A stretch of 64,000 nt of DNA from positions 2,090,516 through 2,154,515 of the forward strand of contig NC_019954.2 in assembly GCF_000328765.2 (NCBI RefSeq). The letters are read 5' to 3'. The translations under genes and the position numbers were made by a program. This DNA is from Tepidanaerobacter acetatoxydans Re1 (lineage in GTDB: Bacteria > Bacillota > Thermosediminibacteria > Thermosediminibacterales > Tepidanaerobacteraceae). This document shows positions 1 to 64,000 of this stretch, piece after piece. The notes below the pieces were generated by a model, which saw nothing but the letters and a program-made list of their open reading frames with translations, did not search any database and was not told the origin of the DNA. Every line of letters starts with the position of its first letter. The stretch's first letter is position 1.

Positions 1-1240
1 TGCTTAAAATAACCTTTTGCTGATTTCCACCGGAAAGCCCTTCAATTTCTTGATGTATTGAACTTATCATTATGGAAAATTCCTTAACATTATTCAACGT
101 GAATTCTTCAGCTTTCTTAATATCGATAAACATTCCTTTTTTAAATTTATCCTTTCTGTGAAAGCCTAAAATACTGTTTTCCCAAACCTTCATAGGCAGC
201 ACTAAACCTTGACGATGGCGATCTTCCGGAATAAATGCCACTCCTGAATCTCTTATCTGCTTTATAGACAATCCATGAATTGGCTTGCCGCAAACCTTTA
301 TCTCACCTTGGTAATCTTGTCTAAGGCCGATAATGGCTTCAGCCAATTCTTTTTGGCCATTGCCTTCCACACCGACAATACCATAGATTTCTCCACCACA
401 GACTTCCAGTGAAACACCATTTAAGGAATTCTTCCCGCCGTTACCCTTCATTACTATATTGTGCAGTGAAAGCTTTACATCACTCTTTTCGGCTGCAGCT
501 TTATCAAGTTTCATTAAAACAGGTTTCCCTACCATCATTTTGGCCAATTCTTCTTTTGTCACCGAATCTGCCGAAACAGTGCCTACCGCCTTGCCTCTTC
601 TCAAAACTGTTATATTATCAGCTATATTAAGCACTTCATCCAGCTTATGACTGATAAAAATGATGGTTTTACCTTCTTCTTTTAACCTGCGTAAATTCAC
701 AAAAAGCTCATCAACTTCTTGCGGAGCCAGAACTGCTGTTGGTTCATCCAATACGAGTATATCGGCACCTCTGTACAAAACCTTGATTATCTCCACTCGC
801 TGTGCATGGCCTACCGAAATATTTTCTAACTTCGCATCAAGGTCCAAGTTAAAATTGTACAAGTCTAGAAGCTTTTTAATGGTTTGTCTGCAAGTTTTTT
901 TATCAATTGCAACGCCTTTCTTTTTTTCAGCTCCGAGAATAATATTTTCCAAAACTGTAAAACGGTCAATTAACATAAAATGTTGGTGCACCATGCCTAT
1001 CTTAAGTTCAATAGCCTTATTAGGCGAAGAGATTCTTTCTTTTTTCCCAAAAATATAAATTTCACCTTCATCTGGTTGGTAAAGGCCTGCCAAGATTTTC
1101 ATCAGAGTGCTTTTGCCCGCACCATTTTCACCTACAATAGCATGGATTTCGCCTTTTTGTATTTGCAAATTTATTCTGTCATTTGCCACAATTCCGGGAA
1201 AGCGCTTAGTTATATTCTTTAAAACAACGGCTTCTTCCAA
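1..1240 (-). CDS. ABC transporter ATP-binding protein, BMP/simple-sugar family (partial, runs off window)
   Basis: ATPase of a nucleoside or simple-sugar importer, acting at the inner face of the membrane with the binding protein encoded just upstream. The minus-strand frame gives about 413 residues of a tandem two-domain ATPase (family usually about 500). Domain 1 shows Walker A GENGAGKST near residue 38, a Q-loop (VHQHF) and Walker B LVLDEPTA. Its signature motif is weak (NISVGHAQR). Domain 2 reaches its LSGGNQQKV signature at the window edge, so only the C-terminus is missing. The start is TTG at 1240, preceded by GGGAGGGAG about 9 nt upstream; there is no ATG. YufO/NupO and RbsA-type proteins share this architecture. 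The BMP-family neighbour favours nucleoside or purine uptake, which is inference. Confidence 0.9.
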   Translation of the reverse strand, partial: MEEAVVLKNITKRFPGIVANDRINLQIQKGEIHAIVGENGAGKSTLMKILAGLYQPDEGEIYIFGKKERISSPNKAIELKIGMVHQHFMLIDRFTVLENIILGAEKKKGVAIDKKTCRQTIKKLLDLYNFNLDLDAKLENISVGHAQRVEIIKVLYRGADILVLDEPTAVLAPQEVDELFVNLRRLKEEGKTIIFISHKLDEVLNIADNITVLRRGKAVGTVSADSVTKEELAKMMVGKPVLMKLDKAAAEKSDVKLSLHNIVMKGNGGKNSLNGVSLEVCGGEIYGIVGVEGNGQKELAEAIIGLRQDYQGEIKVCGKPIHGLSIKQIRDSGVAFIPEDRHRQGLVLPMKVWENSILGFHRKDKFKKGMFIDIKKAEEFTLNNVKEFSIMISSIHQEIEGLSGGNQQKVILS

Positions 1241-1278
1241 AATTTCTCCCTCCCTTGGGGTTCTTTCAATAATAACAA

Positions 1279-1305
1279 CGGGGTGACCGAATAAGAGTCA
1301 CCCCG
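1279..1305 (-). promoter_or_regulatory. intercistronic stem-loop between binding protein and ATPase genes
   Basis: Perfect 9-bp inverted repeat (CGGGGTGAC at 1279-1287 with GTCACCCCG at 1297-1305, 9-nt loop) in the 74-nt gap between the two ABC genes. A mixed T/A stretch follows on the minus strand. Such hairpins commonly protect the upstream mRNA or attenuate, giving more binding protein than ATPase. That role is inferred. Confidence 0.6.
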
Positions 1306-1314
1306 CAGCATTGT

Positions 1315-2412
1315 TTACTTTAAAGTCTTCAAAAATTCTTCATATTCGTTTTTGTCCGCGGGTACCTTTATTTCGCCATTTACAACCTTTTCCTTAAGCT
1401 CTTCCAGTTTCGGCTGTATATCACTAATGAGGTCCTTATTAAAATCATTCACCGCATAGCCTACACCGTCATCGTCAAGCCCAAACACTCTGTATCCACC
1501 TTCGAAGCGGCCTTCAATAAAATCCTTTATAGTTTCATACACTGAATTATCAACCCGCTTTAGCATGCTTGTCAGTATATAAGGTTTTTGCTCATCGGTT
1601 GCAGTTAAAGACTGATCCGAGTCTACGCCAATGGCCCACACTTTATTGGCTGCCGCCGCTTCCAGCATGCCGACGCCCGAGGCCCCTGAAGCATGGTAAA
1701 TTACATCAGTACCAGCTTTAATCTGCTTTAATGCTAATTCCTTAGCTTTTACCGGATCCTTAAAAGCTTCGCCGGTAGTTCCTACATAGTCCGAAAAGGT
1801 TTCAATAGCAGGATTTACATATTTTGCCCCTGCTAAATAACCGTATTCAAATCGCTCAATAAGAGGTGATTTCATACCGCCGATGAAACCAACCTTGCCA
1901 TTTTTTGATTTCAGCGCCGCCGCTGCACCAACCAAGAAAGAACCTTCATGTTCTTTAAATAATAGGCATGAAATGTTAGAGCTGCTATCAATATCTTCCA
2001 CAGCCCCATCAATGAGGCCGAATTTTACATCAGGGAATTCTTCGGCAACTTTTGCAATATGGTCTGTAAACATAAACCCGACACCAAAAATCAAGTCATA
2101 GCCGTCCTCGGCCAAAAGTCTCAAAAGCTGCTCTCGGTCCTCACCGCCGCTTGAAGGTTCCAAATCAGTAACTTCTAAACCAAACTCCTGTTCTGCCCGC
2201 TTCAATCCGGCATAAGCACTATCATTAAATGAGAGATCACCGCGGCCGCCAATATCATATACTAAACCGACTTTAATCTTCTTCTCTTCAGGCTTCTGCT
2301 CTTGCTGCTCTTTTTCCTCTTTTGGAGGCTCAGCCTTTTGACCACAGCCGGTCATAAGACCTAAAACCAGCAGAACAACCAAGCTTAAAGCTAATAACTT
2401 GCGAATCTTCAC
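1315..2412 (-). CDS. BMP-family ABC transporter substrate-binding lipoprotein
   Basis: Extracytoplasmic ligand-binding protein of a nucleoside/purine-type ABC importer, tethered to the membrane by lipid. The 365-residue product has a positively charged N-terminus, a hydrophobic core and a lipobox LMTGC with Cys23. A Glu/Lys/Gln-rich linker follows, then the Bmp/PnrA fold (KVGLVYDIGGRGDLSFND near residue 47). BMP-family motifs such as GFIGGMKSPLIERFEYGY are visible, and the length is normal. The start is GTG with GGGGGG 8 nt upstream. It is the first gene of the operon, followed after a hairpin by the ATPase; permease genes should lie beyond the window. The family is clear, the ligand is not. 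Confidence 0.92.
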   Translation of the reverse strand: MKIRKLLALSLVVLLVLGLMTGCGQKAEPPKEEKEQQEQKPEEKKIKVGLVYDIGGRGDLSFNDSAYAGLKRAEQEFGLEVTDLEPSSGGEDREQLLRLLAEDGYDLIFGVGFMFTDHIAKVAEEFPDVKFGLIDGAVEDIDSSSNISCLLFKEHEGSFLVGAAAALKSKNGKVGFIGGMKSPLIERFEYGYLAGAKYVNPAIETFSDYVGTTGEAFKDPVKAKELALKQIKAGTDVIYHASGASGVGMLEAAAANKVWAIGVDSDQSLTATDEQKPYILTSMLKRVDNSVYETIKDFIEGRFEGGYRVFGLDDDGVGYAVNDFNKDLISDIQPKLEELKEKVVNGEIKVPADKNEYEEFLKTLK

Positions 2413-2506
2413 TCAAAATTCCCCCCGTAATTTTTTGTAAATCCTTTATAAATAAGTAGGCATCCATATTATGTAAATGACCATGCCCCCTTTCTTATAT
2501 TAAAAG

Positions 2507-2555
2507 TCTGACATCTGACATTTATATTTTAACAATTTTCAGTTGACTCTGTCAA
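2507..2555 (-). promoter_or_regulatory. sigma-A-type promoter and direct-repeat operator upstream of the BMP operon
   Basis: On the minus strand, TTGACA (2550-2555) and TAAAAT (2526-2531) are separated by 18 bp. Immediately downstream of the -10 box lie two adjacent copies of TCTGACA (plus-strand reading, 2507-2513 and 2514-2520) at the expected start site. They look like a repressor site, but no regulator gene is adjacent. Confidence 0.55.
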
Positions 2556-2648
2556 GATGTATTTTCACATTGATATCAAAATTCAAAAGCGTTCCGCTGA
2601 TTTACATTTACATGATGAACGAAACGCCATTTTTAAGTATTTATCATT

Positions 2649-2822
2649 TTAAATTATCGTATGCCTTACTCCTAAATATACTTCTTGAACGGCTGGATTT
2701 GCCAAGATGCCTTTGCCGCAGCCTTGTAGAGCCACACGGCCCGTTTCCAAAACATATGCTTTATCGGCTATCTCTAAAGCCTTTTTAGCATTTTGCTCTG
2801 CCAATAGAATGGTAGTTTTTTG
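2649..2822 (-). pseudogene. livF remnant: C-terminal end of a branched-chain amino acid ABC ATPase
   Basis: An open stretch of about 57 codons ending in TAA at 2649 reads KTTILLAEQNAKKALEIAD, then AYVLETGRV, then NPAVQEVYLG. This is the conserved C-terminal tail of LivF-type branched-chain amino acid ATPases (TTILLVEQN...YVLETGR...YLG). There is no start codon, Walker A or signature motif, and the upstream frame is lost within a few codons, where the sequence runs into the end of the DAP dehydrogenase gene. No other liv gene is nearby. It is a decayed fragment left by deletion or rearrangement. Confidence 0.75.
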
Positions 2823-2887
2823 AGCTTTGCTGCTTATAGGCTTTGTTTATTTCTTCTCTTCCATCCTTTAAACTGCTAACAACATCA

Positions 2888-3793
2888 TCATAGCAACTTG
2901 AGAATAATTTCCTCTTTTTTACCATGTAGGTAATCTATGGGAGGAATCTCCGCTAAAGTATAAGCTCCCGGCTTTTGCTTAAGGCTGGCTCGGGCTGCAG
3001 ATACCATAACTTGTGCCGTAGCCGCCGGATTAGTAACTTGCATAATAAACTCCATGCGCTGGTTATGCGTTCTCCCTGATACCCCTTTGCGCTCAATATG
3101 GACGCCATGCCCCATGTCTATAAGGTTTTCTATATCATCAACATTATAAACAATAGTCGTATCGTGCTTAAAATAAGAATCATTCTTAATAGCTTCTTCA
3201 ATTTTTTTAAAATCATAGTCTGGCTTTATCTTTACATAAACCAAACGTTTATGAATACCGTTTCCTTCCGGTATCGTCAGCGAAACCGCATCAGCCACCC
3301 CCTCAACTGCTTTAGCAGCCACCGTATGTCCCATACTCATCCCGGGCCCGTAGTTAGTATATGTTATGCCTTTTGGAGCTATAGTCTGCATTATGGTTCT
3401 AACTACCGAATTGGTTCCCGGGTCCCAACCGGCGGAAATTATCGCCACTGCATCATGAGCTTTTGCTACTAAGGTCAATTCCTCTCTAAGCCTAATAATG
3501 GAATCACCATGTATGTCAAAAGCATCAACAGTATTTATCCCCCTTTCAAGATAATACGGGGCTATCTGAGGTACACATCGGCTATCTACCGCAAGAATTG
3601 CAATATCAACTTTATCCAATTTTTCTACATTGGATGTTACTGGAAAATTATGAAATTTGCCTTTCATGCATTCAACTTTTTTTGGAACTTCGACTATGCC
3701 TGCAACCTCCATATCAGGGCTTTCAATGACAGCTCCCATAACTTCTTTACCTACATTTCCAAAGCCAATTATTGCAACTTTTACTCTCTGCAT
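2888..3793 (-). CDS. ddh: meso-diaminopimelate dehydrogenase
   Basis: NADPH-dependent interconversion of meso-2,6-diaminopimelate and L-tetrahydrodipicolinate, the one-step branch of lysine and cell-wall DAP synthesis. The 301-residue product starts with a Rossmann nucleotide-binding motif (IIGFGNVGKEV, residues 9-19). Family motifs follow: NTVDAFDIH, AIISAGWDPGTNS and the substrate-loop segment GPGMSMGHTVAAKAVEGV. The length is slightly short of the usual 320 or so. The start ATG lies 12 nt after GGAGG. It appears monocistronic, with the livF remnant downstream. A broader amino-acid dehydrogenase specificity cannot be excluded from sequence alone, but the match to the DAP-DH family is good along its length. 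Confidence 0.88.
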   Translation of the reverse strand: MQRVKVAIIGFGNVGKEVMGAVIESPDMEVAGIVEVPKKVECMKGKFHNFPVTSNVEKLDKVDIAILAVDSRCVPQIAPYYLERGINTVDAFDIHGDSIIRLREELTLVAKAHDAVAIISAGWDPGTNSVVRTIMQTIAPKGITYTNYGPGMSMGHTVAAKAVEGVADAVSLTIPEGNGIHKRLVYVKIKPDYDFKKIEEAIKNDSYFKHDTTIVYNVDDIENLIDMGHGVHIERKGVSGRTHNQRMEFIMQVTNPAATAQVMVSAARASLKQKPGAYTLAEIPPIDYLHGKKEEIILKLL

Positions 3794-4257
3794 AAATAAA
3801 ATTGTCCTCCTCTCCTACTACAAATGAGTAGTTTTCTGTATATTGTAGTCATGCAAAAATAGTGCCAATATAGTTATAAGCGACAATCATGAGATCAATT
3901 CATTGAGTAAGCCTTATATGTGCAAGATTTGATGAAATAAATTTTTCAAAGTTTGATAAATTTTTTATAATCTCATTACGTTAAATTGGTTCGTAAAATC
4001 GAACTCATTTTATATAAGAATTCATATAAAGCCTATTTATACTGGATTATAAGCTGGTTTGATATATCAAACTCTTTATTCTGGAATACCAAACTCATTT
4101 GATAGGCAAGTTCGACTAATAAAAATAGGTAAAAGATACAAAGTCGATTCTACTTTAGAAAACATCTCCGACGAAAATAGCAACTCCTTAGGAAAGTTTC
4201 ACGGCAAAATCAAAGTTGGAATTTGCAGCATTTAAGTTTTGTAATAATTGACTTTGT
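3794..4257. other. AT-rich intergenic region with TTTGAT-type palindromes
   Basis: No gene is seen in 464 bp. There is a perfect 16-bp palindrome GTTTGATATATCAAAC at 4057-4072, the palindrome TCAAAGTTTGA at 3946-3956, and further TTTGAT copies around 3928 and 4098. The spacing suggests repeated regulator sites upstream of ddh, but no known consensus was recognised. Confidence 0.4.
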
Positions 4258-4980
4258 TTATAATATAGAAACTGAAAGCAAGGTTTCCTCACTTTCACCG
4301 GCCGATGCTACCACTGCCCCTTCAGGGTCGGCAATAAGACTGTTGCCTAAGCTTATCATCCCCAAATGTGAGCCGATGAAATTTGCAAGCAGTATGTGAA
4401 CACCATTTTCTACTGCTCGCGTTATGGGAATGGCACGATTTTTTTCCAGCTTCCATCTAGCTTCTTTAGGATTATAAAAATGCGCTGAAAGTATATAAAT
4501 AAAGCTTGCTCCACCATTAACTAATTCTGCAGCAAGGTTAGGGTAGTTTTGATCCCGACATATCATGGCACCGATTTTTTTGCCATTGTAATCGAATATC
4601 AGCGGATCTTTTTTACCCGGCTCGAAATACTCCAATTCTGCATTTGTTGGATACTTTTTATCATATGTATAAATGTTTCCACAGGGTAAAAATACCGAGG
4701 TACTGTTATAAAGTTTATCACTTTTTTTATAGGGATGGCCAATAATGGCCGCAGTATTAAAGCCCTCACAAGTTTCCCTGATCTGTGAAAGAGCCTCACT
4801 TACCATATCATTCATATTCTTATTTGTTAGAACTTCTACTGTATATCCCGTAAGTGCCATTTCAGGAAATCCGACAATATCAATGTTTTGTCCGGCAGCT
4901 TGTTCTATAAATTCTATAATCTTTTTCAAATTCACATCAAGTTTTTCTGAAACGGCCATCTGACAAATTCCGAGTTTCAT
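4258..4980 (-). CDS. carbon-nitrogen hydrolase (nitrilase superfamily amidase)
   Basis: Hydrolyses a non-peptide C-N bond, probably an amide. The 240-residue product carries the nitrilase-superfamily Glu-Lys-Cys triad: Glu in GFPEMALTGY (about residue 47), Lys in YDKKYPTN (about 112) and Cys in GAMICRDQNYP (about 146). Substrate unknown. An upstream in-frame ATG at 5013 is possible, but ATG 4980 (MKLGICQMAV) is preferred because GAGGGG lies 8 nt before it and family members begin at this point. The gene is divergent from the agr-like operon, so both may share regulation from the 4981-5375 region. No pathway partner is adjacent. Confidence 0.85.
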   Translation of the reverse strand: MKLGICQMAVSEKLDVNLKKIIEFIEQAAGQNIDIVGFPEMALTGYTVEVLTNKNMNDMVSEALSQIRETCEGFNTAAIIGHPYKKSDKLYNSTSVFLPCGNIYTYDKKYPTNAELEYFEPGKKDPLIFDYNGKKIGAMICRDQNYPNLAAELVNGGASFIYILSAHFYNPKEARWKLEKNRAIPITRAVENGVHILLANFIGSHLGMISLGNSLIADPEGAVVASAGESEETLLSVSIL

Positions 4981-5060
4981 CACATACACCCCTCTATCAA
5001 AAATTACATTCACATTTATTATAGCTTATATTTTTCATTCACTCAAAAGTTCCTTTGAAA

Positions 5061-5172
5061 ATACAGCCGCTCATACCCAAAATTCTGCCAGTTGTACCTT
5101 TAAAAACGTCAGTTGTACCTTGTAGGCAGGAAAAATGAAAATATTGCAGAAAATATTTACGATAAGTAAATT
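5061..5172 (+). promoter_or_regulatory. LytTR-regulated promoter of the agr-like operon (three 21-bp-spaced half-sites)
   Basis: Three 10-bp half-sites lie in register: CGCTCATACC (5068), CAGTTGTACC (5089) and CAGTTGTACC (5110), each 21 bp apart. This is the geometry bound by LytTR-family regulators such as AgrA and VirR. A fixed GCAGG follows at 5126. A promoter-like TTGCAG (5144-5149), 17 bp and TAAATT (5167-5172) lie downstream. The same arrangement recurs before the signal-peptide gene at 8047-8098, so the regulator at 7312 is the likely binder. Confidence 0.7.
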
Positions 5173-5209
5173 ATTTAAGCCAGAAAGAGGAAAATCGCAG
5201 TTAGTTTAG

Positions 5210-5250
5210 AATATTTTTATAAGCAGGTAAATACTGCTTATAAAAATATT
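5210..5250 (+). promoter_or_regulatory. long AU-rich leader hairpin of the agr-like operon
   Basis: Perfect 17-bp inverted repeat (5210-5226 with 5234-5250, 7-nt loop GTAAATA) between the predicted promoter and the first gene. No T-run follows, so it is not a typical terminator. It may control mRNA stability or translation of the 5' leader; this is inferred. Confidence 0.5.
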
Positions 5251-5375
5251 TCTATGACTAGGGGATCTCCTCATCTGGTATTACTCAAACCAACAAAAAA
5301 TCTCCTTAAATCGAAAAAACGCAAAAAAACAATTGCCGGGAAGGGATGCCCTCTGAAAAGAAGGGAGTAATTTAA

Positions 5376-5849
5376 ATGTTTCCCATACCCTGGTATGTAG
5401 TGATTTTTGAATCTATACCCGAAGCCTTATTGTTACAAATCTTAACCATAAAACTCATGAACAAAAAAAAGGTTTCTTTCTGCAAGCTTCTTAAAGTATC
5501 GATGTTGTATGGTGTGGCTGCATTTTTCATTAGAAATATTGCCTTCCATTTGGGACAGCATTTTTTATTCAGCTTGCACACAATTTTGTTGATCTTAGTC
5601 TTGGCCCTGTTGTTTGATTTAATACATAAAATTAAGTTTAGTCGTAGTTTTATTCCACTATTCATCGTATCAGTGCTGTTTGGATTAATTCAATATACAT
5701 TTGTATTGATTATATTTAATTTATATAAGTTGAATATCTATACTTTTCAAGAAAGCCCTTGGCTTAATATTACTCTATTTATTCCTGTCGCTGGAATTAC
5801 GTACTCAATTGTATGCATTTACACAAAATATGCAGGTGAGATAAGGTGA
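5376..5849 (+). CDS. polytopic membrane protein upstream of the GHKL sensor kinase
   Basis: Integral membrane protein of 157 residues with about five hydrophobic segments (roughly residues 5-25, 45-62, 66-82, 91-115 and 128-150) and no catalytic motif. Its stop overlaps the kinase start (GTGA), which indicates translational coupling. The kinase itself has only two predicted membrane spans, whereas staphylococcal AgrC has a multi-span sensor fused to its kinase. The position and coupling suggest this protein supplies the missing sensor part or partners with it; that is inference. The ribosome-binding site GGGAGT lies 10 nt before the ATG. No family was recognised with confidence. Confidence 0.75.
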   Translation: MFPIPWYVVIFESIPEALLLQILTIKLMNKKKVSFCKLLKVSMLYGVAAFFIRNIAFHLGQHFLFSLHTILLILVLALLFDLIHKIKFSRSFIPLFIVSVLFGLIQYTFVLIIFNLYKLNIYTFQESPWLNITLFIPVAGITYSIVCIYTKYAGEIR

Positions 5850-6748
5850 ACAGAAAAAATCTTGTAATAATTTTTACTTTAACCTTTCAGTTAATGGTAA
5901 TTTTGATGCTGAATCAGGTGATGTTTGCAACGGATGCCCAACTATATTATAAAAGTCTGCCTTTTATAATAGTTTCTTTCATAATAATGATTTTGAGCCT
6001 TTATTTCGCATTAAAATATATTGAGTATTATTCAAAAAAAGAGGTGGAATACGAATCTGTGAATTCATATTTGAAAGAAATTGAAGAATTGCTTAATACA
6101 TTAAGAAGCGAAAGACATCAGCATTCCCAGCACATTCAAACCATACAGGCCATGATATACACAGAAGAATATGAGGAACTTAAACAATATGTCAATGGTA
6201 TAGCCGGAAATTATCGGAACACCAGCGAATTACTGCGCTTAGGAGACTTGGGGTTAACCGCTGTTTTAAATATCAAAATGGAAACCGCCAAAAGAAATAA
6301 TATAAATTTTTATGTAAAATCAAATGGAAATAAAATAAGAAACCTCAAAATGAGTTCATGGGAACTAAGCACAGTTATAGGCAATGTATTGGACAATGCG
6401 ATAGAAGCCGTTATGGAAAAAACCGGTGAGCGAAATATAAATCTTGAGCTGCAGGAGGATGAAGAAAATTACATCTTTAAGATTTCAAATAACGGCGTGA
6501 CGATTAAAGAATCTGATATGTATAAAATTTATGATGCCGGTTTTAGTACAAAACATAAAGACGCAAGAGGTTTTGGCCTTTATGTAGTAAAAAAGATAAT
6601 AGATAAATACTGCGGCAAAATCTCTTTGTCAATATATGACGGTTTAACAACCTTTACTATATATCTTCCAAAAAAGGGTGGTGAAATTGGTGCTTCGGAG
6701 TTGTTCTCAAAAGTTGTCACAGATAATAATTTCAGAACTGGGATATGA
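5846..6748 (+). CDS. GHKL-domain sensor histidine kinase, AgrC-like
   Basis: Membrane histidine kinase predicted to sense the peptide signal made by this locus and phosphorylate the LytTR regulator. The 300-residue product has two N-terminal transmembrane segments (about 7-27 and 38-57), then a helical dimerisation part with the likely phosphoacceptor H91 in the sequence ERHQHSQHI. A GHKL ATPase follows, with N-box NVLDNAIEAV near residue 178 and G-box RGFGLYVVKKI near 242. It starts with GTG overlapping the preceding stop by 4 nt, and its end overlaps agrB by about 70 nt. The catalytic half is typical of AgrC-type kinases; the short sensor region is unusual. Confidence 0.88.
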   Translation: MNRKNLVIIFTLTFQLMVILMLNQVMFATDAQLYYKSLPFIIVSFIIMILSLYFALKYIEYYSKKEVEYESVNSYLKEIEELLNTLRSERHQHSQHIQTIQAMIYTEEYEELKQYVNGIAGNYRNTSELLRLGDLGLTAVLNIKMETAKRNNINFYVKSNGNKIRNLKMSSWELSTVIGNVLDNAIEAVMEKTGERNINLELQEDEENYIFKISNNGVTIKESDMYKIYDAGFSTKHKDARGFGLYVVKKIIDKYCGKISLSIYDGLTTFTIYLPKKGGEIGASELFSKVVTDNNFRTGI

Positions 6749-7286
6749 AAAATATGACAAAGAAATATTGGAATATGGATTTGAAATTATGCTGGGTATG
6801 ACCTTTAAATTTTTTTCAATCCTTACTGTTTCTTTGGTTTTACATACCCTCCCTGAAACAATGTTAAGTCTTTTTGCCTTTGCTTCAATCAGAAATTTTG
6901 CCGGAGGTGCTCATCTTAAAACCTATGCATCATGCTATGCAACAGGTGTTTGTATGTTCGCTTTAAATGGTTTGATAATTAAATATATATCTTTTGACAC
7001 AAATCACCTTATAATTGTAAGTGATATTTTTTTCATTATAAGCCTTTTCATCACTTTAAAATGGGTACCTGCAGGAACAGAAAAAAAGGTTGTCTCGGAT
7101 TTATGCACCAGACAAAAACTTAAAGGAATCACAATAATAATATTAGGTGTATTATTTATTCTTACTCATATGTTTTACTTTATTGGCAATTACAATCTGT
7201 TAAAGGCTATTTTCTTTGGAGTATTAGAAGGAATGCTGTTTGTTACCCCGTTGGGGTATAAAATACTAAGGATTTCATATCACTGA
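6678..7286 (+). CDS. agrB: AgrB-family membrane endopeptidase (autoinducer processing)
   Basis: Membrane cysteine endopeptidase that cuts the C-terminal tail from an AgrD-type precursor and forms the cyclic peptide. The 202-residue product has the family signature RNFAGGAHLKTYASCY. Catalytic H79 and C86 are seven residues apart, matching the AgrB H77/C84 pair. About five hydrophobic segments and the N-terminal LEYGFEIML element are also visible. The exact start is uncertain because it overlaps the end of the kinase gene: GTG at 6678 or 6681, or the TTG/GTG codons just after, all follow a weak GGGTGG. It lies in an operon with kinase and regulator; the peptide gene is last and has its own promoter. 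Confidence 0.93.
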   Translation: MVKLVLRSCSQKLSQIIISELGYEKYDKEILEYGFEIMLGMTFKFFSILTVSLVLHTLPETMLSLFAFASIRNFAGGAHLKTYASCYATGVCMFALNGLIIKYISFDTNHLIIVSDIFFIISLFITLKWVPAGTEKKVVSDLCTRQKLKGITIIILGVLFILTHMFYFIGNYNLLKAIFFGVLEGMLFVTPLGYKILRISYH

Positions 7287-7311
7287 ATTTTAGAAAGGTA
7301 AGGGTTGATGC

Positions 7312-8028
7312 ATGGCAAATATACTTGTTTGTGAAGATGAAAAAAATACTTTGGCTATGATTTGCAAGCTTTTAAAGGGGAACTCTCTTGTTGAAGAAAT
7401 TTTCCCTGCATCTTGCGGAAATGAAGCAGTTGAAATCATAAAAAAACAGTCTCCTCATATCTTGCTTTTAGACATCGACTTGCCCGATATTGATGGGATT
7501 GAAGTTGCCAAAATCGCCAACACTTTCGACCCTGATACTTCCATAGTCTTTATTACGGGATATCCTGATTATGCACATGAATCTTTTATAGTTCATCCAT
7601 ATGATTACATACTAAAGCCTATCGACATTGAAAGATTCAATCAAACTATCAACAATCTCATAGTCAAACGTGAATCCAGCATGTTAGACAACAAACTAAA
7701 AATCGCTGAAATATTTCCTGTTAGAATTAAAAACAAAATACTCTTTTTAAACATAAAAGATATCATATTTATTGAAAAAAACGGCAAAGACACCACCATA
7801 CACACCAGAAAAGGCCCATTTATGTGTAATGAAAACCTTAAGGACATCGAATCTGAATTAAACAGCCATTTTTACAGAACACATAAATCTTATATCGTAA
7901 ACATCGGTATGGTTGAATGTATCGAGAGCTTAGGCGACTCATATGAAATAAGTTTTTACGGCTATGACAAAAAGGCTTATATGAGTAAAGGAAAATATCT
8001 GTTTATCAAAGACAAAATATCTGTCTAA
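7312..8028 (+). CDS. LytTR-family response regulator, AgrA-like
   Basis: DNA-binding response regulator of the peptide quorum-sensing circuit. The 238-residue product has a receiver domain (about 1-120) with acidic pocket CEDE, phosphoacceptor D54 in LLLDIDLPDIDG and the conserved Lys in YILKPID. A LytTR DNA-binding domain follows (about 135-238: IFIEKNGKDTTIHT, FYRTHKSYIVN). LytTR proteins bind direct repeats with about 21-bp periodicity, which is what is found upstream of this operon (5068-5119) and of the peptide gene (8047-8098), suggesting autoinduction. The AGGTAAGG-type ribosome-binding site is moderate, and the gene is 25 nt after agrB. Confidence 0.92.
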   Translation: MANILVCEDEKNTLAMICKLLKGNSLVEEIFPASCGNEAVEIIKKQSPHILLLDIDLPDIDGIEVAKIANTFDPDTSIVFITGYPDYAHESFIVHPYDYILKPIDIERFNQTINNLIVKRESSMLDNKLKIAEIFPVRIKNKILFLNIKDIIFIEKNGKDTTIHTRKGPFMCNENLKDIESELNSHFYRTHKSYIVNIGMVECIESLGDSYEISFYGYDKKAYMSKGKYLFIKDKISV

Positions 8029-8046
8029 TTTATAATCATATTCTGC

Positions 8047-8148
8047 CATTCATACCTAATATTCTGCCGATTACATTGCGAAAACTGCCAGTTGTGCGAG
8101 TCTAGCAGGAAATTCGTTTCTTTTGAAGAATATTACAATTGTTAGAAT
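8047..8148 (+). promoter_or_regulatory. LytTR-regulated promoter of the peptide precursor gene
   Basis: Three half-sites at exactly 21-bp spacing: CATTCATACC (8047), CGATTACATT (8068) and CAGTTGTGCG (8089). GCAGG at 8105 has the same offset as in the operon promoter. A likely -10 TAGAAT lies at 8143-8148 with a poor -35 box, as expected for an activator-dependent promoter. Confidence 0.65.
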
Positions 8149-8177
8149 AATAACAAAAATCTTCGGGAGGTGGAAAA

Positions 8178-8315
8178 ATGTTTAAAAGGTTTAAAACACA
8201 GATTCTCTCTTCCCTAGCATCCTTTGTAGCCGTAGTAGCTTTTTCGGGCGTTTCTGCAACGAGCATGTGGATATTTTATGAGCCTGATATTCCAAAGGCT
8301 CTAAAGGACAAATGA
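8178..8315 (+). CDS. agrD: AgrD-like cyclic lactone autoinducer precursor (Ser ring residue)
   Basis: Short ORF of 45 codons; ATG with GGGAGG 7 nt upstream, ending TGA at 8315. It has the three parts of an AgrD precursor: a basic amphipathic N-terminus (MFKRFKTQILSSLASF), a hydrophobic and small-residue middle, and an acidic, proline-containing tail YEPDIPKALKDK that matches the recognition tail of the family. The residue expected to close the five-residue ring before the tail is Ser29 (S-M-W-I-F), not Cys, predicting a lactone rather than a thiolactone, as known for Staphylococcus intermedius. It lies downstream of agrB, kinase and regulator with its own LytTR-type promoter and a strong terminator. 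Exact mature ends are inferred. Confidence 0.85.
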   Translation: MFKRFKTQILSSLASFVAVVAFSGVSATSMWIFYEPDIPKALKDK

Positions 8316-8365
8316 TAGCCCAAAGCTTAAAAGCCTTGCCAATTTACACTACTCCCTAGTTTTAA

Positions 8366-8406
8366 GGGCAAATCATACAATTGTATGATTTGCCCTCTTT
8401 TTTTAA
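8366..8406 (+). terminator. strong intrinsic terminator after the peptide gene
   Basis: Perfect 30-bp palindrome (8366-8395, arms GGGCAAATCATACAA and its complement) followed on the plus strand by TCTTTTTTTTAA. It closes the agr-like locus. Confidence 0.92.
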
Positions 8407-8576
8407 TAAATAGTTAGCTTCTAACCCGCAAAAATAGACATCAATTAAAAAACTGATTCTACTGTAAAAAGTCAGTTTTGCCGTAAAAATATCAATTCAA
8501 TGTTTTTTGTTATAGGGGTTGGCGGCCAATGGCCGTTCACCTTACCACTGATAATTAAATTAAAAAATTGAGGTTT

Positions 8577-8607
8577 TTGTACTGAAATCAAACTTTTGAT
8601 GTATAAT
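8577..8607 (+). promoter_or_regulatory. probable promoter of the saccharopine-dehydrogenase-like gene
   Basis: TTGTAC (8577-8582) and a consensus TATAAT (8602-8607) spaced 19 bp, 42 nt before the start codon. Upstream, a CGGCC/GGCCG mini-hairpin near 8522-8536 and AT-rich repeats with TCAATT around 8441 and 8492 are of unknown role. Confidence 0.5.
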
Positions 8608-8648
8608 AAAAGCACATATATGGTTTTAAAGCGAAAGGAGTAAAAACT

Positions 8649-9755
8649 ATGAAGATAACCGTATTGGGCGGTGCCGGTGATATGGGCAGCCGTGCCGTAA
8701 GAGATTTGGCAAAAAGCGAAGAGGTTACGGAACTTGTTATCGCAGATATTAATATAGCTGCTGCCAAAAAGCTGGCAGATGCGCTTGGTGAGAAGGTCAA
8801 AGCTGTCTACATAGATGCTAATCGACCGGAAACTCTGATTTCAGCAATGCAGGGTAAAGACGTGGTTGCAAGTGCTATGGGCCCCTTTTATAAATTTGAA
8901 AAGGTTGCGGTAGAAGCTGCTATTGCATCAAATGTTCACTATGTCAGCATTTGTGATGATTATGATGCGGCAGAGAGTATTTTAACTTTGGATGAAAAGG
9001 CCAAAAATGCAAATTTAAGCATTTTAACCGGTTTAGGTTGGACTCCCGGTATCAGTAACATCCTTGCTCGAAAGGGTGCCGATGAATTAGATGAAGTTGA
9101 GGAAATCAATATATATTGGGCAGGCAGTGCTTCTGATGCTACAGGACTTGCTGTTACCCTTCATACCATTCACATATTTACCGGCAAGGTAACAAGTTTT
9201 ATTGACGGTAAAAAGATAGAAATCCCCGCCGGCAGCGGCAAAGAAAAAGTTGAGTTTCTAGAGCCGTTGGACTTTGTCGATATGTATCATTTAGGCCATC
9301 CGGAACCGGTAACACTGCCACTGTATTTAGAAGGAGTAAAAACCGTCACACTAAAAGGCGGTCTTAAGGAAAGTTACCTTAATAAACTTGCTATTGTTAT
9401 TTCCAGATTAGGTTTGACAAATACCCCAAGCAAAAAACAGTTTGTAGGTAATGTTATAAAAACTGTGCTGCCTATTCTTGAAAAAATCCAAAAACCGGCT
9501 GTCCCTCTGTCAGGCATTCGAGTAGACGTAAAGGGATATTTAAACGGTAAAAGACAGCACTTGGTGTACCAAGCAGTTGATCATATGAGCAATCTTACCG
9601 GTGTACCCCTTGCCATCGGTGCTATGATGATGGCAAGGGGTGAGATAACCCGAAAAGGTGTCTTTGCTCCGGAAGCAGCAGTAAATCCCGATAGATTTAT
9701 AAAAGAATTGGCTGAGCGAAACATCAAAGTTGTGCAAACTAAAGGAGTTTCATAA
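8649..9755 (+). CDS. saccharopine dehydrogenase family protein
   Basis: Putative NAD(P)-dependent oxidoreductase of 368 residues. The N-terminus is a Rossmann fold with GGAGDMGSRAVRDL (residues 7-20) followed by the acidic end of beta-2 (VIADIN), typical of the saccharopine dehydrogenase NADP-binding domain. The segment FYKFEKVAVEAAI and the catalytic-domain stretch GLGWTPGISNILA also match this superfamily. Family members include lysine-pathway enzymes, carboxynorspermidine and homospermidine synthases; the substrate here cannot be assigned. A strong GAAAGGAG lies before the ATG. It is followed after 15 nt by the phosphoesterase gene, so the two are probably co-transcribed. Confidence 0.85.
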   Translation: MKITVLGGAGDMGSRAVRDLAKSEEVTELVIADINIAAAKKLADALGEKVKAVYIDANRPETLISAMQGKDVVASAMGPFYKFEKVAVEAAIASNVHYVSICDDYDAAESILTLDEKAKNANLSILTGLGWTPGISNILARKGADELDEVEEINIYWAGSASDATGLAVTLHTIHIFTGKVTSFIDGKKIEIPAGSGKEKVEFLEPLDFVDMYHLGHPEPVTLPLYLEGVKTVTLKGGLKESYLNKLAIVISRLGLTNTPSKKQFVGNVIKTVLPILEKIQKPAVPLSGIRVDVKGYLNGKRQHLVYQAVDHMSNLTGVPLAIGAMMMARGEITRKGVFAPEAAVNPDRFIKELAERNIKVVQTKGVS

Positions 9756-9770
9756 ATTGGAGGTGCAAAT

Positions 9771-10316
9771 ATGAGAATTGCCATATTAAGTGACACTCAC
9801 GGGAGCTTGGATGCTTTTAACAAGGCTTTGCAAATTGCCAAGCCTTACGACTACATCATTCACGCAGGGGATATACTGTACCATGGGCCCAGAAATCCGC
9901 TGCCGGCAGGATATAATCCTCAGGAACTTGCCAAAGCCATAAATTCCATAGACATGCCCTTTATCGCTGCCGCCGGCAACTGTGATGCCCCGATTGACCA
10001 AGTAATGCTCGCAATTCCCATCCAATCCCCCTATGCCATATTAGTCTTAGAAAAATATAAAATCATGGTTACACATGGCCATGAAACTACGGAAGATGAA
10101 TTGATTTTGCTTGCTAAAAAATGGAGGATTGATATAATCATAACCGGCCACACACATGTAAAAAACCTGATAAAAAAGCAAGGGCTTATCCTCTTAAACC
10201 CCGGTTCCTGTGCACTTCCCAAGGATGACATACCATCTATGGCTGTTTTCGAAGATTCCCATATATCTCTTCTTGACATCGAAACCGGCAATATAATCAA
10301 AAGTATAGCCCTTTAA
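9771..10316 (+). CDS. YfcE/MJ0936-type metallophosphoesterase
   Basis: Dinuclear-metal phosphodiesterase of 181 residues, cytosolic. All calcineurin-like motifs are present in order: SDTHGS (residues 7-12), HAGD (about 31), GNCD (about 67), THGHE (about 101) and GHTHVK (about 123). The length and C-terminal NPGS motif match E. coli YfcE and the archaeal MJ0936 family, which hydrolyse model phosphodiesters; the natural substrate is unknown. It lies 15 nt downstream of the saccharopine-dehydrogenase-like gene with GGAGG before its ATG, indicating one transcript, and converges with the UPF0340 gene. Confidence 0.92.
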   Translation: MRIAILSDTHGSLDAFNKALQIAKPYDYIIHAGDILYHGPRNPLPAGYNPQELAKAINSIDMPFIAAAGNCDAPIDQVMLAIPIQSPYAILVLEKYKIMVTHGHETTEDELILLAKKWRIDIIITGHTHVKNLIKKQGLILLNPGSCALPKDDIPSMAVFEDSHISLLDIETGNIIKSIAL

Positions 10317-10338
10317 TAAAACCGTAAAATCTTATCTG

Positions 10339-10908
10339 TTATTTACAACCTTTTTTATCCCAAGTTTCCGGTATTACTGCCCGAGCACCGCCGATTAATT
10401 TGGGGCGGTACCGGGCTGCTGTTAAGTGTGCTTGTCCTATTTTATCGATACTGAGTCTTACCGGAACAGCGACATGCTTTATGTGCATACCTATCAGCGT
10501 ATCACCTATATCAAGGCCAAAGTGACCCTTTACATACTCCACTACTACCGGATGCTGCATATTCGCATAAACCGTAGTGGCAAAGGAACCTCCTGCATGC
10601 ATTACCGGCACCACCGTTACTATTTCTAAATTGTATTGTTCGGCAACTTCTGCCTCGACAACCAACGCTCGGTTTAGATGCTCGCAGCACTGAGCTGCCA
10701 GTCTTATGTCGTACTTGGGTATGACATTTGCTATTCCCTTTACTACAGCTTCTGCAACTTCCATACTGGAAGCCTTTCCTATCATTCCTCCCATAACCTC
10801 ACTGGTGCTGCAGCCTATCACCAGAAGTTGACCGGCTTTTACCGGTGCTATAGCAAATAATTCCTCAATTGCTTTTGAAACATCACTGCTAATTAATTCT
10901 AAGTCCAT
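10339..10908 (-). CDS. UPF0340 / TIGR01440 family protein (YwlG-like)
   Basis: Conserved Firmicutes protein of unknown function, 189 residues. Family hallmarks are visible: the CSTSEVMGG segment near residue 33, AAQCCEHLNRALV near 71, and VPVMHAGGSFATTVY near 103, ending with a GGARAVIPETWD-like tail. In many Firmicutes its relatives lie near serine hydroxymethyltransferase and ribose-5-phosphate isomerase B genes, but no such neighbour is present here. The ATG lies after AGGAGG. It is convergent with the YfcE-like gene, with only 22 nt between stops and no clear terminator. Confidence 0.9.
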   Translation of the reverse strand: MDLELISSDVSKAIEELFAIAPVKAGQLLVIGCSTSEVMGGMIGKASSMEVAEAVVKGIANVIPKYDIRLAAQCCEHLNRALVVEAEVAEQYNLEIVTVVPVMHAGGSFATTVYANMQHPVVVEYVKGHFGLDIGDTLIGMHIKHVAVPVRLSIDKIGQAHLTAARYRPKLIGGARAVIPETWDKKGCK

Positions 10909-11046
10909 TTTTTACCTCCTATTGCAATAAATAAAATAGACATTTTAAAATTAACTTTCATAAGCTCGCAATTACAATTATAGCATATCGAATACAGTTT
11001 TTATAACCGCATTACTTAAAATTATAAAAGCCTTTCTAAATACTTG

Positions 11047-11076
11047 TTGATTTTTACTCTATTATAACCTTATAAT
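11047..11076 (+). promoter_or_regulatory. probable promoter of the SNF2 helicase gene
   Basis: TTGATT (11047-11052), 18-bp spacer, TATAAT (11071-11076), 44 nt upstream of the ATG in a very AT-rich intergenic segment. Confidence 0.5.
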
Positions 11077-11120
11077 TATACTTATAGACATTTTTTTATT
11101 ATACCTATAAGGAGAATAAT

Positions 11121-14100
11121 ATGCCTATTGTAATTCATGGCACTTGGATACCGAATACTGATGAATCATTTGTTAATACAGGAAAATTTTTTCTATGGTT
11201 TGAAACTCGCAGTATCGACACTAACTACCCCGATATATTTCATAATCCGAAAAAGTTCTTTCCATATGCATACCCGACAAAAAGCATTAATGAACTTATT
11301 AAGAAACTTGGCTTACCTATAAATAATGCCTATAAAAAGATCGTGATAAGCTTTCTTCTTCCTACTTATCACAGCGAGCCTATTTCTTCTTTATCAATAA
11401 AGAAATACTCAGAAAGAGAAACGGAAATAACTTTAAGCGATTGGTCCGTTCCCGGCATCGCACTTAATATAGATGAAGCCTTTTTTACCCTTTCGTCGTT
11501 CTCAGATTTTATAGAAGACCCGGAAGAACTTATATTGGGCAGTGATTTAATTTACTGGGCATCCGTCACCTCTTATGTAAAAAGCCTTGTCAAATCAGAA
11601 CAGTTTTTACCAGACATTGTTCAAAGCACTGAAGGTAATTATTATGCCTTATGGAAGTTTGCAGGAGACCCTGTGGCTTACGAAAAGAGTCTGTCAAACT
11701 TTTCAAGCAGCATGCCGGGTATGGCTGGGAGTACATCTTTAGGCTTTGATGCACATAGCCTTACTGAACATTTTATAGCTGTAACCCTCGACCACCTTGT
11801 CAGAAATTTAAAAACTTCAAAAATCATAGATATGATTCTACGGGCTTTCCCTGAACATGTTGAATCCGAATTCATTCATGCTCTTCTTGACAGCAAAATG
11901 CAGCCTATAAATTTTAATGATGATTTTAAACCATTTTATAAGAAATTTAAAAAATGGCTGACTTATCATCAAACGACCTATGATATCCCCTTCCGATTAT
12001 GCTTTAAGCTGGAAGAGCCCAAAAAGCAGGACGGCAACTGGGTTATCCGTTTTCTGCTGCAAGGTAGGGACGACCCAAGCCTCATAGTCCCCACCGATGA
12101 AATTTGGCAAAGGGGCGCACAAAACAGCACACTCTTTAAACTATGCAGAAATCCTCGAGAAATTTTACTGGCAAGTCTTGGAAAGGCATCTGAAATCTAT
12201 CCGCCGCTTCTTAAAAGCTTGGAAAAAGATGCGCCTTCCCAGTGGGAATTGACGGCTATTGAGGCTTATGATTTCTTAAAACATGGTGCAGGAACATTAG
12301 AGGAAAACGGCTTCGGAATTTTAGTTCCTAATTGGTGGAAAAAAGATCGAGCCGACAGGAAGGTAAATGTTAAACTTAAATTAGGCTCCAAAGAAGACCA
12401 TATGCCGTCAATGAGTACAGGGCTAATGGGCATAGATGCTCTGGTAGATTATGATATCGCCCTTGCTATAGGAGATGAGGAGATATCCGTTGAGGAGTGG
12501 CAGCGGTTAGTTGATATAAAAATTCCACTTGTCAATATAAATGGACAGTGGATTGAAGTTCGAAAAGATGAGATAAATAACATTTTAAATATATGGTCAC
12601 AAAGAAAAAAACAAAATCACGGTAAACTGATGTTGTCTGACGCCATAAATTTAGCCAACGCTGCTTTTGAGGAAGAATCTATAGGGCAGATAGAAACACA
12701 GGGCTGGTTTTCCGATCTTATAAAAAAACTGGAAGAACCCGACAGTTTTAATGTACATGAGCAGCCTCAAAGCTTTTACGGCAAGCTAAGAGATTACCAA
12801 AAACGCGGCATGTCCTGGATGATATACTTAGAAAAATGGGGTCTTAGCGGTTGTCTGGCCGATGATATGGGGCTCGGCAAAACTATCCAAATTTTGGCCC
12901 TGCTCCTAAAGGAAAAAGAGGAGGGAACGGCAGGCATTCCAACACTCCTAGTGTGCCCTACTTCAGTAGTCAGAAACTGGCAACGTGAAGCCTATAAGTT
13001 TGCCCCCACTCTATCTTTAATGATACATTACGGTCAAGACCGGCTTAAGAAAAAGGATTTTAAAAAACAAGCTCTTACCTCTGACCTGGTAATAACAAGT
13101 TTTGGTCTTGCACGCCGAGATATCAAGGAACTTCAAAGCATTAACTGGAAAAGGGTTGTCGTAGACGAAGCCCAAAATATCAAAAACCCGACTAGTAAAC
13201 AGACAAAAGCCATAAAATCAATAAAGTCCCAAACTAGAATTGCGCTTACAGGAACACCTGTAGAAAATCGTTTGGCTGAATTGTGGTCAATTATGGATTT
13301 TTTAAACCCAGGCTATCTTGGCAGCTTTAATTCCTTTAGGACAAAATTTGAACTGCCTATACAGAAATACAATGAAAAAAAACCGTTGGAAAAATTGCAG
13401 AAATTGGTAAAGCCCTTTATCCTTAGGCGGGTCAAAACCGATCCTCTTATTATAAAAGATTTGCCGGAAAAGCAGGAAACTAAGGTCTACTGCCCTTTGA
13501 CGCGGGAACAGGCCAGTCTTTATGAAGCTGTGGTAAAGGATACCCTGGAAAAGCTCGATGATGCTGAAGGAATCGAAAGAAGGGGTCTAATACTTACGAC
13601 ACTTATGAAGCTTAAACAGATATGCAACCATCCGACCCATTTTTTGCATGATCAAAGTAAATTAGACGGACGCTCAGGCAAACTTATCAGGCTTTCAGAA
13701 ATGTTGTATGAGGCACTTCTTGAAGGCGATTCTGCCTTAGTTTTTACGCAGTTTAGGGAAATGGGAGAACTGTTGAGAATTTATCTAGATAGAATCTGCG
13801 ATGCAGAAGTGATGTTTTTACATGGAGGTGTGCCTATAACAGCTAGGGATGATATGGTGCAACGCTTTCAAAAAAGTAAGGAGCCAAAAATATTTATCCT
13901 TTCCCTGAAGGCAGGTGGAGTTGGCTTAAATTTAACAAAGGCCAATCATGTCTTTCACTTTGACCGATGGTGGAACCCAGCAGTGGAAAATCAGGCAACG
14001 GACCGAGCCTTTCGCATCGGACAAAAGAAGAATGTACAAGTATATAAGTATATATGCCAAGGAACTTTGGAAGAACGGATTGACGAACTTATTGTTAAAA

Positions 14101-14213
14101 AGCAAAAGCTGGCAGACTATATAATAGGCAGTGATGAAGCGTGGCTCACAGAAATGGATAACGAGCAAATAGCAGACCTTATTACACTGAGTCGGAAATC
14201 GGCTTTAGAATAG
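11121..14213 (+). CDS. SNF2-family DNA-dependent ATPase (bacterial RapA/HepA-like)
   Basis: Superfamily 2 ATPase that probably remodels protein-DNA or transcription complexes. The 1030-residue product has a roughly 550-residue N-terminal region of the kind found in bacterial SNF2 proteins. The motor domain follows: motif I DDMGLGKT (about 581), motif II VVDEAQNIKN (about 680), motif III ALTGTPVENRLAELW, and the C-terminal helicase half with VFTQFREMGELL, SLKAGGVGLNLT and the arginine-finger region QATDRAFRIGQ. AAGGAG precedes the ATG. It is followed 11 nt later by a SWIM zinc-finger gene, a pairing widespread in Firmicutes. The biological role of this pair is not well defined. Confidence 0.95.
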   Translation: MPIVIHGTWIPNTDESFVNTGKFFLWFETRSIDTNYPDIFHNPKKFFPYAYPTKSINELIKKLGLPINNAYKKIVISFLLPTYHSEPISSLSIKKYSERETEITLSDWSVPGIALNIDEAFFTLSSFSDFIEDPEELILGSDLIYWASVTSYVKSLVKSEQFLPDIVQSTEGNYYALWKFAGDPVAYEKSLSNFSSSMPGMAGSTSLGFDAHSLTEHFIAVTLDHLVRNLKTSKIIDMILRAFPEHVESEFIHALLDSKMQPINFNDDFKPFYKKFKKWLTYHQTTYDIPFRLCFKLEEPKKQDGNWVIRFLLQGRDDPSLIVPTDEIWQRGAQNSTLFKLCRNPREILLASLGKASEIYPPLLKSLEKDAPSQWELTAIEAYDFLKHGAGTLEENGFGILVPNWWKKDRADRKVNVKLKLGSKEDHMPSMSTGLMGIDALVDYDIALAIGDEEISVEEWQRLVDIKIPLVNINGQWIEVRKDEINNILNIWSQRKKQNHGKLMLSDAINLANAAFEEESIGQIETQGWFSDLIKKLEEPDSFNVHEQPQSFYGKLRDYQKRGMSWMIYLEKWGLSGCLADDMGLGKTIQILALLLKEKEEGTAGIPTLLVCPTSVVRNWQREAYKFAPTLSLMIHYGQDRLKKKDFKKQALTSDLVITSFGLARRDIKELQSINWKRVVVDEAQNIKNPTSKQTKAIKSIKSQTRIALTGTPVENRLAELWSIMDFLNPGYLGSFNSFRTKFELPIQKYNEKKPLEKLQKLVKPFILRRVKTDPLIIKDLPEKQETKVYCPLTREQASLYEAVVKDTLEKLDDAEGIERRGLILTTLMKLKQICNHPTHFLHDQSKLDGRSGKLIRLSEMLYEALLEGDSALVFTQFREMGELLRIYLDRICDAEVMFLHGGVPITARDDMVQRFQKSKEPKIFILSLKAGGVGLNLTKANHVFHFDRWWNPAVENQATDRAFRIGQKKNVQVYKYICQGTLEERIDELIVKKQKLADYIIGSDEAWLTEMDNEQIADLITLSRKSALE

Positions 14214-14224
14214 GAGAAGATTTT

Positions 14225-15043
14225 ATGGCTAAAGGAAATTCATTTTCAAATACATGGTGGGGCAGGCATTGGATTAGCATCTTAGAATCCTTTGGCTGGG
14301 CTAATCGCTTAGAGCGTGGGAGGCGCTATGCCAGAAACGGCAGTGTGCTTGAGTTTCATATCGAGCCAGGCAAGATAACGGCAAAAGTTCAAGGCTCGCG
14401 ATCTACACCATATAAGGTTACCATTAAAGTTGTAAAATTAACAAGAAAAGAGTGGCAGACCGTTCTTAAACACCTTAGTACAAAAGCATTATATGCTGCA
14501 AAACTTCTTTCCGGAGATATGCCGGAAGATATAGCAGCTATTTTTCAGGAAGTGGGAATAAGTCTGTTGCCAGCGGACGATAGCGAAATTGACGCAAGAT
14601 GTTCATGTCCTGATTTTGCCGTGCCGTGCAAGCATATTGCAGCAGTTCACTATATTGTAGCCGAAGAGCTTGACAAAGACCCTTTCTTGGTCTTTAAACT
14701 CAGAGGTATGGAAAAAGAGGATGTCTTAAACCGTCTGTTAAAATTCGATGATAGAAAAAGAAAATCCCGGAATGGTAGCAATAACATCACGGCCCAGGCC
14801 AAACCTTCCACATCACTATTTTCCGGGACAACTGCATCTGCCTTTGCAAAAGAAAATAATACTGCCATCGCCTATTCTTTAGAAGATTTTTGGAGTGGCA
14901 AACCTCTACCTGTATCCAGCCCTCCTGCGGCCCCTTTTATCCACGCAACTGCCTTTGCCGACACAAAAAATGCCTTTTGGAGTAAAGACTTCCCCCTTGC
15001 CCAAATCATGCAGGCAATATATAGAGGAAGTGGGAAGATGTAA
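14225..15043 (+). CDS. SWIM zinc-finger protein, partner of the SNF2 ATPase
   Basis: Protein of 272 residues with one SWIM zinc finger, CSCPDFAVPCKHIAAVHY (about residues 125-142), giving the CxC...CxH ligand set. The N-terminal part, WWGRHWISILE then RRYARNGSVLEFHI, is typical of the SWIM proteins encoded beside bacterial SNF2 ATPases. The C-terminal 90 residues look disordered and Ser/Ala/Pro-rich, ending in a short conserved-looking FPLAQIMQAIYRGSGKM. It is translationally close to the helicase gene (11 nt, AGGAG). SWIM domains are predicted to bind DNA or protein, so it likely targets the helicase; this is inference. Confidence 0.93.
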   Translation: MAKGNSFSNTWWGRHWISILESFGWANRLERGRRYARNGSVLEFHIEPGKITAKVQGSRSTPYKVTIKVVKLTRKEWQTVLKHLSTKALYAAKLLSGDMPEDIAAIFQEVGISLLPADDSEIDARCSCPDFAVPCKHIAAVHYIVAEELDKDPFLVFKLRGMEKEDVLNRLLKFDDRKRKSRNGSNNITAQAKPSTSLFSGTTASAFAKENNTAIAYSLEDFWSGKPLPVSSPPAAPFIHATAFADTKNAFWSKDFPLAQIMQAIYRGSGKM

Positions 15044-15199
15044 GAAATAATTAAAATCATTACACCTTAAACTAAATTGACCGATAATGATTTTTGGGTA
15101 GACGATATCATTTTACAGACACAAAAAATACCTTTTTCAGTAAGGGTTCCCAATGCACAAATCTGCAAGCTATATACCGAGGAAGCTTGTAAAGATTAT

Positions 15200-15898
15200 T
15201 TAGGAAATGCATATATTAGATTTACGCCACTCCTCTATTACTTCCTGCATCAATTCCCGACTGATATTGCCGGTATAGTGATAGTTTTCCCTAACCCCGC
15301 TACCAAAGTGCACCTCACAAGTTCCGGTCCTTTCTATGGCCAATTGCAAATTTTCCTTGTTTAAACCACCACCTAACATAATTGTTATCTTATTATTTGC
15401 TACCCCTACCATTTTTCTGATGACATCTAAATTATCTGTCACTTTACCTTTCCCGCCGGCAGTGACAATCCGCTTTATCTTTGGATATTTTAATAAAGTT
15501 CGCACACTTTCAACACAGGACTCAGTACTATCTATAGCTCGATGAAAGGTCACATCCATGTCATCAGCAAAAGCTAACAGCTCTTTAAGTTTTTCTTCAT
15601 CTATCCGATTATGCTCATCTAAAGTCCCAATAACAATTCCATTAGCCCCTAATTTTTTAGCTATTTCTATGTCTTCCTTCATCACTTGCATGTCATTATC
15701 GCTATAAATAAAGGATTTTGAATGAGGACGAATTAGTACATGGACCGGAATTTTTACCTTATCTAACACGTTTTTTATCAAAGCATAGCTGGATGTAATA
15801 CCCATTTCGGACAAAGCTGATGAAAGTTCAACCCTCTGACCACCGTATTTTTCTATTGCAATGGCATCATCTACACAAGTAGCAATAACTTCAATCAC
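15200..15898 (-). CDS. cutC: CutC-family TIM-barrel protein
   Basis: CutC homologue of 232 residues, cytosolic TIM barrel. Family motifs are present: EVIATCVDDA at the N-terminus, GGQRVELSSAL, HVLIRPHSKSFIYSD, GIVIGTLDEHNRID, VTFHRAID, TAGGKG and MLGGGLN. CutC was linked genetically to copper homeostasis, but its biochemical function is not firmly known. Here it ends an operon for PTS uptake and breakdown of an unknown compound rather than sitting with the copper genes at 40.5-43.4 kb, which favours a metabolic role (inference). The likely start is GTG at 15898 after GAGGTG. Confidence 0.9.
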   Translation of the reverse strand: MIEVIATCVDDAIAIEKYGGQRVELSSALSEMGITSSYALIKNVLDKVKIPVHVLIRPHSKSFIYSDNDMQVMKEDIEIAKKLGANGIVIGTLDEHNRIDEEKLKELLAFADDMDVTFHRAIDSTESCVESVRTLLKYPKIKRIVTAGGKGKVTDNLDVIRKMVGVANNKITIMLGGGLNKENLQLAIERTGTCEVHFGSGVRENYHYTGNISRELMQEVIEEWRKSNICIS

Positions 15899-15984
15899 CT
15901 ATACTAACACCTCTTTTTAGTCTATAAGGTTTTCATTATAGCTCAAATTAAATACATAACAAATAAGTAAAGCTAATCTTTAGT

Positions 15985-16719
15985 TTACCTATAATATATA
16001 ATCCTATCTTTATACTTTTCTATGAGTTTTTTATTATGTTCATCGCCGCCATCTAGATTGCCGCTTAAGAACACAGGAGGAGTTATACCATTATCTATCA
16101 TAATTTTTATACTCGTTGCTAAAATAGCTTGAATTATGAAGTCACCAGCAATGGTGGATCCGGGGGAAAATCGCATAGGAAACCCTTCCAGTGAAAGAAG
16201 AGCATCACCTTCCGGACAATGGTTGTCTATATAAATATCTGCAACTTCAAAGAGCCTTTTCCCTGATGAATGCCTTGATGGCTGACTCATGGAATATTCC
16301 ACGGAAGTAATAGCTACCACTTCAGCTCCCTTTTGCTTTGCTAAAAGTGCAACATCAATTGGCACACCATTCCTTCCCGATGTAGATATGACAAAAACTA
16401 TTTCTCCTGGTCGTATCTCAACAGACTCCATAAAAGTTTGGGCATAGCCGTTCATTCTTTCCAGTTTTGAAGACCTCAAGGCTCCATTATGAAGCATCAA
16501 GTTTTCATCAAAAATTGGATTTATCGGTACTAAGCCACCTGCTCTGTAAAACACCTCTTCACACAGTATGTGAGAGTGTCCAGCGCCAAAAAAGTGCACA
16601 ATTTCGTTCATCTCGATAGATTTTGTAATCTTTTTGGCAATCAATTCAATTTTATCCTTTTCATTTTCTTTTATTTTCATGATTAAATCCTGTATGATTT
16701 TATAGTACTCATCAACCAT
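15985..16719 (-). CDS. SIS-domain protein (UPF0309 type)
   Basis: Sugar-isomerase-fold protein of about 244 residues, probably binding a phosphosugar. N-terminal helices precede the SIS core: HFFGAGHSHILCEEVFYRAGG (about 43-63), FVISTSGRNGVPIDVALLAK (about 109-128) and VVAITSVEYS. The C-terminal HCPEGDALLSLEG and PGSTIAGDFIIQA segments match the UPF0309 group often encoded with PTS and phosphotriesterase-like genes. ATG at 16719 is chosen over TTG at 16722 because of AAGGTG spacing. It lies between creatininase-family and CutC genes, so an isomerase or binding role on the operon's sugar-phosphate intermediate is likely but unproven. Confidence 0.88.
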   Translation of the reverse strand: MVDEYYKIIQDLIMKIKENEKDKIELIAKKITKSIEMNEIVHFFGAGHSHILCEEVFYRAGGLVPINPIFDENLMLHNGALRSSKLERMNGYAQTFMESVEIRPGEIVFVISTSGRNGVPIDVALLAKQKGAEVVAITSVEYSMSQPSRHSSGKRLFEVADIYIDNHCPEGDALLSLEGFPMRFSPGSTIAGDFIIQAILATSIKIMIDNGITPPVFLSGNLDGGDEHNKKLIEKYKDRIIYYR

Positions 16720-16736
16720 CAAAACACCTTCTTTAT

Positions 16737-17456
16737 CTATTTAGTCTTTTCAAGTATTTTAACTATAGTTTCAACTGCCACATCGATTATTTTTTGCCCT
16801 TTTTCTTCTGTTGCAAGTGTGGCACTGCCTAAAACAATAGTATCTGTGATTTCATCCCAAGGAGTAGGTGTATACTCAAAATCTTCTGGTAAATCAGGAA
16901 AATCATCCAGTGCTTTGTCCATCTTAACATAATCCGGAGCCAGATAAAGCATGTATGAAGTTTCTATTTCACAAGCGTGAAAGTATCCTCCCGGCATAGG
17001 TTTTGATTCTCGTACTTCTTTTGTAATTTTCGCCGTTCCTGGGTATATGAAATAAAATACCTTTAAATCTTTATAAAAATCATATAAGTTTCTTGCTGCT
17101 TCTTTTATAGCGGTCATGTTACCAACGTGAGTATTTATAATTACAAAATATCGTACACCAAACTTATATAAACTTTTGCCAATATCCGTTAAAACACCAG
17201 TTAGATGTTCATTGCTTACATTTATACTTCCTGGCACATTTCTAAGGCTCCATACTTGCCCATAAGAAAAAGTGGGCAGCACTAATGCATCAACTTTTTC
17301 TGCAACTTTTCTTGATAATCGCTCAGCAAGATAATTGTCGGTTCCAATCGGAAGATGAGGTCCGTGGGCTTCTACGGCTCCAATGGGTAATATCGCAATA
17401 GGTTTTTTGCTGATAAATTCCTGAAATTCTAAATAAGTTAGTTTTTGCATATCCAT
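16737..17456 (-). CDS. creatininase-family amidohydrolase
   Basis: Metal-dependent amidohydrolase of 239 residues. It has the creatininase/MftE signature LPIGAVEAHGPHLPIGTD (about 23-40) with Glu, His and Asp ligands, NTHVGN (about 108) and FHACEIETS (about 152). Family members open cyclic amides or hydrolyse linear amides, or cleave peptides as MftE does; the substrate here is unknown. AGGTG precedes the ATG. It is sandwiched between phosphotriesterase-family and SIS genes in a PTS operon, which suggests it acts on an amide or lactam group of the imported carbohydrate-like compound (inference). Confidence 0.9.
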   Translation of the reverse strand: MDMQKLTYLEFQEFISKKPIAILPIGAVEAHGPHLPIGTDNYLAERLSRKVAEKVDALVLPTFSYGQVWSLRNVPGSINVSNEHLTGVLTDIGKSLYKFGVRYFVIINTHVGNMTAIKEAARNLYDFYKDLKVFYFIYPGTAKITKEVRESKPMPGGYFHACEIETSYMLYLAPDYVKMDKALDDFPDLPEDFEYTPTPWDEITDTIVLGSATLATEEKGQKIIDVAVETIVKILEKTK

Positions 17457-17467
17457 TTATTTTTCAC

Positions 17468-18460
17468 CTACTTTTTAAATGCAAAACAGCGCATAGGGTT
17501 ATTTATAAAGAAATCTTCAATTAGCTTTTCGCCGTCAAGACCTGCGTCTTCTGCTTGATCGATAAATCTTGGAGTCCATTTTTTAATAATAAACTCAAGC
17601 CCTAAGCCATAATTATAATGTTTATAATAACTTTTTCTGGCAGTATCACCACTTATTAAGATTTGGTTTTTGAAGCCCTTCTTAACTAACTGTAAGATTG
17701 CATCTATTCTACTACTCTCGGGCGCATATTTTATCTTTCCAATGCCGTCAAAGCAAAGAAATGCTCCTGTTTTAGCAATCTGTGTGTGATAATATGGGTC
17801 TAGATTCCGATCCATATGACCAAAAGCTGCATATTCTAACTTAATTCCTTCATTTTTAAGAATTTCTATTTGCTCTAAAGCCATAGTTCCCGCCTCGGTA
17901 TGACTATGAATAGGTGCTTTTGTTTCTTTATGGGCAATAGCTATAGCTTTAATAGTTTTTATTTCCAACGGTGAAATTGAATTATAGCCTGTTCCAAATT
18001 TCAACTGCCCACCGCAAATACTTGTACCTTCTAAACCTTCTTCGATCTCACCAATTACATATTTAGCAAGCTCATAGACCGAGGCGTTTTCAATCCATTC
18101 ACCATATGTTTCATAATTTCCAACAATCGATCTAATATTTCCCTTAAGCTTTGCATTCCATAAAAAAGCTTTGTTAAATCCTGCCGTTCCAATAATCTTA
18201 ATTCCTGTCTTTTCAGATATACGCTTTACAGACTCTACCTGACGGCCATAATCGACAGCTGTAGCATCAACTATCGTACTTCCGCCGGCTTTTTTAAAGT
18301 CCATAACATCCTGTAGAGATTTATTTTCATCATCAAGCAAAAGATCATCTTCATTTCTTTCTTTCCAATACGGCGGAATGCATACAATATGTTCATGAGA
18401 ATATGTGAAACCAAGTTCTTCCGGCTTTATATCTCCTGAGAAAGTTCTTATAAAACTCAA
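17468..18460 (-). CDS. phosphotriesterase-family metal hydrolase (Lys-bridged type)
   Basis: Binuclear-metal amidohydrolase-superfamily enzyme of 330 residues. It shows the HxH motif in YSHEHIVC (about 20-27), a Lys in the bridging position (GGQLKFGTGYN, about 153), then HSHTEAG, GHMDRN and the catalytic Asp in LISGDTARK. Relatives include lactonases that open sugar-acid lactones, so a lactone of a phosphorylated sugar acid is a plausible substrate next to an ascorbate-type PTS. Organophosphate hydrolysis is unlikely to be the natural role. It starts with TTG, with GGAGC 9 nt upstream, and follows the IIC gene after a stable hairpin. Confidence 0.9.
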   Translation of the reverse strand: MSFIRTFSGDIKPEELGFTYSHEHIVCIPPYWKERNEDDLLLDDENKSLQDVMDFKKAGGSTIVDATAVDYGRQVESVKRISEKTGIKIIGTAGFNKAFLWNAKLKGNIRSIVGNYETYGEWIENASVYELAKYVIGEIEEGLEGTSICGGQLKFGTGYNSISPLEIKTIKAIAIAHKETKAPIHSHTEAGTMALEQIEILKNEGIKLEYAAFGHMDRNLDPYYHTQIAKTGAFLCFDGIGKIKYAPESSRIDAILQLVKKGFKNQILISGDTARKSYYKHYNYGLGLEFIIKKWTPRFIDQAEDAGLDGEKLIEDFFINNPMRCFAFKK

Positions 18461-18508
18461 TATATATTGCTCCTTTCAGTCAGACTAAAAAAATGAAGTG
18501 CATAAGTT

Positions 18509-18550
18509 GGATGACGGCCTATGCCTATAAGCAGGCCATGACCGTCACCC
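18509..18550 (-). promoter_or_regulatory. intercistronic hairpin between PTS IIC and phosphotriesterase genes
   Basis: On the minus strand GGGTGACGG (18550-18542) pairs with CCGTCATCC (18517-18509), with an inner GCCT/AGGC stem. It resembles processing or stabilising hairpins that separate expression of transporter and enzyme genes. A T-rich stretch about 16 nt later makes partial termination possible. Confidence 0.6.
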
Positions 18551-18555
18551 AATAT

Positions 18556-19857
18556 TTAAAATATAAGTTTACTTATTAAAGCCACTAAAGGACCTAGGAT
18601 GAACATATCACTATCTCCAGCCCACATAGCGGTATCTGGAATAGTTGAATTGATTAAAAATGTTACAGTGATGTATTGACCCCATGCTATAACAGTAGAA
18701 GTTATAAATCCTGCTATCAGAGCACCACGAACTCCTCCTGTAGCATTGCCAAATACCCCAGCAGTTGCTGAATGGAAAAATAAGGCTATCATTGTTGGCA
18801 CAAAGATATATCCTGCAGTTTTACCTAAAACTACCAACCAAATAAGTGTCCCAGCAAAACAGCCCAGGAAACCTAAAATAGATGCAGTTGGTGCATATGG
18901 ATAAACTATCGGACAATCTAAAGCAGGTTTAGCATTAGGCACTATTGTATCAGCTATACCTTTAAAAGCTGGAACAATTTCACCGATTAACATTCTAACA
19001 CCAAACAAAACTACTGCAATACCTCCTGCAAATTGAAATCCTTGGATTAATGAAAATATTGCAAAATTCTGATCTCCAGCAATTGCTTTGAGTTCTGCAA
19101 TTGCTGGCGTTTCAGGTTTTGCTAAAAGTATCAATGCACCAATTAAATATAATGCAGACATAATAAGTGCTATGATTACATTGGAATCCCGCAAAAATTC
19201 CAATCCTTTCGGCATCTGTAATGATTCAGAATCTTGTTCCTTATTACCAAATATCTTTCCCAACCAAGCACCAATCAATGATACTGACGCACTGGTGTGG
19301 CCCAGCGCAACTTGGTCACCGCCTGTGATTTTACGCATAATAGGCTGAGTTAGGGCAGGCTGAATTGTCCAGTAAAAACCCAGAAACAGCGATAAAAATA
19401 AGACCAATTTCCATGTTGCTACTGCAGTTCCAACAGTGTTGATAATAATGCCGGCAAAAATCATCGAAGTCCAAAACATCATATGACCGGTTAGATAGAT
19501 ATAATTCCATTTTGTGAATTTAGCTAGAAAAACATTAATTAAAAATCCGAGCACCATTGCAAGGGTTACCGCTGAGCCAAATTGCTGACTAAAAGAAGGC
19601 TGACCCATAAACTGCCCTAACTCTTGTGCTTTAAGACCAAAAACTTCTTGCCACATTGGCTGAAACACATTTAAAGCATTTACTATGATTCCAGAACCAC
19701 CGTTTATAATCATGAATCCTATAATAGCTTTAAATGTTCCAGTCATAGTTTGACTAAACGTCTTCTTTTGAAGCACCAATCCCAATAGCACTATCAAGCC
19801 TATTAGTATAGCAGGCTGCCCCAGGATGTTTGTAGCAATCCAAAAAACAATATTCAT
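18556..19857 (-). CDS. PTS system IIC component, SgaT/UlaA (ascorbate-type) family
   Basis: Polytopic permease of a phosphotransferase system, 433 residues with about 11 membrane segments. The start (FWIATNILGQPAILIGLIVLLGLVLQKK) and internal segments GTFKAIIGFMIINGGSGII, MRKITGGDQVALGHTSASV and CPIVYPYAPTASILGF match the UlaA/SgaT family, which imports L-ascorbate in E. coli. Other family members move different sugar acids or related compounds. No ulaG, ulaD, ulaE or ulaF homologue is present, so the substrate is probably not ascorbate. It is preceded by the IIB gene with GGGAGG before the ATG. Confidence 0.92.
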   Translation of the reverse strand: MNIVFWIATNILGQPAILIGLIVLLGLVLQKKTFSQTMTGTFKAIIGFMIINGGSGIIVNALNVFQPMWQEVFGLKAQELGQFMGQPSFSQQFGSAVTLAMVLGFLINVFLAKFTKWNYIYLTGHMMFWTSMIFAGIIINTVGTAVATWKLVLFLSLFLGFYWTIQPALTQPIMRKITGGDQVALGHTSASVSLIGAWLGKIFGNKEQDSESLQMPKGLEFLRDSNVIIALIMSALYLIGALILLAKPETPAIAELKAIAGDQNFAIFSLIQGFQFAGGIAVVLFGVRMLIGEIVPAFKGIADTIVPNAKPALDCPIVYPYAPTASILGFLGCFAGTLIWLVVLGKTAGYIFVPTMIALFFHSATAGVFGNATGGVRGALIAGFITSTVIAWGQYITVTFLINSTIPDTAMWAGDSDMFILGPLVALISKLIF

Positions 19858-19871
19858 TTACAATACCTCCC

Positions 19872-20141
19872 TTATTTTTTAAAAAATGATTGTAACACCT
19901 CTTTGATTTCATCCTTATCAAAATAGTTTTTTACGATTAAAATTGGTATCTTGGCTTCTTTTAAGTTCTCAGCCAACTCCTTATTTGTCATAATTACATC
20001 TGGTTTTGTAAAGAGAGCTGTGCTTACATCGGAATTATCAACATCAGCTTCTATCCCCAATTCCTTTAGGACACTTTCTACGTTCATCCGCAAAATAAGA
20101 CTACTTCCCTGACCAAGTCCACATACCGTTAGTATTTTCAT
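19872..20141 (-). CDS. PTS system IIB component, SgaB/UlaB family
   Basis: Cytosolic phosphotransfer protein of 89 residues. The phosphorylation cysteine is in the active-site loop TVCGLGQGSSLILRMNVE near the N-terminus, the signature of lactose/ascorbate-type IIB proteins. It passes phosphate to the substrate carried by the adjacent IIC. ATG at 20141 is preferred to GTG at 20144 because of AGGGGTG spacing. No separate IIA gene is seen in the operon; the only IIA-like domain is at the end of the upstream regulator. Confidence 0.92.
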   Translation of the reverse strand: MKILTVCGLGQGSSLILRMNVESVLKELGIEADVDNSDVSTALFTKPDVIMTNKELAENLKEAKIPILIVKNYFDKDEIKEVLQSFFKK

Positions 20142-20193
20142 CACATTTTCACCCCTTCACTGTTATTTTTCCCTGAATCTACAGCTGATATTA

Positions 20194-22329
20194 TTATTGT
20201 ATTCCTGTTGCAGATAGCTCTATTACATCAATAACTTCTTTTACTTCTGAAGCCTGTAAAATTGCATCTATCGAAGAAGAATTAGAAAAAAGTCTCATAA
20301 GATCAGAAAGGGCTTGTAGGTGGGTATGATGATCCGTTGCTCCAAACGTTAAAATTAGTTTTACCGGTTCCTTATTATCAAAAGAAACTGGTCCTTTAAG
20401 TGTTATTAAACTCATGCATACCTTTTTTACTCCATCCTCAGGTCGAGCATGTGGCATTGCAATACCAGGGGCTATAACAATATAGGGGCCCAATTCTTTG
20501 ACATTTCTAATCATGGCTTCCACATAACTAGGCTCTACAAAATCTTCTTGGACTAACAACTCACCTCCTTTTCTGATAGCTTCTTCCCAATTACTTGCTT
20601 CGACATTAAGTTTTATGGTTTTTTCTGTCAGTAGATCTTTTAACACTGGCCGGGCAACTCCCTTCGAGTCGATATGATTTGTAAGATTTAAAAACTTCGA
20701 CAATTCATTTACTAAATTTAATCGATCTTTAATAAAGCAATACTTATCTATTATTTCTAGAAGATTTTCGATTTGAGTTTGAGCATCTGCTCCGATAGAA
20801 TCCTTTGGTGAAATCTTAATCAAAAGTTTATGCATTTTTTCAATATCTTCTTCCGGCAGCAATGGATTTACTATAATTTCCGGTATATCTTTACAACCGG
20901 TAGGAACAGTAGAAATTATTAGATCTACTTTTCTATTCTTGCTAACTTCTGCTACCTGGCGACTGGCGACCGTATCAATAACGTTTATATTACTGAATTG
21001 GCTTTCTATCCTAGAAGACAGGAGTTTAGCCGTACCTACACCTGTTCCGCAAACTACGACTGCATTATAAACGCTGCTAGATGCAGGTTTATTCCTTTCA
21101 AGAGCTGCTCCTATATGAATTGCAATAAATCCAGCCTCTTCATCCGGAATTTTATGACCGACATAATCTTCAATAGGTTTTAAAGAACTTCTTACGGCTT
21201 TAAATATCTTTGGATAATTATATTTAATCTCCTTTAAAATTGGGTTTTTGAGAGGAAGATTATGTTTTAGGCGATAAATTGTAGGTTCTAAATGCTTTAA
21301 AAGCCCATTATATAACTCTCCATCTAACAAAAAATCTATATCTAATTTTTCGCCGATGGCTTTAATAATATCATTAGTTAAAACTTGTAACTGCAGCCAT
21401 TCCTGACTTGCAAATATATCAGTTTCGGTTACCTTGCCTCCTAAAAGGTGTATAGTAACATAACCAATCTCATCAGTAGGAATTCTTATATTATAACTTT
21501 GCTCCAAAAAAGTAACCATGCTAGAGGCTACTGCAAATTCTTTTGTAAATTTTAGTTTGGATAATTCATCCTCCGGCATGATGATGTTTTTATCAAGTTG
21601 AATGCGCTTTATCGCAAGAGCTAGATGAATCACCAAGCCTGAGTAAGCGTTATCGGCAAAAGTTGTTTTTAATTGCTTTTCAGCTAATTGTATTGATTTT
21701 TCTATAGGCAAAACATCGAGGTCTTGAAATAGCTTTTTTATTTGCTGATTTGCCACTATATTTATTCTTCTATGAATTGGGGCCTTGATAAAGTTAAGCG
21801 CCTTTTCGATTTCCATATTCTCTGACAAAAGAGAGATTGCAGCCCTACGCAAATTCTGTTCACGGCCTTTTATCCTCATGCCAAAGCGAGGCAAAGACTC
21901 AAGTTGAAGGCCATATTTCAAAAGCCACTTCCTAACTCCTTTTAGGTCATTGACTACGGTGCCTCTACTTACAGAAAGTATACTTGCTATTTCATCAATA
22001 GTCGTATAATCCTTTGCCTGAAAAAGTTCGGTCAATATGATTGTCTTTCGTTCTTGTGGTGTTAGTACATAGTTATAACTATTAATTTCTTCAAGCAATG
22101 TGGTTATTTTTTGTCTTTGATGTAATAGTGGGAAGTAACTTATGCCAGAATTAGGCTTCCGTATTAATTGTGGCAATTCATTTGTCTTTAAAAAATCATC
22201 TATTTTATCTAAATCATACCTGATTGTCCTTGATGATACCTTGAAAAACTTTGCTAGCTCTGAAATTTTGATTGGTTTTTCTGCCGATATTATTTGACCA
22301 AGTAGCTGCGCACACCGCTCGTCCATCAA
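20194..22329 (-). CDS. BglG/MtlR-type transcriptional activator with PRD, EIIB and EIIA domains
   Basis: PTS-controlled transcription factor of 711 residues, probably activating the operon downstream. Order of domains: HTH_11 (about 1-60, KISELAKFFKVSSRTIRYDL), Mga-like second HTH (about 85-160, TIDEIASILSVSRGTVVND), two PRD domains (about 190-400, with VIHLALAIKR and GFIAIHIGAALER histidines), an EIIB-Gat-like domain with Cys in VVCGTGVGTAKLL (about 418-500), and a mannitol/fructose-type EIIA domain with His in IAMPHARPEDGV (about 620). The EIIA part may also serve the IIB/IIC transporter, which has no stand-alone IIA here. Start is TTG 22329 (9 nt after GGAGG) or ATG 22326. Confidence 0.92.
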   Translation of the reverse strand: MMDERCAQLLGQIISAEKPIKISELAKFFKVSSRTIRYDLDKIDDFLKTNELPQLIRKPNSGISYFPLLHQRQKITTLLEEINSYNYVLTPQERKTIILTELFQAKDYTTIDEIASILSVSRGTVVNDLKGVRKWLLKYGLQLESLPRFGMRIKGREQNLRRAAISLLSENMEIEKALNFIKAPIHRRINIVANQQIKKLFQDLDVLPIEKSIQLAEKQLKTTFADNAYSGLVIHLALAIKRIQLDKNIIMPEDELSKLKFTKEFAVASSMVTFLEQSYNIRIPTDEIGYVTIHLLGGKVTETDIFASQEWLQLQVLTNDIIKAIGEKLDIDFLLDGELYNGLLKHLEPTIYRLKHNLPLKNPILKEIKYNYPKIFKAVRSSLKPIEDYVGHKIPDEEAGFIAIHIGAALERNKPASSSVYNAVVVCGTGVGTAKLLSSRIESQFSNINVIDTVASRQVAEVSKNRKVDLIISTVPTGCKDIPEIIVNPLLPEEDIEKMHKLLIKISPKDSIGADAQTQIENLLEIIDKYCFIKDRLNLVNELSKFLNLTNHIDSKGVARPVLKDLLTEKTIKLNVEASNWEEAIRKGGELLVQEDFVEPSYVEAMIRNVKELGPYIVIAPGIAMPHARPEDGVKKVCMSLITLKGPVSFDNKEPVKLILTFGATDHHTHLQALSDLMRLFSNSSSIDAILQASEVKEVIDVIELSATGIQ

Positions 22330-22591
22330 ATTATAGAACCTCCTTCATTTTGAATTATATAACAGACTTATTGTTATGAAAAGTCTAATATCTTTCAAAG
22401 CAATTGTGGCAATTCTATACTATGCTTACATTAAATACTGCAACATATTCTATTAAATTAAAAATTCATGCAAGAGTATCAACTCTAAAACCTATCTGAT
22501 GGAAATTAAAAAACTTTGGGAAGGTAATATTACCTCACAGCCCATGTACAAATTTTAATAGCAATAAAAATAAAAACGGCACGAAATTTAA
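22330..22591. other. intergenic region upstream of the PRD regulator
   Basis: No gene seen. It contains the perfect palindrome AGGTAATATTACCT (22522-22535), about 195 nt upstream of the regulator start, a possible operator, and AT-rich DNA with several TATA-like boxes on the minus strand. No clear promoter stands out. Confidence 0.35.
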
Positions 22592-22641
22592 ATAAAAGAA
22601 GAAAGCCTAGAATCCACTCTTTATAAGAATTTCCAGGCTTT
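22592..22641 (-). terminator. probable intrinsic terminator of larA
   Basis: AAAGCCT at 22602-22608 pairs with AGGCTTT at 22635-22641, with partial pairing extending inward. On the minus strand the stem is followed by CTTCTTTTATTT. The plus strand also has a T-run, so it could work in both directions. Confidence 0.6.
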
Positions 22642-22696
22642 TTATTCCTTATAGCTGTCAAGGATAGAATTATATTGCAGCCTTACTTATTGGCTC

Positions 22697-23983
22697 TTAT
22701 ATATTTTCATCATTCTCCACTATCACCGAAACACCATCTGGAATTACAGTAATTTTTGCATCATTTCCTTTGAGTTTAAGTGCCTGCTTGATAGCATCTT
22801 CTACTGTATAAGCATGAATCATGTGGCAGTCCTCAATCATTTTGGGGTCGCACATATCTGTTACAAATATGACGGTATGCTTGTCAAGAATCCTTGATAA
22901 AATTTGAAATTCCCATTGATCAGGTGCCGTATCTTCCGGAGGCACCTTTACTAATCTATCTAAAATTTCCCTGGGACTTTTTGCATTTTTCATATTGTTA
23001 TAAAAAGACTCACCACCATGGCCGTCATTACATGCAGCAACCATTATGATTACTCCATTCTCGCGACACGCTGCCTCTGCTGCAGTCATTCCTTTTACGG
23101 ATTGATAAAGGTTTTGGTCCAGGGGATACCCTCCGTTTGTTGAAATGACAATATCTGCAGGCTTTGCCTTTACACTTGAAAGTTGTTTTACAAATTTACA
23201 CCCTTCCTCATGCGCTAAAACGCTATCACCGCTAAAAGCATTTATGATTTTTTTATCTTTATCTATTACAACATTTAATATGAAGGCAAGATTGGCTGCT
23301 TTTGCCGCAAATAGCATATCTTCATGTATTGGATTATTTTCCAGGTTTCCTGTTCTCGCATAAGGGCTTGCAATAAATTTTGCGCAATGATTTTCCATGA
23401 CGGATGTTGCACCTGCCACGCCCGGAAGAATGCTCTTTCTTCCCCCTGAAAATCCGGCAAAAAAATGCGGTTCAATAAAGCCCTCAGATATAACTAATTC
23501 TGATTTGCAAACCATTTTGTTTAAATATAGTTTTCCACCTGACGGCAGAACACCAACATATTCTAGTTGATCTTTATCAAAAGCCATATGGTTTATAATA
23601 GTTTCTTTTTTAACTATTTCTTCCCCGAATTTATTTATCATTTCTTCTTTTGTTGTCGGTCTGTGAAAACCTGTTGCAATCATAATTTTTATATCTATAT
23701 CCGGATTTGCCCTTCGGATTGTATCTAGTAATATGGGCATTGTAATTTTACTCGGCACGGGTCGTGTATGGTCGCTTGTTATTATTAAAACCTCTTTCTT
23801 TCCTTTTACTAATTCTTCTAAATGTGGACTTCCTATAGGATTGTCAAGAGCAGCTTTAACTATCTCTTCCTGGGATAAGGATGGCTTATATTTATCAGCT
23901 TTTGAACTTAACACCCCTAAAAAATTTTCATCAGGGATATCAACATCTAAAAAAGTTTTGTGATATGGGAGCCTTACTTTCAT
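22697..23983 (-). CDS. larA: LarA-family nickel-pincer racemase (lactate racemase homologue)
   Basis: Homologue of lactate racemase, an enzyme that uses a pyridinium-dithiocarboxylate nickel pincer cofactor. The 428-residue product carries the conserved SDHTRPVP motif (about 70), GFHRPTTKEE (His108 equivalent), EPHFFAGFSGGRKSILPG (His174 and the cofactor-linking Lys184 equivalents) and NHCAKF (His200 equivalent). Many LarA homologues racemise other 2-hydroxy acids, so lactate is not certain. The cofactor genes larB, larC and larE are not in the window. Strong GGAGG site; monocistronic, with a TGGT-N3-ACCA site in its promoter region. Confidence 0.9.
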   Translation of the reverse strand: MKVRLPYHKTFLDVDIPDENFLGVLSSKADKYKPSLSQEEIVKAALDNPIGSPHLEELVKGKKEVLIITSDHTRPVPSKITMPILLDTIRRANPDIDIKIMIATGFHRPTTKEEMINKFGEEIVKKETIINHMAFDKDQLEYVGVLPSGGKLYLNKMVCKSELVISEGFIEPHFFAGFSGGRKSILPGVAGATSVMENHCAKFIASPYARTGNLENNPIHEDMLFAAKAANLAFILNVVIDKDKKIINAFSGDSVLAHEEGCKFVKQLSSVKAKPADIVISTNGGYPLDQNLYQSVKGMTAAEAACRENGVIIMVAACNDGHGGESFYNNMKNAKSPREILDRLVKVPPEDTAPDQWEFQILSRILDKHTVIFVTDMCDPKMIEDCHMIHAYTVEDAIKQALKLKGNDAKITVIPDGVSVIVENDENI

Positions 23984-24036
23984 TTCAAAATCCTCCTATC
24001 AAATTATTATTTAACAGTATCGGTATAATGGTATGG

Positions 24037-24047
24037 TGGTCTTACCA
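24037..24047 (-). promoter_or_regulatory. candidate GntR/FadR-type operator upstream of larA
   Basis: TGGTCTTACCA is a perfect TGGT-N3-ACCA palindrome of the class bound by FadR-subfamily GntR regulators such as LldR and PdhR. It sits 54 nt upstream of the larA start, next to a further ATGGTATGGT half-site repeat. No GntR gene of this class is adjacent. Confidence 0.45.
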
Positions 24048-24120
24048 TTAAATAAATAATATCATAATATTACATAAAATCAAAGTATAGTTATATATTT
24101 AACAATTTTGTATCTATGTT

Positions 24121-24165
24121 CAAAGTGTAATAAAAAGGGGGTTGACCCCTGCTGTTACACTTATT
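24121..24165. repeat. nested inverted repeat with GGGG/CCCC core
   Basis: AGTGTAA and TTACACT arms enclose an inner GGGG...CCCC stem. It lies between larA and the broken nuclease gene. It may be a terminator-like hairpin or the trace of a mobile element; no coding capacity is seen. Confidence 0.35.
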
Positions 24166-24232
24166 TTCTGTAAATCGTTTACAATCTTTTAACTGCTACA
24201 ATAAGTGCATGAGTGTGGTTAGCCCCCCTTAT

Positions 24233-24625
24233 TTAATTAATGTATTTTTTAACATCTTCCAAACTTTCATATTCAAAAATACCATCTATTATAACTTCTA
24301 AAGTTACTAAGTCCAATTTTGATATTCGGACCCTGATTTCTTCTGGCAAAGACCCAAATTTTTTAGTTAATAATTTTATTGCGGTTTTAATAAGAGCTTC
24401 TCTTCCCTCTTCTCTGAGTTTATCAGCTAAAGTCATCACGACCTCACTCCCTTTCGGATAAATATTGTCGATTTTCTTGACCATGATATCCACATCTTTT
24501 GTAGTTAAATCAGCTCTTGCATTAAACATATACCTTATAAGCGTTTCAAAGTATTCTATTCCAGTCTGTTTATCCTCTAATTCGGCAAGACATTCTGCTG
24601 CTCTTAATACAGACTCTATTACTCC
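24233..24625 (-). pseudogene. C-terminal part of an Rpn-family nuclease/transposase-like gene
   Basis: The open frame reads from a TAA at 24626-24628 to a stop at 24233, about 130 codons without a plausible start at its head. The encoded tail is typical of Rpn (PD-(D/E)XK recombination-promoting nuclease, formerly transposase_31) proteins. It has YFETLIRYMFNARADLT, the charged segment LREEGREALIKTAIKLL, and a DUF4351-like end GSLPEEIRVRISKLDL. The N-terminal nuclease domain with its catalytic residues is missing. A shorter 98-residue product from ATG 24529 is possible but has no good ribosome-binding site. Most likely a 5'-truncated relic. Confidence 0.6.
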
Positions 24626-24763
24626 TTATAATTTAATAATGATTTTGGTATATCTATTAAGGAAAATGAACCCAAGGGTAAAGAATAATCGTTTTCCAGA
24701 AGTTAATAAGTATTCCACACTGCAAAGATAGAAACAGACTAAGTATATAAGCGGAGGTTGGAC

Positions 24764-26116
24764 CTACCATTTGTCCCCTAGACCTAGATTATAAAAAATT
24801 TCCTTAAGGCCTGCTTTTTCAATTTGACATTTAATATTAGTTTCTTTATAAATTTCCTTTAAGAATTCAGCCTGTTCGTTTAAGCCCTTTAATTCAAGGT
24901 ATGAAATGTATTTATCAAAAAACTCATCGGTAATTAGTTGTTCTATAGATTTCAGCACAATCGTACTATCATCAATAGCTTGTGGTAAATTCTCTAGGAA
25001 TTTTTTCATTGATGTTAAAATAATCTCTTCAATTGCTAATAGGTGTGCTCCTGTTGGGAGTAAGAAGAATTCGGTTACCTTTGCGAGTTTCTCTTGTAAG
25101 TCTTTATCTTTAGATTTTTCCATTGTTTCAATTAATGTTCTTGTAATACATCCATATGATTCGGTAATTATGATCTCTTGCTTTAAAAATTCAGGCCCTG
25201 CATCAATGAGCATATCCATAAAATTTAATTCTTTATTTATATCGGCATATGGTAAATTTTGAATAAACATCTGAGTTATTGCTGAAGTAAGCTTTAGGAA
25301 AAAGCCATAGATTAGAAAAAACGGGAACTTGAAATCTATTTCGCTTTTTAAAATAAATTCCAGATCGTCTTTAATATTCTCTAACATATGCACGCCAAAA
25401 TAATCTTCAAATACCGGATATTCTTTAAATAGTTCATGGATTTCTGCAATATCTACTCGACAAGCAGTTTCATCTTCTTCTTTTATAATTTGTTCAAATT
25501 TTTTACCTGCTTCGTTTATATCCTCAATGCTTGCTTGAAGAATTAACTCAAAAAAACTTTGATGTGTTTCATCTATTAGACCCATAAATATCCAATGAAG
25601 AATCTTTTCAAGTTCATCATCTGTAAAATTATTATTGCGAATTAAATACGCTAGTGCAAAAAGATTTTCTTCCATAGAAAAATTATCAGCTATTTGGTTT
25701 AAGAGCATGTCTACCTGTTCTGAATCATCAAGCTCCATATGTGCTAAAATACTTCCTGGTAATCGAAAAATCTTCAAGTTTTCATTTTCTCTAAGCATAT
25801 CAGCAATATCATTATTAAGTTTTAAAAAACTATCTTTGGAAAACTCTTCTTGTGCACTCCATACTTGGGCAATAATATTTGATAATTTTTCCACATCAAC
25901 AGCTTCAGCTTTTGCTTCGTCAAATTTAACTCCAAACATCACACTTATTACCCTTATAAGATCCTTTGCATATGCAGTAATGCTGAAATCATCGCTTAAT
26001 TTTCTCATTAACTCTGTTTCGATTTTTTCAACTGCGGGCAAGCAGCACCTTTTATATTTCTTGTCGCTTCCACAAATACATTCATCATTTCGCTGAATAT
26101 CAAACACATCGGACAT
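24764..26116 (-). CDS. SEC-C motif protein of unknown function
   Basis: Protein of 450 residues. Near the N-terminus a SEC-C zinc-binding motif is clear (DECICGSDKKYKRCC, residues 11-25), like the tail motif of SecA and many stand-alone proteins. The remaining 420 residues are acidic and almost wholly helical, with no recognised domain. It could be a SecB- or ribosome-associated adaptor, but nothing in the neighbourhood supports a specific role. A GGAGGTTTGACAA ribosome-binding site precedes the ATG. It lies beside the broken Rpn gene, in a region with signs of turnover. Confidence 0.75.
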   Translation of the reverse strand: MSDVFDIQRNDECICGSDKKYKRCCLPAVEKIETELMRKLSDDFSITAYAKDLIRVISVMFGVKFDEAKAEAVDVEKLSNIIAQVWSAQEEFSKDSFLKLNNDIADMLRENENLKIFRLPGSILAHMELDDSEQVDMLLNQIADNFSMEENLFALAYLIRNNNFTDDELEKILHWIFMGLIDETHQSFFELILQASIEDINEAGKKFEQIIKEEDETACRVDIAEIHELFKEYPVFEDYFGVHMLENIKDDLEFILKSEIDFKFPFFLIYGFFLKLTSAITQMFIQNLPYADINKELNFMDMLIDAGPEFLKQEIIITESYGCITRTLIETMEKSKDKDLQEKLAKVTEFFLLPTGAHLLAIEEIILTSMKKFLENLPQAIDDSTIVLKSIEQLITDEFFDKYISYLELKGLNEQAEFLKEIYKETNIKCQIEKAGLKEIFYNLGLGDKW

Positions 26117-26243
26117 TTGTCAAACCTCCATATCATTGAAGAATTTCACTTAAATCGCGTTTATGACTTCATTCTATCACACCAAGTTATTTACCGTCTA
26201 TATTTGTATATTAAATACATGTGTTTGAAACTGTAGTCAAACT

Positions 26244-26275
26244 AAAAAAAGCCACAGATTTCAAAAACCTGCGGC
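26244..26275 (-). terminator. intrinsic terminator of the DJ-1/PatB operon
   Basis: On the minus strand GCCGCAG pairs with CTGTGGC (26275-26251, one G-U pair) and is followed by seven T residues. It sits 16 nt after the aminotransferase stop codon. Confidence 0.85.
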
Positions 26276-26290
26276 CCTTTATTTACACTT

Positions 26291-27472
26291 TTACTTTATA
26301 CTTTCTACCGCTGACTTCAGGCGTTTTACTGCTTCATTTACATATGTTCTTGGACAGGCTATGTTGGTTCTCTGAAATCCTTCACCACCATGGCCAAACC
26401 AATATCCACTTTCAAAAGCAAGTTTTGCCTTATCTATAATAAAGTCATTCAGTTGATGAGCATCAAATCCCAGTTCCCTGCAATCCAGCCATACCAGATA
26501 TGTTCCCTCTGGTTTTACGACCTTTATCTGTGGAACATCTTTTTCTATGCCTTCCGTAAATGCCCTTAAATTTCCATCCAAATACTCCAAAAGCTGGTCA
26601 AGCCATTCCTCTCCGTGTGTATAGGCAGCTTCAAGAGCTACCAATCCAAAGGCATTATTTCTGAGCAGTTGCAGTCTTTTTATAAAATTTCTGTATATAT
26701 CATAATAAGCTGTATTAGGAATTATTATGGTTGAGGTTTGAAGTCCCGCCAAGTTAAAGGTTTTGCTGGGAGCTGTACATGTAATAGAACTTAGAGCAAA
26801 TTCTTCCGATATCGATGCAAAAGGTATATGCTTTACTCCGGGGTATAAGATATCATGGTGTATTTCATCAGATACTACCAAAATATTATTGTCAATACAT
26901 ATCCTTCCCAGTCTTATCAACTCATCCTTCGTCCACACACGGCCTACAGGATTATGCGGGCTGCATAAAAACATGAGTTTAATACGCCGGTCCTTGACTT
27001 TTTCTTCCAAATCGTCAAAATCCATTGTATAACGCCCTTCCTTATAAATCAACGGATTATTTACAATTCTGCGGCCGTTATCTTCAATAACCCTGAAAAA
27101 TGGATAGTAAACCGGCTGCTGAACCAATACCTTATCTCCCGGATATGTAAAAGCATTAATAATAAAGCTTAACGCCGGCACTACTCCAGGAGTATATATC
27201 ATCCACTCGGTTTTCACATCCCAATTGTGCCGTTTTTTCATCCATCTGGCCACTGATTCAAAATAAGATTCCGGTCTTGACGTGTATCCATAGATTCCCT
27301 GTTTTGCTCTCTTAACTAGCGCATCTACAACCGGCTGTGGACTCATAAAATCCATATCAGCTACCCACATGGGCAGCAAATCGTCTCGGCCAAACATTTT
27401 TTTTAGTTCATCCCATTTGGAAGAATAATTACCGCTTCGATCGATAACAGTATCAAAATCATACTTTTGCAT
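26291..27472 (-). CDS. MalY/PatB-family PLP C-S lyase / aminotransferase
   Basis: Fold-type I pyridoxal phosphate enzyme of 393 residues, closest in pattern to PatB/MalY cystathionine beta-lyases. These cleave C-S bonds of cysteine conjugates and cystathionine. Signatures are the N-terminal WDELKKMFGRDDLLPMWVADMDF (about 21-43), the SPHNPVGRVW loop, VSDEIHHDI (PLP-contacting Asp) and the Schiff-base lysine in APSKTFNLAG (about 235), plus FQRTNIACPR near the end. The start follows GGGGGAGG. It is second in an operon with the DJ-1 gene, 28 nt downstream. Aminotransferase activity is possible, but lyase is favoured. Confidence 0.9.
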   Translation of the reverse strand: MQKYDFDTVIDRSGNYSSKWDELKKMFGRDDLLPMWVADMDFMSPQPVVDALVKRAKQGIYGYTSRPESYFESVARWMKKRHNWDVKTEWMIYTPGVVPALSFIINAFTYPGDKVLVQQPVYYPFFRVIEDNGRRIVNNPLIYKEGRYTMDFDDLEEKVKDRRIKLMFLCSPHNPVGRVWTKDELIRLGRICIDNNILVVSDEIHHDILYPGVKHIPFASISEEFALSSITCTAPSKTFNLAGLQTSTIIIPNTAYYDIYRNFIKRLQLLRNNAFGLVALEAAYTHGEEWLDQLLEYLDGNLRAFTEGIEKDVPQIKVVKPEGTYLVWLDCRELGFDAHQLNDFIIDKAKLAFESGYWFGHGGEGFQRTNIACPRTYVNEAVKRLKSAVESIK

Positions 27473-27500
27473 AATATCCTCCCCCTATTATAAGCAATTG

Positions 27501-28007
27501 CTATCCAATTTTTTCAATTATAGCCTTTAAAAATGCCGGCAAATCATTGGGATTCCTTGATGTTATTAAATTTCCATCTACGACTACCTCTGCATCTACA
27601 TATTCCGCACCCGCATTTACAATGTCATCCTTTATTGAAAAAAATCCGGTTAATCTTTTACCCTTTAAATTACAGCAAGAAGCCATCATCCAAGGTCCAT
27701 GGCAAATAGCGGCTATCGGCTTACCCTGTTTATCCATTTCCCTTACAAAATTCAATGTATCTTCATTCCTGCGCATATGGTCTGGAGAGTAGCCTCCCGG
27801 TATTACAACAGCATCATAGTCCTTGGCCTTTACTTCCTTGGAAGAATGAGTGCTTTTTTCCGTAAATGTGCTCTTCCCCACATATGCCTTGTCTTTGTCC
27901 GAACCTACTAAATGCACCTCATACCCCGCCTCTTTAAGCCGAAAATAAGGATATATTAACTCCTTTTCATCAAAAAAATTCTCTATCAATATAGCAACCT
28001 TTTTCAC
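27501..28007 (-). CDS. DJ-1/PfpI-family protein (deglycase/protease-like)
   Basis: Class I glutamine amidotransferase-like fold protein of 168 residues. The nucleophile elbow AAICHGPWMMASC (about 100-112) gives the conserved Cys-His, and Glu in the N-terminal FDEKELIYPYFRLKEAG matches the PfpI/YhbO acid. PfpI/YhbO-type proteins are reported to repair glycated macromolecules or act as proteases; which applies here is open. The start is GTG, with GGAGG 8 nt upstream. It heads a two-gene operon with the PatB-like lyase. Confidence 0.92.
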   Translation of the reverse strand: MKKVAILIENFFDEKELIYPYFRLKEAGYEVHLVGSDKDKAYVGKSTFTEKSTHSSKEVKAKDYDAVVIPGGYSPDHMRRNEDTLNFVREMDKQGKPIAAICHGPWMMASCCNLKGKRLTGFFSIKDDIVNAGAEYVDAEVVVDGNLITSRNPNDLPAFLKAIIEKIG

Positions 28008-28201
28008 TTAAATCACCTCCTTGGACAAGTTTCCCCGAACATTATTGTATATATACTTTGACATCTCTTAAGAAATTCCTCTATTATATTTTAAATCCTT
28101 CAAAATCAGGAGAAAACCTCCTCATGCTGCAGGCTGAGCATTTCAGACAAAAATAAATGCCGCATATAGAGCGGCACAAGTTGCATCATATTTAGCTTTA
28201 A

Positions 28202-28303
28202 TTAGTCTTCATACAGGCTTGAAAGTATTTTTTGGATGTCTTTTTTAGCTTTTGCAATCTTTTCTTTTGCAACCTTATCTTCAAAAAGATATTTCTTCAA
28301 CAT
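28202..28303 (-). CDS. possible 33-residue basic small protein
   Basis: Short ORF of 33 codons and a stop, read from ATG at 28303 with GGAGG 9 nt upstream. The product is rich in Lys and predicted helical (MLKKYLFEDKVAKEKIAKAK start, acidic YED end), without a signal peptide or known family. Its ribosome-binding site and codon use are better than chance, and it lies in a 600-nt gap upstream of the DJ-1 gene. Function unknown. Confidence 0.45.
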   Translation of the reverse strand: MLKKYLFEDKVAKEKIAKAKKDIQKILSSLYED

Positions 28304-28470
28304 ATATCATCGCCTCCGTTGATAACAATTTTCAATCCTAATTAAATTATAATATGAAAATCATTATCAGTCAAGAGGCAAAACAGAAATTTCTAAAGAA
28401 ATTTCAGCGATTTTTAGAGCAATTTTCGGGGACGGTTTGACGATGTTTAGGGACGCTATGTTTAGCAATA

Positions 28471-28526
28471 TTTTCAGGGACGGTTCCAAGATATTCATGA
28501 ATATCTTGGAACCGTCCCTGAAAATC
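28471..28526. repeat. perfect 56-bp palindrome upstream of the ERCC4 gene
   Basis: Perfect dyad centred between 28498 and 28499; each arm contains CAGGGACGGTTCCAAGATAT. It is nested within a wider pair ATTTTCGGGG (28423-28432) and CCCCGAAAAT (28529-28538), and extra GGGACG copies lie at 28430 and 28451. A related 46-bp palindrome lies at 29689-29734 just after the gene. GGGACGGTTC repeats of this kind are common dispersed elements in Clostridia (general recollection). No T-run follows, so this copy is not a terminator for the plus strand. Confidence 0.85.
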
Positions 28527-28607
28527 GCCCCGAAAATCTTGTGCAAACCAAGTAAAACACATATAATTAATTATATAAGTAGTAAATGTATTAAAAGGAG
28601 AGTAAAT

Positions 28608-29678
28608 ATGTCTTCTCTATGGTGGATTCTTGAATCAACAAATAATGAGAAGTTTCCCTACAGGCTCAGCATAAAAATGGATGATAAAACAAAACTGTGC
28701 CTTAGAGTTCAAAGTAAGTGGCCTGGAGCCGGGACTCAGATTTTTTGTTTGAGAGAATCAGAAGATTATTCAGATTCCATTGAAGAAATAGAACGTGTGC
28801 CGGTAGTAAACTTGAGCCGCTATGGAAAACGACTTTCGGTAGTTCTGGATCGAGCCACCAATAAAAGATGTGAATTTTTATTTTTAAAAAAGAAGTATAA
28901 ACAAAAAGAAGGCGAATATGAGCAGATATTTTGGAGAACCCAGCAGGGATTGAGGGAGAGAAAGCCAAAGGTTCGACTTACAGCCCAAGGTAATGCACAG
29001 ATTCATGTCTTGATAGATACAAATGAAAAATACCCGTGGAAATTTAATGATTGCACTGTAGAGAGAAAAGCTCTTGATGCCGGAGATTACGCCCTTTTAA
29101 GAAAAGATGGAATTGTAGCCGTGGTAGAACGAAAGACCTTCGAAAACTTAAGAATCGATTTGAGTAATCTCCCCATATTTCACCAAAAGCTTGGGGAGAT
29201 GGAAGCTTATACCCATTCTGCACTAGTAGTAGAGGCCAATTACTCGGACTTTCTAAACCCCGATAAACTAACAGTATACACGCCTTCTTTTATGGCTAAA
29301 GCTCTTGCGGAGCTTTCCGCTCTACATCCTAAAACCAATATCATCTTTGCCGGCAACAGAAAACTGGCCAATGAATGGACTCTTAGGTTTTTTGAAGCTA
29401 TTGAGTCTCATGAAAATGACGTATTCCCCGACAAAGCAGCCGAACAGGCGGCAAACTACGAACCGTCTCCTAACTTTAGAGGCGGCATGTATTATGATAT
29501 AAAGAAAGAAATTTTAGATGGCTTTGCAAAGGATTTTACCATCTCCGAAATCAGGGAAAGGTTTCCCAATGCAGGTGACTCAACTATAAGAAGGGTCTTA
29601 CAAGAACTAAAAGAAAAAGGCAATATCGAGTGTGCAGGCAGATGGAGAAATAGTCGGTGGATAAAAAAAGAAAAATAG
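28608..29678 (+). CDS. ERCC4-domain nuclease-like protein with C-terminal winged-helix segment
   Basis: Protein of 356 residues. After a beta-rich N-terminal region of about 130 residues lies an ERCC4 (XPF-type) nuclease domain (about 132-235). It has HVLIDTNEKYPWKF, the acidic AGDYALL and the active-site motif VVERKTFENL (ERK near 173). A C-terminal segment (about 300-350: FTISEIRERFPNAGDSTIRRVLQELKEKGNI) reads as a winged helix-turn-helix. Start ATG 28608 is chosen because AAGGAG precedes it; the longer frame would run back through the palindrome. The gene is bracketed by two related palindromes. A structure-specific DNA-cutting role is inferred from the domain; the biological target is unknown. 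Confidence 0.85.
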   Translation: MSSLWWILESTNNEKFPYRLSIKMDDKTKLCLRVQSKWPGAGTQIFCLRESEDYSDSIEEIERVPVVNLSRYGKRLSVVLDRATNKRCEFLFLKKKYKQKEGEYEQIFWRTQQGLRERKPKVRLTAQGNAQIHVLIDTNEKYPWKFNDCTVERKALDAGDYALLRKDGIVAVVERKTFENLRIDLSNLPIFHQKLGEMEAYTHSALVVEANYSDFLNPDKLTVYTPSFMAKALAELSALHPKTNIIFAGNRKLANEWTLRFFEAIESHENDVFPDKAAEQAANYEPSPNFRGGMYYDIKKEILDGFAKDFTISEIRERFPNAGDSTIRRVLQELKEKGNIECAGRWRNSRWIKKEK

Positions 29679-29681
29679 AAC

Positions 29682-29734
29682 AAAAAAACAGGGATGGTTC
29701 TAAAATATTCATGAATATTTTAGAACCATCCCTG
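29682..29734 (-). terminator. palindromic terminator of the yhf-like operon, second copy of the repeat
   Basis: A perfect 46-bp palindrome (29689-29734, arm CAGGGATGGTTCTAAAATAT) is followed on the minus strand by seven T residues (29688-29682). This is an ideal intrinsic terminator 9 nt after the yhfW-like stop. It is a variant of the palindrome at 28471, with base changes matched in both arms. Confidence 0.9.
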
Positions 29735-29742
29735 AGCATTCT

Positions 29743-30954
29743 CTAAACATCTTTTAGGCATTCCAAAAAACTTTTGCCATTTTCAGGCATGTCTAAGTTA
29801 AAGTAATCGGCAATGGTGGCAGCTATGTCGGAAAGGGTTTCTCTTTCTTTTAAATTGACTGCCTTTAATTGTTTTCCGTATACTAAAAGCAGAGTCTTCT
29901 CTCTAGTATGGTGACTATGACCGATGGTAGGATCATTGCCGTGATCTCCCGTTATTATTAATATATCTTCCTTTTCCATGCCTCGCATAATACTGCCTAA
30001 ATACTTGTCCGCCAACATGAGTTTCTGAGCATATCTCTTATAATCCTGGGAGTGCCCTGCAAGATCGGTTTCTTGGACATTTGCCGCTATTAAGCCACTG
30101 TGCTGCAGCTTCATTTGTTCCAGTATGAGTTCCATTACACCTTCGGTTTCTACTTTAGGATAATAATTTGCACCTTCGCACTCGATCACATCGGCTACTT
30201 TGCCTATAAGAGAAACCTGATATCCGCTTTTATGCATTATAGAAGGTATCTGAACCTCGGGGTTTACACCATACCCCAGATGTCTTACCATATAGCCGCT
30301 TTTGTATACTCCTGATTTTGGACAATCTATGCCAATGATATTATTTTGTTTGATCTCTACAGCATTTAAAATATCTTCAACTGTAATACCTCTACCTCCC
30401 AGTACTATAACCCTGCCTACTTCAACATTTTCTCTGACTATCCTGCCGATAGCAAGTTCATCTTGAAAGGAAATATAATCAAGAGGTGCCGTCACATTAT
30501 AGTTTTGTCCCGGATCTGCTTCAATGTTATCTGCTATGGTCACAAGGTCATTTACTAATAGAAATGGGTGTTTTAAATTAGGCCTTGTAACTCTGTATCC
30601 CTTTTTTAATAAAGCATGTTCCACTTTATCTATATAGTAAGCAAAAGGCTTTTCTACCGGCTTTTTTGGTTTACTGCCCATTATCTCCTGGTGTCCTTGA
30701 TAGGTATCGGCTCCGAAGTGAGCCAGTTTGCTTTTCCCATAGCTTGCCAATGGATTCTTAACTCGTTTAATCTTCTTGGTATCTACAAGATAACCGGCTC
30801 CTAAAGTTTCAAGATTTGATATTGTAAAATCATCGTTAGATTCAGCCACATGTTTTAAAGTATTAGCACCTTTATCTTGCGGCCTCACCTTTGATACATC
30901 GTCCATTTCTCCAACGCCCAGACTGTCTATAACTAAAAGAATCGCTCTTTTCAC
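29743..30954 (-). CDS. yhfW: YhfW-like phosphopentomutase-family metalloenzyme
   Basis: Alkaline-phosphatase-superfamily protein of 403 residues related to phosphopentomutase (DeoB). Metal-binding residues are visible in LLVIDSLGVGEMDD (about 6-19), ITGDHGND (about 337) and HSHHTRE (about 349). The nucleophile region reads GADTYQGHQEIMG (about 81) in place of DeoB's DTTTGHWE. Its DeoB-like cap region is retained. It starts with GTG overlapping the yhfX-like stop (GTGA) and is the last gene before the palindromic terminator. By analogy with the E. coli yhf cluster it belongs to a pathway of unknown substrate; phosphosugar mutase or phosphatase activity is plausible. Confidence 0.88.
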   Translation of the reverse strand: MKRAILLVIDSLGVGEMDDVSKVRPQDKGANTLKHVAESNDDFTISNLETLGAGYLVDTKKIKRVKNPLASYGKSKLAHFGADTYQGHQEIMGSKPKKPVEKPFAYYIDKVEHALLKKGYRVTRPNLKHPFLLVNDLVTIADNIEADPGQNYNVTAPLDYISFQDELAIGRIVRENVEVGRVIVLGGRGITVEDILNAVEIKQNNIIGIDCPKSGVYKSGYMVRHLGYGVNPEVQIPSIMHKSGYQVSLIGKVADVIECEGANYYPKVETEGVMELILEQMKLQHSGLIAANVQETDLAGHSQDYKRYAQKLMLADKYLGSIMRGMEKEDILIITGDHGNDPTIGHSHHTREKTLLLVYGKQLKAVNLKERETLSDIAATIADYFNLDMPENGKSFLECLKDV

Positions 30955-32111
30955 TTACTTATCTCATCTCCCAGAGAATTGAATACTCCCAACAACTTTG
31001 GATTTCCGCTTTGTATGCCCTTAACAACTGCAACCTTCGACCTGGTAACAAAAATTTGGGTTCTAAAGGAATATATTGCCGTATCACCTACATGAAGGTT
31101 GCACTCATCGGTAATTACAGCAGAATAATAATCTATAGACTCAGGTGGAAGTTCTTCCACATCTAACAAACGTTTTTGATCGGGGATATATGCCTTTTTC
31201 ATTTTAGACCTCGGATAAAATCCTCCTCCGAATACATATGCCCTATTACCATCTACATGAGAAACTTCCGTGACATAGACTATGGCAGATTTTTCAGGTT
31301 CTAAAGCTTTTACATGAAGAGGGGTAGTTCCGGTAAAAGCATGACCAGGCTCACCGCAGGTTACTCCCAGCTCTTTTAGCAGTGGAATTGATGAAACGCA
31401 AGTAGCACTGGGGCCATTTATTTGAGTAATTTTAAATCCTAGATTTTTAAGACGCTCTGCCGCATCTATAAGCGTGTATATGTTGTGTGTAGGCTCAATC
31501 TTTTCTGATATCTCATCGTATAAAAAACAGGGAAAGGAGGTGACGCCTACAACATTCACATTATCAAGTTTCTTAATATCTTTGGCTGTGTTTTCTAAGG
31601 CATCCATCTTTATTCCTCCTTCTTGTCCGGGATAAAAGCAGTCGTCATCGTCTACAACCCGCAAAAGTATATTCTGCACCGTCCTAATTTCTCGGGCAGC
31701 GTCAGATACCTCTTTGACTTTATCTAGGCTAAAGCATGTTATAACTTCAGGTTTCATAGAAAGTGCTTCTTTTATGAATCTTTTAGGTATTTGAACTAAG
31801 TGGCCCAAATGCCCTATTTTAACTCCATGATTAAAAAGTACCCTGGCTTCATCCATATCCACTGCAACTGCCTTTTTTATACCTGCATTCATTATCGCTT
31901 TAGCAATTACGGGATTTCTACCAAACTGCTTCGTCATAAAATATAAGTCTATATCGAATTTCTTGCCGGCTTCAAAAATCAGTTCAGCATTTTTACTAAC
32001 CACATCCAAATCTATAACATACGTATTAGGTTCTATTAACCCAGCTTTATGAAATTTTGCAGCAATATCTATTAACATTGGATTATTCTTTAAAGTAGCT
32101 TCTAAAAACAT
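30951..32111 (-). CDS. yhfX: YhfX-like PLP enzyme (alanine racemase N-terminal fold)
   Basis: Fold-type III pyridoxal phosphate protein of 386 residues. The N-terminal barrel shows YVIDLDVVSKNAE (about 31) and the presumed Schiff-base lysine K61 in FMTKQFGRNP. Later come AVAVDMDEAR, ITQINGPSATCVSS and, near the C-terminus, HVGDTAIYSFRTQIFVTRSKVAVV. The pattern matches E. coli YhfX. It is an amino-acid racemase or decarboxylase relative with undetermined substrate. Ribosome-binding site AGGTGAT. It is coupled with yhfW downstream and 4 nt from yhfS upstream, so the two PLP enzymes probably act on successive intermediates. Confidence 0.88.
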   Translation of the reverse strand: MFLEATLKNNPMLIDIAAKFHKAGLIEPNTYVIDLDVVSKNAELIFEAGKKFDIDLYFMTKQFGRNPVIAKAIMNAGIKKAVAVDMDEARVLFNHGVKIGHLGHLVQIPKRFIKEALSMKPEVITCFSLDKVKEVSDAAREIRTVQNILLRVVDDDDCFYPGQEGGIKMDALENTAKDIKKLDNVNVVGVTSFPCFLYDEISEKIEPTHNIYTLIDAAERLKNLGFKITQINGPSATCVSSIPLLKELGVTCGEPGHAFTGTTPLHVKALEPEKSAIVYVTEVSHVDGNRAYVFGGGFYPRSKMKKAYIPDQKRLLDVEELPPESIDYYSAVITDECNLHVGDTAIYSFRTQIFVTRSKVAVVKGIQSGNPKLLGVFNSLGDEISK

Positions 32112-32115
32112 TTGA

Positions 32116-33204
32116 TCACCTTGCTTTTCTAACTGCCTCTTTTAATATTCTTATTACTGTTTCCCATCCTGCTCTCATTGGATTTATTCTTATCATATAA
32201 TCCTTCATTTCGGGATTCTCTTTTATGAATGTACCAGATGCTCTGTAAAACATTGGCGTAATTTCATATCTGGATTCAGCTCCCACAGGATGTGTTGCAG
32301 CACCTAGTTTATTAGCTTCCTCAATAACTTTTGAAGAAATGGGATCTGATAATTTTGCTAAAATAGTCCTTGATTGAGCATTAACTATGTGCGCAGCCTC
32401 TACGCCTTCTATTTCTCCGCCATTTATCATTTTAGCAATTTTTGTAATTTCTTCTGCTTGAACAGCTGCCATTACGGGTGCAAAAACCATCGAGCGCAAA
32501 ACCTCCATAGCTTCATATCCTTGAACTTGTCCTCCGCCTGAGTAATTCATACTTCTTATCCTGTCTATTACCTCACTAACACCTACAACACATCCTATGC
32601 CTTCAGGCCCTAAAAGTTTAAAGCATGAAAAGCAAGAAGCCGATGCACCAACCTGAGTTCCGATATGCTTCGTTTTAAAAACCGTATAATTTTCATCGGT
32701 AATTATTGGGATATTAGTCATTTTTCTTATAGCATTAATGAGCTCATACATATTGTAACTGTCAGAACTCTTCTGTCTCGAATGCTGAATGTATACAAGT
32801 TTGATACCGGGATTTATAGCTTTTAAAACCTCGTTTGTATCATTCATATCTGCCTTTACAGTATCAATATCCATAAATTCTAAAGTTGTAGCTGTTGTAG
32901 AGTAAATTGGCGCATCATGTATTAAGATTTTATCACCGGCTTTTAGAACTGCTTGCAACGCACAGCGAATGGCTCCTGTTCCTGCTCCCCTAACAAGTGC
33001 AGCATCTTGCGCTTCGAAAAAATCCGCTATTACTCTTTCCACTTTTGCCGTAGTCTTGGGTCTGCCTAAACCTGGTACAACTCCAAGATCACCCATGCTC
33101 AAAAACTCAGCCCCTGTAAAATGATGAGTAATAGTGTCTACAAGCTTAAATTGAAGTTTCTTAGCTTCACTTAAAGTTAAAAATTCTAATGGAAATGTTT
33201 GCAA
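32116..33204 (-). CDS. yhfS: YhfS-like class V aminotransferase-fold enzyme
   Basis: Fold-type I pyridoxal phosphate protein of about 362 residues. Markers are VRGAGTGAIRCALQ (about 80), a DENYTVFK segment with the PLP-nitrogen Asp, and the lysine in CFKLLGPEGIG (about 200). It is related to cysteine desulfurase-like and selenocysteine-synthase-like enzymes; the reaction is unknown. Start TTG at 33204 is preferred to GTG 33225. GGAGG lies 8 nt before it, and it begins just after the php stop, whereas the longer version would overlap php. E. coli YhfS is the counterpart. Confidence 0.86.
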   Translation of the reverse strand: MQTFPLEFLTLSEAKKLQFKLVDTITHHFTGAEFLSMGDLGVVPGLGRPKTTAKVERVIADFFEAQDAALVRGAGTGAIRCALQAVLKAGDKILIHDAPIYSTTATTLEFMDIDTVKADMNDTNEVLKAINPGIKLVYIQHSRQKSSDSYNMYELINAIRKMTNIPIITDENYTVFKTKHIGTQVGASASCFSCFKLLGPEGIGCVVGVSEVIDRIRSMNYSGGGQVQGYEAMEVLRSMVFAPVMAAVQAEEITKIAKMINGGEIEGVEAAHIVNAQSRTILAKLSDPISSKVIEEANKLGAATHPVGAESRYEITPMFYRASGTFIKENPEMKDYMIRINPMRAGWETVIRILKEAVRKAR

Positions 33205-33205
33205 A

Positions 33206-34102
33206 TTATCTACCTCCGAAAACACGTCTTGGATTTTCTATCATCATCATGTCAATGTCTTTTTGATTTATACCATTTCTTAAAAGCATAGGCACAAAAG
33301 ATTCTAGTATATAGGAGCGCCCATAACCACCATATTTTTTTAGTTGAGACTTTCTGGTTATATCAAGAGAAAGAACTATTCTGCTCGCATAACCCCGTTC
33401 TATCAACTTGCAAAGATTACTAGCTCTGAGCGTATCGGGTTGATAACTATTTTTACCTATAGTATCAAATCCAATATAACAACCTTTCTCTAAAACCTTG
33501 AAATAATAATCTATGTCTGGGTTTAAATCGACGTGTCCTATAATAACCTTTTCCAAATCCACACCGTTTTTTTCGAACAATTCTATTTGCTTTAAACCTA
33601 GTTTTCCTAAAGTTGTATGTGTTGTTATAGGAACGCCAGTAATTTTATGGGCATAGGCGGCAGCTTGAAACACCTTTTTTTCTTCATTAGTAAATGCATC
33701 TTGACTGGTGCCTATTTCTCCTATTATCCTCGCTTTTATCTCAGTCTTATCTATGCCATTTACTATTTCGTTTATCATAAAAGTTGAAAGTTCTTCTACG
33801 TTCTTTTCATATACCATTTTGGGGAAAAACGTGGTTTTGTAAAATCCCGTAGCAGCTACAACATTTATGCCTGATCTCTCAGATATTGCTATCATCCTGG
33901 CAATATCTCTGCCCATACCCAAATTTGTAACGTCTACAATTGTATCTATACCATGTGCTTTTAACGTCTCCATATCTTCAATCATGGCTTCATCATCATT
34001 TAGATTTGCATCAGCATCTTTTTTTGCGGAAAGATCTATTGTTAAATGCTCGTGCATTAGGGTTCGACCTAATTTATCTGTTTTACCTAAGACAGTATCC
34101 AT
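33206..34102 (-). CDS. php: Php/YhfV-like phosphotriesterase homology protein (Glu-bridged)
   Basis: Binuclear-metal hydrolase of 298 residues, the phosphotriesterase homology protein of the yhf cluster. Ligand motifs: MHEHLTIDL (HxH, about 17-25), bridging Glu in IIGEIGTS (about 125), THTTLG, GHVDLNPD and the catalytic Asp in SLDITRK. It differs from the paralogue at 17468, which has Lys at the bridging site, so the two enzymes likely differ in substrate. No phosphotriesterase activity has been shown for E. coli Php as far as I recall. It lies between transporter-like yhfT and PLP enzyme yhfS. Confidence 0.9.
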   Translation of the reverse strand: MDTVLGKTDKLGRTLMHEHLTIDLSAKKDADANLNDDEAMIEDMETLKAHGIDTIVDVTNLGMGRDIARMIAISERSGINVVAATGFYKTTFFPKMVYEKNVEELSTFMINEIVNGIDKTEIKARIIGEIGTSQDAFTNEEKKVFQAAAYAHKITGVPITTHTTLGKLGLKQIELFEKNGVDLEKVIIGHVDLNPDIDYYFKVLEKGCYIGFDTIGKNSYQPDTLRASNLCKLIERGYASRIVLSLDITRKSQLKKYGGYGRSYILESFVPMLLRNGINQKDIDMMMIENPRRVFGGR

Positions 34103-34121
34103 TAATAATTACATCCCTTCT

Positions 34122-35402
34122 TTAGGCAGCCGGCGGTATATAAAGTCCAATCACCGCTAAGATGTTTACTATTATCCCTACTAAAATAGCTCCTATGGGC
34201 CCAATAGCCATCCGAACTATCGGTCTTCCCGCTGCTTCATTCAGCAAATAAATTCCAATGACCAAGAATACGCCCAATCCCGGAATCATCAAATTTGCAG
34301 CATTGATGCCGCCCACCAAAAGCGCTATCTCTAAAAGCTGACTCATAGCCGTTCTTATGTTATCTGCAGAATTTCTTATACCGGGGAATTTATCCAAGAA
34401 ACCGGCTATACTGCTTAATAAATATACTTCGGCGAATATTATAATAAATCCAAGTATAGCTGCAACGAAGGGATTATTTACAAAAAGAGCAGCAGCAAAA
34501 ATAAAAGTCATACCCACCGGGCCATAGACGCCGGTTGTTATCGCCGTTGTAGCTACCAATGGCACAAATCCTATAGCTCTAGCTAAAGCTGCCATCGCTG
34601 CATCGGTGTATTTCATCTCTTTTACAAGATTCAAAGAGATTGGATCACCGGCTACTAAGTGCAAAGCTGTCCCCATAGCCACCAGTGCCCCCATAATCGC
34701 CAATATCCAAACATTTTTCTTGATTCTTGCAACTCTCTCGCTGAAAATAGCTGCTAAACCGGTTTCACCGCTTGATTTTTCTTGAGATGCAAAAATAATT
34801 AGAATCACCATTCCTGCAAGCATCGCCATACCATCTGGATTAAGAGCAATTTCGGAGCTTCCGACAGTTATAGGACTAAATCTCACAATTAATACCCTGA
34901 TAAATCCTGATACTGCCAGTGTAATAAATCCTTTTTTAACGCCTTGCTGCAGCGCCACCGCTAATGCCGGAAAGGCTGCAAACGCCATTGTTACCGGCGA
35001 TCCTATGGCACTCATGGCATCAAAAATATTTACCGGTAGTATCTTAAACAAATTTACGATCCACTGAAGTCCTGCTAAAAGTCCAACTCCATATAATGCT
35101 CCTATAGTACCTGAAATAATATCACCGGCAGCGCCTTTAGGTGCCCAAGTCCCGATGATATCAGTACCTAAGAGTATACTGTGAATCAAAAGAATAGAAG
35201 CACCTATTGAAACCGGAATTCCAAATCCTACTACTAGACCAAAACACATCGCAAAGCTCGTAGATGCTAGTTCTGCTTTTGTCATTCGTCCTTCAATATA
35301 TTCAGGCATTATTGGCCTTAATCCATCATTAAATACTGCTATTCCTCTATTTGCCAAAATGGCGGCAAGCGCCCCAATGGCTGCTATAACAACAGTGTTC
35401 AT
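34122..35402 (-). CDS. yhfT: YhfT-like polytopic membrane transporter
   Basis: Integral membrane protein of 426 residues with about 11-12 hydrophobic segments. The N-terminus (AIGALAAILANRGIAVFNDGLRPIMPEYIEGRM) and repeated glycine-rich loops match YhfT, a family found only beside php-like genes. It presumably carries the pathway substrate. Together with the small cytosolic YhfU it resembles a split transporter, but PTS phosphotransfer residues are not obvious. GGAGG lies 11 nt before the ATG. It is the only transport candidate in the cluster. Confidence 0.86.
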   Translation of the reverse strand: MNTVVIAAIGALAAILANRGIAVFNDGLRPIMPEYIEGRMTKAELASTSFAMCFGLVVGFGIPVSIGASILLIHSILLGTDIIGTWAPKGAAGDIISGTIGALYGVGLLAGLQWIVNLFKILPVNIFDAMSAIGSPVTMAFAAFPALAVALQQGVKKGFITLAVSGFIRVLIVRFSPITVGSSEIALNPDGMAMLAGMVILIIFASQEKSSGETGLAAIFSERVARIKKNVWILAIMGALVAMGTALHLVAGDPISLNLVKEMKYTDAAMAALARAIGFVPLVATTAITTGVYGPVGMTFIFAAALFVNNPFVAAILGFIIIFAEVYLLSSIAGFLDKFPGIRNSADNIRTAMSQLLEIALLVGGINAANLMIPGLGVFLVIGIYLLNEAAGRPIVRMAIGPIGAILVGIIVNILAVIGLYIPPAA

Positions 35403-35408
35403 TTTACA

Positions 35409-35780
35409 TTACTCCTCCTTATTATTTAATATGGCATTTACAATCATCGGCACTGCTTTTTCAATATGATCATTTGTAAATCCAAAAGCAACTTTACCTT
35501 CTTTTACAGCTTTTCTCACATTCTCACTTTGGGGTGGCTTTCCAGGCATCGATACAGTTGCACATTTTGCAGCACCTATCAGAGCCATAGCCAAGGCCAA
35601 AGCTCCACCACCTCCCGTGGCACAAGCTCCAATATAATAATCAGCATTTCCATTTTTTACCGCCATAGCCGCTTCAATGTCTGACATTATCTTGACATCT
35701 ACTGCCTCACCTCCTATTTTTCTAATTATTTCAGCTATCTTAGCTTTATCAATAGCCCCGCCAACTGCTATCCTAATCAT
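35409..35780 (-). CDS. yhfU: YhfU-like DUF2620 protein
   Basis: Small cytosolic protein of 123 residues: MIRIAVGGAIDKAKIAEIIRK start, a Rossmann-like alternation, and a glycine-rich YIGACATGGGGALALAMALIG segment (about 59-79). This is the DUF2620/YhfU family, always linked with yhfT. The compact fold with a Cys in a loop (GACATGGG) recalls a IIB-like phosphocarrier, but that is speculative. ATG at 35780 is chosen: GGAGT precedes it and the longer frame would overlap yhfY. 6 nt separate it from yhfT. Confidence 0.85.
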   Translation of the reverse strand: MIRIAVGGAIDKAKIAEIIRKIGGEAVDVKIMSDIEAAMAVKNGNADYYIGACATGGGGALALAMALIGAAKCATVSMPGKPPQSENVRKAVKEGKVAFGFTNDHIEKAVPMIVNAILNNKEE

Positions 35781-35785
35781 TTTAT

Positions 35786-36142
35786 TTAACACTCCTTTTC
35801 CATTAAGCTGCATATATGAAGTAATATATACCCCTTCTCGCTTTCCGGCAGCTTGATTTTCCCTTCTTTTTCGATGAAGTCGATAAAGTCTTGGGCTTTG
35901 GGATAATTCTTGTTATTCTGCAGTTCGTCTATTATAAAGTCTTCTAAAGCTTCCACTGTATTGCCATCTTTTATCCTTTGAAAAGACATGGCAAGGTGCG
36001 TAATAAACATGTTTCCCTTTTCATCTTCAACATTTATGCCCATCTGGCTTAACCAAGCAGCAGTTTTTAATGCCAAGTCCCTCACTTTACCATCAATAAC
36101 ACCTCCGTCATAGAGAATTTTTATCCTGTTATTAATATCCAT
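35786..36142 (-). CDS. yhfY: YhfY-like PRD-domain protein
   Basis: Single PRD (PTS regulation domain)-like protein of about 118 residues, with no DNA-binding domain. Features: FITHLAMSFQRIKDGNT (about 46), with a His in the usual PRD position, and GYILLHICSLMEKE at the end, with a second. Such stand-alone PRDs may relay phosphorylation state. ATG 36142 follows GGAGG by 7 nt; ATG 36145 is the alternative, and the longer frame overlies the operator. It heads the structural part of the yhf-like operon, directly after yhfZ. Confidence 0.82.
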   Translation of the reverse strand: MDINNRIKILYDGGVIDGKVRDLALKTAAWLSQMGINVEDEKGNMFITHLAMSFQRIKDGNTVEALEDFIIDELQNNKNYPKAQDFIDFIEKEGKIKLPESEKGYILLHICSLMEKEC

Positions 36143-36161
36143 CATATGACCTCCGTTCAAT

Positions 36162-36177
36162 ATACAGAACTTTGTAT
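36162..36177 (-). promoter_or_regulatory. candidate YhfZ operator before yhfY
   Basis: ATAC-N8-GTAT inverted repeat inside the sequence CCGTTCAATATAC followed by TTTGTAT, between the yhfZ stop (36194) and the yhfY ribosome-binding site. The same sequence context recurs before yhfZ at 37144-37159. Confidence 0.55.
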
Positions 36178-36193
36178 GGTTACGCAAAAAAAA

Positions 36194-37126
36194 TTAATAA
36201 TTTGGCAGCATTTTTCCTTCTAATACCTTTTTTTGTATTTCAATAACATATTGTTTATCAATGACATTTCTTAGAATATCCCTTAAACCCCATTCGGATT
36301 TTTTGGTAACCAATACTGCTTTTGTATTGTCTTCTTTTAGTTTTACAGCCTTAAGATTTTTTAAATCAAAATAAGATATGCTTAAATTTCTATCTTCAAT
36401 CTCATCTATATTCCAAATAGCTGCATCAACTTTCTTATCAAGCAAGCTTTTTAAGATCTGATTATACGTAAGCTCAACATATTTAACTTCTTTGCCTTCA
36501 CATTCATAAGTTGTAAGTATAAAATGATCCGGTGAGCTCTTATCCAGTGCAACCCTCATGCCATCTCTAATTTCACTGTCTTCAGGATTTGCGAACAATA
36601 CTTTGTGGTCTTTTACATATGAATAATTGCCGAAATCTATAACCATTTCAATATCTTTCCCTGATAAAACACCCATATCAGCAGCCAGTTTCGAGATAAT
36701 TATAAAATCATACTTTGATTGTTCCAAAGCTTCCAGCCTTTTATATCCGCCTCTCATGTATGCCATATTAAAGGGAATGCCGGATTTTTCAAATGCCTTA
36801 TAAATGCCGGTAGCAAGTCCTTCGTATCTTCTTGAATACGGAAGAGGCATGGCGCCTGTAACACTTCCCAAGCCTGCCACGTCCCATAACTTTCGGTAAT
36901 CTAAGCCTTCAATAAATGTACCCAGGTGACCTTTCGGCTCAAGCTTTACAGCTCCGGTTTCTTCCAAGAATCGTAAAGCAGATTGAATGGTGCCTCGTCC
37001 CAGATGGAATTTCTCAGCATAAACTCCTACCGGCTCAATTCGGTCATCCTTTTTTAGTGAAATAAATTCTCTTGCTAATTTTAAAACAGCTATTCCGTTT
37101 TTAGTCAATAATTCTTTGTTTATCAA
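36194..37126 (-). CDS. yhfZ: YhfZ-like GntR-type transcriptional regulator
   Basis: Transcriptional regulator of 310 residues. A winged helix-turn-helix lies at the N-terminus (about 8-75: FHLGRGTIQSALRFLEETGAVKLEPKGHLGTFI). A periplasmic-binding-protein-like effector domain follows, beginning at GAMPLPYSRRYEGLATGIYKAFEKSGIPF. This is the YhfZ architecture, and the protein presumably responds to the pathway substrate. It starts with TTG after GGGTGGT. Matching inverted repeats lie just upstream of it and upstream of yhfY, suggesting autoregulation and control of the operon. Confidence 0.88.
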   Translation of the reverse strand: MINKELLTKNGIAVLKLAREFISLKKDDRIEPVGVYAEKFHLGRGTIQSALRFLEETGAVKLEPKGHLGTFIEGLDYRKLWDVAGLGSVTGAMPLPYSRRYEGLATGIYKAFEKSGIPFNMAYMRGGYKRLEALEQSKYDFIIISKLAADMGVLSGKDIEMVIDFGNYSYVKDHKVLFANPEDSEIRDGMRVALDKSSPDHFILTTYECEGKEVKYVELTYNQILKSLLDKKVDAAIWNIDEIEDRNLSISYFDLKNLKAVKLKEDNTKAVLVTKKSEWGLRDILRNVIDKQYVIEIQKKVLEGKMLPNY

Positions 37127-37143
37127 ATTACCACCCGTTCAAT

Positions 37144-37159
37144 ATACTATATTTTGTAT
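37144..37159 (-). promoter_or_regulatory. candidate YhfZ operator upstream of yhfZ
   Basis: ATAC-N8-GTAT inverted repeat, extended to AATATAC and GTATATT arms, preceded by CCGTTC as at the yhfY site. It lies 17 nt upstream of the TTG start. Confidence 0.55.
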
Positions 37160-37279
37160 ATTATTATATCAGTATTCCTCCTATTAAACAATAGCGTTTA
37201 TATAAAAAGTTATGTTTATTTTGTAATAGTGTTATCTAGACCTATTATTTTACAAAATGCTGATTAGAGGAACATTACT

Positions 37280-38104
37280 TTATACCGTTCTTAATATATG
37301 CTTATAAATAGCATAGCTTACTCCTGACATATCATTTGACAGTGTTACATAATCCGCCGCTTTCTTCAGTTCTTCTTCTGCATTATCCACGGCAATGGAC
37401 AGGCCGGCTACTTCAAACATGCTTATATCATTGTGGTTGTCGCCGAAAACCACAATTTCTTCAAAACTGATATCAAGGTGCTTAGATAGAGTTATAAGCG
37501 CTTTGCCTTTTGACACGCCCCAACTCATAATATCGATTAGACCCCTTCCGGAACTTACGATAGTCAAGCTGTTATCTGTATTTATATCTTTATTTAACCT
37601 TTCCAAAATATGTTTATTTTGGTCGTTTATCAAAACTTTAATTATATCCTGATTGGAAATGTCCAAATCCTTAACACTATAACTTTGGGCTTGCAGTTCC
37701 TTTTTTACGCTCATGTTATATTCTCTAACTAAATTTATGCGTTTTGAGTTTTCACTGTAATAAATGCCCTCAGGAGTATATACTAAATAGTCCAAGCGGT
37801 TGTCTTTGCAATAGTCTACAAGCTTTGCAACAACATTCGGCTCCATTGTTTTCATATACAAAATTTCACCTGTTCGAACATCCTTTATCAATGCACCGTT
37901 ACAAGCTATTATAGGAGTTGCCAAGTCCAGTTCGTAAAGGTATTTGTTTGCAATAAGGTCATGTCTGCCGGTTGCTATAATAACCTCTTTGCCCTTTGTT
38001 TTTAGAATCTCAATAGCTTTTCGGTTTTCGTCGGTTATCTCTCCCGCAGAGTTTAGCAGTGTTCCGTCTAAATCACATACAATCCATTTATATTCATTTG
38101 CCAT
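37280..38104 (-). CDS. Cof-type HAD-IIB phosphatase
   Basis: Haloacid dehalogenase-superfamily phosphatase of 274 residues with a type IIB cap. Motif I is VCDLDGTLLNS (about 9-19), motif II is the Thr in VIIATGR (about 58), motif III Lys is in GVSKGKALITL (about 199), and motif IV is FGDNHNDISMFE (about 222). Cof-type enzymes dephosphorylate sugar phosphates, FMN or pyridoxal phosphate with broad specificity. No clear link to neighbours beyond proximity to the yhf-like operon and RDD gene. Confidence 0.93.
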   Translation of the reverse strand: MANEYKWIVCDLDGTLLNSAGEITDENRKAIEILKTKGKEVIIATGRHDLIANKYLYELDLATPIIACNGALIKDVRTGEILYMKTMEPNVVAKLVDYCKDNRLDYLVYTPEGIYYSENSKRINLVREYNMSVKKELQAQSYSVKDLDISNQDIIKVLINDQNKHILERLNKDINTDNSLTIVSSGRGLIDIMSWGVSKGKALITLSKHLDISFEEIVVFGDNHNDISMFEVAGLSIAVDNAEEELKKAADYVTLSNDMSGVSYAIYKHILRTV

Positions 38105-38152
38105 TTACTTACACTCAATCCTTCTGGTATATTTATTGTATAATGTGTTAAG

Positions 38153-38620
38153 TTAAATATCTATTACATCATCTTTTTCTTTTAAATCCTGGCTTTCTGC
38201 CACTTGGGTATTTGCCCATTTATCGCCAAGTCTTCTACCGTCATTATCTGTTACTGCCAATACAATTTCAACCACCATCAGAGCAAAGCCGACTATACTG
38301 CCGATTATCCATCCCAAAATAGGTACTATGCCAAAAGCACTGCCTATAGCAATAGGTAAGTTCCTCTTTACAGATATTGTCCAATCTATGTCTTTGCCTT
38401 CCAGAGAAACAACTTCAAGTCCCATAATCTTTTTACCGATACTACGATTTTTAAAATCTGCATTTTTTGTTATTTCAAAGGCCACAGCATCCTTTGTCAG
38501 AAGGTAAACCGTGCTTACAATTGCTCCCAATATCGGAATATATATAAGTAAACTCGCAATAATACCGTCAATCAATGCCGCAAGAAACCTTTTGAATAAA
38601 TCCGCCTTTTTATACTGCAT
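38153..38620 (-). CDS. RDD-family membrane protein
   Basis: Membrane protein of 155 residues with the RDD family pattern: KRFLAALIDGIIASLL (Arg and Asp in the first span, about 10-25), a second span at 27-43, the cytosolic NRSIGKKIMGLEVV element (about 59-72) and a third span near 92-115. It ends in a hydrophilic tail. The function of the family is poorly known; some members affect ion exchange. It is followed 14 nt upstream by the M19 dipeptidase gene, suggesting co-transcription. Confidence 0.85.
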   Translation of the reverse strand: MQYKKADLFKRFLAALIDGIIASLLIYIPILGAIVSTVYLLTKDAVAFEITKNADFKNRSIGKKIMGLEVVSLEGKDIDWTISVKRNLPIAIGSAFGIVPILGWIIGSIVGFALMVVEIVLAVTDNDGRRLGDKWANTQVAESQDLKEKDDVIDI

Positions 38621-38633
38621 ATCATTTGCCCCC

Positions 38634-39665
38634 TTACCTTAAAATAGTTTTGTAAACCCTTAAAAAGTTTTCTCCATAAATAAGTCTAATTTCATTATCT
38701 GAATATCCTCTTGATATAAGCTCTTCTGTAAGTTTATGTATATTCGGATAACTGTCTATTACATCATAGTCTTCGCCCTCTTTTTTGTCTTTAGAGTCTG
38801 TCTTGTTGCCAAATATTTTGTCGCAAAAGTCAAAACCCAAACCAATATGCTCTATGCCTGCCACTGCTTTTAAATGATCTACATGGTCTGCCAAAGCTTT
38901 CACATCTGCGTACTTTTCCGCAACTATTGAGCTTACACCATTGATTCCTATTACGCCGCCCGTTGCGGCTATAGCTTTTATTTGCTCATCGCTCAAATTC
39001 CTCATTATTCCATAAAGAGCCCTGCAGTTGGAATGGGATGCTATTACAGGTTTTGATGCAATCTTTATTACATCCCAAAATCCAGCTTCGTTTAAATGGC
39101 TGACATCTAGCATCATTCCAAGCCTTTCGGCTTCTTCTACAACTTTTTCGCCAAATTGCGAAAGGCCATTCTTTTTATCTTTCACCTTAGAAAAGCTGCA
39201 TCCATCTCCTGCAAAGTTTCGTCTTGACCAAGTGATGCCTACTCCCCTTACTCCAAGCTCATAAAAAAGTCGAAGCAAACCTATATCGTTCATCAATGGG
39301 TCAACGCCTTCAAATGACAACAGAATCCCGATAATTCCTTTTTCCATGGCTTCTTTTACATCAGAATAGCTTTTTATAAATTTAATCTTGTCTTTTGACT
39401 CGTCAAGGTCCGAATAGAAAGCGCTTATCTGGTCCAATGCTTTTCTTAAACCTAATTCCGGAAGGTAATCTTCAGTGATATATATCGATGAAACTATGAT
39501 ATTTGCTCCACCTTCTTTAAATTCAGGCATATAATAGTTTTCGATTATTTGCCTTTCTCCTTTTCTTCTTTTCTTTTCAACATCGAAAAGCAAGTCAATA
39601 TGTGCATCCACTAGTGTAAAATTTGCATGGATATTTTTTACCCGGCGCTGCATCTCGTTTTGCAT
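38634..39665 (-). CDS. membrane dipeptidase family (M19) zinc dipeptidase
   Basis: Zinc metallopeptidase of 343 residues acting on dipeptides, including D-amino acid or dehydro-dipeptides in related enzymes. The M19 pattern is clear: LVDAHIDLLFDV (HxD, about 18-29), LLSFEGVDPL with the bridging Glu (about 117), LDVSHLNEAGFWDV (about 191), VIASHSNCRAL (about 213), and IGLGFDFCD (about 280). No signal peptide is seen, so it is probably cytosolic like other Firmicutes members. The GGAGG site precedes the ATG. The RDD gene follows 13 nt downstream. Confidence 0.93.
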   Translation of the reverse strand: MQNEMQRRVKNIHANFTLVDAHIDLLFDVEKKRRKGERQIIENYYMPEFKEGGANIIVSSIYITEDYLPELGLRKALDQISAFYSDLDESKDKIKFIKSYSDVKEAMEKGIIGILLSFEGVDPLMNDIGLLRLFYELGVRGVGITWSRRNFAGDGCSFSKVKDKKNGLSQFGEKVVEEAERLGMMLDVSHLNEAGFWDVIKIASKPVIASHSNCRALYGIMRNLSDEQIKAIAATGGVIGINGVSSIVAEKYADVKALADHVDHLKAVAGIEHIGLGFDFCDKIFGNKTDSKDKKEGEDYDVIDSYPNIHKLTEELISRGYSDNEIRLIYGENFLRVYKTILR

Positions 39666-39708
39666 TTGCGGGCCTCCAATTCTTAATATTAGTAATAGCC
39701 TTTACAGT

Positions 39709-40344
39709 TTACATGGGCAATACAAATTTCATAATCATTGCAAAGTGTAGTATTGACCCAACAGAAATAAATATATGAAAGACCTCATGGAAGCCAAATT
39801 TGTTGGGAATAAAGTTGAAAATCTTCGTCGCATAGATTATTCCTCCAATGGTATAAGACAGGCCTCCTAAAAACAAAAGCAAAATCGCCTCTTTCGGATA
39901 TGCCTGGATTAATTTAGCCATTGGAACTATAGCCATCCAACCAAGTACAATATAAAATATCGTGGAAACCCAGCGGTGTACTCCTACACAAAACATCTTT
40001 ATGATTATGCCTACCAGTGAAAGTCCCCAAATAATCGCAAGCATTACCCACCTCCATGTTCCTTCTAGGCCAAAATAGAGCACTGGCGTGTATGTGCCCG
40101 CTATTAAGATGAAAATTGAGATATGATCCAATTTCCTGAGTATCAGCTGTTTTCTAGGAGTAGTCTTGGCCCAATGGTATGCAGTGCTTGCTCCATAGAG
40201 TATAATAACACTGGCTCCGTAAATTGTCAGCGTAATCAGTTTCTCAGGGTTGTTATATGAAAATACAATTAAAAAGACTAGACCGACAATACCTGCTAAA
40301 AAAGTGATAAAATGGGTCCATGTGTTCACTGGTTCCCTCATCAT
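39709..40344 (-). CDS. hemolysin III / YqfA-family membrane protein
   Basis: Seven-transmembrane PAQR/HlyIII-type protein of 211 residues. Family metal-binding residues are visible: EPVNTWTHFITFLAG at the N-terminus, ASTAYHWAK with Ser-x3-His (about 53), KLDHISIFILIAGTYTPV with Asp-His (about 71), and the C-terminal HEVFHIFISVGSILHF. Homologues were named from a Bacillus cereus pore-former, but the usual role is probably hydrolase-like or membrane homeostasis. The GGAGG site is 7 nt from the ATG. No obvious operon partner. Confidence 0.92.
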   Translation of the reverse strand: MMREPVNTWTHFITFLAGIVGLVFLIVFSYNNPEKLITLTIYGASVIILYGASTAYHWAKTTPRKQLILRKLDHISIFILIAGTYTPVLYFGLEGTWRWVMLAIIWGLSLVGIIIKMFCVGVHRWVSTIFYIVLGWMAIVPMAKLIQAYPKEAILLLFLGGLSYTIGGIIYATKIFNFIPNKFGFHEVFHIFISVGSILHFAMIMKFVLPM

Positions 40345-40499
40345 TGCTGTGCCTCCTTAAATTGCCGTTGTATTTATTATAAAATCATCCAATTATATAA
40401 TACATCCGTATATAATATAGTTATTCGTCATAATATATGCAATTCCTTCAAATATATATAGCTATATAGCAAAAACCGCTCGTAAAACAAGTTTGGATT

Positions 40500-40772
40500 T
40501 TATTTTGAAAGTTTATCTATTATCTTGATCATTTCATCGATTTTCTGTTTTTTATCTGTCTGGTCACCGGAATCGAAAACCTCAGTTACGCAGTGCTTTA
40601 AATGTGCATCGAGTACATCCTTATTGATATTTTTCAAAATCGCAATAGATGCCATCAGCTGATTAGAAATATCGATACAGTAGCGATTATCTTCTACCAT
40701 TTTGATAAGCCCATCGATCTGCCCTCGCACGGTTTTTAGCTTTCGCAATGCCTGCTCTCTATCAGCTTTCAA
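40500..40772 (-). CDS. csoR: CsoR-family copper-sensing repressor
   Basis: All-helical metal-sensing repressor of 90 residues. The Cu(I)-ligand set C-H-C is present: Cys in NRYCIDISNQ (about 31) and His and Cys in DAHLKHCVTE (about 56 and 60). RGQIDGLIKMVED is the family N-terminal helix. It starts with TTG, with GGAGG 8 nt upstream lying inside the end of copA, so translation is coupled. When copper binds, the repressor releases the copA promoter palindrome at 43402-43423. Confidence 0.92.
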   Translation of the reverse strand: MKADREQALRKLKTVRGQIDGLIKMVEDNRYCIDISNQLMASIAILKNINKDVLDAHLKHCVTEVFDSGDQTDKKQKIDEMIKIIDKLSK

Positions 40773-40775
40773 GTC

Positions 40776-40991
40776 TTATACCTCCTCCACAATGGATGTT
40801 ACTTCATACCCTGCTTCTTCTATAACATGTTTTAACGTTTCATCAGATATCGGTTTTAGATATGCTACCTCGGCTGAACCATCCTCTAGATTAACACTTG
40901 CGTTAACTCCATCTATTGCATTTAAAGCCTTTTCAACACGCATCTTACAGTGTTCACACATCATGCCTTTGATTTTCAAAACTTTTTTCAT
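40776..40991 (-). other. copZ: nested in-frame CopZ-size ORF inside the 3' end of copA
   Basis: ATG at 40991, in frame with copA codon 798, is preceded by GGGAG at 9-nt spacing. It would give a 71-residue HMA protein with GMMCEHC, the usual size of the copper chaperone CopZ. Whether it is made separately by internal initiation cannot be told from sequence. Confidence 0.55.
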
Positions 40992-43382
40992 TTTTTCAAT
41001 CTCCCTTTCATTATTTTTATTATTTGAGGAATTACTTACCTTAGCAACGGTCATTGATGCATTTTTCTGCATGCCGCACTGAACGCTACATTCTGTTTTA
41101 GGTACAGTAGGTTTAAATTTTCGAAGCCTCAGCGCATTCGTAACTACGAAAAACGAGCTCATGCTCATAGCTGCCGCACCAATCATAGGAGTAAGCTTTA
41201 TATGGTAGGCAGGATATAAGATTCCTGCAGCAATGGGAATGCCCAAGGTGTTGTAGAAAAACGCCCAGAAAAGATTTTGCTTTATATTTCTTATTGTTGC
41301 TTTGGAAAGTTCTACAGCCGCCACCGCATCCATTAAATCGCTTCTTATAAGGACGATATCCGCAGATTCAATGGCAACATCTGTTCCTGCACCTATGGCT
41401 ATTCCTACGTCGGCTCTTGCTAAAGCAGGTGCATCGTTAATTCCGTCGCCAATCATAGCAACCTTTTGTCCCCGGCTTTGAAGCTCTTGAATCTTTTTAT
41501 CCTTTTCATGAGGCAGCACTCCTGCTATTGCTTCATCAATCTCCAACTGCAGGCGTATGGCTTCTGCCGTCTTAGGGTTGTCTCCTGTAAGCATAACTAC
41601 TTTAATGCCCATTTGTTTAAATTTCTGAACCGCTTGGCGGCTAGTAGGTTTTAAAACATCTGCAACAGCAATAATCCCTAGTAATGTATGAGCACTTGCA
41701 AAGTAAAGCGGGGTTTTACCTTCATTTGAAAAGTTGTCCGACAGCTCAACAGCCATGTTTATGTCAATTTGCTTTTCTTTGATAAACTGCTCATTTCCCG
41801 CAAAGTATGCCATCCCTTTAATGTACCCTTCTACGCCTCGGCCTGGAATAGACCTGAATTCGTCAATTTCTATCAGCGGAATTTCTCTTTCTTTGCAATA
41901 ACTTAAAATAGCTTCTGCCAGCGGGTGTTCCGAATTTTTCTCTAATGCCTGGGCAATTTTCAAAAGTTCTTCTTCGGATTCTGCCCCGCAAAGCACAATG
42001 TCTGTTACCTGAGGCTTACCTTGTGTCAATGTTCCGGTTTTATCTATGACAACGGTGTTTATACTGCAAAGCGCCTCTAAAGCCTCTGCCGACTTTATTA
42101 ATATTCCGTGCTCTGCCCCCCTTCCGGTTCCGACCATTATCGCAACAGGCGTAGCAAGTCCCAATGCGCAGGGGCATGAGATAACTAAAACCGATATCCC
42201 TATTGACAAAGCAAATTCAAAACTGTAGCCTGCAAAAAGCCACGCTATGCTTGCAATAAGAGCAATACAGATTACTGTGGGGACAAAGACGGCGCTTATC
42301 CTGTCTGCGAGCTTTGCTATCGGAGCTTTCGTGGCATTTGCATCTTCCACCAATGCTATTATTTTAGCAAGTGTCGTATCTTCTCCCACTTGTGTAGCCC
42401 TAAATTTAAAAGCACCTGTTCTGTTTATAGTCCCTGCACTTACCCTGTCTCCAGGCTGCTTTTCTACCGGAATACTTTCACCAGTTAATGCGGATTCGTC
42501 CACGGCAGATTGCCCTTCAATCACTATACCATCCACCGGGATTGAATCTCCAGGACGTATTACTATAATATCTTCTACTTTGACCGACTCTACCGGGATT
42601 TCTTCTTCCAAGCCGTCCCTTTCTACCCTGGCGGCTTTTGGCGCAAGGTCCATCAATTTCTTAATAGCGTCTGTGGTTTTACCCTTGGCTCGAGTTTCTA
42701 AAAACTTTCCTACTGTGATAAGGGTTAAAATCATGGCTGCTGATTCAAAATATAAATCATGATAGTATCTGTGGACTAATTCAAAATCGCCGGCACCCAA
42801 ACCATAACTCATGCGAAAAATGGCAAATACACCATAGATAAGGGCCGAGCCTGAGCCGATAGCTATCAGCGAATCCATATTTGGATGACCTTTAAATAAA
42901 GTTTTAAAACCTATTGTGTAAAATTTACGATTAGCAAAAGCAATCGGTAACACCAATAAAAACTGAGCAAAGGCAAAAGAAACCGCATTTTCTATGCCGG
43001 ATAAGAAAGACGGCAGCGGCAGATTTAGCATATGTCCCATGGATATATACATTAGAGGTATCATAAATAAAATAGAAACCTTCAAGCGCAGTTTCATATC
43101 CTCTATTTCCGCATCTGCCAAAGTCTTAGCTTTAGTTGTTTCTGCTTTTTGCTTTATTCCCTTTTTCTCTTTTAAAGATGCACCATATCCCGCATCTTCT
43201 ACGGCTTTTATTATTTCAATATCTGATGTCTTTTCATCATCGTATTTAACACGCATGCTGTTTGTCAGCAGGTTTACTGTTACCGACTCTACACCATAAA
43301 CCTTTTTTACGCTGTGTTCAACGGCAGCCGAGCATGCAGCACATGTCATGCCGGTTACATTATAAGTTTTTTCCACATTCAT
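40776..43382 (-). CDS. copA: copper-exporting P1B-type ATPase with an additional C-terminal CopZ-like domain
   Basis: Cu(I)-translocating ATPase of 868 residues at the cytoplasmic membrane. N-terminal HMA domain with GMTCAACS (about 11-18); membrane helices; actuator TGES (about 264); CPC metal site [12 protein letters not shown] (about 402); phosphorylated Asp in DKTGTLT (about 444); HP locus [10 protein letters not shown]; and [11 protein letters not shown] near 640. Unusually, the protein continues after the last membrane helices through a Cys/Met/Asn-rich linker into a second complete HMA domain with GMMCEHCK (about 806). That domain has its own ribosome-binding site and ATG at 40991, so it looks like a copA-copZ fusion. 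csoR follows after 3 nt. Confidence 0.95.
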
Positions 43383-43401
43383 TTAAATAACCCCACTTTC
43401 T

Positions 43402-43460
43402 ATATACCCCCTCGGGGGTATATGTGGGTACATTATACAGCTTTTTCTAAAAAGTGTCAA
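43402..43460 (-). promoter_or_regulatory. copA promoter with CsoR-type operator
   Basis: On the minus strand TTGACA (43455-43460), a 17-bp spacer and TATAAT (43432-43437). The perfect palindrome ATATACCCCC / GGGGGTATAT with a TC centre (43402-43423) covers the expected transcription start. It matches the GC-core, AT-flank form of CsoR operators. Confidence 0.9.
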
Positions 43461-43607
43461 ATCTGCCCAAAAATAAACCAACGGATTGCGTCAGGATATC
43501 CATCGGTTTTATACGGTTAAAATCTTTTAAATTATTACCTCTCGCTTTTAATATTATAATATTAATAAACTCAGCCAAATTTTAAAATCTTATCACTATG
43601 GGACAGC

Positions 43608-44741
43608 TTAATTCATTTTTGCTATTCTTTCAAGAAGAACTTCTATATTAGCAGGTATGCAAAGTCGGACATAATTTCTGCCTAAGTTGGTAAATTCATC
43701 TCCAGGAGCGGTTATAACTCCATGTTTTAAAAAGTAATCATATAGATTTCCCTTATCTTTGCACCCTAAGGTAAGTATCGGCACTTCAAGACCGGTTTCA
43801 TATATGGTAAATTTATCCTTGCACATTGATAAAAGTCTTGCTTTGTTCTGCTTTATGTCTTTTCTGCATTGTAATATAAATTCAGTATCCCTCAATGTTT
43901 CAGTTATTATATTACTCATAATATCAGGAAAGACAAATGCAGGTATGTTTGCAGTATTGTAATATTCTTTAAGGCGGCCTTTAACAATAAGGTAACCTAA
44001 CCTTATATTAGCAAGCCCCATGCCTTTTGAAAGCGAGCGTACTGTCAGTAAATTATCATATTTTTCACAGATACTTATAGCTGAATTTGAAGCATCCATA
44101 TAATCTCCATACGCCTCATCTACAATAACAGGTATCCCATAATTTGCTGCTCTTTTGACAATCTCCTCTATTATTGCAATCTTCAAAACTTGACCTGTAG
44201 GGTTATTTGGATTATCAATATAAATGATATTATATGAATCATTAATTGCATCTAAAAATCTTTTATGGCAGAATTTAAAATTTTCTTCTTCTCTCAAGCC
44301 AATGAAATTATAAACTCCTCCATACATTTTTACTAAGTTTTCATACTCCGAGAATTGCGGGCAATAACCCAGTACTTTACTGCCATTTTCTATAAATAAT
44401 CTGTTCAATTTAGCTAGAATTCTTACAGAGCCTGCTTCTAAAAAGATTTCATTCTCCTTTAATTCAGCTACACCTGACCAAAGATTTATAATGGCTTTTT
44501 TTATTGCGGTATATGATGTATCGGGATATTTAGCAATACCTTCCCAGTAAATATTACTAGTGGCTTTTTGTGCAAGGGTTGAACAGCCATAAGGGTTTAC
44601 TCCCAGAGAGCAGTCTATAATATCATCTTTTTTTATTTTATATTTTGCCAATTCCTCCCATGGGTCTTTTGTATAAGATTTGGGTTGAAAGTCATGTAAA
44701 ATCGGTCTGATTTTCCTTATAACCTTGTCAATAGATATCAT
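43608..44741 (-). CDS. HisC/CobD-like PLP aminotransferase
   Basis: Class I/II fold-type I aminotransferase of 377 residues. Seen: IDCSLGVNPYGCS near the N-terminus, IYIDNPNNPTGQVL (about 178), VDEAYGDYMD (about 211) and the Schiff-base Lys in LTVRSLSKGMGLANIRLGYL (about 238). The pattern resembles histidinol-phosphate aminotransferase and CobD threonine-phosphate decarboxylase, but neither histidine nor cobalamin genes are adjacent. It lies 8 nt downstream of an NhaC-type antiporter, so it may process the amino acid or amine exchanged by it (inference). The exact start is uncertain, since GAGGGG abuts the ATG. Confidence 0.85.
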   Translation of the reverse strand: MISIDKVIRKIRPILHDFQPKSYTKDPWEELAKYKIKKDDIIDCSLGVNPYGCSTLAQKATSNIYWEGIAKYPDTSYTAIKKAIINLWSGVAELKENEIFLEAGSVRILAKLNRLFIENGSKVLGYCPQFSEYENLVKMYGGVYNFIGLREEENFKFCHKRFLDAINDSYNIIYIDNPNNPTGQVLKIAIIEEIVKRAANYGIPVIVDEAYGDYMDASNSAISICEKYDNLLTVRSLSKGMGLANIRLGYLIVKGRLKEYYNTANIPAFVFPDIMSNIITETLRDTEFILQCRKDIKQNKARLLSMCKDKFTIYETGLEVPILTLGCKDKGNLYDYFLKHGVITAPGDEFTNLGRNYVRLCIPANIEVLLERIAKMN

Positions 44742-44749
44742 CCCCTCAT

Positions 44750-46144
44750 TTAACTTTCTTCCGGTTCAGCTGGAAACGTTGCAAAACCTACAAAAGCATA
44801 GATTATAGCAATAATCGGAGCAATAAAGGGGAGATAGCAGTATGGGATATATTCTAAGCCAACATTGAGAACATTTTGTGCATAAACAGATGCAACTCCC
44901 CACGGTAATGCTCCGCACATTAAGGTAGCACCGGTTTCAAGAGTTCTCGAAAGAACGCTGGTGTGTATCTTCATATCCCGAAATGCGGGCTCTAAAGTCC
45001 TGCCTGGAACTATAATGGATACCATCATTTCTCCCGTTGCAAGCAGCATTATATATGCACTTGCCAGTGAAGCTAAGATTAAGTCTCTTGGCTTTTTTAT
45101 ATGTTTCATAAGGTTTTCAAGTAATACTTGTAATATCCCGCACTTTTCTAATATACCTCCCATAGCAGTTCCCGCCATAATTATGGCAACAGTACTCATC
45201 ATAGAATTTATCCCGCCTTGAGTAAGGAGCTTATCTATAAGCTCATGACCGGTGTTAGAGATAAATCCATTTGCTCCCACCTCAATTATGCCTGCAAGAC
45301 TAGCTCCTTGAGTAAATATCGATAAAGCACCTGCCGAAATAAAACTAATCATCAGTGCAACAATGGCAGGCACCTTTAATACTGAAAGGATAATTACAAT
45401 TGCCGGCGGAATTAAAGTCATAATAGAAAGATTAAAATTGCTGCTTAGGGTTGTCAAAATGCTTTCTACGGTTCCAAAATCGACATTTCCTGCTGTGGCA
45501 TATCTATGTCCGACAAAGGTGTAAATTGCTAAACAAATTGCCACACCGGGCCCTGATACATACAGCATTGAACGAACGTGGTCGAATAACTTGGTTCCGG
45601 TCATGGCTGCCGTAAGGTTAGTAGAGTCTGATAGTGGTGAAACTTTGTCTCCAAACATAGCACCGGAAACTATAGCTCCTGCTGTTAAGGCTCTTGGAAT
45701 ACCAAGGCCTTCAGCAATGCCCATAAGGACAATGCCCATAGTTGCAATTGTGCCGAAAGAACTGCCTATCAATACAGAGGTTAATGCGCAAAGCATAAAG
45801 CCGGCAGGCAAAAATATTTGAGGCGTAAGTAGTTTTAATCCGTAATAAATCATAGTTTGAATAGTACCACCTAAAATCCAGGTGCCAACAACCATACCGA
45901 TTACTATCAATATTATGCAAGCACCTAAACCATTTCTCATCCCATCAAGCATACCTTTTTCGATGTCTTCCCAAGAATATCCTAAATAAAAGCCTACAAG
46001 AACAGCTGCTGCAGTTCCCAGCACCAATGCCGTTTCAAGAACAAGAGCAGTCTTAATAGAAATCAAAATTACCGTTATTACTAACAATAAAGCTATAACA
46101 GCTTCTTTCAAGGTAGGTTTCCTTTTTTCGATATCATTTAGCAT
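44750..46144 (-). CDS. NhaC-family Na+/H+ antiporter-type transporter
   Basis: Polytopic transporter of 464 residues with about 11-12 membrane spans. Family segments: GTWILGGTIQTMIYYGLKLL, SVLIGSSFGTIATMGIVLMG, GAMFGDKVSPLSDSTNLT (about 172) and ETGATLMCGALPWGVASVYAQ. Members exchange Na+ or H+, or organic substrates such as malate/lactate or amino acids, so ion-only function is not assured. It heads a two-gene operon with the PLP aminotransferase, with GGAGA before the ATG. The pairing suggests a transporter for an amino-acid-like compound. Confidence 0.9.
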   Translation of the reverse strand: MLNDIEKRKPTLKEAVIALLLVITVILISIKTALVLETALVLGTAAAVLVGFYLGYSWEDIEKGMLDGMRNGLGACIILIVIGMVVGTWILGGTIQTMIYYGLKLLTPQIFLPAGFMLCALTSVLIGSSFGTIATMGIVLMGIAEGLGIPRALTAGAIVSGAMFGDKVSPLSDSTNLTAAMTGTKLFDHVRSMLYVSGPGVAICLAIYTFVGHRYATAGNVDFGTVESILTTLSSNFNLSIMTLIPPAIVIILSVLKVPAIVALMISFISAGALSIFTQGASLAGIIEVGANGFISNTGHELIDKLLTQGGINSMMSTVAIIMAGTAMGGILEKCGILQVLLENLMKHIKKPRDLILASLASAYIMLLATGEMMVSIIVPGRTLEPAFRDMKIHTSVLSRTLETGATLMCGALPWGVASVYAQNVLNVGLEYIPYCYLPFIAPIIAIIYAFVGFATFPAEPEES

Positions 46145-46290
46145 GTTTGGTATCTCCTCTCAGATATATTAACTCCTGCATTTAGTAACAGCATGACTAT
46201 TTTAACCGGCTTGCCGGATTGTTTATGAAGGCCTTATCGCATTTTGACAATACCTTATTATTTTAACACATATTTAGTTCAATAATATTA

Positions 46291-46452
46291 TTAATTATAC
46301 CATAAATAATCTAACTTCACTGTAGCAGCCTTTTTTCTAGGCTTATATTCAACATAGAACCCCGATATATCATCATAATCAAATCTTTCAGTTAAAATTA
46401 CGGTAGCGTCATCTTTTAATTTAATATTTTTTCGACTGAAAAGTTGGCCGCC
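46291..46452 (-). pseudogene. possible coding remnant of unknown family
   Basis: An open stretch of about 53 codons ending in TAA at 46291 reads like protein (LFSRKNIKLKDDATVILTE, then FYVEYKPRKKAATVKLDY). It has no start codon and its upstream side overlaps the end of the kinase gene in another frame. It may be the tail of a lost gene or chance. The rest of 46145-46290 holds no feature seen. Confidence 0.25.
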
Positions 46453-46453
46453 T

Positions 46454-47734
46454 CTAAATCAATGTAGTAACAGCAGGTAGTTTAACATAAAATATCGTAT
46501 TTTCATTTGGATTACTTTTAACGGAGATTTTCCCTCCATGTTGCTCGATGATAGTTTTTGCAATAGCAAGACCTAGCCCGTAGCCTCCGCTTTTTCTTGT
46601 CCGCGATTCATCTGTGCGGTAAAATCTGTCAAATACCTTGCTGATATTTTCTTGAGGGATTCCCTCGCCGGTATTTGCTACAGATAAGAGCACATTGCTT
46701 TGCTGCCTTTTTAAGGAAACTATAACCTTCCCTTTAGTATTAGTATATTTTACTGCATTGTCCAAAAGGATTGTAACTGCTTGCTGAATCTGTTCGCAAC
46801 TGCCACATATTATCAAGTTAGGTTCAATCTCATACTCTAGCGAAATGCCATGTTCAAAAAATACTGCTTCCATCGTCAAAATAGCATTTTCAACTAGTTG
46901 GCTCAGGTTAAAATCGGTAAAAATCATTTTTACATCCGAATAGTCCATCTGTGCAAGATATAAAAGGTCATTTGTAAGTTTTGTCATTCGCTCAGCTTCT
47001 GATTTAATATAATAAAGCCACTTAGACTGATTTTTTATATAGTCTTGAGGATTTGCTAAAAGCACATCTGCATTTGTATTGATTATTGCAAGTGGTGTCT
47101 TTAACTCATGGGACGCATCGGCTATAAATTGTTTTTGCTTTTCAAAGGCTTCCTGGACAGGCTTAATAGCTCTATCTGCAAAGAATTTGCTTACAAAGAA
47201 AATAATAAAAAGCATAATAAGCGCCACAAAAAGAAATGTATATATGAGATTGGTCAAGATGCCTTGCCGAGATGTGATGTCCAAAAATACGATTTGGTAT
47301 CCGGCCGGGTGCGGCTTTATTAGAAATGCCCAATAAGTATCGTTTAGTTTAAATTTACCCATATCTTTATTTGCTGAGACAGCAAAATTTTTTGCAGTTT
47401 CATAGAAGTCTATATCTACATCAAAGATTGAAGAAAAGGATATGATATTCCCATTTTCATCAGTTACCAGTAAAAACGAAACCGAGCGGTCCGGCGGTGG
47501 TTGCAAGCGATTAGCATCAACGGGCGGTAAAGTATCTGTAAATCCGGATTGTGGTTTGCTCTTATTTATCCCTGAATTTCTGTCAAATTCTGATACTCTA
47601 CGCAGTTCCCGTTCAATATCAGCTTGCACATTATTATAAGTTATTAAATAAATTGATGAAAAGGCAAGCAGCATTATAAAGGAAATAATGATTAAATTTA
47701 AAATGAGGAATCTGTTTCTGAGCTGCTTAAACAT
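46454..47734 (-). CDS. EnvZ-type sensor histidine kinase
   Basis: Membrane sensor kinase of 426 residues. TM1 lies at about 10-30, an extracytoplasmic sensor to about 155, and TM2 about 158-180. Then comes HisKA with the phosphoacceptor His in FIADASHELKTPLAI (about 212), and HATPase_c with N-box LLDNAVKYT (about 330), VANTGEGIP and GYGLGLAIAK (about 390). It follows the response-regulator gene with a one-base overlap (TAATG). The stimulus is unknown. The divergent operon for VTC, DUF4956 and CotH proteins is the likely target. Confidence 0.95.
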   Translation of the reverse strand: MFKQLRNRFLILNLIIISFIMLLAFSSIYLITYNNVQADIERELRRVSEFDRNSGINKSKPQSGFTDTLPPVDANRLQPPPDRSVSFLLVTDENGNIISFSSIFDVDIDFYETAKNFAVSANKDMGKFKLNDTYWAFLIKPHPAGYQIVFLDITSRQGILTNLIYTFLFVALIMLFIIFFVSKFFADRAIKPVQEAFEKQKQFIADASHELKTPLAIINTNADVLLANPQDYIKNQSKWLYYIKSEAERMTKLTNDLLYLAQMDYSDVKMIFTDFNLSQLVENAILTMEAVFFEHGISLEYEIEPNLIICGSCEQIQQAVTILLDNAVKYTNTKGKVIVSLKRQQSNVLLSVANTGEGIPQENISKVFDRFYRTDESRTRKSGGYGLGLAIAKTIIEQHGGKISVKSNPNENTIFYVKLPAVTTLI

Positions 47735-48411
47735 TAATTTCCACCTTCCAAAATGTATCCTACTCCGCGCACGGTAACTATGCTGACTTTAGAATTTAAA
47801 AATGAGAGTTTCTTTCTCAAAAACGAAATATAAACTTCCACATTATTTGGTTCGACTTCCGAATCAAACCCCCAAAGCTTTTCGATAATCAATTCCTTAG
47901 AAGTTACGATGTTTTTGCGCAACATTAAAAACTCTAATAGCTCACTTTCTTTTAAGGTAAGTTTCACATCTTTGCTATCCTTTGACAATTTAAGATTTAA
48001 AGCATCTAATTCAATATCTCCATATTTTAAAGAAGAATCCGGCAATATATCCCCCTTTCGCCTTGACAAAGCTCTTATCCTTGCCAACAGCTCCTCTGTT
48101 GCAAAAGGTTTTGGCAAATAATCATCCGCACCGCTGTCCAAACCCATAACCTTATCAGAAATTTCTCCTTTTGCCGTAAGAAGTATCACAGGCGTTGCGA
48201 TTTCCTGTTTTCTAATATGCTTTAGTATGCTAATGCCATTCATTTTTGGAAGCATTATATCCAGGATAATTAAATCATAAATGCCACTTAAGGCATTATC
48301 AAGACCAGATTCTCCATCATGTACCGCATCAACGGTATAATTGTTTTTCTTTAATATCTGCGTTAAAGCCTCCGCTAAATGAAGCTCATCTTCTACGATT
48401 AATATTCTCAT
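47734..48411 (-). CDS. OmpR/PhoB-family response regulator
   Basis: DNA-binding response regulator of 225 residues. Receiver domain (about 1-115) with acidic pair VEDE, phosphoacceptor in LIILDIMLPKMNG (D51), Thr in LLTAKG and Lys in YLPKPF. OmpR-type winged helix (about 128-222) with ESELLEFLMLRKN, VEVYISFLRKKL and VRGVGYIL. It is co-transcribed with the kinase. The divergent promoter at 48522-48554 holds two TTTAAGG copies 11 bp apart, the usual spacing for this family. Confidence 0.95.
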   Translation of the reverse strand: MRILIVEDELHLAEALTQILKKNNYTVDAVHDGESGLDNALSGIYDLIILDIMLPKMNGISILKHIRKQEIATPVILLTAKGEISDKVMGLDSGADDYLPKPFATEELLARIRALSRRKGDILPDSSLKYGDIELDALNLKLSKDSKDVKLTLKESELLEFLMLRKNIVTSKELIIEKLWGFDSEVEPNNVEVYISFLRKKLSFLNSKVSIVTVRGVGYILEGGN

Positions 48412-48521
48412 AGAACCACCTTCATTTTTTTAATTCTTCTAACTGTATTATTATACACGAGCATTCTTAAATCAAGCTTAAATGTTGCATCTTTACACAT
48501 TTTAAATTTATTTTTTAATTA

Positions 48522-48554
48522 TTTAAGGTTTTTTTAAGGTACTCCATTTAAAAT
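48522..48554 (+). promoter_or_regulatory. promoter of the VTC-DUF4956-CotH operon with OmpR-type direct repeats
   Basis: TTTAAGG at 48522-48528 and 48533-48539 (11-bp period) sit just upstream of a -10 TAAAAT (48549-48554), covering the -35 region. This is the layout of activator-dependent promoters bound by OmpR/PhoB regulators, such as the one encoded divergently. Confidence 0.6.
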
Positions 48555-48601
48555 AAAGGCAAGCTTGAAGCAAAACAAAGATATGAGAAAGGAGAACTAC
48601 C

Positions 48602-49393
48602 ATGGCAATTGAAACTTTCAACAGATATGAGCGCAAGTTTTTACTTAATAAATCAACAGCCAAAAGCATACAAGATAAACTTTTAAACTATATGGAACCA
48701 GATGAGTATAACAGAAGCTCTGAATTTTATACAATAAGCAATCTCTACCTTGATACTGCTGACGATTACTTAATCAGAAAATCTATTTGTGCACCTAAAT
48801 ATAAAGAAAAGCTTCGAATAAGGGCATATGGGATTCCTGAAGAAGATGAGCTGGTTTATGTTGAAATCAAGAAAAAGTTCTGTGGCTTAGTCAATAAAAG
48901 GCGCACAGCCCTAAGTCTTAACGAGGCTTATGATTTTATAAACACCGGCATAAAACCTGAACAAAAAAACTACATAAATTATCAGGTTATCAATGAGATA
49001 GCTTATATGTTAAAAATATACAATGCGCCTAGGGCAAAGGTTTACATTGCATATGACAGAAAAGCATTCTTTTGCACAGATGACAGAAACCTGAGAATAA
49101 CCTTTGATGTAAACATAAGAACAAGAAGATACGACTTAAAGCTTGAAAGCGGCGATTATGGAGAAAATTTATTAGAAGATGATAAGGTGCTCATGGAAAT
49201 TAAAACCTTAAATGCTATCCCCTATTGGCTATCAAGGTTGCTTTCTGAATACAAAGTCTATTCAATAAGTTTTTCTAAATATGGCACAGAATATAAAAGA
49301 ATGCTGTTAAACAATTACAAAGCGAAAGGAGGTAAAAATATATGTTCCAAACAATTTTCGGTGCAGCCGCGGCTGATACCTCAATATCTTTAG
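48602..49393 (+). CDS. VTC-domain polyphosphate polymerase-like protein
   Basis: Protein of 263 residues with a VTC (vacuolar transporter chaperone, polyphosphate polymerase tunnel) fold. Basic and acidic tunnel motifs are visible: RYERKFLL (about 8), NLYLDTADD (about 50), KLRIRAYG (about 72), VYVEIKKK (about 86), AYDRKAFF (about 150) and LMEIKT (about 200). Bacterial members are usually next to DUF4956 and CotH genes, exactly as here. It may make or bind polyphosphate or act in nucleotide transfer; activity is not shown. The 3' end overlaps the next gene by 52 nt in another frame. Confidence 0.9.
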   Translation: MAIETFNRYERKFLLNKSTAKSIQDKLLNYMEPDEYNRSSEFYTISNLYLDTADDYLIRKSICAPKYKEKLRIRAYGIPEEDELVYVEIKKKFCGLVNKRRTALSLNEAYDFINTGIKPEQKNYINYQVINEIAYMLKIYNAPRAKVYIAYDRKAFFCTDDRNLRITFDVNIRTRRYDLKLESGDYGENLLEDDKVLMEIKTLNAIPYWLSRLLSEYKVYSISFSKYGTEYKRMLLNNYKAKGGKNICSKQFSVQPRLIPQYL

Positions 49394-50028
49394 GAAATAC
49401 TTTATTGACAATTGCTATTTCTTTTATCCTGGGTATGGTTATTAGTTTAACTTATATGAAGACCAGTAATAAAAACAATTACTCGCAGAATTTTTCTCTT
49501 ACACTGGTTCTCGTTCCCACTTTGATTGCAATTATTATCCTTTTAATAGGAAGTAATGTTGCAAGGGCATTTAGTTTAGCAGGTGCATTTTCAATCATAC
49601 GATTTAGAAGTGCTCCCGGAGATCCAAAAGACATTTCCTATGTACTGTTTGCACTGGCTGCAGGTCTTGCGTGCGGTGTAGGGTTTTACCAGTATGCGGC
49701 ATTGTTCACCGCAGTTCTTTGCCTGCTAATGATAATGCTTAGCCTGTTTAATTTTGGAGCTAAAAATACAGGTCAGAAATTGCTTAAAATAACAATTCCC
49801 GAGGATTTGGATTATGAAGGGGCATTTGATGAAGTCTTTGATACTTTTACCGTCGATCATACCCTTGCTAAAGTAAAAACGACTGGTTTAGGAAGTCTTT
49901 ACGAACTGGTTTATACGGTAACTATGAATAAGGATATTAATCAAAAAGAGTTTCTGGACGCACTTCGCTGCAGAAACGGCAATTTGAACATTACACTGTC
50001 AATGTGTGCAGATTCGACAGAATACTAG
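49342..50028 (+). CDS. DUF4956-domain membrane protein
   Basis: Membrane protein of 228 residues with three to four spans in the first 130 residues and a cytosolic C-terminal domain. The family core ARAFSLAGAFSIIRFRSAPGDPKDISYV (about 73-100) is well conserved. Function unknown. It invariably accompanies VTC-domain and often CotH proteins, suggesting a membrane complex that makes or exports a phosphate polymer or modifies surface proteins. The start ATG at 49342 is fixed by AAAGGAGG at 9 nt, inside the end of the VTC gene. Confidence 0.88.
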   Translation: MFQTIFGAAAADTSISLGNTLLTIAISFILGMVISLTYMKTSNKNNYSQNFSLTLVLVPTLIAIIILLIGSNVARAFSLAGAFSIIRFRSAPGDPKDISYVLFALAAGLACGVGFYQYAALFTAVLCLLMIMLSLFNFGAKNTGQKLLKITIPEDLDYEGAFDEVFDTFTVDHTLAKVKTTGLGSLYELVYTVTMNKDINQKEFLDALRCRNGNLNITLSMCADSTEY

Positions 50029-50046
50029 GCATTTGGAGGAGATAGA

Positions 50047-51651
50047 ATGGAAAATGGTAAAATAGCAAAAAAATATATAGCCATTGCGCTCGCGACAATA
50101 CTTACATTAGGGTCAATTGCTGTATTCTATATGCATGGCAATTCACCCATAGCAGCAGAAAAAGAAAACGAAACTGAAACCGAAAAAATAACTTCAGGAA
50201 ATGAAATGGCTTATGAGGAATTGTTTGAAAGGGATCGCATAAACGACATCTACATTGAAATTTCAGAAGCGGATTGGGAAAGCATGCTCGCAGACCCGCT
50301 TGCAGAGGAATATAAGAGTGCAACGATTAAGATAGGTGATATGACTTTAGAAAATGTGGGATTTAGAACAAAGGGAAATCTTACTCTGAAATCTGTTGCC
50401 AGCAGTGATTCAGACCGATACAGTTTTAGAGTTAAGCTGGACAAGTATGAAAAAGGGCAAAACCTTCTTGGCCTTGATGAGTTCGTGCTAAATAACATGT
50501 ACTCAGATCCCTCATATATGAGGGAATATTTAAGCTATGAAGCTCTTAGAGAAATCGGTGCAGATGCACCCCTTGCAAGTTATGCAAATGTGTATATTAA
50601 TGGAGAATTATTTGGATTCTATCTCATGGTTGAAGCTATAGACGACAGCTTTTTAGAGCGCAACTTTGGCGGTGCCGACGGCAATCTGTATAAGCAGGAA
50701 CAGGGCAGCACCCTTCAATATGTAGAGGGGAACAACTATGAAAAAAGTGAGCTAAAAGTTGGCAGTGACGAATCAAAAACCGACCTTAAAAACTTTATAC
50801 AGATTCTAAATGAAATGCCCGAGGGAGAAAAGGGTGATATTGAAAGTGTGCTTGATGTTGACAGTGCATTAAAATATATCGCAGTAAATACGGTTTTAGG
50901 CAATTACGACAGCTACAACGGAAATCTGGCGCAAAACTATTATCTATATGGACAAAATGGCAAATTTACTGTAATTCCCTGGGACTATAACATGTCTATC
51001 GGCGGATTTGGCGGAGGTAATAATCAGATAACAATTCCTATTGATGAGCCTGTATTAGGTGTGAATATGGAAAGTCTTCCACTTATTAACAACCTGCTAG
51101 CAGTGGAGGAATATAAGGAAAGATATCACGGTTACATCCAGGAACTGCTGAATTATCTGGAAAACTTTGAGGAAAGGGTTACACAGTTAGCATCTATTAT
51201 AAGGCCATATGTAGAAGCGGATCCTACTAAATTCTGTACAATGGAACAGTTTGAGGCAAGTATTACTTATTCTGAAGAGTCAACGGATTCAACAGCAAAT
51301 ACTGCTCCTCAAGATGTAGACAATCAACAGGAAAACTCAATGCCTCCTCAGCAGATCCAACCCCAAGATGAGCAGCAGTTTCAAAAGCCTCAGGGCATGC
51401 CAGAAAATCTTGAAAACGGCGAAAGACCTGAGCCCCCTCAAGGCGGCATGGGTGGTGGCGCAAGGAGTGGGCCTGGTGCAGGTGGCAGGGGAATGATGGC
51501 TAGTTCAACTTCTATACTGAATTTTGTAAGAGACAGGGTTAAAAATATAAAGCAACAGTTATCGGGCCAGCTTCCCACAACGGGCAACACTACAATGAAT
51601 GGCAATATGCAGCGAGGCAATCAATTTAATAAAATGAATAAACCTCAGTGA
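50047..51651 (+). CDS. cotH: CotH-kinase-family secreted/membrane protein
   Basis: Exported or membrane-anchored protein of 534 residues: one N-terminal hydrophobic segment (about 10-28), then a CotH protein-kinase-like domain. Motifs: FRTKGNLTLKS (about 97), RYSFRVKLDKY (about 119), LNNMYSDPSYMREYLSYE, VYINGELFGFYLMVE and the metal-binding VIPWDYNMSIGGFGG (about 318). A Pro/Gln/Gly-rich low-complexity insert lies at about 420-485 before the conserved end FVRDRVKNIKQQL. CotH of Bacillus phosphorylates spore coat proteins. This copy sits in a two-component-regulated VTC operon, so its target may be a surface protein instead. Confidence 0.9.
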   Translation: MENGKIAKKYIAIALATILTLGSIAVFYMHGNSPIAAEKENETETEKITSGNEMAYEELFERDRINDIYIEISEADWESMLADPLAEEYKSATIKIGDMTLENVGFRTKGNLTLKSVASSDSDRYSFRVKLDKYEKGQNLLGLDEFVLNNMYSDPSYMREYLSYEALREIGADAPLASYANVYINGELFGFYLMVEAIDDSFLERNFGGADGNLYKQEQGSTLQYVEGNNYEKSELKVGSDESKTDLKNFIQILNEMPEGEKGDIESVLDVDSALKYIAVNTVLGNYDSYNGNLAQNYYLYGQNGKFTVIPWDYNMSIGGFGGGNNQITIPIDEPVLGVNMESLPLINNLLAVEEYKERYHGYIQELLNYLENFEERVTQLASIIRPYVEADPTKFCTMEQFEASITYSEESTDSTANTAPQDVDNQQENSMPPQQIQPQDEQQFQKPQGMPENLENGERPEPPQGGMGGGARSGPGAGGRGMMASSTSILNFVRDRVKNIKQQLSGQLPTTGNTTMNGNMQRGNQFNKMNKPQ

Positions 51652-51720
51652 TAATAGTTATTTTTACAACAATTATAATCTTGTGGGGTGAGGGTAATGC
51701 CTAACCAATAGTAATGGCGA

Positions 51721-52152
51721 TTATATACTTTTGATCAAATTTTTTATCTCTTTAACTCCTTCTCCTGTTATCACTGACACAGGATAGTATTGCCCCTTCA
51801 CCCCACACATTTTTAAATATTCCGCAGCTTTTTGTATGTTAGATTCCGGCAAGTCTACTTTGCTTATTATTCCGTACACCGGGATATTGAACATTTCAGC
51901 AAAGCCGGGAGGGGTTGTGGGTTTAGAGCTTGTAGAATCCTGGACTACAAATATTGCATCGGCATCCATTGCTGTTGTGATTACTGCGTGATTTAAGCGC
52001 CTTATGTCCATATATTCCCCTGGAATATCTATAAAGCCATCTTCGAAAGTAAGCGCTTGGGTTTTTACAGCTTCTCCGCAGCCCCTCAGTGTTTTTATAA
52101 GGGTGGTTTTACCCGACCCGGAAGCACCAATAAACATGACTCTTTTCTGCAA
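51721..52152 (-). CDS. eutP: EutP/PduV-family microcompartment-associated P-loop protein
   Basis: Small Ras-like P-loop protein of about 143 residues linked to bacterial microcompartments; reported acetate kinase activity in Salmonella EutP. Motifs: VMFIGASGSGKTTL (P-loop), DIPGEYMDIRRLNHAVI (switch region), FVVQDSTSS, and ISKVDLP replacing NKxD. The start is ambiguous. GTG 52185 gives a longer N-terminus, but TTG 52152 has GAGG 8 nt upstream and gives QKRVMFIG, matching the family. It follows eutS with almost no gap. No eut or pdu enzyme genes are nearby. Confidence 0.9.
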   Translation of the reverse strand: MQKRVMFIGASGSGKTTLIKTLRGCGEAVKTQALTFEDGFIDIPGEYMDIRRLNHAVITTAMDADAIFVVQDSTSSKPTTPPGFAEMFNIPVYGIISKVDLPESNIQKAAEYLKMCGVKGQYYPVSVITGEGVKEIKNLIKSI

Positions 52153-52186
52153 TTCTTTCACCTCAAAATTAGCAATATGTTTCACC

Positions 52187-52534
52187 TCATGAACGGGTTA
52201 TTGGAGCCGGAGAAAACTCGAGAACTTCCTTTAATACATTTGTGACTTGCTTTAATGATGCCTCAACCGATGCCACATCCCCTGTTATTACTAAAGAACC
52301 GCTGAATCTGTCAAGAAAACCTATATCCACACCAGCAGCTTTAGTTGCTATATCGGCTGCAATAATAGCACCCTCACTTGGAGTGATAGTCATAATGCCT
52401 ATTGCTCCTGCCTTTTCTATCCCTAATTTTTGATAAAGAGAATTGTCAGGGCTGGCGATAAGATGTGCTAAGGTAATTTGTTTGCCTGGAACGTATTCCT
52501 GTATAATTCTCTGTTTAGCTTCATGATCGTCCAC
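52187..52534 (-). CDS. eutS: EutS-type bacterial microcompartment shell protein
   Basis: BMC-domain shell protein of 115 residues, circularly permuted type: [20 protein letters not shown] (about 10-29), [23 protein letters not shown] (about 41-63), and [16 protein letters not shown]. These match EutS/PduU, which forms bent or closed hexamers. It starts with GTG. Shell proteins of this type normally sit in large operons; here only eutP accompanies it. Other shell and enzyme genes may be elsewhere in the genome, or the pair may serve another function. Confidence 0.92.
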
Positions 52535-52571
52535 ACCTTCACCGCCTTTGTTTTGATTTAAAACACTGACA

Positions 52572-52598
52572 AAAAAAAGATATGGGGGATCTTTTTTT
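52572..52598 (-). promoter_or_regulatory. A/U hairpin in the eutS leader, possible attenuator
   Basis: On the minus strand AAAAAAAGAT pairs with ATCTTTTTTT around a CCCCCAT loop, 38 nt before the eutS GTG. It resembles a weak intrinsic terminator in the leader. Confidence 0.4.
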
Positions 52599-52703
52599 GC
52601 CTTATTATAGATAATAAGTATAATTATTATTGTAATTGTAGTTGTATTCTATGTATTTTTGGTTTTTCCTGCTTTGTACGGGATTTATTTTTAAATAAAT
52701 CAA

Positions 52704-52786
52704 GCCACGTCTTTGAGCATATACTAACAATCCTCTGCTTTTATGACGTGGCTACATTGCCATATAGAAAGACGCCCTTGTCTTTC
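52704..52786 (-). ncRNA. structured leader elements upstream of eutS (two hairpins, unidentified)
   Basis: Minus-strand order: hairpin 1 is GAAAGAC/GTCTTTC (52786-52767) with a six-base loop AAGGGC. It has A at loop position 1 and G at 4, as in ANTAR-binding hairpins. Hairpin 2 has GCCACGTC/GACGTGGC arms (52752-52704) with a 33-nt interior. Ethanolamine-type genes in Firmicutes are often controlled by ANTAR antitermination, but the second loop does not fit and no ANTAR gene is nearby. No known riboswitch was recognised. Confidence 0.35.
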
Positions 52787-52859
52787 AATTTTTATATTGT
52801 AGTAAGTTTGTTCTATTATATAACAATATATATAATTTTTCAATATATTATTTTTTTTG

Positions 52860-52992
52860 AGTTTCCGCAAAAAATAAACCGCATTTACACAAGACTATAA
52901 ATTACATTGACTTGCAGTATTTTATTTGCTGTTTACATATTAAACGTTAAAGGTATTGATTTATCTACGATTCAGAAAAAAATGCGGAAACT
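52860..52992. repeat. 133-bp segment bounded by 10-bp inverted repeats
   Basis: AGTTTCCGCA (52860-52869) and TGCGGAAACT (52983-52992) bound an AT-rich non-coding segment just downstream of the LacI-regulated operon. An internal CCGCATTT/AAATGCGG pair is also present. It could be a miniature inverted-repeat element or a regulatory fold; no target duplication is clear. Confidence 0.35.
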
Positions 52993-52997
52993 TAAAA

Positions 52998-53375
52998 TTA
53001 TTTTTTTATTAACTCGTTAAATTCTATTTTCTCTCCATTAGGCCCTTCAATAGTAAAGAAGCGTACCCCATTTTCAAAAAATGGAAGGCTTTTAATTTCT
53101 GAGTCTAGTATTTTAAAACCTGAAGATCTGAATTCTGAAAATGCAGATTCAATATCTTTAACATTTAATGAAATATGGTCAATGGTACCGGCTTTTCTAG
53201 AAGTATTACTGTTTATATATAATTCTATAAGTAAAGCATTTAGTTTCATAAAAACTACATTATTAGATCTAAAGTAAACTTTAAAACCAAGTTTTTTATA
53301 AAAGTCAACCGATATACCCAGACGCTTTGTTGGAATTCCTACATGCTGCAATCCAGTGGCATAATTAGAATTCAT
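52998..53375 (-). CDS. VOC-superfamily (glyoxalase/dioxygenase fold) protein
   Basis: Metal-binding vicinal-oxygen-chelate protein of 125 residues. Two beta-alpha-beta-beta-beta units give ligands in LQHVGIP (His), LLIELYI (Glu), IDHISLNV (His) and KIEFNE (Glu). Its function could be isomerase, epimerase, lyase or dioxygenase. GGAGGAG precedes the ATG. It is the last gene of the LacI-controlled ABC operon, 22 nt after deoC, so it probably acts on a small sugar-derived carbonyl intermediate (inference). Confidence 0.85.
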   Translation of the reverse strand: MNSNYATGLQHVGIPTKRLGISVDFYKKLGFKVYFRSNNVVFMKLNALLIELYINSNTSRKAGTIDHISLNVKDIESAFSEFRSSGFKILDSEIKSLPFFENGVRFFTIEGPNGEKIEFNELIKK

Positions 53376-53397
53376 CTCTTTTCTCCTCCTGAAGCCA

Positions 53398-54084
53398 TCA
53401 TTTTTTTGATTTTAATTTTTTATACTCTTCAATAATTTTCACACCGCTGCTGGTGCCAATCCTACTTGCTCCAGCTTCTATAAACTTTAGGACAGATTGG
53501 ATATCTCTTATGCCTCCGGCAGCCTTAATTTTAATATTATCACCGACGCATGCTTTCATCAGCTTGACATCTTCGATTGTTGCCACACCATTGCCAAAAC
53601 CTGTAGACGTTTTTATAAATGTTGGTTTTACCTTTAGAGCAACTTCGCATAATTTCTTTTTCTCATCATCGCTCAAATAGCAATTTTCGAATATTACTTT
53701 TGAAATAGCTCCTCTCTCATTGCAGGCTTCTACAATTTCTCGCATTTCTTCTTCGATATAAGCCCAATTATCGTTTTTAATTTCTACAATATTTACAACG
53801 TAATCCACCTCTCCTGCACCTTTTTCAATTGCATCTATTGTTTCAAATACTTTTGTCTCGATGGTTGATTGCCCAAGGGGAAACGAAACCGCCGCATCAC
53901 AAAGAACATTACTTCCTTTTAGTATTTTTTTGCAAAATAGAATCACCGCATTGTTAATTGCAACTGTTTTAAAATTATATTTTATAGCATCTTGGCAAAG
54001 TTGAAATAAATCTTTATTTGATATATCCGGTTTTAACAATGTATAATCAATCATATTCGCTAACTCGTCAATTGTTAAATTCAT
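53398..54084 (-). CDS. deoC: deoxyribose-phosphate aldolase
   Basis: Class I aldolase of 228 residues that cleaves 2-deoxyribose-5-phosphate to acetaldehyde and glyceraldehyde-3-phosphate. Catalytic Lys in FIKTSTGFG (about 157) and the second Lys in IKAAGGIR (about 185) are present, with the TIM-barrel pattern GEVDYVVNI and SFPLGQS. It is encoded with a FGGY sugar kinase, aldo-keto reductase and ribose-type ABC importer, so the substrate may be a deoxypentose or related sugar, or a homologue acting on another phosphosugar. Confidence 0.92.
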   Translation of the reverse strand: MNLTIDELANMIDYTLLKPDISNKDLFQLCQDAIKYNFKTVAINNAVILFCKKILKGSNVLCDAAVSFPLGQSTIETKVFETIDAIEKGAGEVDYVVNIVEIKNDNWAYIEEEMREIVEACNERGAISKVIFENCYLSDDEKKKLCEVALKVKPTFIKTSTGFGNGVATIEDVKLMKACVGDNIKIKAAGGIRDIQSVLKFIEAGASRIGTSSGVKIIEEYKKLKSKK

Positions 54085-54098
54085 CTTGGTGTTCCTTT

Positions 54099-55613
54099 CT
54101 ATATTTTATTTAATTGCTCATAAACATCTAACAGAGCATAATAACTTTCATCAAACACTTTTTTAATTCTTTCATACTTCTTGTGATTTTCCAAATCAGG
54201 AATAATATCTTCCTTAATTTTAATAAATTTATGTACTTCATTGAAGTCTTTTAATTCGCCGCTTCCCACGCCAGCTGCAACAGCTGCCCCGATAGAAGTT
54301 GCCTCTTCAAGATAGTTCAACTTATGAACCTTTATGCCATATATATCTGATAATAGATGGAGTATAACATCACTTTGTGCTAATCCCCCAATGACATTTA
54401 TATCGCTAATATCAGATTCTTTTTTGAAAACTTGCAGTATGATAGCAAGATTCATAAGAATTCCTTCAACTGTGGCACGCAGCAAATCTCCTTTGGTATG
54501 TTCCATCTTAAGCCCTATAAAAGCACCTCTTGCTTTAGGATTCCATCTTGGGCTTCTTTCTCCTAATAGATATGGTAGAAATACAAGGCCATTAGCGCCA
54601 ACTTTTGAACTGTTAATTTCTTTATCCATCAATTCGTAAATGCTAATCTTATTCTTTTCTAATATCGATAACCCGTCGAAAAGAATCTTCTTAACAAAAT
54701 TATAAGAGTTAGCTGCGGCCTGCATAGTGCCTGTTGGAGAATAATAGCCGGGAACCATATGAACCCAGTTAAAGGTTCTAAGCTCGTTATCAAAAACCGG
54801 CTCCTTAGATGTAAATGATATCCATGAAGAAGAACCAAGATAGTTATATGCGGCATTTTCCACTACAGATGCAGCTCCGACAGATGCACATACCCCATCA
54901 CCTCCACCAATTATAACTTTAGTGCCTGAAGCTAATCCACATTCTCCTGCTATATTTTTAGATATTTCTCCTACGATATTAGTTGAAGGGTATGCAGCCG
55001 GAAATAAACATTTATCTATACCTGCTGCTTCCATTATTTCATCTGACCATTTACATTTAACGATATCAAAGGCATTAGTTCCAGATGCATCCGAATAATC
55101 TGTAACGAATTCACCCGTAAGCTTATATATGATATAGTCTTTAGGTAACAGAACTTTGCAGGTCTGCTTAAAAACATCAGGTTCGTTGTTGCGCACCCAC
55201 ATTAACTTTTCTATGCTATATGAAGCACTAATTCTATGTCCCGTTATTTTGTAGAACCTGCTTTCATCAATCTTGTTTCTTATGGTTTCTTCTTCTTTTG
55301 TACTTCGCTGGTCAGCCCATATAATTGCGTTCCTCAATGGCCTTCCATTAGAATCCACACAGACGCAGCCCATCATCTGACCGCTAAATGCTACTGCCGA
55401 AACTTTTCTTTTATCTACTCCTTCCAAGAGATGTTTATTAGTTTCGCAAAATGCCTTCCACCAATCTAAAGGATTTTGCTCAGCCCAGTTGCCATTAAAA
55501 AATTTTGTTTCGTATTCATATGTGCAACTATTTATCAATGTTCCATCCGCAGTAAAAAGAGTAGCTTTATCGCCTGACGTTCCCAAATCATGAGCTAATA
55601 AATATTTATTCAT
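54099..55613 (-). CDS. FGGY-family carbohydrate kinase (xylulokinase-like)
   Basis: Sugar kinase of 504 residues phosphorylating an imported or reduced sugar. The N-terminal phosphate-binding loop HDLGTSGDKATLF (about 9-21), WAEQNPLDWW, SGQMMGCVCVD, IWADQRS, the catalytic-Asp region DYSDASGTNAFD (about 175) and the C-terminal ATP-site GGLAQSDVILHLLSDI (about 413) are all present. It is xylulokinase/erythrulose-kinase-like, but sugar identity cannot be read from sequence. 14 nt separate it from deoC, whose product likely cleaves the phosphosugar that this kinase makes. Confidence 0.9.
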   Translation of the reverse strand: MNKYLLAHDLGTSGDKATLFTADGTLINSCTYEYETKFFNGNWAEQNPLDWWKAFCETNKHLLEGVDKRKVSAVAFSGQMMGCVCVDSNGRPLRNAIIWADQRSTKEEETIRNKIDESRFYKITGHRISASYSIEKLMWVRNNEPDVFKQTCKVLLPKDYIIYKLTGEFVTDYSDASGTNAFDIVKCKWSDEIMEAAGIDKCLFPAAYPSTNIVGEISKNIAGECGLASGTKVIIGGGDGVCASVGAASVVENAAYNYLGSSSWISFTSKEPVFDNELRTFNWVHMVPGYYSPTGTMQAAANSYNFVKKILFDGLSILEKNKISIYELMDKEINSSKVGANGLVFLPYLLGERSPRWNPKARGAFIGLKMEHTKGDLLRATVEGILMNLAIILQVFKKESDISDINVIGGLAQSDVILHLLSDIYGIKVHKLNYLEEATSIGAAVAAGVGSGELKDFNEVHKFIKIKEDIIPDLENHKKYERIKKVFDESYYALLDVYEQLNKI

Positions 55614-55624
55614 TTCATCACCAC

Positions 55625-56605
55625 TTATATATATTTATAAGGTTCTATAATTATTTCGATTTCATTTAGTTCCTCTTCGGTCAAATCCCACATCGTCGAA
55701 CGAATATTTTTTTCCAGTTGAGCTATACTGGAAGCACCCGCAATAATGGAAGTTACTTCATTTTTCTGTCTTAACCAATTCAACGCAATTTCATTTAATG
55801 GCCTTTCAATTTTGTTTGCAAAATTCTCTAAAGCAGCAACACCTTCGTAATATTTTTTGTATAGTTCTCCTCTTAATTTTGGGTTCTCATTCCTAATGTC
55901 TTTTTCGGAAAAGTTGCCATTTGCCTTGAATTTGCCAGTAAGTAGGCCTTGGAATAATGGGCTATATGGAAAGAAAGCTTGCTGATACTTTCTAACTGTT
56001 GGCAGTACCTCATCTTCTGTTTTATATTCTAATGGTATATTATGATAACTATTGGTATTTCTTTCCAGCATATTGTATAAGGCCTGTTGCGAATTTATTT
56101 CAATCATAGACATAAAAGTTTTTACATCTTTTTGTGAAAAATTGGATAAACCAATATATCTAATCTTCCCGGTTTTTTTGATTTCCTCTAAAACACTAAC
56201 TGTTTCTTCAATTGGTGTATTATGATCAGGCCAGTGTAGTTGATATATGTCAACATAATCTGTTTGAAGCCTGCGCAAGCTGTCATCTATTTCCTTTAAT
56301 ATGCTTTCTTTGCTTAGATTATTTGTAGTTTCATGCTTTTCATTCCAAATCAATCCACACTTTGTAGCTATCAAAACTTTGCTACGTTTGCTACCTTTTA
56401 AAGCTTTCCCTAGCACGGTTTCTGCTTTACCAAAACCGTATACTGGAGCTACATCAAAAAGGTTAATTCCATTGTCAATAGCTGTATGGACAATCTTTAT
56501 AGAATTTTCTTCGTCTGAATTATCCCATTGACCTCCAAAATTCCAGCAACCCACTCCGATTACAGCGATTTCTTCTTTAATTTTTTCAACTTTTTTATAT
56601 AACAT
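55625..56605 (-). CDS. aldo/keto reductase
   Basis: NAD(P)H-dependent oxidoreductase of 326 residues with an AKR TIM barrel. The tetrad is visible: Asp and Tyr in FDVAPVYGFGKAE (about 50-62), Lys in LIATKCG (about 80) and His in IYQLHWPDHN (about 117); IRYIGLSNF and the cofactor part IIAGASSIAQLEKNI also fit. ATG 56605 is chosen because GGAGG lies 8 nt upstream. Within the LacI-controlled operon it probably oxidises or reduces the sugar before phosphorylation. Confidence 0.92.
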   Translation of the reverse strand: MLYKKVEKIKEEIAVIGVGCWNFGGQWDNSDEENSIKIVHTAIDNGINLFDVAPVYGFGKAETVLGKALKGSKRSKVLIATKCGLIWNEKHETTNNLSKESILKEIDDSLRRLQTDYVDIYQLHWPDHNTPIEETVSVLEEIKKTGKIRYIGLSNFSQKDVKTFMSMIEINSQQALYNMLERNTNSYHNIPLEYKTEDEVLPTVRKYQQAFFPYSPLFQGLLTGKFKANGNFSEKDIRNENPKLRGELYKKYYEGVAALENFANKIERPLNEIALNWLRQKNEVTSIIAGASSIAQLEKNIRSTMWDLTEEELNEIEIIIEPYKYI

Positions 56606-56661
56606 ATTAAAAACCTCCATCTATAATTTTATTTAAATGTCTTAATATACTCCTTAGACTT

Positions 56662-57660
56662 TTATATGTATTGATGTCTTACTTTATCTACTAAAACTGC
56701 CACAACAATTAATGAACCAATTATAATTTCCAGAACAAAGGAGTTTACTCCAAGTAATACACCGCCTTGCCGGAGTGTCGCCATAATCATTGAACCTAGA
56801 ACTGTCCCAATTACACTGCCCGTTCCTCCATCCAGACTTGCCCCTCCAACTACTGCTGAAGCAATAGCATCAAGTTCATAACCATCTCCAGCCGTAGGAA
56901 CACCATTTCCAAGTCTGGATGTAAGTAAAATTCCAGCTATACTGCAAGCAAACGCAGAAAATATATAAACACCATATATGGTTTTTTTAATGTTTATACC
57001 GCTGAGTCTGGCTGCTTCTTTATTACTGCCTACAGCATAAACATTCCTCCCAAAAACTGTTTTTGTTGTAATAAACATAGCAATGATTATCACAACAACC
57101 CATACTAAAAACAAAAACGGTATATTTAAGAATTCAGTCTGGGTGATTTTCCTAAATGCCTCAGGTTGACCAGATATCATACTTGCATTAGTTAGCAACA
57201 TAATAAGTGCTCTTACTACTGTCATTGTTCCCATAGTCGCAATGAAAGGCGGGACTTTTCCATTATGTATCAATATGCCATTAATCAAACCAATAACAAG
57301 ACCTGAAACTAAAGCAATAATTAAAGAAGCAAAAATTGAAATGCCATTTGCCATACATAAAGCCGCCACAATACCTGATAGGCCAGTAACAGAGCCTACC
57401 GATAGGTCAATACCTGCAGAAATAATAACTACCAGCATGCCTATCGCAATTATTCCATAAATTGAAGCTTGCCGTGCAAGAGTCTTTAAATTGTTTACTG
57501 TCAAGAATACATCTGAAGTAACTGAAAAAAATAGAAATAACAAGGTTAATAATATAATCAAATAGATTTCTGTTCTCATCCCCTTGCTAAACAGCTTCGT
57601 CTTGTTTGCATCTTTATTTTGCTTATTCATATTAGCTTTTTCTTTTACTACACTGCTCAT
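56662..57660 (-). CDS. ribose-type ABC transporter permease
   Basis: Membrane permease of 332 residues of the RbsC/AraH family with about 9-10 spans. A charged N-terminal tail of about 28 residues precedes TM1. Characteristic segments are IDLSVGSVTGLSGIVAA (about 86), GLINGILIHNGKVPPFIATMGTM, NKEAARLSGINIKKTIYGVYI (ATPase contact) and SAVVGGASLDGGTGSVIGTVLGS. It pairs with the ATPase upstream (12-nt gap) and the binding lipoprotein. GGGAGG is 5 nt from the ATG. Confidence 0.93.
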   Translation of the reverse strand: MSSVVKEKANMNKQNKDANKTKLFSKGMRTEIYLIILLTLLFLFFSVTSDVFLTVNNLKTLARQASIYGIIAIGMLVVIISAGIDLSVGSVTGLSGIVAALCMANGISIFASLIIALVSGLVIGLINGILIHNGKVPPFIATMGTMTVVRALIMLLTNASMISGQPEAFRKITQTEFLNIPFLFLVWVVVIIIAMFITTKTVFGRNVYAVGSNKEAARLSGINIKKTIYGVYIFSAFACSIAGILLTSRLGNGVPTAGDGYELDAIASAVVGGASLDGGTGSVIGTVLGSMIMATLRQGGVLLGVNSFVLEIIIGSLIVVAVLVDKVRHQYI

Positions 57661-57671
57661 AATAACCTCCC

Positions 57672-59171
57672 TTATTTTATGCCAGAAGCCAACTTTAAGA
57701 TTTTTTCTTCATCAAAATCCGACTTTTCCAATATTTCCATCTGTTCCCCTTCGTACATTACAAGAATCCGATCTGATAATCCCATAACTTCTGGTAAATA
57801 TGAAGAAATTACAATAATGGATTTGCCTTGCTTGACAAGCTGTTCAAAAATTTTATATATTTCTTGTTTAGCTCCAACATCGATTCCAACTGTTGGTTCA
57901 TCAAAGATGAAAATATCACTTTCTTGAGCTAGCCATTTTGCAATTACGACTTTTTGTTGATTTCCACCTGAAAGATTTCCAACCAGCTGATGTATCGAGG
58001 GAGTTTTTGTTTTTAATCTTTCCGCTAATTCAATTGCTTTTTTGTCACTTTTTACCCAATCGATAACTCCGTGAGATGATACTTTATCGATCGCTACCAT
58101 ATTTGTATTAAAAGAAATTGATAAGCCCAATGCCAGTCCTTCATCCTTTCTATTTTCCGGAAGAAGGGCTATACCTTTCTTTATAGCTTCCTCAGGATTA
58201 TCCACTTTTACTTTCTGGTCATTAATATAAATATCTCCTGAATCTTTTTTGTCTGCACCAAAGATACATTTTACTATTTCAGTACGCCCTGAGCCTACCA
58301 ATCCAAACATACCAAATATTTCGCCCTTTCTTACCTCAAAATTTATATTTCTAAATACCTTATCTCTAGAAAGATTTTCTATTTTTAATACTACGGTTCC
58401 ATGCTTAGCCTGATTGATTTTATACATATCGCCGGTTTTTCGGCCAACCATCATAGTAATTAAATCATCTTCATTGGTTTCATCTGTGTTTACCGTCTTC
58501 ACTTTCATACCATCTTTAAGGACGGTTACACGGTCACTAATTTGGAATACTTCATCTAACCTGTGTGTGATATAAATAATTCCCGCGTCTCGACTCTTTA
58601 ACAATCGAATTATCTTAAATAACTCTTCTATTTCTTCGTTTGTTAGTAATGCGGTCGGTTCATCAAATATAACTAATTTAGCTTTAATATGCAGCATCTT
58701 ACCAATTGCAATCATTTCTTGCTGAGCAACAGATAGCTCGTTTATAATAGACCTTGGATTAACATGCATATTAATAGACTCCAAAATCTCTTCTGTTTCT
58801 TTGTACATAGTCTTGTAATCCACAAGGCCTAATTTGTTTTTTGGAAGATGCCCCATATAGAAATTTTCAGCTACAGTTAAATCTTTGGCTAAGTTTACAT
58901 CCTGATAAACTGCCCCTAAACCGTATTTTTCAGCTTGCTGTGGTGATTTAAAATCTACCGATTCGCCATCAATAAATATTTCTCCTGATGTTCTCGAGTA
59001 AACTCCCATTAAAATTTTAATAATAGTAGACTTTCCTGCACCATTTTCCCCAACCAGAGCATGGACTTCGCCTTTACAAATATCAAAACTTACATCATCT
59101 AGTGCCCTAACTCCAGGAAAATCTTTAGTCAAATTTTTAATGCTTACAATATTCTCATCTAATAAAGGCAT
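57672..59171 (-). CDS. ribose-type ABC transporter ATP-binding protein
   Basis: Tandem ATPase of about 499 residues, RbsA family. Domain 1 has Walker A GENGAGKST (about 40), signature LSVAQQEMIAIGKML and Walker B LVIFDEPTA; domain 2 has a degenerate Walker A GLVGSGRTE, LSGGNQQKVVIAKWLA and IFDEPTVGIDVGAK. The start at ATG 59171 (MPLLDENIVSI) is favoured over 59243 because GAGGGAGGG lies 5 nt upstream and family proteins begin here. It powers uptake through the permease encoded downstream. Confidence 0.93.
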   Translation of the reverse strand: MPLLDENIVSIKNLTKDFPGVRALDDVSFDICKGEVHALVGENGAGKSTIIKILMGVYSRTSGEIFIDGESVDFKSPQQAEKYGLGAVYQDVNLAKDLTVAENFYMGHLPKNKLGLVDYKTMYKETEEILESINMHVNPRSIINELSVAQQEMIAIGKMLHIKAKLVIFDEPTALLTNEEIEELFKIIRLLKSRDAGIIYITHRLDEVFQISDRVTVLKDGMKVKTVNTDETNEDDLITMMVGRKTGDMYKINQAKHGTVVLKIENLSRDKVFRNINFEVRKGEIFGMFGLVGSGRTEIVKCIFGADKKDSGDIYINDQKVKVDNPEEAIKKGIALLPENRKDEGLALGLSISFNTNMVAIDKVSSHGVIDWVKSDKKAIELAERLKTKTPSIHQLVGNLSGGNQQKVVIAKWLAQESDIFIFDEPTVGIDVGAKQEIYKIFEQLVKQGKSIIVISSYLPEVMGLSDRILVMYEGEQMEILEKSDFDEEKILKLASGIK

Positions 59172-59282
59172 GATTACCCTCCCTCTACAATCTCCTTGTT
59201 TGTTGCCATTTGTAATAAATTTTCTTAAAAATGTCACAGACATTTAAAGCAGCATGTCTGTGACATTTTTATTTTGTTATGG

Positions 59283-60311
59283 TTATTCTAGCGGATATAA
59301 AAGTTTATGTATCTCTGGTTCGTCCATATTTTCTTTTGTTACTATCGTAGCATCGATAATTACATCTTTTGAAACCGGTTTACCTTCAATTGCATCAACA
59401 GCAAACATTACACCATCATAGCCCATCCCAAACGGATTTTGCACAACTAAACCTTTTAATATTCCATCCTTAAGAGCTTTGATTTCATCTTCATTCGTAT
59501 CAAATGCATAACACACTACATCATTATGTTTCCCTGTTTCTTCAAGAGCTTTAGCAACTCCGACACCCATATGGTTGTTATCTGCAAATATACCAATTAA
59601 ATCCGGATTAGCTGCAATTGTGTTTTCAGCAATACTTAAAGCCTTAGAAATATCGTTATCTCCATACTGAGTTTCTAGAACTACAATTTCAGGAACAAGT
59701 TCAGTAATCTTTTCGATAAAACCTTCCGTTCTTTCAGTATTGACTTTTGTTCCGGCTACCGAACTAATTACGATAACTTTCTTGCCAGATGGATCAATAC
59801 CCATTTCTTTCCAATCATCTACCATCGCCTCAGCTGCTGAAGCTGCTGCAATTCTGTGGTCTGTAGCTAAAAATGACGTATAGTTGTCTGTGTTAAGCTT
59901 ATTATCAATAGTTATAACCGGAATCCCCTGCGACATAGCATTTTCAATAGCTGGCACAGTTGCATCAGAGCTGGTAGAAGAAATAACTATAGCATCTGGT
60001 TGAGTTGAGATAACATTTTCCAAAATAGAAACTTGTTTATCAATATCTGTTTCTGATGGAGGACCGTCCGTAGTTACAATAACTTTACCACCACAATCCC
60101 GTTCTGCTGCTTTTGCACCGGCGAGCAACGTTTGCCAATAATCCGAATCTGTTGCTTTGACTATTACAGAAATCTTATAAGGTTCTGCATTTTCTCCTCC
60201 CGTATTCGCTGAATCTAGATTCCCTTCTTGAGAATCAGTGCCCGTTTTGCCACATCCTGCCAGAATAACAAGTAGTAATACCAATAGCAAGGCAAAAACT
60301 CTTTTTCTCAT
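59283..60311 (-). CDS. ribose-type ABC transporter substrate-binding lipoprotein
   Basis: Extracytoplasmic sugar-binding lipoprotein of 342 residues. The N-terminus has a signal peptide with lipobox LAGC (Cys20) and a Ser/Gly/Glu linker. Then comes a type I periplasmic-binding fold: DSDYWQTLLAGAKAAERDCGG (about 55), ISSTSSDATVPAIENAMSQGIPVITIDN (about 110-137) and GIFADNNHMGVGVAKALEETG (about 228). This is the RbsB/LacI-like ligand domain. First gene of the operon; its promoter carries a LacI-type operator. The ligand is probably a sugar, unspecified. Confidence 0.93.
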   Translation of the reverse strand: MRKRVFALLLVLLLVILAGCGKTGTDSQEGNLDSANTGGENAEPYKISVIVKATDSDYWQTLLAGAKAAERDCGGKVIVTTDGPPSETDIDKQVSILENVISTQPDAIVISSTSSDATVPAIENAMSQGIPVITIDNKLNTDNYTSFLATDHRIAAASAAEAMVDDWKEMGIDPSGKKVIVISSVAGTKVNTERTEGFIEKITELVPEIVVLETQYGDNDISKALSIAENTIAANPDLIGIFADNNHMGVGVAKALEETGKHNDVVCYAFDTNEDEIKALKDGILKGLVVQNPFGMGYDGVMFAVDAIEGKPVSKDVIIDATIVTKENMDEPEIHKLLYPLE

Positions 60312-60385
60312 AAACTCTTCCTCCTATTACTTTTAATTTTTTTATTTTAATTGCTGCACCATAAGCACTGCAATTAAAAACTTAA

Positions 60386-60427
60386 ATATGGAACCGCTCC
60401 CATATTTGCGAAAAAATTTTTAGTCAA
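60386..60427 (-). promoter_or_regulatory. promoter and LacI-type operator of the sugar ABC operon
   Basis: On the minus strand TTGACT (60422-60427), a 17-bp spacer and TATGGG (60399-60404). An imperfect 20-bp dyad (60386-60405) containing GGAACCGCTCCCAT overlaps the -10 box. It resembles the operator at the lacI-like gene and has the central CG of LacI-family sites. Confidence 0.65.
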
Positions 60428-60441
60428 ATATATGTTTTTTT

Positions 60442-61461
60442 TTACAATTTTTTTTCGGAACCCTTTAGGTTAATTTTAAATGGCATAATACAATTCTCTC
60501 GTTCCTTCTTCGGATTTTCGAACCTCTCCAATAATAGTCGCATAGCTAATCTGCCCATTTCTACCGTATCTCTTGCTACACAGCTAATCTTATAACCAAG
60601 AATGTCAAGCACTTCAATGTTATCGATTCCTATAACAGCTATATCTTTTCCCGGAAGAACATTTTTTTCGTTCAGTGCTTTAAGTAGCCCTAATGTTGTT
60701 CTATTGTTAGAAGTTAGTAAGGCATCTGGCAAATCATTATCTTCCAAAAATTGCTTTGATACCTGATAAGCTTTTTCTACGGAAAAATTTCCTATATAGA
60801 TGTATTTCTTCAAAGCGGGAATATTATAGTCTTTTAAAGCATCTAAAAATCCTCTATATCTATCTCTTCCTATTTTTAGATTTAAGTCGCCTGTTATAAC
60901 ACCTATCTTTTTGTGTCCTTCATTTATTAATATTTCAGTAGCTTTATAAGCACTTTTATAGTTTTCGAAAAAGACTCCATCCCACTCTGAATTCTCGATT
61001 CCCCTGTCCAACAAAACAGTTGGTATGTTTAATGCTCTTAATTTCTGTTTAAGCTTTTGTTCAACTTCATCATTGCTATGATCATTCACCGGAGTAAAAA
61101 TCAACCCTTTTACCCTTTGCATAATAATCATGTCTAAAGCTCTTTTTTCCTTAATAACATTATTATTGGTATCGCAAAAGATTAAAGTCATACCGTTTTC
61201 ATCCGCAATTTCGCTAATCCCTCTTAAAACTTCTCCAAAAAAAGAATTATCAGCTTCGGGAATAATCACACCAATAGTATTACTCTCTCTTTTACTTAAG
61301 CTTCGAGCTTGAGCTGAAGGGTAATAAGCATTCTCTTTTATGACTTTTTCTATTTTCTCTCTTGTCTCTTTATTAACATATCCAGAATTATTTAACACCC
61401 TTGAAACAGTTGATTTAGATACATTTGCTTTTTTAGCTATATCATTGATTGTAAGTCTCAT
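60442..61461 (-). CDS. LacI-family transcriptional repressor
   Basis: Sugar-responsive DNA-binding regulator of 339 residues. The N-terminal HTH and hinge are clear: LTINDIAKKANVSKSTVSRVLNN then YYPSAQARSLSKRE. A type I periplasmic-binding-like effector domain follows (IGVIIPEADNSFFGEVLRGI, GVITGDLNLKIGRDRYRGFLDAL, AVIGIDNIEVLDILG). ATG 61461 is chosen over 61476 because GAGG lies 9 nt upstream of it. It sits upstream of the ABC operon in the same direction, with its own promoter and operator, and similar operators precede both, so it probably represses itself and the operon until sugar binds. Confidence 0.93.
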   Translation of the reverse strand: MRLTINDIAKKANVSKSTVSRVLNNSGYVNKETREKIEKVIKENAYYPSAQARSLSKRESNTIGVIIPEADNSFFGEVLRGISEIADENGMTLIFCDTNNNVIKEKRALDMIIMQRVKGLIFTPVNDHSNDEVEQKLKQKLRALNIPTVLLDRGIENSEWDGVFFENYKSAYKATEILINEGHKKIGVITGDLNLKIGRDRYRGFLDALKDYNIPALKKYIYIGNFSVEKAYQVSKQFLEDNDLPDALLTSNNRTTLGLLKALNEKNVLPGKDIAVIGIDNIEVLDILGYKISCVARDTVEMGRLAMRLLLERFENPKKERENCIMPFKINLKGSEKKL

Positions 61462-61480
61462 ATGGCAAAACCTCATTTTG

Positions 61481-61532
61481 TGGAACCGATTCCATATGCT
61501 TATATTATATTGCTAGTTTTTTAATATGTCAA
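61481..61532 (-). promoter_or_regulatory. promoter and operator of the LacI-family gene
   Basis: On the minus strand TTGACA (61527-61532), 17 bp and TATAAT (61504-61509), a consensus promoter. A perfect-arm dyad TGGAACCGATTCCA (61481-61494) lies at or just after the expected start site, with the central CG typical of LacI-family operators. Confidence 0.8.
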
Positions 61533-61638
61533 TATATTTTTTTATTATTTTCTTATTTCTAGTTTTCGAATTTTTTGCAAACTCCGAAAGTTACAAGCCT
61601 CTCAGTTAAAAAATTAACACTGGCAGCAGAAGAGTTGT

Positions 61639-62259
61639 TCAGGAATTTTTCATTATTACATTTTCTATAACCTCTGCTACATCTTCACAAGCATCGCAGC
61701 ATTTTTCCAGATAATGATATGTGTTATCCCATGCGACTATTTCTTTATAATTTACATTGCTGAGATATAGGGCTCTTATAGCTTCAGTGTAGAGTGCGTC
61801 TCCTTCTTCTTCCAGCTCATTGATTTCTACAATTAGTTCATGGAGCTTTTGAGACTTGCGGAAATTTGGGAATTCATCAAATGCCTGTCTTAATAATCTA
61901 CAGCATTTTACGATAATCTCAGTCATCTTCTGGGCATGTTTTGTAACCTCACTGATATTATACATGTACATTCGCATTAATACATCTTCGATGGTATCTG
62001 TAACAGTATCAATACAATCCGCTATTGCCATAATATCCTCACGTTCAATCGGGGTTATAAATTCCTTTACCAGTCTTCCAATCATTTGATGTCTTTCAAC
62101 ATCTGCAGTATGTTCTATAGTATGCATTTCTTCCATTTTATCTTTTATCTGTTTTGCATCGTAGTCAATCATAATTTGATTTAACAAATCTGCGGCTTCA
62201 CAGGAATAATCTACTAATTGAACAAAAGTATCGAAATAATAATTATCCTTTTTACGCAT
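61639..62259 (-). CDS. DUF47 / PhoU-like phosphate transport accessory protein
   Basis: Helical PhoU-like protein of about 206 residues. The DUF47 pattern is visible: DNYYFDTFVQLVDYSCEAADLLNQIM at the N-terminus, EMHTIEHTADVERHQMIGRLVKEFITPIEREDIMAIADCIDTVTD (about 44-88, a metal-binding E/D-rich segment) and the closing CCDACEDVAEVIENVIM. Such proteins are encoded with PiT transporters and are thought to regulate them. ATG 62259 has AAGG 8 nt upstream; the longer TTG start at 62277 does not. It lies 34 nt after the PiT gene. Confidence 0.9.
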   Translation of the reverse strand: MRKKDNYYFDTFVQLVDYSCEAADLLNQIMIDYDAKQIKDKMEEMHTIEHTADVERHQMIGRLVKEFITPIEREDIMAIADCIDTVTDTIEDVLMRMYMYNISEVTKHAQKMTEIIVKCCRLLRQAFDEFPNFRKSQKLHELIVEINELEEEGDALYTEAIRALYLSNVNYKEIVAWDNTYHYLEKCCDACEDVAEVIENVIMKNS

Positions 62260-62293
62260 AATAGTTGCCTTCCCCAATCTATTTATTTTTGTT

Positions 62294-63346
62294 TTAAAAT
62301 AATCTCATAAATAGTAATGCCAATAAAAAACTAATTAATCCGCAGCCCGGAAAAGTCATCAACCAGGCAATTACCATTTCTCTTACAATTCCCCAATTTA
62401 CGGATGAGATTCTCTTTGCTGCACCTACTCCCATTATAGCCGTTGTCTTGGTATGCGTAGTGCTGACGGGTAGTCCCAGCACAGAAGCTAGAAATAAGCA
62501 TATAACACCTGCAAGATCTGCAGAAAATCCTTGATAGGTTTCAAGTTTCACCATTTCCATTCCTACGGATTTGATAATTCGCATACCGCCTATGGATGTC
62601 CCCAGTGACATCACTATGGAGCATAATATAATCAACCATAACGGAATAACAAATTCAGTAACCGAAGCTTGCCCTTGTGCAAGAAATATGCCGAGCATAA
62701 ACACACCCATGAACTTTTGACCGTCCTGAGCACCATGCATAAAGGCCATACCGGCGGCACTGACTATTTGAGCATATTTAAACAAACCATATGTTTTTCT
62801 ACGGTCAAAGCCGCTAAAAACCTTTTCGATTACTTTAACTACTAACCATCCGGAAAAAAAACCTAAGAACATGGATAATGCCAATCCATATAAAACTTTT
62901 ATCCATTCATCGAAATTGATACCGCCAATGCCCTTTTGCAGTGCTATTGCAGCGCCGCTTATACCTGCTATCAATGCATGACTTTCGCTAGTCGGTATGC
63001 CCAACCACCATGCAGCGGTAGCCCATACCACAATTGCAAATAAAGCCGCACACAATGCAATAAGAGCTTTATGAGCATCTCCTCCAAAGTCCACCATATT
63101 ATATATGGTTTCTGCTACCCTCGAATTAACTATTGTCATAACAAATACACCTAAGAAATTAAAAATAGCAGCCATAATAATTGCAGGTTGTGGTTCCATG
63201 GAACGTGTAGAAATACATGTCGCAATAGCATTTGGAGCATCGGTCCACCCGTTGACCATAACAGTTCCTAGTGTCAACAATACAGTAATAATCAAAGCTG
63301 GGTTTGAAAATAATTGTACTAAAAAATCTTCAAGAGTAACCGTCAT
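62294..63346 (-). CDS. pit: PiT-family inorganic phosphate transporter
   Basis: Low-affinity cation-coupled phosphate permease of 350 residues with about 10 membrane spans. PiT signatures appear in both halves: VNGWTDAPNAIATCISTRSM (about 31) and LGLPVSTTHTKTTAIMGVGAAKR (about 292), with GIPTSESHALIAG in the middle. The following DUF47 gene is the usual partner. Length is short relative to eukaryotic forms but normal for bacteria. Confidence 0.93.
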   Translation of the reverse strand: MTVTLEDFLVQLFSNPALIITVLLTLGTVMVNGWTDAPNAIATCISTRSMEPQPAIIMAAIFNFLGVFVMTIVNSRVAETIYNMVDFGGDAHKALIALCAALFAIVVWATAAWWLGIPTSESHALIAGISGAAIALQKGIGGINFDEWIKVLYGLALSMFLGFFSGWLVVKVIEKVFSGFDRRKTYGLFKYAQIVSAAGMAFMHGAQDGQKFMGVFMLGIFLAQGQASVTEFVIPLWLIILCSIVMSLGTSIGGMRIIKSVGMEMVKLETYQGFSADLAGVICLFLASVLGLPVSTTHTKTTAIMGVGAAKRISSVNWGIVREMVIAWLMTFPGCGLISFLLALLFMRLF

Positions 63347-63423
63347 AATTAATCATCTTCCCATAAAATATTTGAATACAAAAAAATTTAATGTTTGCAT
63401 GAAAACAGGTTATTCTCTTTTAT

Positions 63424-63990
63424 TTAGCTCTTGATATTTGATATTCCTTCTATCCTCAGGAGCTTTTCCTTTATTTCTATTCCACCCGCAAAGCCTGTAA
63501 GTGTTCCATCCTTACCGATGACTCTGTGGCACGGTACCACTATGGACACAGGATTTGCTCCGATGGCTTTTCCAACTGCCCGCACGGCCTTTGGATTATT
63601 AATTTCTCGAGCTATTTGCGAATATGTCTTAGTTGTTCCATATGGTATATTTAGCAGTGTCTTCCACACTGATATCTGGAAGCATGTACCTTGTAAGTCT
63701 AAGGGAATATCGAAGGTATGCCGCCGACCCTTTAAATATTCCTCAAGTTGAATCATATATGGTTCTAATTTATCTTGATTATAGATTAAATCGGCTTGAA
63801 AAAAATACTTATTTACCCAAATCTCTAATACCTTAAATGGCTTGTTTGACCAAAGCACATAGCATAGACCTTTTGGACTGGCCGCCAAATGCATCTCCCA
63901 ATCTTTATATGAAAAGTATCCCCAAAATACGGCTGATTTCTTTATTAAAACCCACTCCCCTTTATAATATTCATCATAATTATACATCAA
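63424..63990 (-). CDS. ogt: methylated-DNA--protein-cysteine methyltransferase
   Basis: Suicide DNA-repair protein of about 188 residues that takes alkyl groups from O6-alkylguanine. The active-site PCHRVIG (about 150) with the acceptor Cys, the helix-turn-helix arginine region YGTTKTYSQIA followed by AVRAVGKAIGANP, and the closing GFAGGIEIKEKLLRIEG are all present. An in-frame TAG lies just upstream at 63997-63999, so the gene starts inside the window, at ATG 63987 or TTG 63990. The ribosome-binding site is weak. The N-terminal domain is poorly conserved, as usual. Confidence 0.93.
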   Translation of the reverse strand: MMYNYDEYYKGEWVLIKKSAVFWGYFSYKDWEMHLAASPKGLCYVLWSNKPFKVLEIWVNKYFFQADLIYNQDKLEPYMIQLEEYLKGRRHTFDIPLDLQGTCFQISVWKTLLNIPYGTTKTYSQIAREINNPKAVRAVGKAIGANPVSIVVPCHRVIGKDGTLTGFAGGIEIKEKLLRIEGISNIKS

Positions 63991-64000
63991 AGATTTCTAT

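Follow-up and report, generated by a model that had tools for sequence, protein, structure and literature searches.

Organization of the agr Locus

The window, by which the whole stretch of 64,000 nucleotides is meant, contains all members of an Agr system, namely AgrB, AgrD, an AgrC-type kinase and a response regulator with a LytTR domain, the kinase being made of two genes. The host, a heat-loving anaerobe, is by its gene content equipped with a complete Agr peptide-signalling set in which AgrC is divided. The genes adjacent to the arrays described below lie on the + strand in the order AgrC sensor half, AgrC kinase half, AgrB and AgrA, followed by AgrD on its own promoter. The sensor half is a membrane protein of 157 aa (5376–5849), detached here and fused to AgrC in relatives, and the kinase half (GHKL, SPOB_a; 5846–6748) overlaps the preceding gene by 4 bp; the two would function together as a split receptor. 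AgrB (6678–7286) was assigned from a domain match (PF04647). AgrA (7312–8028), the response regulator with the LytTR domain, is the proposed binder of both arrays. AgrD (45 aa, 8178–8315) was recognized by TIGR04223 (E 2.6e-11) and by its sequence; it contains no cysteine, and the ring residue would be Ser (SMWIF). An intrinsic terminator (8365–8404, +) renders agrD monocistronic, with a length of about 265 nt.

Within the operon's 5' untranslated region lies the core of a leader RNA that is both conserved and structured (5174–5282, +). A search of this RNA as a possible riboswitch gave no Rfam family, and no copies beyond the agr locus were found in 26 genomes of the class, the same place being occupied in G002 and G006 only. 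Two LytTR proteins were found in the host genome, AgrA and one at a divergent agr locus (985 kb). The latter locus showed no three-site 21-bp array at threshold; a 22-bp repeat (AATGTAAT...GGT) precedes its agrD.

Structure of the Three-Site Arrays

Two arrays of three half-sites each, with an exact period of 21 bp, precede the agr operon (array A, 5061–5135) and agrD (array B, 8040–8114). Array A is composed of the distal site 1, GCCGCTCATACC (5066–5077, about −89), site 2, GCCAGTTGTACC (5087–5098, about −68), and site 3, GTCAGTTGTACC (5108–5119, about −47), and array B of site 1, GCCATTCATACC (8045–8056), the degenerate site 2, GCCGATTACATT (8066–8077), and site 3, GCCAGTTGTGCG (8087–8098), all on the + strand. 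An earlier note on this DNA had named one base per half-site (5068, 5089, 5110; 8047, 8068, 8089), which is the base after the G-C (or G-T) heading each half-site and index 7 in each 21-bp block. Its coordinates proved exact as regards the identical spacing, and also the GCAGG that it placed at equal offset behind both arrays, which starts 16 bases past the third named base in each (5126 and 8105).

Despite the exact spacing the half-sites are not uniform. The core of site 1 is [TC]TCATACC; in the 18 arrays of the family, [TC]TCA occurs at site 1 in 15, and GTT at sites 2 and 3 in 15 and 17, respectively. The information content in the same arrays is 12.9, 15.6 and 15.6 bits for sites 1, 2 and 3, so that the conservation of site 1 comes close to that of the other two, with which it shares the GCC...ACC frame and the exact 21-bp phase. 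Since a would-be fourth site upstream holds only 3.1 bits, the size of the array was taken as three sites.

LytTR operators are described, in the part of PMC11347149 cited here, as 9-bp repeats with 10–13 bp between them. The arrays conform to this as direct repeats with a period of some two turns of the helix, and depart from the canonical operator of exactly two repeats in having three conserved sites and no fourth. The earlier view that three sites are unusual needs correction in that the arrangement is not unique; it recurs in RcoM-1, in CoxC and near AgrA homologues. Sites 3 and 2, at about −47 and −68 of the predicted starts (near 5159 and 8138), correspond to the VirR/RgaR box pair at about −51 and −72.

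Sigma-H Type Core Promoters

By its sequence, the GCAGG following each array is the start of a −35 element of the sigma-H type, outside the repeats. In promoter A the −35 element AGGAAA (5128–5133, +) lies within GCAGGAAA (5126–5133) and is followed by the −10 element GCAGAAA (5146–5152, +), which has one mismatch with RNNGAAT; in promoter B the elements are AGGAAA (8107–8112, +) and GAAGAAT (8125–8131, +). The third site of the array ends 8 bp upstream of AGGA. Sigma-H promoters are characterized, in the cited part of PMC12456013, by AGGA and GAAT with 17–18 nt between; the spacer is 17 in both promoters, promoter B being exact and promoter A having GAAA, not GAAT.

All 18 family arrays match AGGA-17-GAAT at 10 or more of 11 positions, compared with 3.6% of shuffles, and 17 of them have AGGA at a constant offset, with sigma-A hexamers at chance level. 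In the host genome the motif was found 96 times, vs 14 for the reversed control, and it precedes the known targets spo0A, spoIIAA, minC and noc; the SigH gene is present as well (374.7 bits vs a cut-off of 294.8). Some arrays of a further genus (G038 and relatives) have sigma-A-like GATATAAT motifs behind them instead, and therefore the sigma-H core is not general.

Distribution of the Arrays

With a weight matrix from 12 arrays of other genera, which had been collected with a window-seeded matrix and of which 7 can also be seen immediately ahead of agr genes, the two window arrays scored 54.0 and 52.7 bits, compared with −5.8 for the next-best position in the window; among 200 column-shuffled matrices the highest score was 8.4. 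A search of the host genome for paired CWGTTNTRC half-sites gave 271 matches (up to 3 mismatches) vs 155 for the reversed control and no clear targets; because this pattern search was uninformative, a sequence model was adopted. The model, 75 positions built from 18 arrays including both of the window, found in the 2.76-Mb genome only these two arrays (E 1.3e-17 and 2.4e-16; next 0.22). Of the triple-site regulon that was to be defined by a genome scan, according to the earlier proposal, the host seems to have only the promoters of the agr operon and agrD. A third array had been considered by eye at 8453–8500, before a saccharopine-dehydrogenase-like gene (8649); it was rejected, since its spacings are 19–20 and it was unseen by the model. 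Phages searched for array A gave no match.

The array precedes agrD and/or the operon in all 8 loci of close relatives examined, one of which, a degenerate copy (L055), retains only two sites before its agrD. The repeats thus accompany the same genes in close relatives, where their absence would have spoken against the earlier reading. Strong arrays (E < 1e-5) occur in 7/7 genomes of the class with a close AgrA orthologue vs 2/19 others (Fisher 5e-5, with relatedness ignored). In G005 four arrays were present and a close AgrA orthologue was not found, part of this sequence being masked. In G134, of a different family, arrays stand ahead of the operon and directly behind agrA, an arrangement shared with the window.

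More distant loci were examined in a set of 49, consisting of 39 listed places of AgrA homologues (mostly in rank order, outside the window family) and 10 earlier loci; L059 and L113 (near copies of L060 and L114, respectively), the truncated L118 and L250 (array, no AgrA) were left out. Among 32 other genera, 12 had three-site arrays with 21-bp spacing and other half-site sequences in the vicinity of AgrA homologues, and any other spacing, used as control, was found in at most 3, at a score threshold (24/36) set after the data had been seen; L116 and L231, from the same organism, were counted as one genus and unnamed MAG loci singly. No 21-bp triple passed the position filter in 37 of the 49 loci. 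In the other genera all three half-sites vary together, as CGTGAAT-CCC occurring three times in L233 and nearly so in L228. We lean slightly towards three-site 21-bp LytTR operators being a general promoter design in a broad group of Agr-like systems of Bacillota, the half-site changing with the regulator. In the Tepidanaerobacteraceae and several other genera a sigma-H core would be firmly joined to this design, so that the signal would be produced only when cell density (through AgrA) and transition phase (through sigma-H) coincide, as in an AND gate. Such generality, if true, would run counter to the suggestion in the literature that autoregulation is generally lacking in clostridial Agr systems.

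Proposed Mechanism and Its Alternatives

The locus is probably a self-contained Agr module. AgrB would export and cyclise AgrD, the peptide would be sensed by the two-piece AgrC (157-aa membrane half and kinase half), and AgrC would phosphorylate AgrA. We infer that phosphorylated AgrA then fills the three half-sites, each 21 bp on along one DNA face, and activates sigma-H polymerase at the core just downstream. Promoter A would thereby supply receptor, exporter and regulator and promoter B the signal, closing a self-amplifying loop gated by the transition phase; given a core of the sigma-H type, its firing would be expected in transition or stationary phase only. Sites 2 and 3 occupy the positions of the known VirR/RgaR pair, and site 1 would be an added distal site that should increase cooperativity. 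Against this reading weigh the GCAGAAA of promoter A, the weak site 2 of array B, the arrays of G005, the sigma-A-like motifs of G038 and relatives, the 37 loci in which no 21-bp triple was seen, and the VirR and RgaR systems, which are described as closing no autoinducing loop. The earlier prediction that the regulator at 7312 drives its own operon and the peptide gene in a positive loop stands as the best reading, LytTR-type direct repeats being conserved before both with the same genes; the presence of an array ahead of each transcript is suggestive of peptide-dependent autoinduction.

That sites 2 and 3 alone bind AgrA as a VirR/AgrA-like dimer pair, site 1 being another protein's site or a vestige, appears doubtful. 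The deviating core of site 1 would agree with it, as would the coincidence of sites 3 and 2 with the RgaR pair at −51/−72 (PMC10602386, in the part cited), but the near-equal conservation, frame and phase of site 1 and the co-variation of the half-sites as a triple in L233 and, nearly so, in L228 speak against it. An ordinary sigma-A promoter with a poor −35, in which AGGAAA is a separate conserved element, is unlikely: although S. aureus AgrA promoters have suboptimal cores of the sigma-A type (PMC4227749, in the part cited), promoter A lacks the T of GAAT and some arrays of another genus have TATAAT-like −10s, the chance level of sigma-A hexamers, the fixed sigma-H motif in 18/18 arrays and its enrichment genome-wide and at spo0A, spoIIAA and minC argue for sigma-H.

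CoxC represses through three repeats (PMC11347149, in the part cited), from which AgrA could be a repressor. This is very improbable, as operator and −35 box overlap in CoxC according to the same text, whereas the third site here stops short of AGGA, at the position where VirR-type activators bind (PMC2838878). The probability that the arrays arose by chance or mere local duplication is practically nil; AT-rich DNA often contains short degenerate repeats, and many are listed in the window, but the position of the arrays is conserved across genera and they occur nowhere else in the genome, which refutes this explanation at the sequence level.

If the activating loop is accepted, it offers a case of an apparently closed clostridial Agr loop, vs the published generalisation (PMC10602386, as far as the cited part goes). 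It would tie peptide quorum sensing to sigma-H, a factor whose motif is here also found before spo0A and spoIIAA, and it raises the issue of the role of a third LytTR site in cooperativity. The rule of three sites at 21-bp intervals followed by AGGA-17-GAAT could make the direct targets of unstudied Agr systems readable from genomes. The data suggest a cell that talks to its neighbours via a self-amplifying loop opening only when growth slows.

Comparison with Known Systems

Sigma-H promoters aided by a response regulator are exemplified by Spo0A at spoIIA. The likeness consists in response regulator sites adjoining a sigma-H core; the difference is in the sites, Spo0A boxes being bound by another DNA-binding domain and the arrays here being of the LytTR type.

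The VirR consensus half-sites are of the CCAGTT type, a likeness with the arrays. The operators of C. perfringens VirR and C. difficile RgaR also resemble the arrays in a period of about 21 bp and in a pair immediately upstream of the −35, with G at −51 and −72 (PMC2838878; PMC10602386, in the parts cited). They have two boxes only, vs three sites here, and are described in the same parts as not autoregulatory, no autoinducing loop being closed by VirR or RgaR according to the latter text.

With agr P2/P3 of S. aureus the locus shares AgrB, AgrD, AgrC and AgrA, direct repeats for a LytTR regulator ahead of the promoter of the operon encoding it, and probably positive feedback. In S. aureus, according to the cited part of PMC4227749, there are two repeats per promoter and −35/−10 spacers of 18 and 20 nt, whereas the present promoters have three repeats and a sigma-H type core, agrD stands behind agrA with a separate promoter, and AgrC is divided between two genes.

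The precedent for three sites is given by the triple LytTR operators of RcoM-1 and CoxC, in which LytTR domains bind 8-bp direct repeats separated by 12–13 bp; efficient binding of CoxC requires each of the three repeats (PMC11347149, in the part cited). Those proteins are described there as proteobacterial one-component CO sensors with the motif TTCNNGCA, unlike the window, in which the half-site differs and the regulator is a two-component AgrA.

Organization of the agr locus

The genome of Tepidanaerobacter acetatoxydans Re1, a member of the Tepidanaerobacteraceae, is a single contig of 2,761,252 bases, in which the window occupies positions 2,090,516-2,154,515. Read from the sequence, the genes in 5376-8315 are an Agr system, composed of a 157-aa membrane protein, a GHKL kinase, AgrB (PF04647, E 4.4e-40), the response regulator AgrA (7312-8028; LytTR domain, E 3e-20) and AgrD (8178-8315; TIGR04223, E 2.6e-11). 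AgrA is 92% identical to that of Tepidanaerobacter sp. EBM-38, the nearest named relative. AgrD is devoid of cysteine and the ring residue would be Ser (SMWIF, lactone), a feature also found in several family relatives.

The first two genes (5376-6748) overlap by 4 bp. The staphylococcal AgrC profile is matched by the 300-aa kinase only from position 144 onward. In L061 and in L057, a locus on a contig named Tepidanaerobacter sp. GT38, a single open frame of about 450 aa encodes both AgrC halves. Because each of the two window proteins aligns with one half of the L057 product (48 and 53% identity), AgrC is, on this alignment, split into two genes in the window. The halves are joined in several other relatives as well, and in L053, L054 and L056 their genes are not adjacent. 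The operon is preceded by a long, structured leader RNA (5159-5375, core 5174-5282), conserved in three genomes and giving no match in an Rfam search; its hairpin CCCTCTGAAAAGAAGGGAG spans the first gene's ribosome site.

Three-site arrays in the genome

Two sets of three 21-bp blocks start at 5061, before the operon (array A), and at 8040, before agrD (array B). The earlier note had placed half-sites at 5068, 5089 and 5110 and at 8047, 8068 and 8089, each set followed by GCAGG, and the window sequence carries the half-site cores and GCAGG exactly there. Alignment of 18 family arrays gave 12.9 bits for site 1, the distal one, 15.6 bits each for sites 2 and 3, and 12.6 bits for GCAGGAAA; a would-be fourth upstream site reached 3.1 bits, near flank level.

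The 75-position model R1, built from these 18 arrays, and the weight matrices were seeded with the window arrays; both window arrays were also picked by a wide margin with a matrix built from other genera only. The genome scan for the triple-site pattern, which the earlier note had proposed for defining the regulon, was run with R1 and returned only two places, arrays A and B, so that the direct three-site regulon seems, as far as this pattern indicates, confined to the agr genes. The genome encodes only two LytTR proteins; the second adjoins two further agrD genes near 986-988 kb, and no three-site array was found at its locus. This second, divergent agr locus (L340 5569-11137, about 983.6-989.1 kb of the genome) contains two agrD copies with Cys, a 22-bp repeat upstream of agrD in place of the array, proteins with signal-peptide-like starts and, in its neighbourhood, a serine-recombinase-like gene and a transposase-like frame, both named by eye.

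Predicted sigma-H type core promoters

The element downstream of site 3, at GCAGG, reads AGGAAA-N12-RNNGAAT. Scored out of 11 against the sigma-H yardstick AGGAWW-N11..13-RNNGAAT, all 18 family arrays reached at least 10, as did 3.6% of shuffles, and the distance between the array start and AGGA was always 67 or 68 bases. The sigma-A hexamer score was 7.8 at these arrays vs 7.9 in shuffles. The AGGA-to-GAAT spacer is 17 in both window promoters, promoter A carrying GAAA instead of GAAT; for SigH promoters of one acetogen, AGGA and GAAT separated by 17-18 nt are described (PMC12456013). A SigH gene is present in the genome.

The exact motif occurs at 96 genome places vs 14 for the reversed pattern. 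Seventy of the 96 were read (30 loci and 40 fetched stretches, with 72 matches), the 40 stretches being hand-picked as likely promoters, for which the gene-start rate is not a statistic; a close downstream gene was found at many places, not all. Such genes include spoIIAA (123.5 bits, cut-off 114.75), spo0A (386.9, cut-off 200), minC (TIGR01222, 126.2, cut-off 95.25) and noc (351.7, cut-off 315), together with two spoVS-like genes named by eye only, which had no NCBIfam match at 1e-10.

Distribution within and beyond the family

The earlier note made its reading depend on the repeats persisting in close relatives with the same genes, and they are present there, at eight loci in six genomes of the family, upstream of the operon and/or agrD: before both in L051, L052, L053 and L054, before the operon in L056, and as one array before agrD in L057 and L058, where agrD lies ahead of the operon. 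L055, a degenerate agr copy, has the array in two-site form. This third agr copy of G007 is apparently decaying, its AgrA match being without the first 21 residues, its AgrC match in pieces and its agrD array reduced to two sites. Three-site arrays also precede other genes in relatives (L057 857-8690, L055 15937, L096), namely those for secreted-looking proteins, for a second AgrD family, one with Cys, and for a small protein with sigma-70 region 4 (TIGR02937, 55.6 bits against a cut-off of 42.9).

Among 26 class genomes R1 found arrays in 10 at E <= 0.01; those with E < 1e-5 occurred in all 7 genomes that have a close orthologue of AgrA and in 2 of the 19 others, G005 and G016. G005, 99% complete, has four arrays (L099), and a close AgrA orthologue was not found in it, on a partly masked contig. 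Of 299 phylum genomes, 21 had an R1 match with E <= 0.01, and the majority of these were weak. Outside the class, the clearest case is G134, in which the AgrA homologue has one array upstream and a second 178 bp after agrA, an arrangement like that of the window.

Since different regulators may have different half-site sequences, the non-coding DNA near 49 AgrA homologues from outside the family was searched, independently of sequence, for any three direct 12-nt repeats. With a threshold of at least 24/36 pairwise matches, set after looking at the data, spacing 21 passed in 19 loci (12 of 32 genera), against 0-3 loci for each of 19 other spacings (14-33); adding a filter on position left 10 of 32 genera vs 0-2. 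The yardstick reached at least 10/11 in 9 of 30 far arrays and in none of 67 triples spaced otherwise, and some arrays of one far genus have sigma-A-like motifs instead. Upstream of its operon, L233 carries three copies of CGTGAAT-CCC, and L228 nearly so; the repeats are of GCATTT type in L241 and L245, and in L246 and L247 the array lies between agrA and agrD. In another genus (L232 1704), three near-identical AAAGTTGTACAA repeats stand upstream of the operon at 20-bp spacing.

Proposed mechanism and comparison with known systems

With the transcription start placed 7 nt after the -10 element, the conserved G of the half-sites, or its counterpart, lies at -47, -68 and -89, all three half-sites are on one helix face, and site 3 ends 8 bp from the -35 element. 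Phosphorylated AgrA would fill the three-site array and recruit sigma-H polymerase to both promoters, and the loop would amplify signal and receptor together once sigma-H is available. We conclude that such a loop would act at both promoters, where binding and expression alike are predicted from sequence. A word search of the open-licence PMC literature made no sigma-H at agr promoters evident, which is not proof of absence.

The placement of site 3 is the activator position described for VirR (PMC2838878). The two sites that RgaR of C. difficile is reported to use have their G at -51 and -72 (PMC10602386); sites 3 and 2 of the window would therefore occupy the place of the known pair, site 1 being the addition. 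The corresponding S. aureus promoters are reported with two repeats each, unlike the three of the window, and with cores having 18- and 20-nt spacers (PMC4227749). For LytTR regulators with three direct repeats, CoxC was the precedent found in the literature search. Clostridial Agr systems have been suggested to be in general not autoregulatory (PMC10602386), and the agr locus of the window, judged from its promoters, looks like an exception.

Follow-up and report, generated by a model that had tools for sequence, protein, structure and literature searches.

An agr-type locus with a serine-bearing AgrD and a putative two-part receptor in Tepidanaerobacter acetatoxydans Re1

An agr-type locus of Tepidanaerobacter acetatoxydans Re1 encodes a signal precursor in which serine replaces the cysteine expected at the ring-closing position. 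Is this serine a working residue, and which of the neighbouring proteins would make, read and answer the peptide? The window that we analysed, a stretch of 64,000 nucleotides, holds genes for AgrB, a GHKL kinase, a LytTR regulator and AgrD in one block on the plus strand, as expected from the original prediction of an agr-type locus. The agrD open reading frame lies exactly at 8178-8315 (45 codons, translation MFKRFKTQILSSLASFVAVVAFSGVSATSMWIFYEPDIPKALKDK), and its ribosome-binding site, GGGAGGTGG (8165-8173), stands directly 5′ of the ATG. Its product matches TIGR04223, the family of AgrD cyclic lactone autoinducer peptides, at 43.4 bits (E 2.6e-11, cut-off 19) and none of the Pfam models searched; it is one of only three TIGR04223 matches in the whole genome. 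A hydrophobic segment (residues 9-27), as in an amphipathic leader, precedes Ser29, whose AGC codon (8262-8264) is found, as predicted, five residues ahead of the YEP tail and opens the predicted ring SMWIF (8262-8276). Compared with the two closest relatives, dN/dS is 0.11-0.29 for agrD and 0.08-0.19 for the other four genes of the locus, so that all five genes evolve under constraint. Judged by its sequence, this frame is a genuine AgrD precursor gene. It is followed by a perfect 16-bp inverted repeat with a T-run (8365-8406, plus strand), an intrinsic terminator that agrees with the proposed position of agrD at the end of the locus.

As one explanation of these features, we consider it probable that the locus is a complete agr-type system, with a Ser29-closed ring SMWIF, a receptor made of two proteins and self-regulation by a LytTR regulator through phased repeats. 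AgrB would cleave the precursor after Phe33 and pass the carboxyl group to the hydroxyl of Ser29, giving a five-residue ring Ser-Met-Trp-Ile-Phe, either as a lactone or, if nothing precedes the serine, as an O-to-N rearranged cyclic peptide. Once exported, the ring would be sensed by a five-helix membrane protein (5376-5849) and a two-helix GHKL kinase (5846-6748), which together would amount to one AgrC; the kinase would phosphorylate the LytTR regulator (7312-8028), and this regulator would bind the phased repeats ahead of both the operon and agrD, thereby raising its own expression. Sequence comparison shows what each gene is, that the serine and the tail are conserved, that AgrB has its catalytic residues, that the sensor exists in split and in fused form, and that the repeats are present. 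From these we infer that the ring closes and is exported, that the split receptor binds it, that phosphate is transferred and that the regulator binds the repeats. If so, a syntrophic acetate oxidiser of biogas reactors would possess a fully wired and easily testable agr system of the lactone type.

The ring of this AgrD is very probably closed through serine, to judge from the conserved residues and from known signals. The nearest precedent is the AgrD Clo1313_2818 of Clostridium thermocellum, likewise a thermophilic clostridial host, in which a five-residue ring closed by serine and ending in Phe is followed by Tyr and a conserved Pro; its lactone pentapeptide was confirmed by targeted LC-MS/MS against a synthetic standard (Verbeke 2017, PMC5322536). 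That gene reportedly has no agr operon beside it, whereas agrD of T. acetatoxydans adjoins the genes for AgrB, sensor, kinase and regulator. Following this example, the cut by AgrB is expected behind Phe33 and ring closure at Ser29. The autoinducing peptide (AIP) of Staphylococcus intermedius and S. pseudintermedius, RIPT[STGFF], is also a lactone with a five-residue ring and Ser for Cys (PMC12312760), but it differs in its four-residue exotail, in the agrBDCA gene order and in its single-chain AgrC. Similarly, the Fsr system of Enterococcus faecalis combines a serine lactone, GBAP, with AgrB-like processing and a LytTR regulator; unlike the locus described here, it has a nine-residue ring (PMC12312760), and fsrD lies within the fsrB gene (PMC3673130).

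The five-residue lactone of the original prediction is supported as regards the Ser-type AgrD, less so as regards the final form of the signal. ‘Lactone’ is not a safe prediction for that form, because an O-to-N acyl shift is possible if no residue precedes the serine. The mature signal might then be a homodetic cyclic peptide, AgrB making the lactone and the ester migrating afterwards to the free amine. AIPs lacking an exotail do rearrange: in 22 h at 37 C and pH 7, rearrangement had consumed 48% of a Listeria AIP lactone analogue and hydrolysis another 36% (PMC11297923). The shift could be faster in T. acetatoxydans Re1, since this strain tolerates up to 55 C (PMC3587937), and the mature C. 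thermocellum peptide is likewise devoid of an exotail (PMC5322536). Against this, the published C. thermocellum product is a lactone that agreed with its synthetic standard, and any exotail on the mature peptide would block the shift. We regard the homodetic form as rather unlikely. The calculated [M+H]+ of the ring SMWIF is m/z 665.311.

How such a ring would be perceived is a less expected part of the locus. The gene at 5376-5849 (plus strand) encodes a 157-aa membrane protein, putatively the sensor half of a split AgrC-like receptor, for which no model was found in Pfam or NCBIfam. The next gene (5846-6748, plus strand), whose start overlaps its end, encodes a GHKL histidine kinase (PF14501, SPOB_a) with two N-terminal membrane helices, the putative kinase half. 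A profile grown from the 157-aa protein collected 78 distinct family members in the AgrD loci that were fetched; ten of them are fused to a GHKL kinase in one chain of 446-483 aa and the rest are free-standing, 29 of these with a kinase frame directly behind. Hydropathy gives five helices in the 157-aa protein, two in the window kinase and seven in one of the fused proteins (L037), and almost all split kinases of other loci have two. The AlphaFold2 model of the 157-aa protein (mean pLDDT 90.6) consists of five long helices. Across 23 aligned members of the family, E16, R53 and H68 do not vary, although distant representatives share only 16-25% identity with the window protein.

The AgrC of Staphylococcus aureus, also a membrane sensor of an AIP with a GHKL kinase, provides a second line of comparison. 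The alignment of the fused L037 protein with its profile (63-442 on 12-399) already starts in the membrane part, and the S. aureus AgrC kinase module is the best match of the window kinase among solved structures (E 1.3e-8). S. aureus AgrC is one polypeptide, however, whereas T. acetatoxydans has two separate genes in place of a single chain with six to seven membrane helices and a kinase, a form encountered here in the 10 relatives. Taken together, the fusions, the gene order and the helix counts, with the likeness of L037 and of the window kinase to S. aureus AgrC, suggest that 5376-5849 and 5846-6748 form a two-part AgrC. If this is true, the sensor is a separable module and the peptide-reading and signalling halves could be exchanged.

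Alternatively, the 157-aa protein could be an accessory, such as an exporter or a chaperone for the peptide, with the two-helix kinase sensing the signal alone. Its family indeed adjoins agrB in many loci without a recognisable agr kinase, and no solved fold resembles it: a Foldseek search with the model gave no match below E 1, and the best VIA match (Z 5.4) was to unrelated membrane proteins. Nevertheless, an accessory would fit poorly with the kinase fusion in 10 relatives, with five and two helices adding up to the seven of the fused protein, and with this protein's match to the S. aureus AgrC profile, which sets in at the membrane part. Moreover, the 157-aa protein has the lowest conservation in the operon, AgrD excepted (76% identity to the nearest relative versus 94% for the kinase), as would suit a ligand-reading part. 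We therefore find the accessory role improbable and keep the two-part AgrC as our working model.

The free-standing members without a kinase led to another possible partner when the next gene was checked. In 21 loci from 21 genomes, the order five-helix protein, agrB, agrD and an enzyme with GGDEF and HD-GYP domains is nearly always kept (among them L068:1853-4825, L142, L069, L079, L083, L130, L131, L132, L135, L139, L140, L147, L154, L159, L160 and L161). The enzyme, of about 560 aa (510-690 aa) and with membrane helices of its own, carries the HD and GYP signatures in all 21 cases and, in most, a motif recognisable as GGDEF-type. Mostly the first three genes overlap or lie almost end to end, the enzyme gene usually follows 10-90 bases further, and mostly no kinase lies alongside. 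The arrangement of this cassette suggests control of c-di-GMP by an autoinducing peptide. Although it lies outside the window, it bears on the window sensor because the same membrane-protein family would serve both outputs. We propose tentatively, giving the idea slightly less than even weight, that the five-helix protein is a free-standing and so far unnamed AIP receptor subunit with exchangeable outputs, a GHKL kinase here and a membrane GGDEF and HD-GYP enzyme in at least 21 other clostridial loci, where c-di-GMP would come under direct control of the agr peptide with no histidine kinase in between. Such a module would connect c-di-GMP with agr quorum sensing, a connection of which no description was found in the literature searched. 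The AgrDs of the cassette comprise 17 with Cys, 3 with Ser and one shifted-Cys peptide. This preference for cysteine (17 Cys and 3 Ser versus 14 Cys and 32 Ser or Thr, Fisher p 5e-5) was rejected as independent evidence of an association, since it follows the AgrB tree (5 changes versus 17 in shuffles).

Is the serine itself exceptional? We searched 149 genomes, that of the window and relatives, with TIGR04223 and extracted the loci from the 66 that gave matches. Six other genomes of the family contribute nine AgrD copies of this type, and none has lost the serine, the Trp in third place of the ring or the YEP tail; Ser, W, I and the tail YEPDIP are conserved throughout, the rings read SMWIL, SMWIF, SIWIF, SAWIF or SIWIL, and the serine codons are AGC or AGT. 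The non-conservation that would have spoken against the prediction was thus not encountered in these relatives. The family also has separate Cys-type AgrDs (e.g. CMGWF before YQP), which are not orthologues of the Ser type. Among 107 distinct AgrD-like peptides from the relatives, 55 have Cys five residues ahead of the tail, 49 have Ser, two have Thr and one has Gly, the last with a Cys one place earlier; these peptides were collected by profile, and the proportions of Cys and Ser are only a guide. The other ring positions admit 13-14 different residues each. Since this position is Cys, Ser or Thr in 106 peptides while the rest of the ring varies, serine looks like a working substitute and not a sign of decay. 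A position restricted to S, T and C behaves as expected of a ring-closing nucleophile, which supports a functional serine and equally shows it to be nothing out of the ordinary.

The rarity implied by the original prediction accordingly does not hold, in view of these 49 serines, of the C. thermocellum lactone known since 2017 and of the agr2 peptide of C. difficile, tabulated as NSA[SSWVA] with a Ser ring alongside the lactones of S. pseudintermedius and E. faecalis (PMC12312760). The Ser-AgrD belongs to a known type, and the split receptor built on an unnamed module is the less expected part of the locus. Among these clostridial relatives, hydroxyl-closed AgrDs seem about as common as thiol-closed ones, a situation hidden by the usual thiolactone picture. 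Serine is a poorer nucleophile than cysteine and their codons lie one change apart (AGC to TGC), but it is very improbable that Ser29 marks a decayed or non-cyclised peptide, encoded by a relic or by the source of a linear product, given its recurrence in nine same-family copies and in 49 of the 107 peptides, the low dN/dS and the hydroxyl retained in the two Thr peptides. Mapped onto the AgrB tree, the Ser/Thr label requires 11 changes versus 27 in shuffles. The window's clade has ten members, the window included, of which nine are Ser-type, and the clade of its own family is of the Ser type without exception. Threonine at the ring-closing position was observed near Ser-type relatives, in L051/L155 (G027, ATGFWSYQP), L100 (G099, ATGNWSYQP) and L084 (G143, ATTIAAYQP); a signal closed by threonine would, to our knowledge, be new. 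One further AgrD (L114:2999-3136) displays CGGFLW before YQP, its Cys being six residues ahead of the tail, and would form a six-residue ring.

The enzyme that would close these rings, the membrane peptidase and cyclase AgrB, is encoded on the plus strand and matches PF04647 (E 4.4e-40). The catalytic His and Cys announced for it are present: His79 and Cys86 (numbering from 6678) never vary among the 81 distinct AgrBs that have a paired AgrD. Its start at 6678 needs revision; the frame is open from there, but the GTG at 6690 is a likelier start (gene 6690-7286), because the product then has 198 aa, like those of the two closest relatives. No match was obtained for the AgrB sequence among solved structures. 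As candidates for a code distinguishing Ser from Cys substrates, alignment columns 40, 44, 59 and 83 differ between the corresponding AgrBs; none survives control for kinship, with only five usable independent pairs, and no such code is put forward.

The last component is an AgrA-like response regulator (7312-8028, plus strand) with a receiver (PF00072) and a LytTR DNA-binding domain (PF04397). Candidate sites for it precede the operon as three direct repeats 21 bp apart (5069-5118, plus strand: GCTCATACC at 5069, CAGTTGTAC at 5089 and CAGTTGTAC at 5110), two of them exact copies versus 0 expected in shuffles of the window. A second set in the same arrangement, also phased by 21 bp, precedes agrD (8047-8097, plus strand: TTCATACC, CCGATTACA and CAGTTGTGC). 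Both sets are conserved in two close relatives (G002 and G006 for the operon set), and other loci of the same family show similar sets before agrD or the sensor gene. Direct repeats spaced by two helical turns before a locus encoding a LytTR regulator suggest self-induction. Background for such sites comes from the VirR boxes of Clostridium perfringens (CCAGTTNTNCAC), which are likewise CCAGTTGTACC direct repeats for a LytTR regulator; the T. acetatoxydans repeats differ from them in occurring as two to three copies at 21 bp and only at the agr locus itself. The 31-bp two-box pattern is unique in the genome even at 3 mismatches, and a genome-wide regulon search with the two-box patterns (up to 3 mismatches) returned both sites at the agr locus only and no other target gene; two further two-box matches in the relative G011 had no clear target gene. 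The operon leader contains a perfect 17-bp A+T-rich inverted repeat (5210-5250) that relatives retain only in part; the stretch next to it, CTATGACTAGGG(G/A)ATCTCCTCA, is well conserved. Rfam gave no match anywhere in the window, this leader element included.

The published genome analysis of T. acetatoxydans Re1 makes no mention of quorum sensing or agr (PMC4374699). The same genome holds a second agr locus (L035, genome positions 980000-992000). Its minus strand encodes AgrB, a kinase and a LytTR regulator; its plus strand carries two agrDs of the Cys type that are almost identical to each other (ring CMLFV, HQP tail), and behind each comes a gene for a probable secreted protein. Because of this second locus, kinases and signals could in principle be cross-wired between the two. 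With a Cys-type and a Ser-type agr in one cell, the two chemistries could be compared side by side. Another relative (G007; L041, L043 and L044) has several Ser agrD copies, some beside a GGDEF gene and an HD-GYP gene, and the kinase of L043 is in pieces, a pattern that suggests duplication and decay of agr loci.
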